From the NCBI RefSeq assembly GCF_964019385.1, contig NC_088653.1:17335387-17399386 (forward strand): a stretch of DNA of 64,000 bases, given 5' to 3'. Below are positions 1 to 64,000 of this stretch, in pieces. The position numbers and the translations under genes are program-made. Numbering within the stretch: the first letter of the stretch is position 1; every line of letters starts with the position of its first letter. Under the pieces are notes generated by a model. The model did not search any database, was not told the DNA's origin, and worked only from the letters and a program-made list of their open reading frames with translations. The stretch is from Sycon ciliatum (Eukaryota; Porifera; Calcarea; Leucosolenida; Sycettidae).

Positions 1-469
1 TGAAAGCAGGTCCATCTTCCCTATGCCGAAGGTTGTATCGGTACCACTCCCGTACACGATTGTTACCTTCCCTGCGTATCACCGCTGGCGCATTCTCCCT
101 GTGGAGCATTCCGTGGTGATACCACCGTAGAATACAGCATGTGGCGTCACAATAACTGCCTGCAGGACCGCCGGCTCTGTGACGGACACCGTTGAGGTAG
201 TACTCGATGCTGCCCCGTCCTATCCAAGCCGGTTCATTAACGCGATGAAGGCGACCTCCATAGCACCAGGCGGACACTCCCCTACTATCAACAAGAGCTG
301 GTCCGTCCTCCCGATGGAGTCTACCGTCGACGTGCCAAATTTCTTGCTGCGCGTTTTGATCTGCCAACTCCACAACAGTTCTTATTGGCGTCCGCCTTTC
401 TATTAGTAAAGGACCCGTGGTGAGAGACCACGACCGGTCGTCCACGTCTACACCGAATGTATTAGCCAT
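1..469 (-). CDS. W-x3-G-x-x-HR-x-x-G-P-A repeat protein, 5' part, runs off left edge
   Basis: An uninterrupted minus-strand frame begins at ATG 469-467 (Met-Ala-Asn-Thr-Phe) and stays open to base 1, giving about 156 codons without a stop. From roughly residue 46 it consists of five degenerate repeats of 20-24 residues. Each has an aromatic/Trp strand, then Gly or Asn, then His-Arg, then Asp/Gly-Gly-Pro-Ala. Readable cores are WHVDGRLHREDGPA, WCYGGRLHRVNEPA, YYLNGVRHRAGGPA, WYHHGMLHRENAPA and WYRYNLRHREDGPA. Repeats of this MORN-like look are known to me mainly from large DNA viruses, phages and some protists. Their function is unclear, and probably they form a beta-rich scaffold. No signal peptide or membrane segment is visible. 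Host gene versus captured viral gene cannot be decided here, because the C-terminus is missing. Confidence 0.7.
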   Translation of the reverse strand, partial: MANTFGVDVDDRSWSLTTGPLLIERRTPIRTVVELADQNAQQEIWHVDGRLHREDGPALVDSRGVSAWCYGGRLHRVNEPAWIGRGSIEYYLNGVRHRAGGPAGSYCDATCCILRWYHHGMLHRENAPAVIRREGNNRVREWYRYNLRHREDGPAF

Positions 470-535
470 ATCTATTTACTGAGAATAATGTAACAACTCC
501 TCCACAAACGCTTCTACAACTGACGTCTTCTTCAT

Positions 536-592
536 CCCCAGATAGGCGTTAGCCTTTGGGTAATCCTGAAATAAAGATTATCATTATTATCC
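536..592 (+). repeat. LINE 3'-end fragment with ATT tail
   Basis: A block running from the motif cccagataggcgttagcc through a polyadenylation-like aataaag and into an ATT-rich tail recurs almost exactly at 2128-2172. Repeated 3' termini ending in short ATT repeats are typical of CR1/L2-like non-LTR retrotransposons. No coding sequence is attached. Confidence 0.55.
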
Positions 593-701
593 TGGTTTTT
601 TTTCCTCTTGGTGGTTTTGGATAAGAGTTGAAAAGTCCAAAAGGTCAACTGATGACCTTTGCGTTACTTGGTATGATTGGATTTTAGCGGATGATGTCGG
701 T

Positions 702-1131
702 ATGCAGCTGGGGAGCGAATTCGACAGGAAGAAGATAAAGGTCTTGCTTTGCGGTTCACACCTTCACTTCAGTATCAATACAGTCCAAATGACGTTCACG
801 TGCCATTGCGGTGTCGAACTTACAGGGGTAACACCCCTGTTCCAGCACCTGAGGCGGTGCGTCAAGCGCCGCCTCTTTCTCATCATATATTGGGACAAAT
901 GGTAAGTGTGCAGTGCTCCTAGCTCTCTCCCCCAACAAAAGAGCTCTATGACACTGTGCTTTCTGCGGTTTCTTTCGTTTTTACAGTGGAGAAAGGCTGG
1001 TGGGAGGCCCAGCCGTGGTCGCCCACCTCACGGGTACGGCCCATCTAACCCGTTACTGGGAGGGTCGGCAAGTCGGACTGCTGTTGCAGTCCGACTACCG
1101 GGACGCCGTAGAGCGTATTAAGACCCTGTAA
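702..1131 (+). CDS. Two-exon orphan gene model with Cys/His-rich segment
   Basis: Exon 1 runs 702-901 and exon 2 runs 987-1131. Exon 1 ends at a canonical donor (gtaagt, starting at 902). Exon 2 follows a pyrimidine-rich acceptor ending in ttacag at 986. Splicing restores a Cys codon (TG|T) and continues as 47 further codons ending Asp-Ala-Val-Glu-Arg-Ile-Lys-Thr-Leu, with a TAA at 1129-1131. A second donor-like gtaagt overlaps that stop, so a further 3' exon from 1270 is possible, but it also meets TGA at once. Exon 1 contains a Cys-x-Cys ... His-x3-Arg-Cys arrangement (residues near TFTCHCGVEL and QHLRRC) that could bind zinc. I do not recognise the family. The frame may extend upstream of Met 702, since the codons before it are open for a short distance. 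Confidence 0.4.
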
Positions 1132-2127
1132 GTAAGCACTGCTCTGTTTACATGTATACTTACCCCCTCGTTATAGCGATACTTACTTGTTTCGTATCCT
1201 CTTGTCTTACCCTGCTTTCGTATTCGTGACACTAATAGTGTTTGTGTGCGCTCATGCTTGGTTTCACAGATGATGATGTATGAAGGTCTGGGGCTGCCGT
1301 CTTCAGGATGTGCCACTTGTTTCAAAATTATTTGTAAGTACTTGTAACAGGCGTAGTGTAGTAACTGTGCGTGCAGTGTAGTAACAGTGTGTAGTGTTTT
1401 GTGATGGTACTGTGCTATAGCAGTCGTGATGTATTTTGTGATGGTCCTGAGCAGTCGTAATGTGTTGGGCTACTGAAGTACACTGCATGAAGGGGTATGT
1501 GTGGGTGCATCGACATATTCTCATGCTTCCTAAACCCTAGATACGTGTATAGCACTATAACCTAGATGTGTGTGTGCGTGTGTGCGTGTGTGTGTGTCCG
1601 CGCATGCGCGCGTGTGCGTGCATTGTGTTCTCTTCTACAGACTCATCCAAGTCAATTTAAATAAAAGTGTATTATAGTAAACAGTATTGTGTTTTGTTAC
1701 AGTGAATATGTGGGGAATGGTGGACATGCCTTAGTGTGACTGGATACCCGCGGGTTGTGACTCTTTGCTGGTCACTCTGGATTCTCCAGTATAAATTCGG
1801 TGCAGGGCAGAGGGGATTTGTGGTGCGTAGCAACACTGCTTCACTGTGACACCCCTTCAATAATTGTTTTGATGCATGATACTCCGGTCGTAGCCGGTTG
1901 ATTCTAACTGAATTCCGATCAAAATAGAAATATGCATCTAATGTACCTGCATGGATAGTAGGCATTTCCCTAATCGGCCGGGCGAAAAATTCGCCGAAAA
2001 CAGTGGTTTTGAAGAAATTACCCATCTTTTCACCGAATGTTCAAAAATTCGCATGTTGAATTCGCCGAAAACCGATGTTTCAGTGCTTCTACAGGGTGTA
2101 TGTAAATGTACACACAAATAGGAGATC
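1132..2127. other. No recognised gene; GT-rich tract
   Basis: Apart from a GT/GC alternating stretch at about 1568-1622 and short direct repeats around 1340-1460, I see no gene or clear mobile element here. Short frames on the minus strand show no family resemblance. Confidence 0.5.
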
Positions 2128-2172
2128 CCCCAGATAGGCGTTAGCCTTTGGGTAATCCTGAAATAAAGATTA
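2128..2172 (+). repeat. LINE 3'-end fragment, second copy
   Basis: This is nearly identical to 536-580 (cccagataggcg, then gggtaatcctgaaataaag), ending in a shorter ATT tail. The shared terminus marks one dispersed non-LTR family. Confidence 0.55.
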
Positions 2173-2299
2173 TTATACATGACGTAATGGGAACGGTGAC
2201 TTCAAGTACTATGTTGAGCCGAATTCTGATCTTGGGGCTCATAATATGGCCGAATTTGAACATTCTCTTAACCGATCGAAAAGCCGATTAGGCATGCTC

Positions 2300-2640
2300 T
2301 GCATGGGCAACTTGTCAATCAGTGCACATCTACGATGTGCAAATAAAACGAATGCACGGAACGTGAACTTTGTTTGCTGCAAATCTACGAGGTGCGAATC
2401 AGGGAGTAGTATAATGACACGTGTACTAGTACACCTTGTGTTGCACTGCGTCTTTTCCACACGCATAGGACCACTGAAGGTCACACGCTCCGCGTGCGTA
2501 TGCACGCATGCGCAATATGTCACTGCATGCAATGTACATCTACGATGTGCAAATCAGGGGATAGTACGTATTTTACTACTCCCCGGTGCGAATGCACCGA
2601 ACGTGCACAAGTCCACGTTCGCCACGGAAAAGAACATGAT
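2300..2640 (+). repeat. Degenerate direct repeats of a 'catctacgatgtgcaaat' motif
   Basis: The motif occurs at about 2326 and 2537, with a variant (caaatctacgaggtgcgaat) near 2381. Between copies are further similar pieces (gaatgcac, aacgtg). No coding family is recognised in the frames that cross it. Confidence 0.5.
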
Positions 2641-2658
2641 GACATTTATGGCATGACA

Positions 2659-2840
2659 GGGTCAAAGGTCAAACCCTGGGGGAGTCCCGGGGCCAGACCA
2701 AACGCGCCCGATACAGTGTGCCTTATTTAACCCAAAGGTCAAAGGTCAAACCCTGGGGGAGTCCCGGGGCCAGACCCAGCACGACCGACACAGTGTGCCT
2801 TATTTGGCCCAAAGGTCAAAGGTCAAAAAGTGTGCCAGAA
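2659..2840 (+). repeat. 77-bp tandem repeat, each unit carrying a DR1 nuclear-receptor half-site pair
   Basis: About 2.3 units with a period of 77 bp. Each unit begins with a direct repeat of AGGTCA spaced by one base: 2659-2671 (first half-site GGGTCA), 2736-2748 and 2813-2825. This is the DR1 consensus bound by HNF4, RXR and COUP-TF type receptors. The rest of the unit contains a perfectly repeated block with ccctgggggagtcccgggg. Confidence 0.75.
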
Positions 2841-4093
2841 CCTGCCCCGCACTTACTACTATCGTGTACATTTCTTCGTTTCTTCTTTGCTGTTTTCAGT
2901 GAGTGTTTTGTTTTCTCTTTGTCCTTGATCTCGACGGTGTTGTCGTGCTCATTACCTTACTGAGACGTCTCTTGTGACTGTAGCCAGTGTCACGGAGGAT
3001 TTTATTGGCGTGACGAGGTACATGTAGATCGCCGAGATCGAGCGTGAAAAACGCTTTGCATTAGTAGCTCCTGTAGAATGTCTTCTGGGATGGCGTATCC
3101 ATGGTCAACAAAGCCAAGGTGCAAGACAGCATAAGAGATCGTGTAAACGATGTGAACTCCAAAAGGTAAGCTCCTGAACAAGTGGAAAGATATATGTGTA
3201 TTTACAAACTCTCTCTCTTCATCCATCGATTGCCGCTATGCATTGCATTTTGTCTTCACAGATAATCTGGACAAATAAACTATGTTGTAACTGGAGAGTG
3301 CAATCGTGCTTGGGACCCATCCCAATGTCATCACATGGCTGTGGTGACTAGTGGATATCTGTACCCGGGAGAGTTTTTCCTCAACTGAGACGGAGTGTAG
3401 GTGGATGGATTATGAGAAATGCGAAGATGTGGAGTAAGTTGTGTCGAAGAAATGTGTAATAAAATAAAATTTACTTTACACTCAAACATACATTGTACAC
3501 TGTATATGTACATGTAACGTCATGATAATAATTCCATCTTCGTAATCTCCGCAACAGGTACGCCATACGCACCGAATACATGGTGTGTGTGCACGCGCGC
3601 GCTTGCGCGCGTACATGCACACACTCTCATGCGTGGCCGAGTTGGCCGGATGAACAGACCACGCATTTGCACGAGGTGTCCGTCATGTCATTGGAATGCT
3701 GTACTTTATGACTTTATTCCAAAATAGTATGTCTTGCCCCTGTCAAATGGAGTTTGTGTCTATGCTCAGCGGGTATCGGGCCACGACGCCACACTGCAGT
3801 CAGCGCTGGAAATAAAATAGCACTTCATGGATTATTTTAACTAATTTCCTTTGCGTTTACATGTACTTTGTTGAGCCCGTGGTTTCATTTCTGTGTTCTG
3901 TTATGATTGGCCTCTGGAAATAATCGGAGTGGATGTCATTTTTGTCATAATATATGTGTGTGCCTTGTGCAACAAGTTCAAGGCTAGATGCACTTCACAT
4001 TCGGCGTGCGATCTCGGCGTCTGGGACCTGATAACGTCTTGGTTGGATGGGTAATCAAGGATAATACTACTCGGCACACCAATGTACATGTCA
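2841..4093. other. No recognised gene
   Basis: This is mixed-composition sequence with a purine/pyrimidine alternating GC/GT palindrome at about 3585-3625. The frames here are short and show no family resemblance. Confidence 0.5.
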
Positions 4094-4437
4094 ATGTATT
4101 TTTTACTTTTTCAGAGCTGCACTATTTACGGACGATTGTGTCTGTTAGAGAGGAAATAAATAGTATTCACAAACAAGTCCCACTTATTGTTTCTGTTTGT
4201 AAAAGGAAATTGCAATTTTTTGGTCATATTGTTCGTTCCGGCTGTTTGTCATTGACTGTTCTTCAGGGTTGTGTTGCTGGAGGTCGTGGCCGACGCAGGC
4301 CCAGAATGTCATGGCTTGATAATATTATTATTTCATGGACTGCACTTGACGTGCAGTCCCTGCTCACTGCTGCACGCGATCGATTTTTATGGCGCTCGCT
4401 TGTTCATACTTGCTCTGTGACGCCCCGACGGCCTTAG
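4094..4437 (+). pseudogene. Non-LTR retrotransposon reverse transcriptase, C-terminal fragment
   Basis: The reading frame ending at 4437 carries the tail typical of endonuclease/RT LINE proteins. It has a Lys-Arg-Lys-Leu-Gln-Phe-Phe-Gly-His-Ile-Val-Arg segment, then a Gly-Gly-Arg-Gly-Arg-Arg-Arg-Pro-Arg-Met-Ser-Trp-Leu-Asp motif, then a final Arg-Asp-Arg-x3-Arg helix. The upstream RT catalytic domain is absent, so this is a 5'-truncated insertion. The start at 3988 in the same frame is probably unrelated flanking sequence. Confidence 0.7.
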
Positions 4438-6557
<2,120 letters not shown>

Positions 6558-7419
6558 CTTAACGAACTTGTGAAGACTACTAACATTTTGTTAGTATACT
6601 GTGACACAAGATATGACACCATGGCCAACCAGGGCCAAACAGACAGAACAAGCTGCTACTAGAACAATTTCAAACGAATAATGCTGTCCTTCTGGACACA
6701 CAGATTAGGCTTATGAATACGTTCTGTCTGTTTGGCCCTGGTTGGCCATGGTGTCATATCTTGTGTCACAGTATACTAGTAGTCTTCACAAGTTATTATT
6801 ATTATTATTTAAATTTTGAATAGGGCAATCCCCACAGGCCTAAGGCCTTTTTACAGGGTACCCTATGTGATCACGTACAGATTTGCGGAATAGTGAAAGC
6901 GAGGAGCAAGAGCGAATGTCAGCTGGAAGAGAATTCCAGCGGTCAGAAGCCAGAAAGCTCAAAGCGAATAAGCCATAACGATTGCGTGCTGTAGGCAGAG
7001 CAAGGGAATCTATGGACTGGGAACGTGTACGGGCAGCTGTGTGTGTTGCGGCAGAACGAAGGCAGAAGCAATCAGAGAGCAGAGTGCTACACATGCCACG
7101 TAGGGCCCGAAAGACAAGAATATACAATTTAAGCTGATAGCGCAGTGCAATAGGAGCAAGGCTATATCTGGTGTGTAAGACTGAAACATCATAGTGCCAA
7201 GGGAAACCAAAAACAATCCTAACAGCGCGGTTAGCAATACGAGTTAGTCTATCATGTTGTGTGGTGTGAAGGCAGTGTACAAACGCATTAGAACCATACT
7301 CAAGGTGTGCTTGAATAAATGAGCAGTAAAAGGTCTTTCTCGCAGCTACTGAGGGCAAGGGAGCAAGTACCAGGTATCTTGCAGGAGAATGATGGAGCTT
7401 ATGAGTCAAGTTCGTTAAG
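6558..7419. mobile_element. Foldback (long-TIR) element split by a LINE insertion
   Basis: The left arm 6558-6651 (from cttaacgaacttg) is the reverse complement of 6720-6794 plus 7413-7419. The left arm has an extra 10-11 bases (taacattttg) near 6581. The right arm is interrupted at 6795-7406 by a LINE 3' end, and the hexamer caagtt is present on both sides of that insertion (6789-6794 and 7407-7412). Removing the LINE restores the perfect outer inverted repeat ending cgttaag. The superfamily is unknown. Confidence 0.75.
6840..7409 (-). pseudogene. CR1/Jockey-like LINE reverse transcriptase, C-terminal 189 codons
   Basis: This open minus-strand frame matches the region downstream of the RT domain in CR1/L2/Jockey-type elements. 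It has a Leu-Glu-Tyr-Gly segment, then Leu-x-Arg-Ile-x-Asn-Arg-Ala-Val-Arg-Ile, then Pro-Ile-x-x-Arg-x-x-x-Lys-Leu, and finally Trp-Asn-Ser-Leu-Pro-x-x-Ile-Arg followed by Leu-Phe-Arg-Lys-Ser-Val. It stays open to the usual C-terminus. The 3' tail (gggattgccctattcaaaa and (ATT)n) lies at 6795-6840. The catalytic domain is missing (5' truncation), so it is not autonomous. Confidence 0.8.
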
Positions 7420-8003
7420 TGCTTTCGCAGTTTTTCCTGTTATTACCTTAGTGCTAGGATTATCATTTTCATAGGTGTTGTTTCTTCTCACTCCAATAAT
7501 AATAATAATAATGACCAGTGTTCAGTCTCCATGGCAACATTGTTGTTGAGATCGAAATGCGGGCGTGTTGGATTTCTTGCGAATTCAAAATACAAAGAAC
7601 AACATTTCTCTTGTTAAGGTTCCATAGTAAACCTATTTACGATACAATACAATGTATTTGCTTTCATTTGTTGTTCAGTTCCCATGGCAACGTTGTCGTT
7701 GACGTTGCAGACATATAGACATGTACCTTGTTGCCAATTATTATTCATTAGTAGCTGTAATTGCACGTTCACATCCATGTTCATCTAATACAAAATACAT
7801 ATTCACGGTGCTCATGTAAGAGTTTTGTAAATATGTCCACTTGTTCAATTACCTTCCTATAATAAGATCATTTGATTGAGATTTCACACAGCGGCTTCCA
7901 GGCTGGCTCTTTGGGGATTGTTTGGCTAGCTTGCTTTGGCCTACTCTCGCTAGGTATAGTGAGACTGAGAGCAGTCCAAAGTCTTGGGCTCTTTCCCCTC
8001 ACC
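7420..8003. other. No recognised gene
   Basis: Contains a short ATA/ATT tract near 7495-7512 and a partial duplicate pair around ccatggcaac (7529 and 7682). I see no coding evidence. Confidence 0.4.
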
Positions 8004-8005
8004 TA

Positions 8006-8258
8006 CAGTGCATTTCAAAACTATAGACGCGTAGGGTTTTTGAAATATTTCAAATCTGGCTGGAACTTTTTGAGAATAGTTTTCGGAATATTGCTCAGGA
8101 TCGCTCCACAATTACTCTCATATAGTTTCTAAAGGATTGAATAACAGACGCCCAATTTGGAAAAATTTATGCACAAAGTGATCACAGATTTTATGTGGTA
8201 TAGATGCTGGCATCACGGTTTTTGCCTAGGTACGCGTCTATAGTTTTGAAATGGACTG
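8006..8258 (+). mobile_element. TA-duplicating MITE, 253 bp, copy 1
   Basis: TIRs (cagtgcatttcaaaactat / atagttttgaaatggactg) are bounded by TA at 8004-8005 and 8259-8260. A near-identical copy of exactly the same length lies in reverse orientation at 60227-60479. This is a Tc1/mariner-type target preference with no transposase. Confidence 0.85.
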
Positions 8259-8691
8259 TAGGGGATTATGAAGAGTAATCCCCTGGGTCAGGGGATTATC
8301 AGCCCTAGAACCCCTGACAAGTCGAGCTATCGAACGTTTTTCACCGAACGAATTATTTTAGTTTAGACCCAACCCCTCCCTCCCTCCCCCTCAGAACGTA
8401 AAAAAAGTTTGACATATGCATGCATGTAGTTGAAGACACCACTGCAGCTGTACTTATGGTTGATAAATATGGTGGTAAAGACACACCTGGCAATATGGCG
8501 GTAAACACACGCCTGCCCACACACGCTCTCTAGGCTGCAAAGTTCTGGCACAGAGCTCTCCTTCTCACCACCACCACCATCAGTTCGCGCCTGGCGCCTG
8601 GTCGATGCATGGCTGGTGGTATCCGGCATAGCAGGCTGGTACATCAAGTAGCGCATGGCACATAGATGATGACACAGCAACGACATAGCTC

Positions 8692-8735
8692 GATTGCGAC
8701 GTACGTTTCGTCCCCGTTGGACTCATCAGGCAATC
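8692..8735 (-). ncRNA. Type I hammerhead ribozyme 1
   Basis: Read on the minus strand: stem I GATTGC pairs with GCAATC, the core CTGATGA is present, stem II is GTCC/GGAC with loop AACGG, then GAA. A minimal stem III (ACG, TA, CGT) follows, and the cleavage triplet is GTC. All 44 bases fit the consensus. Confidence 0.93.
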
Positions 8736-9043
8736 TTCTTCTTGGATGTCTTCATACGGAGCTTGACTCGGGAGAATGTAGTTGAAGACACCACTGCAGC
8801 TGTACTTATGGTTGATAAATATGGTGGTAAAGACACACCTGGCAATATGGCGGTAAACACACGCCTGCCCACACACGCTCTCTAGGCTGCAAAGTTCTGG
8901 CACAGAGCTCTCCTTCTCACCACCACCACCATCAGTTCGCGCCTGGCGCCTGGTCGATGCATGGCTGGTGGTATCCGGCATAGCAGGCTGGTACATCAAG
9001 TAGCGCATGGCACATAGATGATGACACAGCAACGACATAGCTC

Positions 9044-9087
9044 GATTGCGACGTACGTTTCGTCCCCGTTGGACTCATCAGGCAATC
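9044..9087 (-). ncRNA. Type I hammerhead ribozyme 2
   Basis: Identical to ribozyme 1 and exactly 352 bases downstream of it. All stems and catalytic-core bases are intact. Confidence 0.93.
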
Positions 9088-9334
9088 TTCTTCTTGGATG
9101 TCTTCATACGGAGCTTGACTCGGGAGAATGTAGTTGAAGACACCACTGCAGCTGTACTTATGGTTGATAAATATGGTGGTAAAGACACACCTGGCAATAT
9201 GGCGGTAAACACACGCCTGCCCACACACGCTCTCTAGGCTGCCATACCAACCATAAGTACAGCTGCAGTGGTACCATGGTGTCTTCAACTACATTCTCCC
9301 GAGTCAAGCTCCGTATGAAGACATCCAAGAAGAA

Positions 9335-9378
9335 GATTGCCTGATGAGTCCAACGGGGACGAAACGTACGTCGCAATC
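9335..9378 (+). ncRNA. Type I hammerhead ribozyme 3 (inverted half)
   Basis: The same 44-base motif on the plus strand, inside the inverted half of insertion A. The predicted cleavage follows the GTC at 9370-9372. Confidence 0.93.
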
Positions 9379-9624
9379 GAGCTATGTCGTTGCTGTGTCA
9401 TCATCTATGTGCCATGCGCTACTTGATGTACCAGCCTGCTATGCCGGATACCACCAGCCATGCATCGACCAGGCGCCAGGCGCGAACTGATGGTGGTGGT
9501 GGTGAGAAGGAGAGCTCTGTGCCAGAACTTTGCAGCCTAGAGAGCGTGTGTGGGCAGGCGTGTGTTTACCGCCATATTGCCAGGTGTGTCTTTACCACCA
9601 TATTTATCAACCATATGCATGCAT

Positions 9625-9880
9625 AATACAACAAAAGTTGCAAGTGTGTAACTGCTCCTATGGGCATGCACATATATCAATGTTTTCTGAAACGAAATTG
9701 GTCAACCCCCTCCCATCCCACCCTATAACGAAATTATTTCGTTTTGTGAAAAAAGTTCGATAATACATATAATCAAGAGTCCATAAACAGTTTTTTTGTT
9801 TATGCACTCTTGATTATAATGGACGATCCCATAATGCGTTCGTCATTTTTCTGCACGTGCACACGTGACTATTATTGCCC
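9625..9880. other. Spacer between the two retrozyme-like insertions
   Basis: Contains a hairpin at about 9770-9815 (ataatcaagagt / actcttgattat). The right end (from about 9835, cgttcgtcat) matches the region upstream of PC4 copy 2 at 26297-26356, so the PC4 duplicated unit begins here. Confidence 0.6.
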
Positions 9881-10159
9881 GAAACAGGAAAATGAAGTTG
9901 AAGACACCACTGCAGCTGTACTTATGGTTGATAAATATGGTAGTAAAGACACACCTGGCAATATGGCGGTAAACACACGCCTGCCCACACACGCTCTCTA
10001 GGCTGCAAAGTTCTGGCACAGAGCTCTCCTTCTCACCACCACCACCATCAGTTCGCGCCTGGCGCCTGGTCGATGCATGGCTGGCGGTATCCGGCATAGC
10101 AGGCTGGTACATCAAGTAGCGCATGGCACATAGATGATGACACAGCAACGACATAGCTC

Positions 10160-10203
10160 GATTGCGACGTACGTTTCGTCCCCGCTGGACTCATCAGGCA
10201 ATC
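10160..10203 (-). ncRNA. Type I hammerhead ribozyme 4
   Basis: Intact core and stems on the minus strand. The stem II loop is AGCGG instead of AACGG, a change that should not affect catalysis. Confidence 0.93.
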
Positions 10204-10607
10204 TTCTTCTTGGATGTCTTCATACGGAGCTTGACTCGGGAGAATGAAGTTGAAGACACCACTGCAGCTGTACTTATGGTTGATAAATATGGTGGTAAAG
10301 ACACACCTGGCAATATGGCGGTAAACACACGCCTGCCCACACACGCTCTCTAGGCTGCAAAGTTCTGGCACAGAGCTCTCCTTCTCACCACCACCACCAT
10401 CAGTTCGCGCCTGGCGCCTGGTCGATGCATGGCTGGCGGTATCCGGCATAGTAGGCTGGTACATCAAGTAGCGCATGGCACATAGATGATGACACAGCAA
10501 CGACATAGCTCGATTAGCTCGATTTTATCAACCATAAGTACAGCTGCAGTGGTGTCTTCAACTTCATTCTCCCGAGTCAAGCTCCGTATGAAGACATCCA
10601 AGAAGAA

Positions 10608-10651
10608 GATTGCCTGATGAGTCCAGCGGGGACGAAACGTACGTCGCAATC
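10608..10651 (+). ncRNA. Type I hammerhead ribozyme 5 (inverted half)
   Basis: The same AGCGG-loop variant on the plus strand, within the inverted half of insertion B. All catalytic-core bases are present. Confidence 0.93.
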
Positions 10652-11092
10652 GAGCTATGTCGTTGCTGTGTCATCATCTATGTGCCATGCGCTACTTGAT
10701 GTACCAGCCTGCTATGCCGGATACCGCCAGCCATGCATCGACCAGGCGCCAGGCGCGAACTGATGGTGGTGGTGGTGAGAAGGAGAGCTCTGTGCCAGAA
10801 CTTTGCAGCCTAGAGAGCGTGTGTGGGCAGGCGTGTGCTTACCGCCATATTGCCAGGTGTGTCTTTACCACCATATTTATGAAACAGGAAAAGCCGCGAA
10901 AATTCGAAAAGTCGTGCCACGAATCCGTTCAAAAGACTAGTGCTCGAGAAAAACGAATGCAGATCACTTTCTACTTTTTCCAGGTACTCGTAGTCCTAAA
11001 AATTAAATACCGGTACGGTGTTTTACGACTCCCTGGCAAATACCGGTGATTGCAATTTCTGCTCCGTTGTATCTCATTCTCTCAAAGGAACC

Positions 11093-11395
11093 ATGAGTCT
11101 CGCTTTGAGGTGTGCCCGCGCCCTGCGCCCCGCTGGGATCCAGCTGCGCTCTTCTTCCATCATGGACATCCACCAGGGAACTGGCGACAGACAAGGTCAA
11201 CTTATTCGAACTCAAGTCAAGAATCATGAAGGCAAGGTTTATGTGGATATTCGCAGGTACTTTCTTCCGGATCGCGCGAAGAAGGCAGATGATTTTGTGC
11301 CCACCAAGAGGGGTATCTCTCTGAATGTGAACCAGTTCGAGAATCTCGCAGCAGCCATCCCTCAACTTCGTGAGATGATCAAGGAGGAATCGTAA
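11093..11395 (+). CDS. PC4/SUB1-like transcriptional coactivator, copy 1 (100 aa)
   Basis: PC4 (SUB1, p15) proteins are small nuclear single-stranded-DNA-binding coactivators of RNA polymerase II. The core is recognisable from residue 43: a Gly-Lys-Val-Tyr-Val-Asp-Ile-Arg strand, an Arg-Tyr turn, then Pro-Thr-Lys-Arg-Gly-Ile-Ser-Leu-Asn and Gln-Phe, and a C-terminal amphipathic helix. The 40-residue N-terminus is basic and not the Ser-rich arm of vertebrate PC4. ATG 11093 is chosen because it is conserved in all three copies; an upstream in-frame ATG (11018) is not. This copy has one extra codon in the loop between strands (Asp-Arg-Ala-Lys-Lys). Just 3' of the stop, gtaggt ... ttattgtag (about 11449-11518) looks like a short intron in the 3' UTR, arguing against a processed retrocopy. 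The promoter region is interrupted by retrozyme insertion B about 200 bases upstream. Confidence 0.8.
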   Translation: MSLALRCARALRPAGIQLRSSSIMDIHQGTGDRQGQLIRTQVKNHEGKVYVDIRRYFLPDRAKKADDFVPTKRGISLNVNQFENLAAAIPQLREMIKEES

Positions 11396-11973
11396 TGTGC
11401 GATCAGGTCAAGCTCCTGCTGTGGTCATGCTTATCTCGCGGGGAACCGTTGGTAGGTGTCAGCAATGCTACAGTATCCGCACTAATGTGCTCCACCCTTT
11501 GCGTTTTATTTATTGTAGGCTAGTGGACCCGTCGTTGTCGATCCGTTTTTATATGATTTTCAAGTGTGTGCCTAATCTCGATATCGGCGCTATCGCTGAA
11601 TCTGCTCCAATAGTGCAATGCATAGCCCATAGAGTATAATACTGCATAAGTCTCAACCCTCAGCTAGTTGCTTTAGCTGCTTTGTGACGGGAATAGCTCT
11701 CCCACAGTTCGGAATAGTCCGTACATACATGTATGTGTACCACACGTAGATTATAATCATTACCATGCATCGTCATTCATTACTCCGTTGCCGTGGAAAT
11801 AATAAGATGGAAAATGAAATTATAAAAAGCATTCTTCTGAATTACGTTCCGGTGACCGGTGGTACGGTCACTCATCTGAGGCACACTTTACTCCTGGGGA
11901 GGGGTGGCTCCGCTCAAATTTTTCAAAATTTAGAGCCGAAATTAATGCATTGATCTCATCCACTCGGTTTCTA
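11396..11973 (+). other. 3' flank of PC4 unit 1 (shared with copies 2 and 3)
   Basis: About 550 bases after the stop are highly similar in the three PC4 units, including ctagttgctttagctgc and the block gtgaccggtggtacggtca. The duplication therefore covered more than the coding region. Confidence 0.75.
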
Positions 11974-12024
11974 CAGTATACAGCCAGACGTCGCCGCACA
12001 CATCCGTTTTCCACAAAATTAAAT

Positions 12025-12987
12025 CTGTCCCTCCAGAAACTTGCGGAGACATTTCGGAAATATCGCGGAAAAAGTTGCATGCGAGGTAAAATGCCACAAA
12101 TTGCGGGGAATATTGCGGATTTTGTCAAATATTGCGGGATTATTGTGGTAAAATTGCGGAAATTGCGGCCGATTTTGGTACTTGTACTGTAGTGGTGTAC
12201 GGTCTGTCCCCGGGGGATATCGCGGGAAGAATCGTAAAAAAACGCGGCATAACATGGCATAATTCGCGGTGAATTTGCGGTGAATATTATTGATATGCGG
12301 CAAGTTTGCAGTTGATATGAGGCAATTTTCAGTGAGTATGTGGTGAAATCAATCAGTTACAAGTCTCTGGTGTAAGCACTCGTCATATTTGAGTACAAAG
12401 CCGCCACGATGAGACGTTGCTGACCAAACAGTGCACTGTCAGTGTGTGTACGTGTAGTGCAACAAAAAAGTTCAAAAAACGGGGGGGGGGGAAATCGGGG
12501 AAAACGCGGTCTTTAAAAAAACGCGGAAAAAACGCGGCCGCGGAATCGCGATTTTCCCCGGGGACAGTACGGTGTACGAGTCGTCCAGCATAAATCATGC
12601 ATGACAAAACAGAACGTGTGCTGCGCTGACTGTGTTCAACTGCCCGACAGGAGCTTGCAAGACAGCTTTCCTCATATCCTCGGACAACACTCGACGCGAG
12701 CCTTATTTTGTGGCTTGTCAGCCGCTGATTTGCCCAGAAACTTCTCCATTCTGGTGTCGATCTCACAGGTAAACTACTGACAAGCTTGAAGAACTAAACA
12801 ACATCGAAGAAAGACTCGAATATCGCGGTTGCTTTTCGAAATATCGCGGTGCTTTTCAAGTACATGTATCAAGGACAGTTTTCTATAATAACGCGGATGA
12901 TTTTTCAAATATCTTGGATATCCCGGACTTTTGTTCAAATCGCGGAAAACAACGCGGCCGCGGAATCGCAAGTTCCTGGAGGGACAG
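12025..12987. mobile_element. CTGTCCC-family element, outer nested copy
   Basis: TIRs are ctgtccctccagaaacttgc and gcaagttcctggagggacag. The interior is rich in 'gcgga' and 'cgcgg' motifs, and the element contains a second family member at 12204-12567. No exact target duplication is left. Confidence 0.7.
12204..12567. mobile_element. CTGTCCCC-family element, 364 bp, with 6-bp target duplication
   Basis: TIRs ctgtccccgggg / ccccggggacag are flanked by tacggt at 12198-12203 and 12568-12573. Its interior contains the block later interrupted by a Harbinger-like MITE in the copy at 23815-25137. Confidence 0.85.
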
Positions 12988-13070
12988 AGTCAAAAAGATA
13001 TCCGGATAGGCGAGGGAACCAGATACCCGAGCACCGGTTTTGTTGGATGCATCACGTACGCTGTAAATCT

Positions 13071-13216
<146 letters not shown>

Positions 13217-13260
13217 TCCGGATGACAAGGGATCCGGATAAGCGAGGTCTGACTGTACTA

Positions 13261-13658
13261 CAGTCCATTCATAAAAAGATGGGCTCTGGCTCTGGCGAGC
13301 TCCCGTATTTGGCGGTTTTTCGTGATTTCATCGTACACAGTGCAGTGCTGCGAACTTTGAAATTTGAAAAAGGGTCCAAAAAGGGTGCCTGAACTGGGGT
13401 TCGAACCGCAGAATGCACTGTTGCCAGGCGGGGTCAAACGGCCTGGATTTTGATGGTTTTCCCAATTCTGTGCTTTTGGGGCAAAACCTGGCCGAAATCC
13501 TATTCTTGCTATGGCTTGCTTTTTGGGCAAAAAAACTTCAGAAACATAATTGGAAGAGGATTCCATAGGGGATTGCCAAAAAAAAGTCTAAAAAAACTCA
13601 CAAAGTTTGACCCATTTATGGCCAAAAGCTAGAAGTTCATTTTTTTCTGAATGGACTG
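13261..13658. mobile_element. TA-duplicating MITE with cagtccattca TIRs
   Basis: Ends cagtccattca / tgaatggactg with TA at 13259-13260 and 13659-13660. A second family member lies at 53254-53576. It abuts the pogo-like MITE and further separates PC4 unit 1 from its 3' flank, which resumes near 13665. Confidence 0.75.
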
Positions 13659-15421
13659 TAGGGGACCTGCCCTGTGCCGCACTGCCGTTGACTGGCTTAC
13701 AAAGTTACAATGTATGTTCGTCGGAAATCCATCCTTTGTTGTTGGTTTTTATTTTACTTCGCACATTCAACCAGGATAACTACTGTATTCTACCCGTGCG
13801 CACACCCCTCAAAAACACTACAGACAGACGCAGTACTCGTACCCTGGCCCTGTTACGGGCCTGTATCTAACCAGGCGAAGCGCCAGCACCGAAAAAGACC
13901 CCTAAAGGTTTTAAGGGTGTCTACCAGGCCTACTCCCTGGTGTCTACTACACTGTACTGTATTCTACCCAGGTATACAGAAGCCTTGCTTGGTAGTTTAA
14001 CATGCCCCCCCCCCCCACCCCTTGTAACATGCTGTCAAAATCGGAAAACATGTACGATTCTACCCGGCCGTGAGCACCCCTAAAAAAAGTTGCACTTTTA
14101 TTTTCCAAATCCGACACCATGCACCAGGCCGGCCCGGGAAATTTCAAACTCAGCTCAATCTCGCCAAAAAGAGACTACTGTAATTTCACAAATTTTCGGT
14201 GTACTTTTATTTTCGGTACTTTCGGTGCGTCTGTTTCATACCTAAAATTTCAATACACCGAACAAACACTAACACCAAGAGTTCATAACCCCCAGCGCAG
14301 CTTGTCATCCGAGGAAAATTTAGGTTCTTTGCGATTTCTGGAAACTATACCCTGAACCTGCTCCTAACTCAAGGCTGTAGCCTCGACTTTTCGAAGCTTT
14401 GTTTGAAGACATTTCGGACGTACGTACATGTACCAGTCGTACTTTCTCAAAAACAAAACTCTTTCTCCAAGAATCCATGGACTACATGTCGACATCGCGA
14501 CAGGAAGAAGTGAGGACGCTGTTAAAAATATTGCATTGCCGTCGAGGACAATCTTTCTTCTTTCTGATAGCTGTGCAACTCAGCCGAAAAATGCTCCTTC
14601 GACGTATTCTCAAGTTCCTCAACCATTTGAAATCATCTTCGAGGAAAGCACCGGGAATATGCCGATGGCCTGGGGAAGAAATTGTTCTTGAAGAGACTGA
14701 CTGCACTGGTGAGAGAAGAAGGCGATGAAGAGTCACCATTGCATCGAAAAAATAAATAGTTTTGTCTTTAGGATCGTGTGCTTTGTTTCACTTTTGTTTC
14801 TTGAGGTACTAGTACTCTTTTCGCGGCTGTATCTGGGCCGACCGCACAAGAAGAGGCATTACTTTGGTCCCACACAAGCAAATCACTCCAAATTTTCTCC
14901 ACACACAGATGAAAGGGTAGTGATTGCAACAGCAGAAAATATATTGTCATGCTTTGCGAGATCCTTGGAAAATGTAAATCAGAATGTACACTTTCTGTCG
15001 ATATGACGGGCTACACATTTTCTTAAAAAAGTGTCCAGGAAAAGACTATTTGATGGGTCCAAATTTGTTGGATCCAAACCATCTAGGTCTGGGGAAGGGC
15101 ACCTGGGTCAGCAGAAGTCCATCCAAAGGAACAAAGGACGCACAATACACCTTATAAAACAACATATATAATACGCGACCATGTTGCAACATTTGAGAGA
15201 GGGCAAAGATTGTTCCAGTTAAAGTGTTGCTCTTGAAAACACCCAGGTGCCCTAGGCCTGGGCATCACCTTTCCAAAAATGTATACTTTGGGGGGTGTCC
15301 AGACACTTTGTCCAAGAGAAAACTTCAGAAAACACACTCGCAGTAGGCTAAAAACAGTGAAAAAAAGGGGTCCAAAACAGACAAAAATGCAGGCATAAGC
15401 TGTAATGTCAGCAACAAAACC
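13659..15421. other. PC4 unit 1 distal flank, then no recognised gene
   Basis: About 13665-13760 still aligns with 27530-27605 and 36957-37015 (ccgttgactggctta). The rest contains frames up to 109 codons without recognisable domains, and a poly-C tract at 14006-14017. Confidence 0.45.
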
Positions 15422-16574
15422 TCACCAAACCAAGCTAAAATCCACCAGCCTCATATGTGACACCTTCTTGCTCTGTTCTTTGCTCTTCCCAGCCCTTTTC
15501 TTTCTTCTCCTCTTCTTTCTTGTGCTTTTTTGCAATGCTGAACTGGCCACTTCGGCATGTGCAATGCGGTCCGTATCCTCCTTCTTCAGTGCCTTGATGG
15601 TGTTATGGCCAACAGAACACGACATTTCTCTCAAGAACTTGACAAAGGCTCATGGCACCATCATCGAAAGTGCATGTAGCAAGATTTGCAGCGAGCTCCA
15701 CCACACAGCGACCTGCATTGACTTCCTTCGGGCACATGCGCCACACGACACCATTGAATGCTTCTTTGGCATTTTGTGTGGCACCAAGCAAGCACCGTTT
15801 CAGAAGTGCCTGGTCTGCCAGTCTTCGGTAAACAGGCACCAGCAACTTGTAGATGGCCTCTGGCTTCGGGATTTTCTGCTAACAGCCGCGCGAGTGCTGG
15901 GCAGCGTAGTTGCGGCTTTTCTCGCCAACCGTGTGTGCAGCCTCAATCGCAGCTTGTTGGTGTTTCTGGAAGTTCGTCTTGTTGACAGGCTTGGGGAGGT
16001 CCATAATGGCACAGAATTTCTGGAGACCAGAGTGTCCTCGGCCAATGGGCTTGGCAGCTAAAACGGAGCATCGGTTGACGTCAAAAAATCTTGTTCTTAT
16101 GGACGATGAAAACTTGACATTAGCACCAGGACATGATTCTGATGAACAGGATATGACCATGTGTGATCCTAAGCCTTGCTGTCTCTCCTTTTCCAAAATG
16201 ATACCGCCAACTTTACAAACTGCACACACATTTCAGCAGAATCTCCTGCAGCTGCTCCAAGTCGAAAATACGTTTCCCGCACCAGTATGGGGCTCATCAG
16301 CCTCGAAACAATCACTGTCATCACTGCTGTCACTCGTGTCTGGGTTCGAGGTCAGTGAGGTATCAGACTCCGTTCCAACATCGCCATCGCTGTCTGATGT
16401 CTCCTGCTCCCACCAGGGTTTGCAGCCGACGAGCTTTGCAAATGAAGAGCTACGTCCAATATCTTCTGGCTCCGCTTCCACAGGAACAGGGTTAGGATCG
16501 GGAGCTGTTTCAGGCTTCTTTCCATAGTAGGGAGGTTCTGCTCTACGTTTTGGGAACGCGACGCAAAGAATCAC
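15422..16574 (-). pseudogene. Mutator-type (MULE) transposase-like gene, decayed
   Basis: Read from high to low coordinates, three minus-strand frames line up with the Mutator-like transposase family common in invertebrates. An acidic N-terminal part is at 16574-16233. At 16229-15879 a segment carries the Gly-Arg-Gly-His-Ser-Gly-Leu-Gln-Lys-Phe-Cys motif followed by Pro-Lys-Pro-Val. At 15845-15603 there is Tyr-Arg-Arg-Leu-Ala-Asp and a Gly-Ala-Thr-Gln-Asn-Ala-Lys-Glu-Ala-Phe-Asn block, and 15634-15422 is the basic C-terminal tail (Lys-Lys-Arg-Arg-Arg-Lys-Lys). Most of the central catalytic region is missing near 15860, and a frame change is needed near 15630. It is therefore a dead copy. Transposon ends were not identified. 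Confidence 0.65.
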
Positions 16575-16870
16575 GCGAACTTTCTTCGCGTTCCCGTAAC
16601 GTAAAGAAATGCTGTTCTGCTCTACGTTTCACCTAGAGAAGTCACGTGGAATGTGTACTGGGAATTCCCCCTTCCATATTTGGCAGTTTTCTGCATGCAG
16701 TTGATCGATACCCAGCAAATCCGTACGCATTTTCTCTGCGTGTGCCACAACGTAGAGAACCCCATCTCCGCGTAGAAATCTGGAGCCAAAACACGCGAAG
16801 CCGTAGACTCCAACCCAGACACCTGCTCTCTACGTGATTTCTCTACGTTTCACGTATAGCAGAACCTCCC
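16530..16870. mobile_element. TIR element (gggaggttctgc), 341 bp
   Basis: Ends gggaggttctgc / gcagaacctccc are bounded by TA on both sides (16528-16529, 16871-16872). The end sequence resembles that of the element at 49708-50049 (agaggttccgc). Confidence 0.65.
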
Positions 16871-19110
16871 TAATATTTCTTCTTTTTGGCAACGTAGTAT
16901 CTACCTTTCCATTTTTTTGTTTCCCATCTTCAAGCTCAGCACAGCGAGCGATCGCGAGTGCAGAATAGTTGCTGTTTGTGGTGCAAAAAGCGCAAGGGAA
17001 CCCAGTTTTTACGCTGGGTCGCCATTTTGTGCAGTCATGGTAACGAATATTTGAATTTTTGCCACGTGGCATGAGTACTCATTTTTGCTCTTCTGACAGC
17101 TAGCATGGTCACGCTGCAGTGCGTACATCGTACATACCCACGCACTTCACTGGCCTGTAACCATGGTAACTCTGCAAAGACTGTGCCGATTCGCCTCAAA
17201 TTTTGGATTCCACAGGTTCAGGGCCTTGTGCGTCCACTGAAAGAGTCAAAAAAGCCGATTTCTAAACTTCGATTTTTGACCCTACAAAGGAGTACTAGTA
17301 CCTTGAGCCGTTGAGGCTCAGACTAGAATCGCAGTTTAGGCAGTTTACCCTGGGGAGGCATCCTGGTTTGACTGTAAATTTTAGAAGAATTCATCGGCGT
17401 GACTCATCGCACTGCACCAAAAATGACGCAATGAAGGAATTCCGCCGAGCGGGCTTCCATACACTCAGGGACTGATCAGGAGTTGCACACTCTTGGGGGT
17501 TATGCCGGAACTCTTGCTAACACCAAGAGTACATATCTACTCTTGCTAACACACATAATCCAATACTAGGGAACTGCTTCTCTGTACCGAAAATTTCAGA
17601 CATGGCACGTGCTTGTTGCCAGGCCACAGCCAATGAGCGGCCAGAATAAGCGGGCAAGATCAGTAGATCTTGCCCGCTTATTCTGTACGCAATACGGTAC
17701 AACTGCTGTTCTTGCCCGCATATCCGGGCAAGAACAGCAGTCATACAGCACCGCGCCGCACATGCGTACTTACCATTTTTCGAAGTCCTTGCCTTGGTCA
17801 ACATCTCCGACGAGTTCTTCAAAATTTGTCTCGCTTCTCCAAAATTACTCACTACTGTCTTGAACGTCTTGAACGTCTGTAGGGAGGCCAGAAACGCCAT
17901 CCAACCTTGCAGCTGGGCATGTTGCTCGGCGAAACGCACGTAAGGGAAGCAGACCTCAACAAGTGTAGCTTCTCAGCACTAGCATTCGAACCTTACTCTG
18001 ACAATCATCAATCTTACTCGGAGAACGGGTTTATTCAACCAATCATATTACTGGTACTACTAACGTTACTACTGCCTTCACTGTACTTGAATACTTTCAT
18101 CTCAAGAGTGGAAAGTCCTGACCAAACAAATCTGTTTGTGATGGACATTGCACACAATGTGACATTGCGGCAGTTTGCCATTGCCAAGGCTTTTTTCTCT
18201 TTGAACATCTCCATATATAGTCCGGGATCCGGATTCTGAGAAATCAATTTTTCGCAGTAGGTGTGCCACTTTGGAAGGAGGATTTGGGCATGGTCCAGTT
18301 AGATAGGGAAGGGGTTTGGTAGCATGGATTCACTTGTCGGACTCCTGAAAGCTGTGCCATAAGCTTGCTACGAGGGGGGTTTCATGCCAATTTCTCCTCG
18401 CCGATTTCAAGATCTTCGTGCACCTGAGCATTGATTGGGCACGCTCACATGAAGCATTTTACGCGCAGTGAGGGAAATGCATCAGTACAGTACAGTATTT
18501 TTGAATTATTTCAAAAACGTTGTCAACACTAGTAATAGCACTCGACTCGTCTCGACTCGATTGAAGGATTACTTATTAGTGGTGTCGAGTCTGAAGCCCG
18601 AGCCAATGCTGTAGTTGCTGAAGCCCCATCCTATGGAATACTACCAACTCCCCGGCACAAGGTGAGCCAGTATTTTGTCTTGAATCACGAACTTGAAAAA
18701 TAAATTTCCCAAAAAAGAAGACACATTGTGAGTTTGATATAAATATTCAATGTTCAATAAAAATGCACTTCTGTGTTGGTACACTGATTCTGGTATCCAA
18801 TGAAAAGAACAAAGTAACGTGTCAGTATGTGTCCTCGCTGCATCTCTCTCAAGAAATATTTCTCAAGAAATATTCGTTCAGTTCATCACTTGAATAATTG
18901 TCAGTAGATTAATTATCAGTACATGATGATATGTTGCAATGATGCGCACCTCCAGGTAAAATATATTAAAATAGATCATCATGTACTGATAATTAATCTA
19001 CTGACAACAACAAAAAAGTAATACAATAGTATCTCACACACACAATGTTTATCAATATACAAAAGGAATATGCTGCAATGATTCGCGCATCCTGGTAAAA
19101 TAGTTAAAAG
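16871..19110. other. No recognised gene; several hairpins
   Basis: Hairpins occur at 17642-17685 (agataagc-like arms around gggcaagatc), 17708-17745 (gctgttcttgcccg / cgggcaagaacagc) and 18901-19004 (30-base arms starting tcagtagattaattatcag). Nothing coding is recognised. Confidence 0.5.
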
Positions 19111-19112
19111 TA

Positions 19113-19493
19113 CCGTAAAATCCCGCCAGAGCGCCCCGTCTCTCCCATCCGCCCCTCCCTGACTTCTTGTCAGGGACGTGATTGATTGTATCCTCGTATG
19201 ACTCTGTTGCAGTCTGTGATGCCGTACTGCACTGCAGACGCGTGCTCGACCCCGTTGGAAATGTACGCAACAGTGCCCACCCTCCTGACCAGGGATCGCA
19301 CAAACCCTGCGTTTTGTCGGGTCTGTTCGACTCCTGGCTCTTGACCTTTGGTCGGTGTACGAGATGCACGAACAGTTTTCGTAGGGTGAGTACTTTTTCA
19401 TGTAGCACTGAATGCGGCAAGCAGGACCCGCCCATCCGCCCCTCCCCACCTGAAGCGTCGAGGAGGTAGGGGCGCTCTGGCGGGATTTTACGG
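19113..19493. mobile_element. TA-duplicating MITE with 25-bp TIRs
   Basis: Left end ccgtaaaatcccgccagagc and its perfect reverse complement at the right end (through 19493) are bounded by TA at 19111-19112 and 19494-19495. A related family member is at 40058-40597. Confidence 0.85.
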
Positions 19494-19909
19494 TAGTACA
19501 ATTTTACACTGTATATTACACAAACTGTTTCTCAATATGATGATATGCTGCAATGATGCCGTGCACGTGCGCACATCCAGCCCACAGTGTCTGTGTAGCA
19601 CTGTCCGTGCATGGAAAAACGGTCGTAGGTGGTCGGTAAAACGAGAGGTCGCTTACACCAGGTTTTACTGTAGTACAATAGTACACACAATGTTTATCCA
19701 TATACAAAATCTAGGAATATTGCCACATGGCATGTATGTTAGTTGTAGAGCCTTGCTGTCACTGTTAGTTTTCTAACTTGATTCATTCTTGTATGTCTAA
19801 TTTCTCCCTTTACAATATGGCAGCTGCGCAAGGAATTCAAACTGACGCACTGTCACTATCAACGTTTTCATTGCTGAGATCATCACTCGTACACGCAGCT
19901 GATCCATCA

Positions 19910-20680
19910 CTATCGGACACACGAGTCGTCACAATCTGAGTTTGGCTGGGCATGATTGGACTCAGTTTCGAGTTGCGATACGTCACCGGACGTACTTTGC
20001 TGTGGTGGTTGCTCTGGCCTACTGTTGAGCGGACTTGCGCATGTACCTTCGCAGCGGCAGATGTCAGTGCACGCAAGAGATGACTTCTTGCATGAGCAGC
20101 GTTGAGTGTCACACACTCCTCGGCACCCGCAGCTGATGAGGCTCTGCAGTTCTTTTGGCACTGCCTGCTGTTCTGTCCAATTCACAGCAACTCTGCCTGA
20201 AGGAAGAAACAAACATTGTCACAGACAGTTAATTTATTCCTCGCGTATATTTTTGCAGTAGACAGTCATAGATATCTGGTTAAATGGGAAGGGCAGCACT
20301 GTATCCTTTATCCTTTTATCTGCTAATTACAATTCTTTCAACCTTGCAGTATGTTTCTCAATATCCGCAGACTCCACTGTAGCCTTTGTAGACGCGTACC
20401 ATACCATAATAATTACACAAGTGTAAATTTCCTCACGCGATCCAAAGTTGGGTACATTATCGGTGCTAATTATTTATCGGAACAACTTACCGTCGCTGTC
20501 TTGAATCCATCCTCTGCCGATGGGCGTAGGCACATCGGGCTTCGGTTGCAAAGCCAGTCGCCACACAGTAGCCTGGTAATTAGCGCGTGCTGTGTGGACA
20601 TTATGTAGCTCTAACACATCTCCAGTGCGTAAGCCAACAGCCTTCCAGCTTGGAAGGTACCATAACCTTGAACCTTCCAA
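19910..20680 (-). CDS. CXC (tesmin/TSO1-like) motif protein fragment, two 3' exons
   Basis: Exon 20680-20491 ends at a good donor (gtaagttg), and exon 20196-19910 follows an acceptor (ttccttcag). The junction restores a Gly codon (g|gc), and the frame continues to a stop at 19912-19910. The joined protein runs Tyr-Gln-Ala-Thr-Val-Trp-Arg-Leu, then Pro-Asp-Val-Pro-Thr-Pro-Ile-Gly-Arg-Gly-Trp, and then a Cys-Gly-Cys-x3-Cys-x4-Cys-Ser-Cys-Lys-Lys motif. Such C-termini are widespread in invertebrate, probably repeat-derived, proteins of unknown function. The 5' part is not visible; upstream of 20680 the frame runs into an inverted repeat (ccttccaagctggaagg). Confidence 0.6.
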
Positions 20681-20689
20681 GCTGGAAGG

Positions 20690-22140
20690 TCCAATCAGTG
20701 GACAGAGCCAGTACTACTACCAGGTAGTATCATCAGGCGATGTTTTATGGCTCTACCATCAGGGGTAATGGAAAGAGGAAGGCACACGGCAGAGACTTAT
20801 CTGGAGCTGAATGACCTGAACTACTTTCGGAAGGGACAGCGACGAACGAAAAACCAGGACGTTGCATAGAAGCAAGTAATTCCTTCAAAGAAATCCACGC
20901 CGAGCATCGCTTTTTGAAAAGTTTTTGAATTGTGGCATCGTTTTCTTCTTCCTTTCCTAGTCAGAGGTGTTTCACATTTTTGGTCGCGCTCTCTTTTCTC
21001 TCAATGGTTGCATTCATGATTTTTCGCCCAGTGAGCCAAAAATATTACGATATCTCCTGCCTGAAATTGTCGATTTGTCGTCGGATATATTCCCTTCTCC
21101 TGAGGCTATGGCACAGCTTTGAGATGTCCGACAACTTCAGACATACTCACTGTTAGGTACTTGAAGGGTTGGCGAAGAGTTTTTGTGCTCCCTACGAAGT
21201 GGTACCCAAATTTTCGATTTCGAGATCGGGATCCCGGACTAATATGTGGGCCTTGTCTGAACCGCAATCCTACACAGTTGCATCGGTCTGATCAGGCCCT
21301 CGGTCATGTGAGTGATCTTGCCCGCGGTCGCGACGCCCTCGGGGCTACGCCCCTTGGGCGTCGCGACCCCGGGCAAGATCACTCACAGACCTCGGGGCTC
21401 GGGCCTGATCAGAGCGTCATGCCCTCGCAACTGTGTAGGATTATGTATTTCTGTTCACCTAACCTGGCCTGTTGCCCTCATACCGAAAATATTGAGCACC
21501 GAAAATTTCTGAAATTAGAGTATTTTATCCCTTGCTCCCAAGAGCTTCTTTGGTGGTATCGTCTTGTTCCGAGGCAATGTTTGGGAAGGTGCGGGCATTA
21601 GCTGCCCTCAGTTTTGCGGAAAGCTCCAAGCGACATCATTTTCCTCGCTTTCTCGCAGAGTTTTCAAGACCGACGCAACTCGTCGTCAAAAAGTACTCAG
21701 CGTGGATTTCGTGCCGAATTCCGCCCCAAACAATTTAGGCTGACCTCTCGCCACCAATCGAACCCACTGATATGTATCTACCTATACACGAGCAATGGTT
21801 TGAGCCCAAAGAAGGACAACTTCACAACGAGCACACTTTCTGAGGGTAATATTTTCTATGTATATCAGCATTAGAACACCATCTAGACGACAAATTGACC
21901 AGCAGAAAGACATAAAATTGCACTACAAATACAGCAGCTGTATAAACATAAATAATTGAACAGAAAACTATGTAACTGGATCCCACCAAAAACAGTAAAG
22001 CATCCCAAATAGTATGCGCATACACATATACATGAAGGAAGGCTATGTTGCCACCATACACTGGCTACGCACACGGACATAATTCTGGAGAGCTGAGCAT
22101 CAGCGTGCGCACACACCCACACACGCATCTGCATGCACGC

Positions 22141-22171
<31 letters not shown>

Positions 22172-22508
22172 CACATACACACATGCACGCGCGCGCGCAC
22201 ACACACCTGCCCTGTGCTGTCGAGCCACTGCCACAAGGGTTGCGTGGGCCTCGGAGGGGCAACGGAGAGAGAATAGGAGAACGCAGTTCCATACATACAC
22301 ACACACACATGTACACAACACCTGCAAGTACACACGTGGCAGCTTACTACAAGAGAATCACACAAGTTCACATGTGGGCATGAACTGTATTCATAGTTGG
22401 TCATACTGTCTTGGGCATATGAGGGAGGAGCAGGAGAGTGCGTGACTCAGACACAATGCGCTTCAACATGCTAGCACATGCACCGGTTTCAGACAGTGGC
22501 AGAACGTG

Positions 22509-22589
<81 letters not shown>

Positions 22590-23250
22590 ACCAGCGTTCC
22601 AGCTCAAGCTCCAAATTTCTAGTTGCTTCTCCTGGTCACAGGAAACACAGAACAGGGCTCACGCAGTGCCGAGGAAGTGCTTGGACTTGGTGCAGTGTCG
22701 TGATCAGGATAAACTTCCAACATCTCTACACAGTGTAGCTCTTCAGGCTCACACGAAGACTCAGAAACCGGAATAGCTGGTTGAGTATAATTATACTTTA
22801 CATGATGATTGAAAGTCCAGCAGCACAACAAAACTTCCAAGGACTGGTTTGGCACTAGCTTCCGTCTCATTGGCGTGTGCCCAGCCAGTTTTGGAAAGAA
22901 AGAGTAGACGTTCATTCCTCATTCAACCTGCAATGAACTGGAGACAACAGAAACCAACAAGACGACGATGGTTGTCATCAGCTCATGTGTTCACCACCGC
23001 AGTGCTACCATTCACTTTCCTGCTCCAAATGCACTACCAGGCTGCATGGCACTACGATGTGACGATAATAGAGTTACGATTTCATTTTGCATTTTCCAAT
23101 GATAAGGACTGGCACCATTTCTATTTTTCACACTTTAATAGAAAGAAAACCAAGGGGCAAGATTTGATATGGATTATGTCACAATTTATGTGGTTGTTGG
23201 CTATGTCACCTTTTGAAAGAGGGTTGCAACGTGATAGCGCTGTAACATGA
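20690..23250. other. No recognised gene; hairpin, GT/CA and AG tracts
   Basis: A long hairpin is at 21265-21442 (arms start aatcctacacagttgc / gcaactgtgtaggatt). About 80 bases at 21440-21520 recur inverted at 56640-56725. CA/GC alternating repeats span about 22110-22210. An AG microsatellite spans 22513-22588. Confidence 0.55.
22513..22588 (+). repeat. AG microsatellite
   Basis: An uninterrupted (GA)n tract. Frames across it are artefacts. Confidence 0.95.
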
Positions 23251-23256
23251 GTTTAA

Positions 23257-23800
23257 GGCTGCGTTTACACGACAACGCACGGCCAGTTTTCCGTTTTCAG
23301 TCCCGCATTTCTTTTTTCGTTTTCGTGCATTTACACGATCAAAGCTGATCCGAGGTGGTCTCCGTTTGTATCGTTTTCGCGCGTCTACACGGGAGCAAAG
23401 GATCCGCAAAAGTTCGTCATGTGCCAAGTGTTGTCGTGGAAGCACCAATCACACTCAAGCAATAGTTCAGAACAGGCCACAAAACAACACTCCTCACATG
23501 ACGAAAATTATAAAAACAATTTTTTTGATTGTCGGATCCGTGTAAACGGCCGAAAACGAAACACACGTGACGGAAAACGAGGCCAGCATACCGTTTTGAC
23601 TGTTTACACACCCAAATTTATCCGGCAGAACTTTTCCGTTTTCAAATTCTTCCACCTTGGCCAGCGTTTTGGTTTTCTTCCGTTTTGGTGTACAACTTTT
23701 ACGTTTTGCTCTTCGTACCGTGTAAATGAACCATGGATCCGAAAGGATTTTCTTGCGTTTTCACCCCCAGCGTTGTCGAGTAAACCATGTAAACGCAGCC
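23257..23800. mobile_element. Harbinger-like MITE with ggctgcgtttaca ends
   Basis: Ends ggctgcgtttacac / tgtaaacgcagcc; the flanking trinucleotides are TAA on the left and TGA on the right, a one-base mismatch. The interior is rich in cgttttc. The weaker target duplication lowers confidence in the superfamily. Confidence 0.6.
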
Positions 23801-23814
23801 TGAACCTACGTATT

Positions 23815-25137
23815 CTGTCCCCGGGGAAAATTGCAATTCCGTGGCCGCGTTTTTTTCCGCGTTTTTTGCGATTTTTTAAAAGACCGCGTTTTCCGCGATT
23901 TTCCCGCGTTTTTTGAACTTTTTTGTTGCACTACACGTACACACAGTGCACTGTTCGGTCAGCAACGTCTCATCGTGGCGGCTTTTTACTCAAATATGAC
24001 GAGTGCTTAGGGCGCGCTCACACTGCGACCAAAACCAGCGTCCATGCGGCCATGCGGCCAAGTAACAGTTGCATGGCAACGGCATGAACTTGACCAAAAC
24101 GTCGCGGCCACGTTTCAAATCGTGACCGCGACCCCGGAGGGGGGTGCCACGACTTGGCGGCAACATGATCGTAGACGTGAAGCGTATTTGTGTACAACCT
24201 GGCCTGAAGTATGTTCAATTTCTCAAATTCCGGTGTGTTGATTCATGACCATCGGCGGTTGTCGATGTCACCTCGACATTTGCACATTTTTAAAATTTTG
24301 TAGTTGTGGTCCTGCACGCACGCACCGCCATGTATGCATTCTTTGCCCTTTTTGGACGATGTCGATTTTGTTTTTGTAGTTGCTTCGTTGTGATCGGGTC
24401 AGTGACCAATTTCTACAGTGTACTCGTTCAATACGATGGCAGCTTGGTCTGGCTTTTCGGTTTCGGAAATTATCTTTCTTTACTTTTCTGCGATGATGGA
24501 ATGCCATACCTCAAGACATTTCAGTTACCGTCGGAAAATACAGTTCTCATCTCGGCAACAGACGAAAGAAACCACTACCGGAATTTCCACTGCACTGGCA
24601 CTTGCTCTGACCACGACGGCACGAGGTCAGGAAATCGAAAGCGCTTGGATGTCAGCGGCAGTCCCTCAAGAGTCCTAACCTACCTGATTGTATGAATTAT
24701 TTTCGTTGACTTCAAGAATACGAGCCACGAGGCACTTCCTCAAAAATTAACAATTACATGCAACATGCGAAAAATTACATCCAAAACGGGCCACAACTTT
24801 ATTAGGAAACGCACGGACTCTTTTGGATACGAACTGCAATTCGTAAAGTTTGTGTGACAACTTCACGTCCACGCGTGTACGAGGCCTAGTGTGAGCACGA
24901 CTCCCACGTTTCTGCGTTTTGCTGACGCATGGACGCGTGCTCATGGTCGCAGTGTGAGCGCGCCCTTACACCAGAGACTTGTAACTGATTGATTTGACTA
25001 CATACTCACTGAAAATTGCCGCACATCAATATTATTCACCGCATATTTACCGCAAATTCACCGCAAATTATGCCATATTATGCCGCGTTTTTCCCCGCGT
25101 TTTTGCAATTTTTTTCCGCAATTTTCCCCGGGGACAG
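23815..25137. mobile_element. CTGTCCCC-family element with 6-bp duplication, interrupted
   Basis: TIRs ctgtccccggggaaaattgc / gcaattttccccggggacag are flanked by cgtatt at 23809-23814 and 25138-25143. It is in reverse orientation relative to 12204-12567, and the interior is interrupted by the Harbinger-like element at 24010-24965. Confidence 0.87.
24010..24965. mobile_element. Harbinger-like element, 956 bp, TTA duplication
   Basis: TIRs gggcgcgctcacactgcgacc (first 20 bases matched) are bounded by TTA at 24007-24009 and 24966-24968. The empty site (gtgtaagcac, reverse complement gtgcttacac) is present in the related host elements at about 12370 and 37874. Frames at 24306-24695 and 24418-24678 lie inside but show no recognisable transposase. 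Confidence 0.87.
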
Positions 25138-25143
25138 CGTATT

Positions 25144-26290
25144 GCATGGTATACTCAACAGTTGGCGAGCAGAGAATTTCGTGCCAAATTCCGCCCCAAG
25201 GTTGTGCACAGCAAACAGCTTGATATATCATTAGCCCTACCCTTGTTCTATACGTACCCGTTGTGCCGATCGAGCCTGAGCCCTCTACTCGACTCCATGG
25301 TCCAATGACATTCGGTCATCATGGCCAAATAATTCAAGTCACTCAAATGTTGAGAAGTGTCTACGTCGTCGCACGCGGCATGTGTCGACATACAAAAATA
25401 TGTATACGATAGAGAAAGAACTACTGAAGAGCAACCAACTGGTTTCAGCAGTCTCCTTCAATTTCAAAGGATAGGTCGGTGGCAGAGGACCAAAGCCGGA
25501 CAATACTAGTTGGAAATTCTCAGCGTTCCCTATTTAGGGCTTGAAAGTGCTACGTCACTCCATAGCAATGGCATAGCAACAATTTGAAAAATTCGAAAAC
25601 TGGATCCACCTGGATCCAGTTTTTGTATGGATCCAAGCACATTTCAAGCGGTCTCACTCACAGCAAGGTGATGTTGCCAGTGAAACTGACTGATTTGGCT
25701 AGTGGGGGCGGGGTGACAACTGGTGGCGAAGTAAAAGTTGCACCTGCATACGACATGAGTGGGTTGCTATGCACCCACATACTGAGGCAATAGCAAAGTC
25801 ACACCTTAGTGGATCCAAAATAGAAATCTGATGTCAATTTACTACTCTCAGGCCGTTTTTGACGTCATCACTACCAGGGAGTCGTCAAATATAAATACCA
25901 ATGGCTGTAGATACCTAGTACCTGGAAAAGCTCGATTTCCCGCCACGGAAAATAAAAAAAGTCTTGATTTGGGGTGCTAGCGCTAGCATGTAGCATGCTG
26001 GCGCTTCGCCTGTTGTAATAAATCTACATGTACGCTCGTAATATATACTGTCAAGAGTCCATGGGTTATGGACTCTTGATACTGTAAATATACTCAATCT
26101 GCGGACAGCACTGTAAAATAATATACAAAAATAATTAATTTCGGCTTGGCATGCATGCATGGCACTTGTACTTCACGATTTTTGACACTTCAGCTTCAGC
26201 GCAGCGGCGATTTTTATTTTCGGCGTGGGGTAGATCTACGGCCCCACGGGTACGGGTACTACGGGTAGACATGGTACATGGTAGAGCCTA
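25144..26290. other. No recognised gene; hairpin and 'ccgaaatt' repeat fragments
   Basis: A hairpin at 26050-26083 is formed by caagagtcca / tggactcttg. The block at about 26085-26240 shares pieces (ttcacgatttttgaca, ggcgatttttattttcggcg) with the MITE at 41616-41827. Confidence 0.5.
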
Positions 26291-26296
26291 CATGGC

Positions 26297-26492
26297 ATGG
26301 CGTTCGTCACTTTTCTGCACGTGCGCACGTGACTATTATTGCGCGAAACAGGAAAAGCCGCGAAAAGTCCAGCCAGCTAGCTGCAGATCCAGGTACTTCA
26401 GGTAGTCCAAAAATACGGTGTTTTACGACTCCCTGGCAAATACCGGTAATTGCAATTTCTGCTCCGTTGTATCTCATTCTCTCAAAGGAACC
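26297..26492 (+). promoter_or_regulatory. 5' region of PC4 copy 2, with the empty retrozyme site
   Basis: Matches the 5' region of copy 1 (9835-9892 plus 10881 onward), including tgcacgtg...cacgtgac E-box-like palindromes and the 12-mer at 26345-26356. The block tacggtgttttacgactccc just upstream of the ATG is common to all three PC4 copies. Promoter function is inferred only from position and conservation. Confidence 0.55.
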
Positions 26493-26792
26493 ATGAGTCT
26501 CGCTTTGAGGTGTGCCCGCGCCCTGCGCCCCGCTGGGATCCAGCTGCGATCTCTGTCCCTCATGGACATCCACCATGGAACTGGCGCCAGACAAGGTGAA
26601 ATTATTCGAACTCAAGTCAAGAATCATGAAGGCAAGGTTTATGTGGATATTCGCAGGTACTCTATTCCGGAGGATTCCCCCGCAGATGATGTTAAGCCCA
26701 CCAAGAAGGGTATCTCTCTGAATGTGAACCAGTTCGAGAATCTCGCAGCAGCCATCCCTCAACTTCGTGAGATGATCAAGGAGGAATCGTAA
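26493..26792 (+). CDS. PC4/SUB1-like transcriptional coactivator, copy 2 (99 aa)
   Basis: The same domain layout as copy 1: a basic N-terminus of about 40 residues, then Lys-Val-Tyr-Val-Asp-Ile-Arg-Arg-Tyr, Pro-Thr-Lys-Lys-Gly-Ile-Ser-Leu-Asn and a C-terminal helix ending Lys-Glu-Glu-Ser. It differs from copy 3 in 14 codons, of which 13 change the amino acid. Differences cluster in the loop between the beta strands (Ser-Ile-Pro-Glu-Asp-Ser-Pro). The frame is intact. The probable 3' UTR intron boundaries are also conserved (gtaggt and ttattgtag). Confidence 0.8.
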   Translation: MSLALRCARALRPAGIQLRSLSLMDIHHGTGARQGEIIRTQVKNHEGKVYVDIRRYSIPEDSPADDVKPTKKGISLNVNQFENLAAAIPQLREMIKEES

Positions 26793-27390
26793 TGTGCGAT
26801 CAGGTCTAGCTCCTGCTGTGGTCATGCTTATCTGGCGGGGAACCATGGGTAGGTGTCAGCAATGCTACACTAGCCTACAGTATCAGCTCTGATGTGCTCC
26901 ACCCTTTGCGTTTCATTTATTGTAGGCTAGCGGACCCGTCGTTGCCGATCCGTTTTTCTATGATTTTCAAGTGTGTGCCTAATCTCGATATCGGCGCTAT
27001 CGCTGAATCTGCTCCAATAGTGCAATACATAGCCCATAGAGTATAATACTGCATAAGTCTCAACCCTCAGCTAGTTGCTTTAGCTGCTTTGTGACGGGAA
27101 TAGCTCTCCCACAGTTCGGAATAGTCCGTACGTACATGTATGTGTACCACACGTAGATTATCATCATTACCATGCATCGTCATTCATTACTCTGTTGCCA
27201 TGGAAATAATAAAAGATGGAAAATGAAATTATAAAAAGCATTCTTCAGGGGTTTCTGAATTACGTTCCGGTGACCGGTGGTACGGTCAGTCATCTGAGGC
27301 ACACGTTACTCCTGGAGAGGGGTGGCTCCGCTCAAAATTTTCAAAATTTAGAGCCGAAATTAATGCATTGATGTCATCCACTGGGTTCTA
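26793..27390 (+). other. 3' flank of PC4 unit 2
   Basis: Aligns along its whole length with 11396-11973 and 36372-36950, with small indels. Confidence 0.75.
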
Positions 27391-27523
27391 CAGTCTACAT
27401 CCAGACCTCGCCGCACACATCCGTTTTCCACGAAAAAATATCCGGATAGGCGAGGGAACCGGATAACCGAGCACCGCTATTTCTTCCGGATGACGAGGGA
27501 TCCGGATAAGCGAGGTCAGACTA
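27391..27523. mobile_element. Pogo/Tigger-like MITE, 133 bp, uninterrupted
   Basis: Contains the family core (atatccggataggcgaggga, then gatccggataagcgaggtc). TA lies on the right (27524-27525). PC4 unit 3 lacks it at the equivalent position (about 36955), which gives the empty site. Confidence 0.75.
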
Positions 27524-27525
27524 TA

Positions 27526-28437
27526 CTAAGATCTGCCCTGTTCCGTTGACTGGCTTAAGGTATTTTTGTTGGAAGTCCGTCTTTTGTTGTTGGGTTTTTA
27601 TATTTATTACATTCAAACAGGCTGACTCCCCAACAACATGATGGCGAAAGTTTCGCCTTAAAGTGGCTTTTATCTGGGCTGCAACAATTTCTGTCCCCCG
27701 TGAATTCCGCGGCAGGATATCAGAAATTTCGTGCAGAATTCTGTGGCTGAAAACAGTAAATAGCAGAATTTAATTCTGCACTAATTCTGCAAATCCTTCC
27801 AAATACAAAAGCACAGCTTTCGCAGCATACAATGCAGTTCACTCCCCTGTTGACAGATTCATTTTCATCCACGAGCAATCCTTGAAGTGATATCTATCAA
27901 CTTCAGAACATTGATGACCGAATATCCCAGTTTGTGATGCCATTATTTTTACAAACTTGTTAAAGAATGACACCAATTTTTTGAATCCTGAGAATACCAT
28001 GAAAGTAGGACATGATTCAAGACACTTTCCAAAGTGGGATCATTCCCATTTTTGGACACAACGGGCATGAAGGATAGCACTTCCACTTGCAACAATTCAT
28101 TTGGACGTAGCTTGTAGAAGTGACTGAAAAAACGTCATTTTACAACCATGCTAACAAAGCCAAATCATATCACCTCGTACTCCGGCCCTGGTTGATATCG
28201 GTCAGTTACAGCGAGCTATTTATGAGGGCAAATGTGGGGCTGATTCTGTAGCCTAGTGTGGATGAAGCAACCAAGAGGCCTTGGAGTGCCCAAACCCAAA
28301 TATACCACCCCCCCCCCCCCCCCCATTTGCAGGACAAATGTACCGACTCTGTAAGATGCTGTATACTAGTACATATTTCAATCAAATGAACCCCTCGATA
28401 GGCACATTGCATTTGGGTCATTTGATAGTAATAATAT
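27526..28437. other. No recognised gene
   Basis: The first about 80 bases continue PC4 unit homology. A poly-C tract is at 28310-28324. Nothing else is recognised. Confidence 0.45.
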
Positions 28438-28771
28438 TTAATTTTATACAAAAGAGAAAGACCAAGGAACTACAAGTTACGCTATACTGTCCACTAACAG
28501 CACCAGGTACTAAACAATCAGCTCATGCGATAACATTGCACGACACTGACCGACGGTACTGACGTTCTACAACTAACTGGCTAACATGTTAACAGCTCTA
28601 GCACATCTTGGATGCGCACTCCAACAATGTTATCGCATGAGCACTCCAACAATGTTATCGCATGAGCACTCCAACAATGTTATCGCATGAGCTGATTGTT
28701 TAGTAACTGGTGGTGTTAGTGGACAATAGCGTAACTTGTAGTTCTTTGGTTTTTCTCTTTTGTATAAATTA
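28438..28771. mobile_element. Foldback element with internal 25-bp tandem repeat
   Basis: Arms 28438-28540 and about 28690-28771 are inverted (agagaaagaccaaggaacta versus its complement with a few changes). Three tandem copies of gcactccaacaatgttatcg plus catga lie between them (28616-28690). A deletion derivative occurs at 57410-57482. Confidence 0.7.
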
Positions 28772-30347
28772 AACTTTGGCTCTCCATCAGAATAATATTA
28801 ATAATATACTGTTCTTCATTTTTTAGGGTACCCTGTCAAAAGGCCTTAGGCCTGTGGGGATTGCCCTATCAAAAATTTAATAATAATAATAATACGTAGA
28901 TATCTAGATCACGTAGATCGCCGTATGATTTGTACAGCAGGGAGTCGTAAAATACCGGTATTTTACGACTCCCTGTTGTACAGTCATGTACATGCACATG
29001 GCTGTACAGGGTTCTAGCCAAAGGGGGGGGGGGGGGGGGGGTAGGGGGACGCAGCGCCCCCCTGTGAAAAAGTGCCGCCCCCTACTCATTTTCCGAATTT
29101 CGTGTTTTGTTATGCATAGTTGGTTCATAAATAGAAAAAGGCACATTTGCCTGGGTTGAAGTCAGGGTTTCGCCCCATACGTTGCATTTGGCATGGCAAA
29201 ACAAGAAAGTGGAAAAATGGGATATAGGGTAACTGTTTCCCATGCCCCCCCCCCCCCCCCTACTATTTTGACCTGGCTAGAACCCTGGCTGTACATGTTG
29301 TTGGTTTGCCAGCATGAAACACAAGGTGGAGGACACCGTGTTCGGAAACAGCGACCTTACTACAACCATCCACGGTTGGTAGAGCCCCGGTCCGTTGGGA
29401 GTAGGCACCGGCGGATTATTGGCATAATTGGGTGGTTGAAAATTTGGAGCATAATTTGGCATCCTTTCGGAGGTAGGAGCATAACTACATGATTGTACCA
29501 CCGTTCTAGTATGTAGGCTACAGAATTGTGTACAATGCACTTGAGCAGCGCTAGTGATCTGTTTGGTAAAGGGTTTGGAGGTCATGCCGATAGTGTTTTC
29601 AGTGAAAAGCAGGGTTTTATGAGGTATCCCGAGGTGGACGAGATAGTGATGGGTAGTCCGCAAACGGACTCTGCGTACATGTACATTATTCATGATACGA
29701 AGTCGTGACCTCGGGATTTTAGCAGCCGTGGCTGTGCAGGCTATGGGCATTGCTCTAATAATTAGAAAATATCAAGTGAGGTATTGTTGATGTTCGATCA
29801 TGATGGAAGGAGAGGTAGAGCTACGAGACAGATGAGCTGATTATTCGCAGGGTGAGGTTGACATCGGTTGGACGAGTATGACGATTACGAAGACAGTCAG
29901 TTGAACATGATAATTTTAAAGGTAACTCAAACAAAATTTAGCAATGAAAAATCTTTTTACAAAAGAAGTTGTACTTGTAGTGAATAGAAGATGCGATGTT
30001 TTCTCTTTTCTTTGTTGATCTCTAGCATGCATGGACACCTTGGTATGGGGATACTCATGTATTTTGTTGTACTTATGGCCACTTGCAATTATATGTACGA
30101 AAAACGCACAATTTTCCAAACTTTGAGGCTCCATAAGTACAACAAAGTGAATGTGTATCCCCGCGTGCGCGTGCCAAAACATAATATGAGGATTTTGCGA
30201 GCATAATGCGAGAATCCATGAAAGCATAATTCCATGATTTCGCGAGCATAATCAGGCGGAGCCTAGTTGGGACCGTCTGAACCATCTGGGTGTTGAACCC
30301 GGTTTATCTAATACTAGTACCAAGAGTATAATGACCACCTGGGGGGT
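28772..30347. other. Repeat mosaic, no firm gene
   Basis: Contains a LINE 3' end (about 28826-28895, cctgtggggattgccctatc and (AAT)n), a perfect hairpin at 28938-28975 starting cagggagtcgtaaaa, a G tract at 29023-29041 and a C tract at 29246-29260. A dispersed block at 29311-29395 recurs inverted around 34741-34783 and 35272-35305. The minus frame at 29277-29750 is 157 codons but has no recognisable domain. Confidence 0.5.
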
Positions 30348-30349
30348 TA

Positions 30350-30658
30350 CCGTATTATCTCTAATATAAGCACGGTCCTTTATTTCTTCAATGTACCTCC
30401 GCCCCGTGCTATTAATGGAGACGTTCCTTTATTGGAGACTGTTCCATTATTATTTCAACCTCATTTCAGAGGCATGTTGCCATGCCAAATTCATGTCAGA
30501 CACACACATTTCAGGGTTTTTTTCGCCGGTACAGATAATGAATTTACACAGTGTGCTTAAGAGACTGAGCACTTTATTTTTTGAATGTCACCCCAAGGTG
30601 TTCTATTATTGGAGACGTGCTATTATTGGAGACTGTGCTCATATTAGAGATAATACGG
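30350..30658. mobile_element. TA-duplicating MITE (ccgtattatctctaatataa ends)
   Basis: Perfect TIRs of about 20 bases are bounded by TA at 30348-30349 and 30659-30660. The interior repeats 'attattggagac'. Similar TACCGTA ends occur at 54223-54414 and 57596-57985. Confidence 0.85.
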
Positions 30659-30660
30659 TA

Positions 30661-32362
30661 TATACTCTTGATAGTACTGTACTAGTATTGGATGTACAGG
30701 TTCCTGCACGAGTATGAGGGCAGTACCGCGGAATCCAGCCCGCGCCGCGATAGCGGCAAGGGCTGGATGAACAGCGGTACTGGCCGAGTATGAGTGACTG
30801 GAACGTGTTTCCCGTGTGCACCCAAGCCAAATAAAGAGATACATGACAGACACACCTGCATTGTGTTTTGTGATTGTTTTCTGGTACAGTTTTTTGTAGT
30901 AGTCCATACTGCACCATAGTGCTTTTTTTCTCGCGGTGCCATTGACATTGTCGACTGGGCATCGGGCATTCTGGCTGTTCTGTTCCTACGGATTTTTCCC
31001 ACGTCTTGATCGGAAACCTCGGCAAATTGCGCGGGTCCTGCAGGATGCTGAGCATTGCGCGCTTTGGTTGAGGCTCATCCGGCTCGTCCAAGATCTCCTT
31101 CGCGAGCGACTCCGCAATACAAGTTTCAGTCTCTCCCTCAACTTTTCGGAGGAGCTCATTAGGGCTTGGCGGATAATGCCGGCAGAATTTTCGGCAGAAA
31201 ATGCCTGTTTGGGGGGTCGAGCATATTTCGGCAGAACGGGGGCTGAAAAAGCATTCTCTGCCATGTCAAATGACAGTTACCACGGAATTGCCGTGCGACG
31301 TTCTGCTTTTGCAGCAGATTTGCCGTGTTCTTCGACACGCAGTCCATCCATCCACCAAATGTGGCCGGAACTGTTACTTTGCGGAAGGTAGCAGCCTTGA
31401 ATGGCAGGCCAGTGGCAGAAGTCTACGAGTCGTAGATCTACATAATATCGCCCAGTTGCAGCGATTTTCGACCTTCGGTGAAAAAGCCCGCTGTGTGAAA
31501 AGATTCAAATCAAATCATCTTTTGCTGCGCAAGTCGCTCTTTCACTTTCGTTTCAGTTGTTCTTGTATGTACGAAACACGCGCCAAGTTCGAGCCAATGA
31601 ACGCAGTGGATTCCGTTCCTGAATCCGTTCCTGCCCGTCGTCACTTGACGACGGGCAGTGATTCAGTTCCATCACCTTTGAGCAGGCAGGACCGCGCTTT
31701 CCAGCCCGCGCTGTTTCATCTGTCATTGGTCAACTCCAAGGCGACAATCACGTGACATACGGGAATATCTAATACCATACCATAAAAAAAGTAATAATAC
31801 AATCACGTACGTGTACATGTATTTTGGAATCAGTATTAGTATTACATTGAATGTAGAGGTAGTCACATGATCAGCCCGGCTGTTACCATGGTTACCTATC
31901 AGTGGGAAATTGCTGTGTGGACACCAGGACCGAGTCAGGCGGGGGTAGAGCGTGACAGTGGCATACAGAAGCTAGCACAACACAAGAACTGTTCGGTATG
32001 CTTCACCAACAATGAATGAATCTGCCCTACAGGTATTGGTGCAGAAAGGAGAGTCGTCAGGCAAAGCTGTTGCGGCTCTTCGCTAGTCTTTTGATTTCAC
32101 TATCCTCCAGCGGCGTCATGATCTGTCAATGAGGCACGATAACCGTCAGCTCTTCTGCATGACTCCAGTGGGCTATCCATGAGTCTTCTCCCTTCCAAGA
32201 CTCGTATGGCGTCCTGCAAACTGCACGCGTGTGTCGTACAGGTAACCGAGGTACATGTATGTTCGAAAACTTGTTTGTCAGGGGAAAGAAGTCTGGTGCT
32301 TAGGTTGGTTGAGCTTCGCCTGCTGTCGTGACAAAGGGTGGTATTATAGTTCAATACTAATA
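30661..32362. other. No recognised gene
   Basis: Long overlapping frames exist at 30936-31391, 31201-31755 (plus) and 30639-31264 (minus), but none has a recognisable domain. A hairpin (ctgcccgtcgt / acgacgggcag) is at 31632-31659. Confidence 0.45.
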
Positions 32363-32492
32363 CTTTTTTCTTCCAACTTCTGCCCATGTCCACAGAGAGG
32401 ACCTTCTCGCGACAGTGTCATGGTGGTGTGGTGACAGTGACTGTTGACAGCTGAGAGAGGGATGCCATGGGCAAAAGTTGGAAGAAAAAAGA
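32363..32492. repeat. Inverted repeat (about 27-base arms)
   Basis: Left arm ttttttcttccaacttctgc and right arm gcaaaagttggaagaaaaaa enclose about 75 bases. It is likely a small TIR element. Confidence 0.6.
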
Positions 32493-32616
32493 CTTTTAAA
32501 ACCTGAATTGTTTTAGAAGAAGTTTGGAGGCGTCCTGCAGTTTCATAGTAGATACATTTGGGTGAACTCACTCATTCCACAATACTCTGCAAATTTCCGA
32601 ATCATTCCATTATATA

Positions 32617-32650
32617 CAACGTTTCGGCCAATGGCCTTCTTCCCTAAGGC
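32617..32650 (-). ncRNA. Hammerhead-like remnant (degenerate)
   Basis: On the minus strand, an AAGGCC/GGCC stem is followed by GAAACGTTG, as in many Penelope-associated hammerheads. However, the CTGATGA core box is replaced by GGGAAGA. If it is a hammerhead relic it is inactive. Confidence 0.3.
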
Positions 32651-33440
32651 TGCTAACGGGCGGTTTAAGTATGTGCGTGTTCCGCCCGAAGCGCGCGATC
32701 TATTCTGCTAACGGGGAGGCGGGAAAACACCCAAAAAAGCCAGGTGTAAAACTGGCCTGCAATGATGTCAATGATGATGTTGCGTTGGACCGTAGCACAG
32801 TACGAGTCAAGCGCAGGGCAGGGAGGCTAGGCGGGATAATACAGATCAGGCGCTACATGTAGGCGTAAATTTGCCATCTGCGCCGAATTGAGAAAAACAA
32901 TTCAGGTTTTAAAAATTAGCTACATGACTATCAGCACGATATTCAGGAGTGATCAAAGAATACACGACTGACGTAAGGAGAAGTCTAAAAAGTAAAAACT
33001 CCCGTAGCATAATGAGGGTCAGAACCGGGTTCAACACCCATATGCATATATTATTATTATTATTTTATCTATTTTACTAGGGTGTTTCCCACAGACCTAT
33101 GGTCTTCTTACGGGAGCCCCTAGAAAGGTTAAGCATGAACGAACAAATGGGCGATAATCTGTACAAGAGCGAACAGTGGAAGGCAGCATATTCCACCGAT
33201 CAGAACCTACATGTATGTAGCCAGGACGAGAAAAACCAGCTTTAGTGTGGGCAGAAGGCAAGGCCAGAGAAAAAGAGATTTGGGACCTAGTGACGGCAGT
33301 AGTATGTGCACTGGAGGAGCGGGTATGGTTCAGAGGGTCCCAACGGACCGGGGCTAGCCCTTTCCCAAAGGTGCTCGCCCTTTTTTTGCCCTTTTTGGAA
33401 AAGCCCTTTTCTTTCGCCCTTTATTGCGTTTTTTGGTGAA

Positions 33441-33473
<33 letters not shown>

Positions 33474-33903
33474 CAATTTTTTGATAGGGCAATCCCCACC
33501 CTTTTCGAGCTTTTTTTGCTGAAAAAGTGCTAAAATCTGTTTGCTCATGCATGCGGTCACAGTTTCCGAGTGCTCGATGTGGATGGGCCTTGGCACGCCG
33601 CATTTTCGGGGGGGGGGGGCAACAAGTTGGTGAAGCTTGTACCCGGTGTACAGAATGCTGTAAAAAGTGGGTTTTTTGAACTTTACTTCCTGTTTTGCCT
33701 TTCGTGGACCCATACTAGTAAATGGAAGAGCGCGTATTCATTTCTCAGCTTGGGTTCATATCTGAACATGTATCATGGCTATCCTTCACTGAAAAAGAGC
33801 ACTTTTTGCCAGTTTTCACTGAAAAAAGAGCACTTTTTCAGCATATTTTGAGGGACGCGAAAAGTGCGAATTAAAAGAGCACCTTTGGGAAAGGGGATTG
33901 CCC
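32651..33903. other. Repeat mosaic with LINE 3' tails
   Basis: ATT/TTA tracts at 33049-33064 and 33440-33472 precede LINE 3'-end sequences (tagggcaatccccac at 33485). Pieces of the dispersed block seen at 29387 (cccaacggaccggggct) occur at 33339-33355, and a G tract is at 33609-33618. Confidence 0.5.
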
Positions 33904-33906
33904 TTA

Positions 33907-34324
33907 GGGCCGGGTTCCACTGCGGCTCCGCTGCTCCGCTGCTCGTCTTTCGCGGCTTGAAACGTCATCATTACCATAGTGACCGCGGCACGAGCTGGAG
34001 CAGCGAGTCCGCGGCTCACCGCGAGCTTTTGCTACGATTCTTGACCAAAAACTGCGAGCCGCGGTCGCGGCTCGACCTGTTTCCCGTACTTTGCATTGTT
34101 TTGTACGCCAGAATTTTAAAATTCAAATTTTAATTCGTTGCGCAGGCCAGAACACGAGAATTTTTTGGATTTCGCGCGCGCAGGCAGGTGAAACGTCATC
34201 AAAAAGTGTGGAGCACGACCGCGGTACCGCGAATGGCGAGTGTCAGTGGAACCGCGCTGCTCCGCTGCATGCAGCCAAGTGCCGCGGAGCAGCGGAGCCG
34301 TGGAGCCGCAGTGGAACCCGGCCC
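33907..34324 (+). mobile_element. Harbinger-like MITE, tandem copy 1
   Basis: TIR gggccgggttccactgcggc is bounded by TTA at 33904-33906 and 34325-34327. The interior contains gcgagccgcggtcgcggctc. Confidence 0.85.
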
Positions 34325-34327
34325 TTA

Positions 34328-34733
34328 GGGCCGGGTTCCACTGCGGCTCCGCTGCTCCGCTGCTCGTCTTTCGCGGCTTGAAACGTCATCATTACCATAG
34401 TGACCGCGGCTCGAGCTGGAGCAGCGAGTCCGCGGCTCACCGCGAGCTTTTGCTACGATTCTTGACCAAAAACTGCGAGCCGCGGTCGCGGCTCGACCTG
34501 TTTCCCGTACTTTGCATTGTTTTGTACGCCAGAATTTTAAAATTCAAATTTTAATTCGTTGCGCAGGCCAGAACACGAGGATTTGTTTGATTTCGCGCGC
34601 GCGCACGCGCGCGCAGGCAGGTGAAACGTCATCAAAAAATGTGGACCACGACCGCGAATGGCGAGTGACCGTGGAACCGCGCTGCTCCGCTGCATGCAGC
34701 CAAGTGCCGCAGAGCCGCAGTGGAACCCGGCCC
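34328..34733 (+). mobile_element. Harbinger-like MITE, tandem copy 2
   Basis: Same orientation as copy 1 and nearly identical. It shares the TTA at 34325-34327 and has its own right TTA at 34734-34736. The right half has a short internal deletion and a GC/CG alternating insertion (about 34594-34615). Confidence 0.85.
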
Positions 34734-34783
34734 TTAGGCCCTGGCTTGGGGCTCTACCAACCGTGGATGGTTGTAGTACAGTC

Positions 34784-35271
34784 TAGGCCTTGACGGATTA
34801 TGCTAATATTTTCGTGAAATTATGCTTTTCGCATTGCTGAAAAAATGGCAGAATTATGCTATTTTTATGCTAAAAGTTTTCATATTATGCCACATAATGC
34901 TCACATATGCTGCTAATGTATATGATGGTTCTGTGCAAAATAACAGGGGAATTTTTGTAGAGGGCGTTGTACTGTAGTACTAGTAGCAAAAGTTCAACGG
35001 GGTCAACGCACCTTCCGACCTAGCTACGGCCGTCACTGATTGTAGTGGACTGGACATGTTATCAAGGGAGTTAGTCGTAAACCTTCGACTTCCTGGTGCA
35101 TCTACTTGTATTTGTACTTGTAAAACATGTACAACTGTATGGAATTTGATGTGAACAGTCGGATTATTCCAATTTATGCGATTCGTATGCAATTTGTCTC
35201 GAATTATGCGATTATTCGATTTTGGTAGGAATTATGCGAAAAATTATGCTAGCATAATCCGTCAAGGCCTA
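34784..35271. mobile_element. hAT-like MITE, 488 bp, 8-bp duplication
   Basis: TIRs taggccttgacggattatgc and complement are flanked by gtacagtc at 34776-34783 and 35272-35279. The interior repeats 'attatgc'. The uninterrupted host block is preserved in inverted form at 29311-29395, giving the empty site. Confidence 0.87.
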
Positions 35272-35369
35272 GTACAGTCACTGTTTCCGAACACAGTGTC
35301 CTCCACCTTATTTCATGCTGTCAAATTAACAACATGTGTGAACTACATTGTATACCAAGGTTTATCTAG

Positions 35370-35499
35370 TATTACCAAGAGTGCATAAACCGTGACTGTT
35401 TATGCACTCTTGGTAATACTGGGAACCCTAAGAGCACTTAGGGTTCCCTGTAACAAGACGGCAACGTCTGTAGGGCCTTCCCTATCAAAATAATAAATT

Positions 35500-35562
<63 letters not shown>

Positions 35563-35565
35563 GTA
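35370..35565. repeat. Hairpins, LINE tail and CTA microsatellite
   Basis: Contains the hairpin 35370-35420 (agtattaccaagagtgcata arms), a second hairpin ggaaccctaag / cttagggttcc at 35421-35449, a LINE 3'-end piece (ttccctatcaaaataataaa) and a (CTA)n tract at 35499-35560. Confidence 0.8.
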
Positions 35566-35751
35566 CAGTGGTCCCTCTATAATCCGGCACCATTTGTGCC
35601 ACGAAAATCTGCTGGATTAGGGAGGGTGCTGGATTAACAAATCTGATTTACTGCTGCAATGTGCATGAAGAGGACATTTTGGCTACTGAAAACTGTGCTG
35701 GTTTATCGAGGGTGCTGGTTTATAAAGTGCCGGATTAGAGAGGGACGACTG
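35566..35751. mobile_element. Pogo/Tigger-like MITE (second subfamily), 186 bp
   Basis: Ends cagtggtccctctataatcc and the complementary ggattagagagggacgactg are bounded by TA at 35564-35565 and 35752-35753. The interior repeats 'gctggattaggga'. Confidence 0.8.
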
Positions 35752-35829
35752 TAGTAGGTATTGAACTACATGTAGTATTGGGTTATATAATAGGTCACCA
35801 TGGTCACATTCCCCACAAAACAAAAAGAC

Positions 35830-35858
35830 CAGGGAGTCGGTATTTTTACGACTCCCTG
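35830..35858. repeat. Short cagggagtcg hairpin upstream of PC4 copy 3
   Basis: Arms cagggagtcg / cgactccctg. The same motif occurs immediately 5' of all three PC4 ATGs and as free hairpins elsewhere. Confidence 0.6.
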
Positions 35859-36071
35859 CTACAGACAGACTCAGTACTCGTACCCTGGCAGTCCCTGCAC
35901 ACGTGACGCGAATCCGCGTGCAAAAGACACGTGCTGAAATAGCATGACGAGTGTAGATCTGTTCCAGGGACGTTCCGGACTCGTAGTCCAAAAATACGGT
36001 GTTCTACGACTCCCTGGCAAATACCGTTTTGCAATTTCTGCTCCGTTGTATCTCATTCTCTCAAAGAAACC

Positions 36072-36371
36072 ATGAGTCTCGCTTTGAGGTGTGCCCGCGC
36101 CCTGCGCCCCGCTGGGATCCAGCTGCGCTCTCTGTCCCTCATGGACATCCACCAGGGAACTGGCGACAGACAAGGTGAACTTATTCGAGCTCAAGTCAAG
36201 AATCATGAAGGCAACGTTTATGTGGATATTCGCAGGTACTGGGTTCCGGAGGATTCCGCCGCAGATGATTTTCAGCCCACCAAGAAGGGTATCTCTCTGA
36301 ATGTGGACCAGTTCGCGAATCTCGCAGCAGCCATCCCTCAAATTCGTGAGATGATCAAGGAGGAATCGTAA
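36072..36371 (+). CDS. PC4/SUB1-like transcriptional coactivator, copy 3 (99 aa)
   Basis: Intact frame with the PC4 core. The loop here reads Tyr-Trp-Val-Pro-Glu-Asp, closest to the Tyr-Trp found at the same place in vertebrate PC4, so this copy may best preserve the ancestral loop. Relative to copy 1 all codon differences change the amino acid and one codon is absent. The immediate 5' block (tacggtgttctacgactccc) is shared, but upstream of about 35990 it diverges from copies 1 and 2. Confidence 0.8.
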   Translation: MSLALRCARALRPAGIQLRSLSLMDIHQGTGDRQGELIRAQVKNHEGNVYVDIRRYWVPEDSAADDFQPTKKGISLNVDQFANLAAAIPQIREMIKEES

Positions 36372-37115
36372 TGTGCGATCAGATCAAGCTCCTGCCGTGG
36401 TCATGCTTATCTCGCGGGGAACCATTGCCAGCATTGGTAGGTGGCAGCAATGCTACAGTATCCGCACTAATGTGCTCCACCCTTTGCGTTTCATTTATTG
36501 TAGGCTAGCTGACCCGTCGTTGTCGATCCGTTTTTCTATGATTTTCAAGTGTGTGCCTAATCTCGATATCGGCGCTATCGCTGAATCTGCTGCAATAGTG
36601 CAATACATAGCCCATAGAGTATAATACTGCATAAGTCTCAACCCTCAGCTAGTTGCTTTAGCTGCTTTGTGACGGGAATAGCTCTCCCACAGTTAGGAAT
36701 AGTCCGTACGTACATGTATGTGTACCACATGAGGATTATCATCATTACCATCGTCATTCATTACTCCGTTGCCGTGGAAATAATAAAAGATGGAAAATGA
36801 AATTATAAGAAAAAAGCATTTATATCCAGGTGTGTCGGAATGTAATTTAGGGTGCTACGGCCAGTCATCTGGGGCACAATTTACTCCTGGGGAGGGGTAG
36901 CTCCGCTCACAATTTTCGAAATCAGTGCCGCATGATTGGATTCATTCACTGGGTAGTTCTGCCCTGTTCCGTTGACTGGCTTATGCTCGTCGGAAACCCG
37001 TCTCTTGTCTGGTCCCAGCATGGCAGTCGCAATTATCTGACACGTGCAGCTGCACCATAGCCCTCATAGGCCGTGTGATTAGATATCAGAGGCGTCGGAC
37101 ACGCTGCGCTCATTA
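36372..37115 (+). other. 3' flank of PC4 unit 3
   Basis: Homologous to the other two PC4 3' flanks to about 37015. It lacks the pogo-like MITE. There is an extra 14-base partial duplication (ccattgccagcattgg) after the stop. Confidence 0.7.
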
Positions 37116-37117
37116 AG

Positions 37118-37444
37118 CTGTCCCTGCGGGAATTTGCGGAAAAAACTCTCGAAAACTTGCGGCAGAAACTGGTAACAAAAAATGCGACGAAAAGTGCGGA
37201 ATGATGCAGAACTTGCCAGGAATTCGCGGAATTATTTGCAGAAGTTGTACATTGTACTGTTGAGATACCGAATTCAAATAAATCAATACCAATAGGCAAT
37301 ACCATACCAGAAAATTGCGGATTTGGGCCAAATCACGAAATTTGTTGCATCGTATATCTACTCGGGAGTCGTAGTGTGCAAAAACCTACAGGATCATGGC
37401 AAGAACTGCGTGAAAAGTGGAATCGCGATTTCCTGGAGGGACAG
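37118..37444. mobile_element. CTGTCCC-family element, 327 bp
   Basis: Ends ctgtccctgcgggaa and ttcctggagggacag. Flanking hexamers attaag (37112-37117) and attacg (37445-37450) match at five of six positions, consistent with an aged 6-bp duplication. Confidence 0.7.
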
Positions 37445-37457
37445 ATTACGGACCGTA

Positions 37458-37696
37458 CAGTAGAGCCGTGCGCCAAAGAACGTTGAGCCTAAGAACGGCC
37501 AGCCTGAAATGCTAAGACCGCCACAGCCTAACGCTAAGAACAGCGGTGTTGGTTTTCCGGCAACTTTCGGGATCCACCTATGATTGTTTCTAAGAGCGTG
37601 CTATAAGAACGCTGCCAGATTGCTGAAAAATAAGAATGCCCCAGGCTAACCCCTTGGACACAACGCGTTAGCGTTCTTGGACGCACGACTCTACTG
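37458..37696. mobile_element. AAGAACG MITE family, copy 1
   Basis: Ends cagtagagccgtgcg / cgcacgactctactg with TA on the left (37456-37457). The interior repeats 'aagaacg'. Other copies: 39653-39875, 39890-40006 (partial), 40264-40493 and 43949-44055 (partial). Confidence 0.8.
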
Positions 37697-37698
37697 CA

Positions 37699-38046
37699 CT
37701 GTCCCTGGGAAAATCGCGGAAAAATCCCATAATGTGCGGTGCAATTTGCGGGTAAATATGGCATAATTTGCGGTGAATTTGCGGTAAATATGCGGTGAAT
37801 ACCATTGATATGCCGTTGATATGAGGCAATTTTCAGTGAGTTTGTAGTGAAATCAATTAGTTACAAGTCCATGGTGTAAGCACTCGTCATAGTTGAGTAC
37901 AAAGCCGCCACGAGGAGACGTTGCTGACCGAACAGTGCGCTGTGTGTACGTGTAGTGCAACAAAAAAGTTCAAAAACGCGGGAAAAACGCAAAAAAAGCG
38001 CGGGGGGGAAACGCGGCAGCGGAATCGCGATTTCCCCCGGGAACAG
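37699..38046. mobile_element. CTGTCCC-family element, 348 bp, 6-bp duplication
   Basis: Ends ctgtccctgggaaaatcgcg and cgcgatttcccccgggaacag (last 20 matched approximately), flanked by actgca at 37693-37698 and 38047-38052. It inserted across the end of the adjacent AAGAACG MITE, so it is the younger of the two. Confidence 0.85.
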
Positions 38047-38052
38047 ACTGCA

Positions 38053-38668
38053 CCACTCTTTGCCCCGGCACTAGATGATCATTGTGTTCCCGAAACGATG
38101 CATGTGAGGTTCGACCCCAGATTTGAAAGTTTGGGCACGTTCAGACTACCGATAAAAAGTGACCGATCGGGAAAGTTCCAAGGTGATTTGATCACGTGAT
38201 GTTACTGGCACGTTGCATGCTGGTAAGGTTTTACTGCTGCGGTAGTAAAACATTTCCGGCAGTAAAAACAGTGCTCAGGCTGGGAAGAAGGGAAAACCCC
38301 CTTCTCAGTGCCACGGTGAGAGCTGCAAAACTTACGTAAATTAATTAATCGAGACTATACCAGTGATTATGTGCCTGTTTTACATGAGATCATTAATTTG
38401 AATAGGTTCTTTCTCCTGCATATGATACTGTAAAGAGAGAAATTTTCGCTAGAGATTATATTTCGCTATTTTCGTGGCCATCACACATTCGCGAATATAA
38501 ATCGTCGCACACTGCTCTGTACATTGACTGCAGACAGTACAAGATCCGACTGAAGAGATAACATCGTAAAAGTTTCTCGTCGTGAACGAGCACAATTCTT
38601 GAAAACGCGAACTTTGCGCGCCGCAAAAATTTATCGCTTTACAGTACATACAAAATGAATTGCACATA
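38053..38668. other. No recognised gene
   Basis: Unique-looking sequence with short frames. No domain is recognised. Confidence 0.4.
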
Positions 38669-38857
38669 TAGTCAGACCTTGCACAACCGCACACATCCGT
38701 TATCCACAAAAAATATCCGGATAGGCGAGGGAACCGGATAATCGAACACACATACTGTACGTATGCATGGCCTATGCTGCAAATCGGTAACCAACGATTT
38801 TCGTCCGGATGGTGAGGGATCCGGATAAAAGAGGACCGGATAAGCGAGGTCTGACTG
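38669..38857. mobile_element. Pogo/Tigger-like MITE, 189 bp
   Basis: Right end gcgaggtctgactg then TA (38858-38859). The left end is one base off the consensus (tagtcagacc), after TA at 38667-38668. The interior matches 51572-51759. Confidence 0.82.
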
Positions 38858-38992
38858 TATCATCAAACAAAATTCAATAAACTACTTTGAAACACGAAAC
38901 AATCAATTTAAATGATACAATCATACATGAATAAAGTAAAAAGTAAATTATCGTGTCCGTTCCCGAAGGGAACTCACGACGACCGCTAGCAC

Positions 38993-39070
38993 CCGGTAAA
39001 CCCTAGCGGCAGATGCAGCGCCTAACGGTGGGGGTGAGTGGATAAGTCTCACAACCACTGGCACAAGTGC
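38993..39070 (+). repeat. 78-bp dispersed repeat (ccggtaaaccctagcggcag)
   Basis: Recurs with few changes at 52343-52420. It could be a SINE-type module, but I find no convincing tRNA-like A and B boxes. Confidence 0.6.
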
Positions 39071-39652
39071 CGAGAAACCCCATTAGCCGCATCCATGTAC
39101 CCCTTGTGCCTGGCCACAAGTTCCAAGAGTACTCTTGATGAACATGTACACAGAAAGAAAAACTACAAAGTGCAAAATTCTGAACTACGAACATCGTTAT
39201 TAAACATTTAATTTCATGATCAGGACGCTGGAATGATTTCACAAATCTGTGTTGCGGCCAGTTCGTTTTCTTTGCAGGCGTGGCCTACTGGGAAATTTAT
39301 ATTTATTACAACATCTCAAGACTCGGTGGAAACACCGGCCAATGTTTTAAAAGAGAGTGGGTGATTGCCAACCACGGCGATAAATAAAAATAAGGGGAGG
39401 GAAAACGAAAGAGTAGCAAAATGCAGTCGAGCGTGCGGCCATGAACAACAACACACATATGTCTTCGTTATAATAAGTTCTGCTGAGGCTGTAAGCCCTC
39501 ATAATTATGTATTATGTGCGGATATGCCTGAAGACGGCAAGATCATTATCGTATCTTCTCGCTAACCTATGGATATTGGACAATCGTTAAATCTGCGACT
39601 CGTTATAATAACATGTCATATTTAATAACATTTTTTTCAAACCGTTTATGTA
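39071..39652. other. No recognised gene
   Basis: No repeat pair or coding family is recognised here. Confidence 0.4.
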
Positions 39653-39875
39653 CAGTAGAGTCGCGGGTCCAAGAACGTTGTTTACAAGGGGTTAGCCTGG
39701 GGCATTCTTATTTTTCAGCAATCTGGCTGCGTTCTTATAGCACGTTCTTAGAGACGATTCGTATTGGATCATAATATTATGTATTTCAAAAGCTGCCGGA
39801 AAACCAATGCCGCCGTTCTTAACTTTAGGCCGTGATGTTCTTCGGCTCAACATTCTTCGGCGCGCGACTCTACCG
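39653..39875. mobile_element. AAGAACG MITE family, copy 2 (inverted)
   Basis: Ends cagtagagtcgcg / cgcgcgactctaccg with TA at 39651-39652 and 39876-39877. A partial third copy follows at 39890-40006. Confidence 0.8.
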
Positions 39876-40057
39876 TACTGGTATATGTATCATTACCAGA
39901 ATCCAGTAGGAATTGTTTTTAAGAACGCAGCCAGATTGCTGAAAAATAAGAACGCCCCGAGGCTAAGCCCTTGGAAACAACGTTCTTGGACGCACCAGTC
40001 TACTATAGGTAGGGGGGGGGGGGTCATACCGGTTTGGGCTCCCCTTCCCTGTTAGTA

Positions 40058-40597
40058 CCGTAAAGTAGCGCGAGAGCGCCCCACCATCTTGTCCTTTCGT
40101 GGTCGCCTTGTGGAGGTGGTTTCCTGTCTGTAGGTCATACGACACGGACCGTGTACACACATTGCATGTTGTGCAGTCAACCCGTACCCAGTTTACATTC
40201 CAGCGGATGCAAGCTCCACATAAAAAAAACAGGGCCAAGACATAGTTTGACCTTAGTGCACCACAGTAGAGTCGCGCGCTGAAGAACGTTGAATCCAAGA
40301 ACGTCCAGCCTGAAAATATTAATGCTAAGAACGCCACGGTCTAAAGCTAAGAGCGTTGTCTTGGTTTTCCGGCAGCTTTTGGGATAGATCCAGTACGAAT
40401 TGTTTTCAAGAACGAAGCCAGATTGCCCAAGAAATTAAGAACGCCCCAGGCTAACCTCTTGGAAACAATGTTCTTGGACGTGTGACTCTACTGTAAGGTT
40501 CTCACATCGTACAAACTTAGTACTAGTAGCACACTGCCGTACGACTTTTCTTCCCTTGGCTGTAAAATCAAGGCGGGGGCGCTCTCGCGATATAATG
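40058..40597. mobile_element. TA MITE related to 19113-19493, hosting an AAGAACG MITE
   Basis: The left end ccgtaaagtagcgcgagagc and the right end gctctcgcgatataatg are similar inverted ends next to TA (40056-40057 and 40598-40599). The nested AAGAACG MITE occupies 40264-40493. Confidence 0.7.
40264..40493. mobile_element. AAGAACG MITE family, copy 4
   Basis: Ends cagtagagtcgcgcg / cgtgtgactctactg; TA follows on the right (40494-40495). Confidence 0.8.
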
Positions 40598-40599
40598 TA

Positions 40600-41026
40600 C
40601 AGTAAAACCTGTAACTAAAGACCACCGTGACTAGCGACCAGCCTGCTACTAAAGACCACCGTGACTAGCGACCAGCCTGCTACTAAAGACCACCGTGACT
40701 AGCGACCAGCCTGCTACTACAGACCACCGTGACTAGCGACCAGCCTGGTACTACAGACCACCGTGACTAGCGACCAGCCTGGTACTACAGACCACCGTGA
40801 CTAGCGACCAGCCTGGTACTACAGACCACCGTGACTAGCGACCAGCCTGGTACTACAGACCACCGTGACTAGCGACCAGCCTGCTACTAAAGACCACTTC
40901 GCCAGGCACGGACAGTCTCGCGTTCAATTATGGTTGCGCGGTGCAAACCTCTAACTAAGGACCACCTGCCAGTAAAGACCGCTTTCTCTGGCCCCAACGG
41001 GTGGTCGTTAGTCACAGGTTTTACTG
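40600..41026. mobile_element. TA MITE (cagtaaaacctg) with a 34-bp minisatellite
   Basis: Ends cagtaaaacctgt / acaggttttactg. About 40613-40882 is eight tandem copies of a 34-bp unit containing accaccgtgactagcgacca. Related ends are at about 19655-19672 and 63911 onward. Confidence 0.8.
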
Positions 41027-41613
41027 TGCTTTACAGTACTAGTACTGTAGCGGACATGGAAGTCCAGTCGATTGACCGGGGCCCAGGCGCGTGCCCCGTA
41101 TGGGTTCCTGGGTGCCCGGAACCCCCCTTTTTTTCGCTCAAAATGCAAGATTTTGCTTCATTTTTTGAAAATTTTCCCCCCTCCCCCCCCCCCCCCCATG
41201 AAGGCCACCGGCGCACGCGCCTGGGGCCGGTGCCCTCAGCGCGCACAGAACTTTTGTCGTTGCATGCAGTGCACATGTTGATCCGATGCGACCAGCAGCA
41301 GCGCATAATAGTACAATGCTACGGCTGCATGGCCAGCACCCTGGGGCCGCTAGACGTGCGACCGGATTTCCATGTCCACGACAGTATTTGGAACCAGCAA
41401 GCCCCACAATGCACACCACAACAAAAGGGGAAAAGGCCCAAGGAAGAGGCTCCAGACACTGAAGGAAAGGAATGTCGGACCAAGCCTGCTACACATGCAA
41501 GCAAGAGAAAGCTGCTTATACAGTCAATCCTCGTTAGGACGAACTTCAAGGGACTGAATAAGTTGACGAATATTGCAGTCGTGAGTCAGTCCAGTGAATA
41601 AGCTTCTTTGTCT
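41027..41613. other. No recognised gene
   Basis: The plus frame 40930-41601 (223 codons) crosses the MITE end and a C tract (41178-41198), so it is unlikely to be a real gene. No domain is seen. Confidence 0.5.
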
Positions 41614-41615
41614 TA

Positions 41616-41827
41616 CTGTAAATATACAAAAATTCGGCACTGCAAAATTTCGGCACTTCACGATTTTTGACATTTCGGCGGCGATTTATTTTCGGCGTGG
41701 GGTAGAGGGCATGGTATAGTGCGACAGATGCTGTGAAAAAGTTCATCGGCGTTTTAATTTAGGCGTTTTGGGTCGGTGCCGAATATAGCCGAAATTAAAT
41801 AGCTACCGAAAATTTGTATATTTACAG
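41616..41827. mobile_element. TA MITE (ctgtaaatatacaaa), 'ccgaaatt' type
   Basis: Ends ctgtaaatatacaaa / tttgtatatttacag with TA at 41614-41615 and 41828-41829. The interior contains repeated 'cggcactt' and 'gaaatt' motifs. Confidence 0.75.
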
Positions 41828-41921
41828 TATCTGGAGTTCTTCTTATCCAGATCCGACAAAAAAAAATGATATGCATACCATGTGGATTGTGTTTACGTGA
41901 AGGTGTATGTAGTGGCACGTG

Positions 41922-42457
41922 TAAAGGCCGATTCACAATACAACTTCTTGCGACGCTACATGCGACACCTGCGACAGCGACACACGCTTCACAATCTGTT
42001 CATGTTTGCGACATCCTTATGCACTAGTAGTACTATGCACGTGCACTGAACGTGCATCCAGGGTAGAAACTGTACTCCATTTGCGTACATGTATGTCGCG
42101 CGTCGCATGTTGCAAAAGTTGAACTTTGAAGGCCGATTCACAATACAACTTTCTGCGACGCGACATGCGACTTGCGACGCATGCGACGAGCTACGACAGG
42201 GACACACGGTTCACAATATCCTTCATGTTTGCGACATCCTCATGCACAAGTAGTACTATGCACGTGCACTGCACGTGCACCCAGGGTCGAAACTGTACTC
42301 CATTTGTGTATGTCGCGTGTCGCATGTCGCAAAAGTTGAACTTTCTTCAACTTCTGCGACAGGTGCATTGCGACAGCTCGCGACAGGCAGTTTCTTGTCG
42401 CAACTGTCGCAAATCGCGTGTCGCGTCGCAGAAAGTTGTATTGTGAATCGGGCTTGA
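41922..42457. mobile_element. Harbinger-like MITE, partly duplicated in tandem
   Basis: Two left ends (41924 and 42128, ggccgattcacaatacaact) share one right end (agttgtattgtgaatcggg, to about 42453). About 205 bases are directly duplicated. The target duplication is probably a trinucleotide (TGA at 42125-42127 and 42455-42457), less certain. Confidence 0.65.
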
Positions 42458-42578
42458 GTCTTTGTTCAACTTCTGCGACAAGTGCCCTGCCCTGGTACGT
42501 TCGGGCCTGGTTTCAATCTGGCTTTGGGAAATTTATTTTTCATTGCTATCGATCAGGTTCGGCCTCGTTTTCTCTGTG

Positions 42579-42622
42579 CTGCGCTGATGAGTCCACAACG
42601 GACAAAACAGTTCTGTCTGCAG
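42579..42622 (+). ncRNA. Solitary hammerhead ribozyme, second family, core mutated
   Basis: Stem I ctgcg/tgcag, core CTGATGA, stem II GTCC/GGAC with loop ACAAC, stem III ACAG/CTGT and cleavage triplet GTC. The conserved G of the GAAA box is A here (GGACAAAAC), which should abolish cleavage. The flanks share tttctctgtgctgcg with the copy at 49323. Confidence 0.75.
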
Positions 42623-43380
42623 ATTGAGTAATTTCGGTTTAGAAACTACACAAGAGAGAGATTGGAAGCTTTGTTACAACTCTGAGTTTCACGTATTACT
42701 ACGATCATCAGGCCACTGATGGATCCAAAACGGGCAGCCAGAACATAATGGGACTATGCAGCAGCAGTTCCGGCGTGAATGATATAGAATAGAGCTGGGG
42801 ACTTAGGGACCGTCCAAGGTTACCAATACTATTTTCAAAACGAAATGTTTTCGTTTGTGGGTGGGTGGGTTTGATGGAGTTTCGTTTTGAAAATAATTAT
42901 TGAATGCTGATGGAGAATGCCCAGTTACTTCTGGGTGTCGAAAATTGACATCAATGTTTTATTGGAATTCGTTTTACCTGCAGAAAAGGTGGGTGGGTGG
43001 GGGCTGAAAAATACTAAAACTTTTCGTTTTGTAAAAACAATCGGTAACCCCGGACGACCCTTTTTAAATGCCAAAATCCACACATATACATGCCCACACC
43101 ATTACACCCATACTCTCTCCCTTTTCTCACATACACAAACATCGGCGGGGTTACAGAGATTTTCCCGCCGCAGAACTCTGCACGGAATTCACTGGGACAG
43201 GATCATCATTTCGTTCAAATCATGCTTGAATTGGTTCGTCTTCACAAAAGTTCACCCTACAGGGTTCGTCGTAAACGAATGATTTTGACTTGATAATTTA
43301 TGATGTCTGGCCAACCATACGCGCGTATACGATTGGCCTTATAATTTCGTACTAATGGAAATTTCGCCTTATCAGTGTTC
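42623..43380. other. No recognised gene
   Basis: Contains similar GT/TTCG-rich segments at 42835-42895 and 42985-43045 (ttcgttttg, ggtgggtggg). No coding signal is recognised. Confidence 0.4.
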
Positions 43381-43813
43381 GCAAGAGTACATAAACCAGA
43401 ATGTGCAACTGTGCATATCAGATCTGAAACAGCGCAGTTCGTGCACTACGTCACCCTGATGAGGTCAGCCGCGACTTCCGTACAGCTCAAATTTTCATGT
43501 TTCATAGCCCGGAAATCAGCCAAGTTTGCTTGATTCTAGGCGTCCTGTTTCAGGATTTCGGTGTTTTGTGTGACTGTGTACGCTGCGTACATCCACCGAC
43601 AAGTAAAGTCACCAGGCTATCCGTATCAAAAAACCGAAATCAGGACAAACTCAGGGACCTGCACCACCGTGACTGGTTACTCAACTTTTCACCGTACCTG
43701 TGGCTTACCATGCCGTCAGAAATGACATAGACGAGTACGGTAGTGCACGAATTACGCTCCCACAGGAACCATCCCGAGTAACGGAGTTCCACACTCTGGT
43801 TTATGTACTCTTG
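43381..43813. mobile_element. CAAGAGT-family TIR element, 433 bp
   Basis: Ends gcaagagtacataaaccaga and ctctggtttatgtactcttg. Shorter relatives and solo hairpins built from the same end occur at 9770, 17520, 26050, 35375, 57551 and 59622. Confidence 0.65.
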
Positions 43814-43948
43814 GTGTTCGTCCTAACGTGGTTTGACTGTATACTCTTGATGCAAGGACGTGCAAACACGAACAAGTCATTGAGCAGACATTGAAAGAAG
43901 CCCACATACCACTCATCGGCTTCACTACAAGAAGGCAAACGATTACAG

Positions 43949-44055
43949 TAGAGTCGCGCGCCCAAGAACGTTGCTTGCAAGGGGCAAGCCCGAGGACAAT
44001 CCGTACAGGGTATCCCAACACGCTGCCAGAAAACCAACACCGCCGTTGTTTGGTG
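43949..44055. mobile_element. AAGAACG MITE family, partial copy 5
   Basis: Starts cagtagagtcgcgcgccc after TA. The right terminus is absent. Confidence 0.65.
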
Positions 44056-44654
44056 CACCACTACCATGACTACAGGCTATCTAGCGTACTTCAGCATCAG
44101 TATACCAGATATGATGACCAGCACATACAGGCGAAAGACACTGTAAGGAACGGTGATACGGACAGAAAGTGCCCTCCACCTTGCAGTGTGCCATCATCAT
44201 ACCTGGTAACTCACAATCAAGGCATACATACATATCAGTATGTAGCCTGTTGAAATTGTTCTTGTCTTGCACTAGTTGTCATCATAATATCCGCCATCTT
44301 TATCATTATGATCATAGCAGCCCAAATCCAATGTACAGTGTACTAAAAATGAACAGCAAAACAAACAAAGGAAAAGTACATTGAGATCGAATTGGGCGGA
44401 GCGTTGCGCAATAATGCAAAAAAAATCGGTAGTTTATACACGCAAAATAAAATTAATACGTCTACAGCCAGGACAACATGGCAGGATGTGTACAATGAGT
44501 GCGGGAGAGAAATGTAGCATACGGTGAGCGGATACGATAACACGATAACACATAGAAAGATAGATCGCAGAGATGAGAAAGGAGACGACACAGGATACCA
44601 CACAAACGCCAGTTACAACGACAAGAACCAACAAACAACAATTTATAAGCTATC
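44056..44654 (-). other. Probable 3' flank/UTR of the ARF1-like gene
   Basis: Lies directly downstream (minus strand) of the ARF stop codon. I could not identify a convincing minus-strand polyadenylation signal, so the transcript end is unknown. Confidence 0.4.
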
Positions 44655-48760
<4,106 letters not shown>

Positions 48761-49322
48761 CCTAGATGAGGTCACAAATGAGGGTGGTCGTCCTGACTTT
48801 TCTCTTTTAGAAAAATATTTTCGGGAAAGTCATTCTGCTCAGGTCCTTCTGGGGATCGTTTGAGCTCCTTTTTTTGGCTTTCCCTCTTGTTGGTCAAAGC
48901 TGGTACTTCGCAGGATACTCGATATTACGTTTTAGACTGACATTTCCGTGTGTTATAGTTCTGGTGTTACATGGCACGGTACAGTTAGCTGAGCAAATGT
49001 ATTCTTCAGCTCGTGCTGAGAAGACATCGGTGTACGCCAGAGGATTGAGTAACTTCTGAGACCTAACAAGGAGGCTTCTTGTCGAGACATTTTGCAGGTA
49101 TATAATTATTATGTCCGTAACAATGAACGGTAGGCCGGGCTCCTGCTCGGAAATCTAAAACCTATTTAAGTCCCACATTCCTTAGCTATGGATGTTTTTT
49201 TCCCCTTGATGGTGGTGTTCATGTCTAGAAGACCATCAGGACTGCATGCTGTGTAATAGTCAGCTCAGGGGTCGGCTACCGGTATATTAGTTACATTTTG
49301 TACTTGTTTCATTTTCTCTGTG
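48761..49322. other. No recognised gene
   Basis: A frame of about 60 codons is at 48874-49059, without domain resemblance. Otherwise nothing is seen. Confidence 0.4.
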
Positions 49323-49372
49323 CTGCGCTGATGAGTGCGAGTCCACAAAGGACGAAACAGTTCTGTCCGCAG
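49323..49372 (+). ncRNA. Solitary hammerhead ribozyme, second family, with a 6-nt insertion
   Basis: Stem I ctgcg/cgcag, CTGATGA, GTCC/GGAC, GAAA, stem III ACAG/CTGT and triplet GTC are all present. However, gtgcga (a local duplication) separates CTGATGA from stem II. This would be expected to damage the core unless the inserted bases bulge out. Confidence 0.75.
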
Positions 49373-49667
49373 ATTGAGTATCAACTTTTACAAAAAATAT
49401 TCACTGGTTTGAGGGAAAGACGCGGACGGGAAAAGTCTGAAGTAAAAATTGACTGTCACCACCATGCAGCATGCATGGACTGTCACCATATTTCAAGAAA
49501 CGAAGTATATTTTGTTATAGGGAGAGCGAGGGTGTGAGGGCCCATGACCCCAATTTCGTGTCAGAGAACATCGATATAATTATGCATTATGGAATTGCGA
49601 GCAGTGATGCACTTGTGTCTTTTGTTGTTCATGCAGTTTTTATGTTCTGAGGGTTGGGAAGCTGAGG

Positions 49668-50340
49668 CTGTCCCCACAGGATAACGCGGACGAAATCCTA
49701 AAATTAAGAGAGGTTCCGCATAACGTAATTACGTTAGTAAAAAACGTAGTCGATCTACGGAAAGTCTTACGTAAACTGCATGCGCATCGGGTTCCGCCAT
49801 ACGGAGTTTTCAAATCACATAGCTGCCCTTGGCAACTCCGAACGCGGCAGTGTACGACCACATCGACCTGGGGAGAGAGTCATAAATTTGTACCCCAATC
49901 CACTTACGGACCAGCTACGTTATCAGAGCCCTATCTACGTACTCTCCGTAGACAATTTTCCGTAAGTGGAGTGCAAACTCGCGAATTCACGGGTTTTTCC
50001 CGCCCACTAACGTAAAGTTGCTCAACTTTACGTAGTGCGGAACCTCTCTATTATGCGCATAATAATGCGGGCGAAAACGGGTCATTATGCGGCAAATATG
50101 CGGTATAATGCGGTCATTATGCACGAGTTCTCTGTCATTCGTACAACTTTAGCATGCAGTTTCATGCAAGTATACAACTTTGTCGTACAAACTCATGAAC
50201 CAGTCCGACTTTGTAGTACATTTTCAACAACATGTGCTATTTTCTTGTACATTCCCGTGAATAACGCGGGTTTTATGCAAAATCTCTCGAAAACGCGGAA
50301 AATTGCGCGTCCGCGGAATCGCGGTATCCTGTGGGGACAG
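49668..50340. mobile_element. CTGTCCCC-family element, 673 bp, with nested element
   Basis: TIRs ctgtccccacaggataacgc and gcggtatcctgtggggacag. The interior has 'aatgcgg' repeats. Another TIR element (gagaggttccgc / gcggaacctctc) is nested at 49708-50048. No exact target duplication is detected. Confidence 0.75.
49708..50048. mobile_element. TIR element nested in 49668-50340
   Basis: Ends gagaggttccgca / tgcggaacctctc with subterminal 'acgtaa' motifs. It resembles the element at 16530-16870 in its end sequence and length (about 341 bp each). Confidence 0.65.
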
Positions 50341-51196
50341 TGTAGGGTTGGAACTAAGGGTGCGTTCGTCTGGTACAACACTAGAACGCCATCACTTGTA
50401 ACACGCATGTTCGCCTGACCTGCACTGGATCTCGAGTGTACGCCTGTACGGAGCATGCTCTGGCTACTCCAGGCCTTGGGGTCTAGCAGGCAGAGCAGTT
50501 TCTGTTTTTTTTGCTGCCGCTCATCCTTTTGTTTTGAGATTCTGACGTCATTTTCTTTAACTTCCCGCAAAATGGTGAAAGGATGAGCTCAGACGCCATG
50601 CTTTCCTTGTCAACGTCACAGAAACTGCTCCGAGCTGCGTGCTCCATGGCGTTCGTGACGGAACTGACTGCTCGCTCTGCTCCATGTGCTTGCTCCATTC
50701 TCAGATGACCCTAGGCGAACACAACCTAAATTAAATGCACTTCCTAATAAAGTATGATATTGGATAATTATCACACGGACCTCCCCCCTAACTGGGTGTT
50801 ATCAACGGAATAGGCACACAAGCATGCTTGGAGGGTGCTATCAAAAGTACTTTAAACAGAGTATGCAATTCATCTACATCTTTGCTGCCTAGCACCGAAC
50901 CCACAGCAAGGTTTTTTGTTTGTTTGAAAGCTTGGGAGTTGCACAGGCGCAGTGAATTTCTGTCAGGGCGTGCTATGTTTATTACTCCGCTGTTCGCTAG
51001 AAACGAGCTGGAAATGTACAGCGGGAACAGTGTACCATGTGATGTGAGTTTTCGCCGTCGGCTGACCCCATAGATAGGGTATCTTGAGTTACACACTCTT
51101 GGGAGGTTATGTGTGGCGCGATCAGCTAGAATATGTCGTTGGGGTTTCGTAATTTTTTTTGACGGAATGAAGAATTGTGTCTGTCAAGCGTCTCTA

Positions 51197-51199
<3 letters not shown>
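50341..51199. other. No recognised gene
   Basis: Frames at 50193-50570 and 50788-51096 show no known domain. Confidence 0.4.
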
Positions 51200-51250
<51 letters not shown>

Positions 51251-51283
51251 ACTCACTCACTCTATCTATCTATCTATCTATCT
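51200..51283 (+). repeat. CT / CTCA / CTAT microsatellite
   Basis: A (CT)n tract passing into (ACTC)n and (TATC)n. Confidence 0.95.
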
Positions 51284-51571
51284 CGTTAGTGTCAACGTTG
51301 TTTGCCTTCATGAATAGTGTCGTGTTTCGAACAAGATTAAAACAGTTAGCTGTGGAGAAATCGAGTAATAGCTCATTGTCAAGGATGCCACTATAGGCTA
51401 ATACCGACTAACGCTAATATGTTTTCTAGTGGGTGGGCGCTGTGTAGGCTGCGACCCACCAGCCTGGGTAGGTTTTCACGGGAGGCCTGAGTTCCCGAGT
51501 CTGAAGAGAATGTTGTACGTTCTCTGCTGGGATGACGACTTACCATAGCGTTGGTGATCGTTTTCCCACTA

Positions 51572-51759
51572 CAGTCAGACCTCGCTCATTCGGTCCTCTT
51601 TTACCCGTATCCCTCGCCATCTGGAAGAAAATCGTCGGTTACCGATTTACAGCATATGCCATGTACACATACAGTATGTGTGTTCGATTATCCGGTTCCC
51701 TCGCCTATCCGGATATTTTTATGGAAAACGGATGTGTGCGGTTGTGCGAGGTCTGACTG
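51572..51759. mobile_element. Pogo/Tigger-like MITE, 188 bp, intact ends
   Basis: TIRs cagtcagacctcgc / gcgaggtctgactg with TA at 51570-51571 and 51760-51761. Best-preserved member of the family at 11974, 27391 and 38669. Confidence 0.87.
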
Positions 51760-53110
51760 TACCACAAGGATCCTCGAACTCACTTACAGCACTAGCAGCA
51801 CTAACAGACCTAATCTTGCTTTCCTTGAATGCTAGAGTGCAGTGCCGTGAGACTCTCTTTGCCTAGCAGACTCCAGTGAAGGGCTGAAATCCTCTAGTGC
51901 TGGATTTCTGGATCTGACCGTTGTAGTGATAGTGATAGGGTGTGCGTCTCCCCGCTGGGTGTCCTGTACGCAGCGGGGAGTTGCACACAACAGTCTCTTG
52001 TCGGTGAGCACGGCGTGGGAGTGGCGGCATCCTGTCCGGCAGTCGTGCTGGGGACTGAATGGGGTGAACGCACACAACAGCCTCTCGTCGGTGAGCACTG
52101 TACTTGTATGCAATCTGGGCACTACTGCGTGCGAGTGGCGGCATCCTGTCCACCGATCGTGCCGTGGACTGGGACTGAATGCGGTGGAGGGATTCACACT
52201 GCGCCTTGTCAGGTATGCGGTACGTATTTACTGGTGAGTTTTGAAAGCCTTGTCTGAATCTCGTGTCGTTGGACACCGCTTATGCAATACAGGCACCATT
52301 GTGTCGCTTTGCTGATGGTGTGCTGTGGCAACGTGTCCAGGTCCGGTAAACCCTAGCGGCAGAGCCAGCGCCTGACGGTGGGGGTGAGTGGATAAGTCTC
52401 ACAACCACGGGCACAAGTGCCAGTCTGACAATCATCCTGTTGCGTGCAGCTGTCATCTAGATGTAGTGGATGGATCTGCAGGGTGCTGCGGGAAATTTTA
52501 TGTGTACATGTACAGGTGTCCTCTTCTGGTGAGTTGAATTTTGAAGGCTGTTGGTGTGTGTGTGTTTGCGTGTACGTGTGTGTGTGTGTACGTGTGTGTG
52601 GGTGTGTGTGGCCAGCTAGTGTGGTTGGTGGGTGCACTTACATGTCACGATGATGTATACCAGATAGTGGCTGGGGTTGTTACCATCAGGGTCTGTTGCT
52701 TGAAGGTGTAGTGTTGCACCTGCCACCTTTGTTAGTTTCAGTGTCAAGGGACTGACTCACGACTGCCATCCAGAGCACACGAGAAGTCCATCGAGCTTTT
52801 GAAAAATATTAGTACACAAAAACCTGAAAATGATGTGGCGCTTATTTCAGACAGCCGGTAATAACAGACCGGTCCTAATTCCAGAAAATATGGTGCATAG
52901 TGCTAGATTATTGAGTGCTGTAGAAACTTCTTTTGTTCACATCAGGCAGCCTGTTCTCTGCAGACAAAATACAAATCCAATTCACCTTGGGCTGTTTTGT
53001 GGCACGTCGGTAGTTTTCTCCCTTGGTTGTCTGTTGTTGTTGCTGCTATACGTCGCACGCGCTTGTTTTGTTTCTTCACACTTGCGCCTTGTTCTGTTAT
53101 TCCTTGTACT
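51760..53110. other. Local duplication and dispersed repeats; no firm gene
   Basis: Two copies of an about 100-base unit (gcacacaacag, tcggtgagcac, gagtggcggcatcctgtcc) lie at 51980-52185, the second with an insertion. The 78-bp dispersed repeat is at 52343-52420. GT repeats span 52552-52612. Confidence 0.55.
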
Positions 53111-53116
53111 GTGTGC

Positions 53117-53250
53117 TGCTCAATGAAATCCAGTCTCGAGAGTCAAGTTGGCGCCGTGCACCTTTTTTCACAGCCCAGTGTTCGCAGGTCTAGCTCCGCG
53201 CGACGCTCGGCGCATAATTGTGAAACTCGACTGGATTTCATTGAGCAGTC
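53117..53250. mobile_element. 134-bp MITE (gctcaatgaaatccagtc), copy 1
   Basis: Near-complementary ends (gctcaatgaaatccagtc / gactggatttcattgagc). Copies are also at 53622-53746 and 59439-59571, each with the internal cggcgc/gcgccg segment. Confidence 0.75.
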
Positions 53251-53253
53251 CTA

Positions 53254-53576
53254 CAGTCCATTCATTGGAAACTGGCACCCTAACTTTTTGGTGTCTCTCT
53301 CACATAGTTGTAGATATCGTGAAAACAACAGTACATCCTGCATTGTGTGACCCGTGCAATTACTCCTTGCCACATTTGAGGGCAGAAAAGTCCAAGAACA
53401 GGGAAATAGAAATTCAGCCAGGTTTTACAAAATTAGGACAGGTATGCCATGGCAAAATGTATGGAGAAGCAGATCCAAAACCCAGATTTTTGAGATTTAA
53501 AGTGGGTTTTTGATCCTCAATTCGGCCCAAATCCGACTTTCAAAAGTCAGCGGGCCAGTTTCCGATGAATGGACTG
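53254..53576. mobile_element. TA MITE with cagtccattca TIRs, copy 2
   Basis: Ends cagtccattcattgg / ccgatgaatggactg with TA at 53252-53253 and 53577-53578. Confidence 0.78.
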
Positions 53577-53621
53577 TAGCACTGTACATGCCCGAGGCTG
53601 TGCAGTGTACAGTGCTAGTAC

Positions 53622-53746
53622 TGCTCAATGAAATCCAGTCGCGAGAGTCAAGTTGGCGCCGTGCACCTTTTCGCTTCGCAGGTCTAGCTAGGGCTGCGCA
53701 ACGCCCGGCACGTACTTGAGAAACTCGACTGGATTTCGTTGAGCTG
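53622..53746. mobile_element. 134-bp MITE family, copy 2
   Basis: Same ends as 53117-53250. It is bracketed by an imperfect 30-base direct repeat (actgtacatg, gaggctgtgca) at 53581-53610 and 53748-53778. Confidence 0.72.
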
Positions 53747-53778
53747 CACTGTACATGTCTGAGGCTGTGCATTGTACC

Positions 53779-54222
53779 GCGTTGTTTCTGGCCACTCTTC
53801 TTTAATCTTAGCGCCGTTGATCTCACAAGTCACACCTCTGCTGTTTAAAACTTTATAATACATCGTGCTTGCCCAGTTTCTTTTTCCCGTTCTCCATCTG
53901 ATGAGAAGACAGTGAAAGCGCTTGTGGAAAAGTGTTGGAACTCTTGTGCGGTTCAAGTTTCCAGCTCACGTAAGCTGGTGTTGCTGTGCTGCTTGGGCTA
54001 CGCTGTGGACGTGTTTACGTGAGAGAAAGTGAGTGCTCGCCCATCACTAGTACTCCCTGTGCCCTAGGGAGCACTAGATCTGCCATCCAGTCACCTTAAG
54101 AGTGTGCGAGTGTGTGTGTGTGTGTGTTTACCTGAGTTAGGCGGGCTTGTGGAACTCTCCCCGGGCTAAACTAGCCCTACTCTAGCCCCCAAGGTTATCT
54201 TAGGCCCCATTGGTTATTTATA
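53779..54222. other. No recognised gene
   Basis: A short GT tract is at 54109-54127. No coding resemblance. Confidence 0.4.
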
Positions 54223-54414
54223 CCGTAGTGTCCTGTATAAAAGCCTGTCTTAGAAGCCTGATTTTTTGAGTTGCACTGTCGGCACATAAGCCTGGTTTTC
54301 ATGTTGACATACATAGAAATACCTGTCTTGTATAGAAGTCTGTCTCGTGTAGAAGCCTGCAAAATTTCCCCAAAAATGTTGCGTAAGCCGTGGCTTTTAT
54401 ACACAACTTTACGG
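54223..54414. mobile_element. TA MITE (ccgtagtgtcctgtataaa), 192 bp
   Basis: Inverted ends bounded by TA at 54221-54222 and 54415-54416. The interior repeats 'agaagcctg'. Confidence 0.75.
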
Positions 54415-54634
54415 TACTAGTATGTGAACGGCCAACATGAACCATGGGTTGTAGGCGAGTGTGTCTGTGTTTTTCGACTTTGCCTCTTGAGCCTGCAAGG
54501 ATTTCTTTTGCCCTTTCGCAGTTTCCAGTTTCTGTTCTTAGCTTCTGATGTTGCTTTAAAAAATGTTTGGAAGGAAGTCACGAACATTTACCACTGTGTT
54601 CATTTGAGAAATAAATGAACGCAGAACTCGCAGC

Positions 54635-54671
54635 CAGGGAGTAGTACAATACTGTATTGTACTACTCCCTG
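54635..54671. repeat. Perfect 37-base hairpin (cagggagtagtacaata)
   Basis: Arms cagggagtagtacaata / tattgtactactccctg around a 3-base loop. A partial copy is at 54728-54758. Same end motif as the hairpins at 28938 and 35830. Confidence 0.8.
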
Positions 54672-54811
54672 CTCGCAGCTACCCATCTGAAGCCAGCCCC
54701 TGATTGTCCCAGTCCTTGGTCTTATAAGCAGGGAGTAGTACAATATGCTCCCTGCTTATCAACGCGTGTCTAAGTATGCTCAAGTCTGGGCTTGTTTTTC
54801 TCATGATTTAA

Positions 54812-55600
54812 AGGGGAAGTATACCCTGAAATCAAATTTTCACCAGTTGTAGTCTTCTGGGTGCTAAGTCGAATGGTCTTGGTCCGAGGAAGCTGAGACG
54901 CTCCCTTCCTACTTGAATCCCAATCGAACTCGCGCACTTCCACCGAAACTGGGTGACTGCGCCCTACTAGATGGGGATTTGTATGCAAAATGTCACTAAA
55001 AGCACCATTTCGTTCTTATGAAAGCACGGATGACCGCCATTGGCCCATAGGTTGTAGTCTTTTGGACGCTGAGTCGACTGGTTTTGGTCCGAAAAGGCTG
55101 CGATGCAGCGTTCCTCCTTTATTCCCAATCGAACATGGTTGAACAAGTGGTCACGTGCTCCTGGGTGCCCAAATCACCTGGTCACCGCGCCAGCAGGCGA
55201 CAACTTTCACATACCCTGCAGGCACGGTGACCAGGTGACTGGTGTACGCAGGAGCACGTGACCGCTTGTTCGACCATGTTCGATTGGGAATAAAGGAGGA
55301 ACGCTGCATCGCAGCCTTTTCGGACCAAAACCAGTCGACTCAGCGTCCAAAAGACTACAACCTATGGGCCAATGGCGGTCATCCGTGCTTTCATAAGAAC
55401 GAAATGGCGCTTTTAGTGACATTTTGCATACAAATCCCCATCTAGTAGGGCGCAGTCACCCAGTTTCGGTGGAAGTGCGCGAGTTCGATTGGGAATAAAG
55501 GAGGAAGGGAGCGTATCAGCTTCCTCGGACCAAGACCATTCGACTCAGCACCCCGAAGACTACAACTGGTGAAAATTTGATTTTAGGGTATACTTCCCCT
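54812..55600. mobile_element. Foldback element with about 370-base arms, TTAA-flanked
   Basis: The two arms (54812 to about 55178 and about 55229-55600) are near-perfect inverted copies starting aggggaagtataccct. TTAA is present at 54808-54811 and 55601-55604. The internal loop is about 50 bases. A TA-duplication reading is equally possible from the sequence. Confidence 0.82.
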
Positions 55601-55604
55601 TTAA

Positions 55605-56613
55605 CCCTTTACCGGTCTACCATAAGCGTACCGATACTATAGTATCGGTACGTTTGGCCCTCATTTTTTTGGGGTCTTGTTGCTAGGAGACAGCTAAAAT
55701 GGCGCTCTACGCGTAGCTGAGGTCCAAGGCTTTCTGACGATGTGCAAAACAACCATGCTTACCGTACAAATTTTTGCCGTATCGATCGACTGAAGTTTGT
55801 TGAAATTGGAAAAGACGACCATCCGCCATGCGCGCATTTCAAGAATGAGAGTGCATCTCTTGGGGCCGTGTTTGACAAGCGCTCTGAGAGCAGTAACATC
55901 ACCAGTCCAGGCTGGATGTCCCGGGAGGTTTTGCAGTGTAGTGTGTTGAGAAAAAGAGCTCCGTTGAGTCCTGCTAGTTCAAAAATATATCGTCGACGAA
56001 TGAAGAAACAAAATTCTCCAAACAGAGAGGAAGCCTTCTTGCTGCCGACACGGCGACAGAGACTGTCACAAGGACTCGTCAGGTGCGATCAGCTGATTCG
56101 CCTGGCCGTGAGAATCACGGCATGCGTAAGCTCGCGCCTGAGTACTCATCTGAGCGAGAGTGAATCTGACGCGAGCAGCGCTGAGATGAACAAACCGAAA
56201 CTGCGATATTGTGCAATGGGAATTGCTGCTGCTGGCGTATCGCCGATGGCGAGGTGTTGGTGTTCAATGGCGGTATTGTAGAGAGCCTACATTTCTTGTA
56301 AAGACGTAGCCCTTACCTGATTGTTTATCGTACGACTTCAGCTCCATCACGAACTTGGTATGCCCTTCGTGCTGTGATATTCGTGTATTTCATTCGCAAT
56401 TGTATTTTCTCTCAACTTGAAGGGCTACCATGGGCCCTATCCTTGCCTGGACCTAGTCATATTTGAATTTTCTGGACGCGTTCAGGCATACAGATTTTGA
56501 AAATATATGGTTTACCCATACCTACATCACATGGTTCTTGAGTTATTGCAGGTTGTGTGTACATGTATTTGCGTGACCACCCCTCACATACATTGAGTTA
56601 GACCGGCAAAGGG
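55605..56613. mobile_element. PiggyBac-like non-autonomous element, 1009 bp
   Basis: Ends ccctttaccggtcta / tagaccggcaaaggg are flanked by TTAA at 55601-55604 and 56614-56617. A plus frame of 179 codons (55742-56281) lies inside. It has an Arg/Lys-rich centre and a Ser/Glu-rich C-terminal half but no recognisable transposase catalytic residues, so its coding status is uncertain. A perfect palindrome (accgatactatagtatcggt) is at 55630-55649. Confidence 0.75.
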
Positions 56614-56617
56614 TTAA

Positions 56618-57595
56618 CATGAGGAAATTACGAGTACTAAAGTCTAATTTCAGAAATTTTCGGTGCTCAATATTTTCGGTATGAGGGCAACAGGCCAGGT
56701 TAGGTGAACAGAAATTTTAGGTACAGAGAGGCAGTTCCCTATTGGATTATGCATGTAAGTGCGTGCGTGCATGTGCAAGAAATGGATTGCCAGTATCATG
56801 ATCCAGTTCCGATGTAAGAACCTGATCTATTGATTGTATAATTATTTTATGCATTCATGCGGCATACTGCATCAGGGCCTCCCGGGGAGGGGGGGGGGGT
56901 CAATTAAAGTTGGGAATGTCACAAAGTGCACGCTCAGGCCTTAGCACCCCAACCAGTGAGTGGTCAAATACGGGCCGTTGGCGTTGTATTTGACGACTCC
57001 CTGACCCCAACCCATGAGATCACATTTGTCTTGATTTGGTTTTACGGACTAGGTTTTGGACTGGCCTTTTGAGTTGGTTATGCACTGGTCTTGCCGCACA
57101 ACGCTGAGAACTGTGCGTGCCCGCGACGCGGCATTGTGGCATCGTGGAAGACCGCATCATGAGAAGACACTTGCCGGGTATCCAACGCATTCAACCACCA
57201 CCAGGCACCGGCAATGAATCGAGCAGCATTTCATTGCCACTCCAAGAGAGACGAATTTTGTTACCAAGCCGCAGAGAATGGTCACCGGATGACCATGAAT
57301 AATAACGAAAGAACCCTTTCGTTCACCAATACCATGAATACAGTGTACATGTACATGTACACTGTTATCAACTTATCATGATGTTTCAGGTATACGTAGT
57401 ATACACAAGACACGGAAAGGACCAAGGAACTACAGTTAGTTTAATACGTCCACTAACTTGTAGTTCCTTGGTCCTTTCTCTTTTGTATAAATTAATTATT
57501 GGCTCTCCATCCGAGTCCATTTCAGGTAATTTACATCCCCAATAACCATGATCGCAAGAGTTCATGGGGGTTATGAAATTGAACTCTTGAATATA
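56618..57595. other. Repeat fragments; no firm gene
   Basis: About 56640-56725 is the inverted copy of 21440-21520. A G tract is at 56890-56899. A hairpin derivative of the 28438 element is at 57410-57482, and a caagagt hairpin at 57552-57591. Confidence 0.55.
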
Positions 57596-57985
57596 CCGTA
57601 TTTCCGCCAATAAAAGGCCGTCCTCGTATACAACGCCTTCCTCGTATACAAGGCCGGGGCAGGGGGTGATTGAAAAAATAAAAGACCGTCTCCGATTAGA
57701 AGACCGGGCCTACTAAATGAGTCTTTGTTCTTGTGTTAAAAATAGAAGACCGTGCTCAATTATCAAGCTGTGGAAAAAAATAGAAGACCGTGCTCAAACT
57801 GTGTAGAAGAAAATGGAAGAACGAGGGTAAAACTGTGTGGCGAGAAATAGAAGACCGGGGTCAAACTGGGTTGAAAGAATAAAAGACCGTCCTCGAATAT
57901 AATACAAGACCGTCCTCGATTATAAGGCCGGGTTAGGACAAGGTTGAAAAAATAGTAGACCGGCCTACTATTTGTGGAAATACGG
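57596..57985. mobile_element. TA MITE (ccgtatttccgcc), 390 bp
   Basis: Ends ccgtatttccgcc / gtggaaatacgg (imperfect) with TA at 57594-57595 and 57986-57987. The interior is built from repeats of 'aagaccgt'. Confidence 0.75.
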
Positions 57986-58311
57986 TAAGCGGCCAAGAAA
58001 GGGCCAGGCATTGCAGGCAATGATTCCACCAATCAGAGTGAGACGAAGATGAGTACTCGTCGTACTACTCGAGTAGATGACGACGCCAGCCAGTGCATGA
58101 TTCATCACGACGTCATTCACCGCGAATCACCATGGATACTGTTATGGTGTCGATGTCGAATCATTTTTTCGTCACGAGCCCGAAATTTGGATTTTTAATT
58201 TCTTTGTTCTTGTTGAAGCCCAATACTTGATGGTTTTGGTGAATTGTGCATGAAGCAGCCTCTTGGGTTTTAGTGTTGGAACTCGTAGGCGAGACAGTGG
58301 ATTCTAGAGCA

Positions 58312-61300
58312 ATGGCGTCCGCGTCGGAAGATCCAGTGGATGCGCTGCGCGCTGCCGTGAAAGAGCAGGTAAACCAGGTTCTGTTTGTGCTGTACATATT
58401 TCGTATGGTCACGAGCATGTCGAGTTGCCTGGCCATCTCCTGTTACTCTCAACGTATACATAAACACATTAGAACGTTTGTCAGGATGTGTAGACTCCAC
58501 CGCAGCCAATCCATTCATTATAGTACCAGTCACGAAAACGTCATTCGATGGTCCCTTTGCTGCATTTGAAAAAGAAAAAAATCACCACTATTCCGGCCTG
58601 GCCTGCTGGGCCTATCGTCTGAATAATTGACGTAATTGATATGTTTGGATATCAGTGGACGTATCCTACATGTACGCGAAACGAACTCAAGGGCTGCTTC
58701 GAGCAGCAGGCTATGGTGCAGTACCATTGGCGTGCAACAAAGGAGCACATCCCAGTGTCAAAGACATTTTCAATCTGAGACCAAAAGTACATGAACAAGC
58801 GTATGCAACTGTCAGGGCATAGATTAACGGCCGGACATCGGACATTATCCGGCCATTTTCGGCCACTGACTGGACGTTTTCAATTTCACCGAACATAGTG
58901 TCCGGTCAAAAAAGTAAAAAAAAGAGCAGCGACCTTTCGACCTTTTTATGCAGAGTTGGGCTTTCTTCGGAGCTTCGTGCCAAATGCCACTTGCATATCG
59001 TACAACTAACACGTATACTGTCGTCTCAGGCGTAGACTTCACTATTATTATATACTTGATCCGCCTGTAGCAACGCGTTGTTGCTACAGTCAATTCAGAT
59101 ACGTCCACATAATGAGTCATTGTGAATATACTTCAGTACTACTACTAAAAAAAGAAGAAACACCCTGAAAATGTGTTGTGGAAAATGTCCGGGCATGTCC
59201 GGACAGATTTCAAAACGGAAGGACATTTGTCCGAGCTAAATGAAATCCTTAAGCTATGCCCTGACTGTGATCTACTTAGTCTTTACATGGGCCAGACGCA
59301 CGGTGTGCTGCCTTCATTACATCATGCTGGTGCAGTCCGTGCACTGCGCAAACCAAACACCACACTCTCCCCGCGGTTTGCTTTGAAACCAACGTCCGTA
59401 CGGAAGCGGAGTTTAAGCACCCAGAACTTAGACAGTGCTGCTCAATGAAATCCAGTCGCGGCGTCACTCAAGTTAGCGCCTTGCATCATTTCGCAGCCCA
59501 GTGTTCACAGGTCTAGGGCTGCGCAACGCCCGGCGAGTTGTTGAGTGACACGGCTGGATTTCATTGAGCTGAACTGTAGTTTACTAGTTTGTGTCTGTGT
59601 ACTCGAGCAAATAGATACTAGCAAGAGTACATGACCCCAAGAGTGTGCAACTCCAGCTATGGGGTCTGCGACGGCAGAACTTCACATCACGTGATGAACC
59701 CGTGCACTCTGTGCATGATAGATACTGGGTTGTACGCAGCCCAGCTTTGGGTACAACTCTCTTGTGGTCACTTTGCACTGTTTGCCAGCATAACCTTTTG
59801 AACAATGTCACGTGATGTGAAGTTCTGCCGTCGCAGCACAGCATAGAGGTTGTGCAGGCAGTTGCACACTCTTGGGGTTATGTACTCTTGATACTAGTAT
59901 GCCAAATAACGTGCAACTAGTCTTGTGAGGGCATTGCAGAGTAGTTGCTTACAGAGTTCAAAGTTGTACGGTTACCTGTGACTTGTGCTCCTGCAGAGCT
60001 GACTTGGGGCTCATCGTGTAGACATTGTAGTATGATTTGTATGCAAATTCTCTGCAATGCCGTCCCAAGTCTAGTTGCACGTTATTTGGCATATCATCTA
60101 CTGCATAACATCGAATTTTAGGTGTGCTAAAATTTCGGTGTCAGGGACCTGCCAGGTTTCAGGTGTAATTTAGAATTAGGTGACCAGCTTTCCCTTCACA
60201 TACATTGCATACTCTAGTGCCTTTTACAGTCCATTTCAAAACTATAGACGCGTACCTAGGCAAAAACCGTTATGCCAGCATCTATACCACATAAAATCTG
60301 TAATCACTTTGTGCATAAATTTTTCCAAATTGGGCGTCTGTTATCCAATCCTTTAGAAACTATATGAGAGTAATTGTGGAGCGATCCTGAGCAATATTCC
60401 GAAAACTATTCTCAAAAAGTTCCAGCCAAATTTGAAATATTTCAAAAACCCTACGCGTCTATAGTTTTGAAATGCACTGTAGGTGTGATCTAAATTTAAG
60501 TGCCTGGTTTCTCTAACGAAATCACCGAAATTAAAGTTACACCGAATTTTTTATGTTTTACAGTATCAAAACCCGGTGTGGTGGTACTAGAGGTTGTTCA
60601 TGCGTACTGGGTGTGGTGCGGGCAAGGCAAGGTGTCTCTCACTAACCCAGGATCACACTTGCATACGGGTCAACCCTCTCGTTAGACGGACGACACGGGT
60701 TACAAGACAACCCTCATTACAAGTACAGTCGACCTACCCTTATAACGATATTTGCGGCAGACCAAGGAATATTGTTTTAAGGGTAATAATTATTGTTATA
60801 GGGGCAACTGGTTCATTTCATACACATACGTCATAATGCATGGATTTTGTTCATTTTTTACACCCTTCATATCATACAAACTGACGTACATGCACATGCA
60901 AATTATGTACACAGCAAGGTGCCCGCTGGTGCCCCCATTGCATTTCGTCATGTCCCAGCGGTTTGTCAAGTGAAGCTTGCCACCTGGATAGTGGGTTCTA
61001 CATATTCCCTGCTAGATATTGTTATAGAATGGAAAATGTCGATTGGTCAGCCCATTTTATATCGTTATAGAGGTAATATCGTTATAGCAATATTGTTATA
61101 GAGGTAAGGCATTGTATACAAAAGTCAATGGAGTGATTTGGTTTGGCAGAAAAATATCGTTATAAGGGTAATATCGTTATAGAGGTTATCGTTATAGAGG
61201 TTATCGTTATAAGGATGGTCGACTGTAGTAGGCAACGATCAAAAATCCCCCTGACGCCTGAAACGCCTACATTCACGTCCGGATAATACTTGTAGATCAT

Positions 61301-63395
61301 GCTCGTTAGGAGACACACAATTTTGAAACCCCCTGGGTTGTCCACTAACGAGGGTAGACCAGTCCTGTATCCTTACTTCACTGTAGGCCGGTGAAACGAA
61401 CGAATCTTCTTTTTCCGAATACATGTGAACCGAAGAGCATTCCGAATATTCTAATTTCTAAACCATACAATATCCATGGGTACCTTGTTGTATCCATGGT
61501 AACCATAGACCACCAACTGGCGTGTACCCGTATTAGCGGAGAGACATGTGAAAAGGACAGTGTTATCATTTGATTTGCCATTGATGTGTACGAGTAACAT
61601 GGTCATGTAACACATCATGCAAGGAGGCAAGTCTACTCATGTACCACATATTTGGGGTCGTCGCAAAAGGTTTTTTTTTGTCGTTCCTGTAAGGGTTGGT
61701 TCACATATCGCCGGTACGCGCCGGGAGTCAACGGGAGTGGGCCTCTTGCAACCTCTCCCGGCGCATTACGATTATGTGAACCAGTGCAGTCGTAACAAAA
61801 TCATACGGTAAAATATCGCAAGGGACCGCCGGCAAAGTTGGACAGTGCCCAACTCTTGCGATCTGCCCCGGCACCGATCCCGTACGATTTTGACCAAAAG
61901 TGGTTTGTGAACCGTTTGCGCCGGTGATCGCCGGCTGCCGGAAGCCAGACTTTGTCAAAATTTCAAACCAAGGCTCGTCCTAAATTTTCCTAAATTGAAG
62001 CTAGAGACGAGGTTCGTTCGCCATTCTTGTAAGGCCACACGTTTTTATATCTATGTTTCTCGTCACCCGCGCGCATACGATTCAGGAGTCTGGAGGAAAA
62101 AAAGAAAAAATGTGCTGCACTGACTGTGCATGTGGGGACCAGCATACTCATGCACATGTACATAATGTGGCCTGGCCTGCGCGACACATGATGCGAGGTC
62201 ACCAATTATTGTGCGCAATCTAGCTGCACATGCACAGATTGTGACAGAAGCTCCTACCACATACTAGTTGCTAACTATGGATGCTATTTTGCATGGTGTA
62301 TTGGCGGATTTTAGTGTGAACAAAGGTCTGATAAACTTTTTTTATTTTTCGGTCATTTTTTATTTTTTTCCACCTCTCGCATATGTTTTTAGATTTTCAG
62401 GTGACGAGAAACATAGAAATAAAAACGTGTGGCCTAATCGCTTCAAGGTGGAAAATAAGTCGGCATACCAACCCGTCCTTTTCGAATGATCTGCTTTTCC
62501 TGTTGTGCAACTTATGAGGCAAATACAATTGAAACAAATAAAAAATACGATGGATACATTGGCAAGTTCTTGCGACTTCATCAACGTTTGCATGCACAAT
62601 TTCTACACCATTGCTTACTAGACTGCAATAACATGTGTAGAAGTAGTTTCCTGATCTCCAGTAAAAGGTAGCACCGAGTGGCCATCACCGAAAGACCTTG
62701 AATTACTGAAGAAACAAAGAATTCATGCTTCAATTGGCAAACCTGTCGTAGCATTTGGACACATTCTGTACTACTTTGTAGTAGATTTGGTACTCGAACC
62801 GTATGCGCAACGGATCGGGAGCTGGCTCACCGCCGATGTCTTGCGATGTCTTGCGGCGCCGATTTTGCTTATGTGAACCAACCCTAATGAACATCGTTCG
62901 TTTCGTGCTCAGACCCCCTCCCCTCCCTCTGAAACAAACGCAGCTTGCTATGCTGGACGACGAAAATCGCATGCATGTACGTTGTCCATAATAGTGTACA
63001 GTGTCCTTCGACTTGCGATTTTGGCTCGCTCCTCCCCCCCCCCCCCCCCCACGGATGATGTTCATTTCAGGGACGACAAAAATGTTTGCCACGACCCCTA
63101 AGCTTATTCAATACCAAGAAGCCAAGTTTCTGTACATTAGCGCATATTCTACTTTGATGAACATTTATTTTTCGTCCTGAATATTTTGAATACCGGTATT
63201 CGAATAATTTGAATATTCCTTTGAGCTCTACTTATTTTTGGACTCCTGGTATACTCTGGGTTGTCTTTCTGTGTTTTGCGGTGATTTCGACAGGGTGATC
63301 TTGTGCAGTCATTGAAGAAAAGTGGTGCTCCGAAGGCTGATGTCACTGCAGCTGTCAATGAGCTGAAAGTGCGCAAGAGAGCTTTAGAGAAAGAG
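58312..63395 (+). CDS. GARS1: Glycyl-tRNA synthetase, first two coding exons (WHEP domain), partial
   Basis: Exon 1 is 58312-58368 (19 codons from ATG) and exon 2 is 63294-63395 (34 codons). Both intron boundaries are GT-AG and phase 0. The joined 53 residues read as the N-terminal appended WHEP domain: Asp-Ala-Leu-Arg-Ala-Ala-Val, then Gln-Gly-Asp-Leu-Val, Leu-Lys-Lys-x-Gly-Ala-Pro-Lys, Val-x-x-Ala-Val-x-Glu-Leu-Lys and Arg-Lys-Arg-Ala-Leu-Glu. This closely follows cytosolic glycyl-tRNA synthetase, which charges tRNA-Gly. WHEP domains mediate RNA and protein contacts. Other WHEP enzymes (His, Met, Trp, Glu-Pro) fit less well. The catalytic core lies beyond the window. Intron 1 is about 4.9 kb and full of mobile elements, and a downstream donor (gtaggg at 63396) starts intron 2. 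Confidence 0.9.
59439..59571. mobile_element. 134-bp MITE family, copy 3
   Basis: Ends gctcaatgaaatccagtcg / ctggatttcattgagct, in intron 1 of the synthetase gene. Confidence 0.72.
59622..59890. mobile_element. CAAGAGT-family TIR element, 269 bp
   Basis: Ends gcaagagtacatgacccca and complementary tggggttatgtactcttg. Subterminal inverted segments gtctgcgacggcagaacttc / gaagttctgccgtcgca add to the fold. Confidence 0.7.
59899..60092. mobile_element. Foldback MITE (atgccaaataacgtgcaact), 194 bp
   Basis: About 43-base inverted arms, nearly perfect, around a central about 108 bases. The superfamily is unknown. Confidence 0.75.
60227..60479 (-). mobile_element. TA-duplicating MITE, 253 bp, copy 2
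   Basis: Reverse-oriented near-identical copy of 8006-8258, with TA at 60225-60226 and 60480-60481. Confidence 0.87.
60726..61225. mobile_element. Pogo-like MITE (cagtcgacc), 500 bp
   Basis: Ends cagtcgacctacccttataa / ttataaggatggtcgactg with TA at 60724-60725 and 61226-61227. Both inner flanks are built from repeated 'atcgttatagaggt'. Confidence 0.82.
61693..62884. mobile_element. Harbinger-like element, 1192 bp, hosting a second one
   Basis: TIR gggttggttcacat with TAA at 61690-61692 and 62885-62887. The subterminal parts share 'cgccgg' and 'gatgtcttgcg' motifs. No transposase is visible. Confidence 0.82.
62033..62434. mobile_element. Harbinger-like MITE, 402 bp, nested
   Basis: TIR ggccacacgtttttat with TAA at 62030-62032 and 62435-62437. 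Inverted homology extends about 34 bases. Confidence 0.85.
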
Positions 63396-63402
63396 GTAGG
63401 GT

Positions 63403-63760
<358 letters not shown>

Positions 63761-63910
63761 AGAGACGGACAAACAGACAGACATATTGGCGTCCGGTTTT
63801 GTACAAACAGACAGACATTTATTGTCGGAACACGACCTACATCAGTGTCCGTCGGAGTCAAGTCTTGCTCCTGTGGTGTGGTTCATCTTTGTCCTGTGAT
63901 AGTGCGAGTA

Positions 63911-64000
63911 CCGTAAAACCTGGCAACAGAGACCACTGCTGAAGGGACCTTCAAAAAGTGGTCTCTGTTGCCAGGTGGTCTCCTTATCCAGGGTCATTTG
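63911..64000 (+). mobile_element. TA MITE (ccgtaaaacctgg), left end, runs off window
   Basis: Starts after TA at 63909-63910 with an end related to that at 40600. The first about 70 bases already form a hairpin (cctggcaacagagaccac / gtggtctctgttgccagg). Confidence 0.6.

Follow-up and report, generated by a model that had tools for sequence, protein, structure and literature searches.

The window, a 64,000-nucleotide stretch of the genome of the calcareous sponge Sycon ciliatum, contains two separate insertions built from a 352-bp unit that is repeated head-to-tail and then inverted. Insertion 1 (8426-9611 by refined borders) comprises a minus-strand arm of 2.3 units (8426-9242), a filler of 2 nt and a plus-strand arm (9245-9611), and is flanked by a 13-bp target duplication (exact, CATATGCATGCAT; left copy 8413-8425, right copy 9612-9624). 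Insertion 2 (9893-10880 by refined borders) is organized likewise, with a minus-strand arm (9893-10515), a filler of 8 nt, a plus-strand arm (10524-10880) and a 12-bp target duplication (exact, GAAACAGGAAAA; 9881-9892 and 10881-10892). Both have their left end at one site of the unit, designated A, and their right end at another, designated B (see below). Alignment with an empty, i.e., pre-insertion, paralogue of the insertion 2 site on the plus strand (26303-26366) reveals the 12-bp target once (26345-26356), as against twice around the insertion, and thereby shows the duplication directly. The initial annotation had described the 352-bp unit as repeated head-to-tail and then inverted in two insertions, and we recovered both the 352-nt spacing and the inversions. 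The span it assigned, 8425-10880, does enclose the two insertions; however, it also covers 256 bp of host DNA between them (9625-9880) and is not one element.

The window holds further repeats and genes. Insertion 1 seems to be nested in another inverted-repeat element (8328-8366 and 9723-9762; a weak match, 82% over 40 bp), and a piece related to that element lies at 49491-49578. A 260-bp repeat with inverted ends of about 30 bp occurs at 8001-8262 and 60225-60484, the copies being 98% identical and in opposite orientation; it looks like a small non-autonomous DNA transposon. A gene for a PC4-like transcriptional coactivator is present in three copies (11108-11395, 26493-26792 and 35943-36371) with partly duplicated flanks. 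The best match of the gene at 26493-26792 is a EukProt protein with 86% identity over the full length, and the copy at 35943-36368 agrees with it at 126 of 128 residues, translated leader included. That protein bears an scpid identifier, a numbering employed for Sycon ciliatum in PMC6526912, which accords with the sponge host.

Hammerheads and properties of the 352-bp unit

A covariance scan with the Rfam model RF00163 recovered five type I hammerheads in the two insertions, all exceeding the gathering score of 34 bits and distributed over both strands, as the initial annotation had proposed. Insertion 1 has two on the minus strand (8692-8735 and 9044-9087) and one on the plus strand in the inverted arm (9335-9378), each scoring 37.0 bits; insertion 2 has one on the minus strand (10160-10203) and one on the plus strand in its inverted arm (10608-10651), both scoring 35.4 bits. 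Stem I of the unit hammerhead is formed by GAUUGC/GCAAUC and stem II by GUCC/GGAC, and stem III lies within the self-complementary ACGUACGU. Cleavage is expected after GUC; going by the motif, it would fall between 8698 and 8697 in the minus-strand hammerhead at 8692-8735. We number the unit from the first base after this cleavage site. The ribozyme is also conserved in other copies: across 33 arrays, the core and stems II and III are kept, by pattern, in 77 of the 88 complete units. Within the 44-nt motif, bases deviate from the majority at a mean rate of 0.41%, numerically lower than the 0.69% elsewhere in the unit. When the hammerhead fold is imposed, its energy is 4.6 kcal/mol higher than that of the best local alternative. 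The hammerhead is probably self-cleaving, as judged from its sequence. Its short stem III and palindromic loop resemble those of the second type of axolotl hammerhead, for which the available part of PMC7229834 describes better activity as a dimer.

Complete units measure 351-361 nt (n=88), and the GC content of the unit is 52.3%. The folded circle is no better paired than dinucleotide shuffles (z +1.1), 179 of 200 of which fold equally well or better. The sense circle (window 8424-9127, minus strand) has an open run of 164 codons, which is longer than one turn and is matched in length by 4 of 2000 shuffles. This long frame of the window insertions has no match in Pfam, and no other frame of these insertions reads as a reverse transcriptase (RT) by eye. 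The frame is free of any stop in 4 of 20 units of 351 nt. A total of 72 proteins match the 164-codon frame, some of them more distantly; all come from contigs labelled ‘ena’, and they look like copies of this repeat from a different assembly. We leave a coding circle as an observation, the copies being too alike for a selection test. An origin as a tRNA-derived SINE was rejected, there being no tRNA gene and no B box in the unit. Moreover, a search of a viral collection with the exact hammerhead pattern matched no viral or viroid-like contig.

Genomic copies and the geometry of their ends

A DNA search of the 538-Mb genome with the unit returned 1161 candidate places, of which 40 were scored, yielding 179 matches. 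We analysed 40 arrays, namely 38 loci among the matches listed and the two window insertions; given the fraction of candidates scored, this count of at least 40 insertions, which the initial annotation had called for, is a lower bound on copy number. The copies lie on at least 13 contigs (among the matches listed), most with their own target duplications, and are not cargo of one larger transposon. Neither of the two outcomes that the initial annotation had set against its own reading, namely the lack of any match to hammerhead models, or genomic copies without ribozyme conservation and always embedded in a longer DNA transposon, was obtained. The arrays consist of unit sequence with short gaps, larger gaps being found in L038, L051 and L060 only. 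One array, L049, extends over about 6.3 kb.

The arrays are largely uniform in orientation: by script, a minus-strand arm on the left and a plus-strand arm on the right were found in 33 of 40, and the opposite arrangement in none. One of the 33, L060, is regarded as spurious, as its left arm amounts to a fragment of 42 bp at a distance of 878 bp. A single arm only is present in six of the 40, including L045, L058 and L063, which have target duplications, and L038, which falls outside the 33, combines minus-left and plus-right arms with a third arm. The RNA 3' ends point outward in the two-armed arrays, an arrangement that we call tail-out. The inversion noted at the outset in the two window copies was confirmed; however, it is not a mere detail of these copies but the rule in the arrays examined, and as such points to the mobilising machinery. 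The arms range from 64 to 4914 nt (without L060) and comprise non-integer numbers of units.

To describe the ends, we defined two windows on the unit after the ends had been seen: B, unit positions 228-253, and A, 264-292. Both ends could be assigned in 29 of the 33 two-armed arrays, the unassigned ones being L060 and the segmental copies L053, L054 and L055, which share their right end and have one end unassigned. L051 was withdrawn because the sequence fetched for it stops at what was scored as its left end. All 28 remaining arrays have one A and one B end (17 A-left/B-right and 11 B-left/A-right), with no case of A/A or B/B. The same holds after trimming for each of the 27 arrays with an accepted target duplication, in which B ends fall at 230-256 (median 239) and A ends at 271-290 (median 277), the spacing between them having a median of 38 nt and a range of 28-50. 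If ends were independent and even, 27 opposite pairs would arise by chance about once in 10^8; L061 and L062, which are segmental copies of each other and were both counted, cost one factor of two. The target duplications are mostly 12-14 bp. A duplication score of at least 10 was obtained for 30 of 39 arrays versus 6 of 1482 mismatched flank pairs (L051 being left out because of its border at the edge of the fetched stretch, and L039 being counted with a duplication mis-anchored inside a longer repeat); the target duplications therefore exceed chance.

The intact GUC/GCAAUC junction is read through at least once in each of the 40 arrays, which indicates a circular or multimeric template and not a cut monomer. 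Of the central junctions between the arms (n=33, segmental copies counted separately), 23 overlap by at least 1 nt, 4 are blunt and 6 contain filler; their positions are scattered over the unit, and 2 of their 66 ends come to within 5 nt of the cleavage site. Units differ on average by 5.0 positions between arrays (3578 pairs) as against 2.5 positions within the same arm (172 pairs) and 2.0 between the two arms of an array (78 pairs). This lower divergence within arrays fits one template per insertion, with gene conversion and later mutation as factors that can contribute to the differences within an array. In L064 the units differ by up to 15 positions, and for such mixed arrays a multimeric linear template or later mutation fits as well as one circle.

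The genome also has another hammerhead family (L083 with L085, L086 and L087), unrelated in sequence to the 352-bp unit and built from units of 226 bp. Fragments of it lie in the window at 42527-42636 and 49309-49381, with a degenerate hammerhead at 49322-49373 (21.5 bits by Rfam). Like the 352-bp family, it consists of tandem type I hammerhead units; however, no inverted arms were found in the nine records examined, of which several are small fragments or run off the edge of the fetched sequence. In eight of the nine, sense-strand ends are repeatedly located 7-18 nt downstream of the cleavage site, whereas L052 ends elsewhere. Thus, the two-armed rule is not simply a product of the method, and not every hammerhead repeat of this genome follows it.

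Resident Penelope-like elements and the mode of insertion

Penelope-like elements (PLEs) offer a published parallel for this end geometry. The purified PLE protein of the anole cuts and extends both target strands; it starts at two neighbouring internal positions of the RNA, and the segment that these enclose corresponds to the 30-40 bp ‘tail’ at some genomic ends (PMC11167929, as available in part). In rotifer PLEs, the pLTRs are inverted and one of them may carry a tail; target duplications measure 8-10 bp in the cases described in the available part of PMC3846280. A GIY-YIG search of the sponge genome gave at least 13 matches (150 of 944 candidates scored). One of these (L069, C291:4414-7641), whose frame looks UvrC-like by eye, lies on a 17.5-kb contig that probably derives from an associated bacterium. 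The open frame of L082 spans 807 codons; its GIY-YIG domain exceeds the cut-off, and RT motifs can be recognized in it by eye. A 612-aa relative, L079, likewise has a GIY-YIG domain over the cut-off, along with an RVT_1 match of 27.4 bits, below the cut-off of 29.6. A short hammerhead-like motif was found by pattern in 9 of 12 distinct GIY-YIG loci (L070-L081); Rfam did not call the hammerhead-like motif in L082.

Both resident PLE loci for which the two ends were recovered show the retrozyme-like end geometry. L082 (2244-5511) has tail-out arms, a tail on the left only and an 11-bp direct repeat, and L081 (868-2443) has tail-out arms, a tail on the right only and a direct repeat of up to 14 bp, the tail measuring 34-37 nt. 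By eye, the tail of the resident PLEs (L076, L077, L081 and L082) carries an ATG close to where it begins, and the open reading frame may start with this tail. The corresponding B-to-A interval of the retrozyme (unit coordinates ~240-277), which in insertion 1 runs without a break between the first and second units (8773-8810, minus strand), would be a tail-like stretch between two reverse-transcription start sites. When compared with the resident PLE tails, it aligned end-to-end in one of three comparisons (35 of 5000 shuffles of the interval and 104 of 2000 of the whole circle were as good), and in the other two the best or equal-best match lay elsewhere; we do not claim homology on the basis of one suggestive comparison in three.

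One-A/one-B ends about 38 nt apart, together with tail-out arms, match the published PLE pattern and thus argue for mobilising machinery of the PLE type. In our view, the likely explanation of the arrays is a young, multi-copy, non-autonomous retrozyme family of a calcareous sponge that a PLE reverse transcriptase copied into DNA, working on the two strands of the target. Counting against this explanation are the unremarkable pairing of the circle, the energy of the imposed hammerhead fold, the GC content of the unit, the lack of a significant match between the unit and the PLE loci examined, the six one-armed arrays and the divergence of units in arrays such as L064. Under this proposal, an array would be transcribed, the type I hammerheads would cut the transcript into 352-nt monomers, and these would be closed into circles. 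A PLE protein with RT and GIY-YIG domains would then cut the target with a stagger of about 12 bp, and both freed target 3' ends would prime reverse transcription, one from A (~277) and the other from B (~239), about 38 nt apart, each run covering anywhere between a fraction of the circle and many rounds of it. Finally, the two cDNAs would be joined back to back at scattered points, mostly via 1-5 nt of matching sequence, and gap filling would leave the target duplication. The sequence itself shows the hammerhead motifs, the target duplications with the empty site, the tail-out arrays with their one-A/one-B ends, the read-through of the cleavage junction and the like geometry of two resident PLEs; we infer the cleavage, the circularity and the PLE protein as helper. 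With somewhat less assurance, we favour the more specific reading that the circle offers two fixed RT start sites about 38 nt apart, of which one PLE enzyme per cut strand reads one, so that the insertion records two rolling-circle runs.

The fixed ends also bear on whether LINE-type machinery moved the retrozyme. In twin priming, known for LINE-1, one end corresponds to the RNA 3' end and the other to an arbitrary internal site, and inversions arising in this way would likewise be tail-out and accompanied by target duplications. A LINE-like RT fragment may lie at 6840-7439 of the window (by eye; no Pfam match), and the one-armed copies with target duplications resemble ordinary 5'-truncated insertions. 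However, arbitrary second priming would scatter one end, whereas both ends are fixed and complementary in all 28 assignable arrays, which counts against LINE twin priming; moreover, the ends inspected by eye show no 3' poly(A) or simple-repeat tail of the element. We accordingly regard the LINE explanation as unlikely. It is also improbable that the arrays are pseudo-LTR remnants of a resident PLE instead of an independent retrozyme family: the hammerhead-like motif of the GIY-YIG loci and the end geometry of L081 and L082 speak for such remnants, but the unit has no significant similarity to the PLE loci examined (best E 3.1; 150 of 944 PLE candidates scored), the arrays are made of unit sequence with mostly short gaps, and the unit and PLE hammerheads differ in both stem II and stem III.

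Inverted structure and target duplications would also be found in a DNA transposon or foldback element with long inverted repeats, carrying ribozyme-like sequences as passengers. Such an origin is very hard to reconcile with two ends that are not the same sequence but are offset by about 38 nt, and with arms of widely varying, non-integer length and scattered junctions, which are unlike transposase-cut ends. Head-to-tail units and the size of L049 might instead suggest a satellite array amplified in place by recombination and not via RNA; however, the dispersal of the copies over contigs, most with separate target duplications, and the empty site of insertion 2 render this highly improbable. 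The PLE-driven retrozyme proposal, if its two-site reading of a circle is true, would identify the helper of animal retrozymes and provide a genomic assay for it. The insertion ends answer the helper question through their structure, whose signature agrees with what has been published on PLE biochemistry, and the question is now testable both by scoring the ends of any retrozyme family in any genome and by combining retrozyme RNA with purified PLE protein.

Relationship to known retrozymes and Penelope-like elements

PLEs had been considered a strong candidate helper of metazoan retrozymes on indirect grounds (Cervera and de la Pena 2020, PMC7229834, as available in part), and as late as 2024 a review named either LINEs or PLEs as the movers of animal retrozymes (PMC11722881, likewise). 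In the portions of the literature searched, we found the PLE reverse transcriptase proposed as retrozyme mobiliser (PMC7229834) but no demonstration of this role; nor was the two-site rule or any sponge retrozyme reported in the literature searched, including the available parts of PMC7761336, PMC11722881 and PMC8490949, which is not proof of absence. The present family extends retrozymes to calcareous sponges, for which we found no earlier report in the same search.

Metazoan retrozymes, as described in the available part of PMC7229834, have a type I hammerhead, tandem units of 170-400 nt and target duplications of more than 4 bp, with a GC content under 50%, self-paired circles and no LTR, PBS or PPT described. 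The sponge family shares with them the type I hammerhead in each unit, the head-to-tail units (352 bp, as against 170-400 bp) and the target duplications (mostly 12-14 bp, as against more than 4 bp), and these features support the metazoan retrozyme reading of the initial annotation. It departs from them in two descriptive traits, the GC content of the unit being 52% and the circle not being unusually self-paired, and in its host, a sponge. Furthermore, the metazoan retrozymes are presented there as tandem copies, with no inversion mentioned in the part available, whereas most of the sponge arrays examined are tail-out palindromes with two fixed ends. The W-elements of Schistosoma (PMC8490949, as available in part) are likewise transcribed repeats with type I hammerheads, flanking duplications being noted for one element; unlike in the sponge, no two-armed rule is described for them there. 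In the organization of their ends, the sponge arrays are akin to PLEs (PMC3846280 and PMC11167929, both in part): they share inverted repeats with RNA 3' ends pointing outward, a hammerhead, short target duplications and a tail of 30-40 nt that is present at one end and absent at the other. Unlike PLEs, however, they have no RT or GIY-YIG gene (no Pfam match; by eye), their unit is 352 nt, and, in place of the minimal PLE hammerhead, they carry a fuller one with a GUCC/GGAC stem II.
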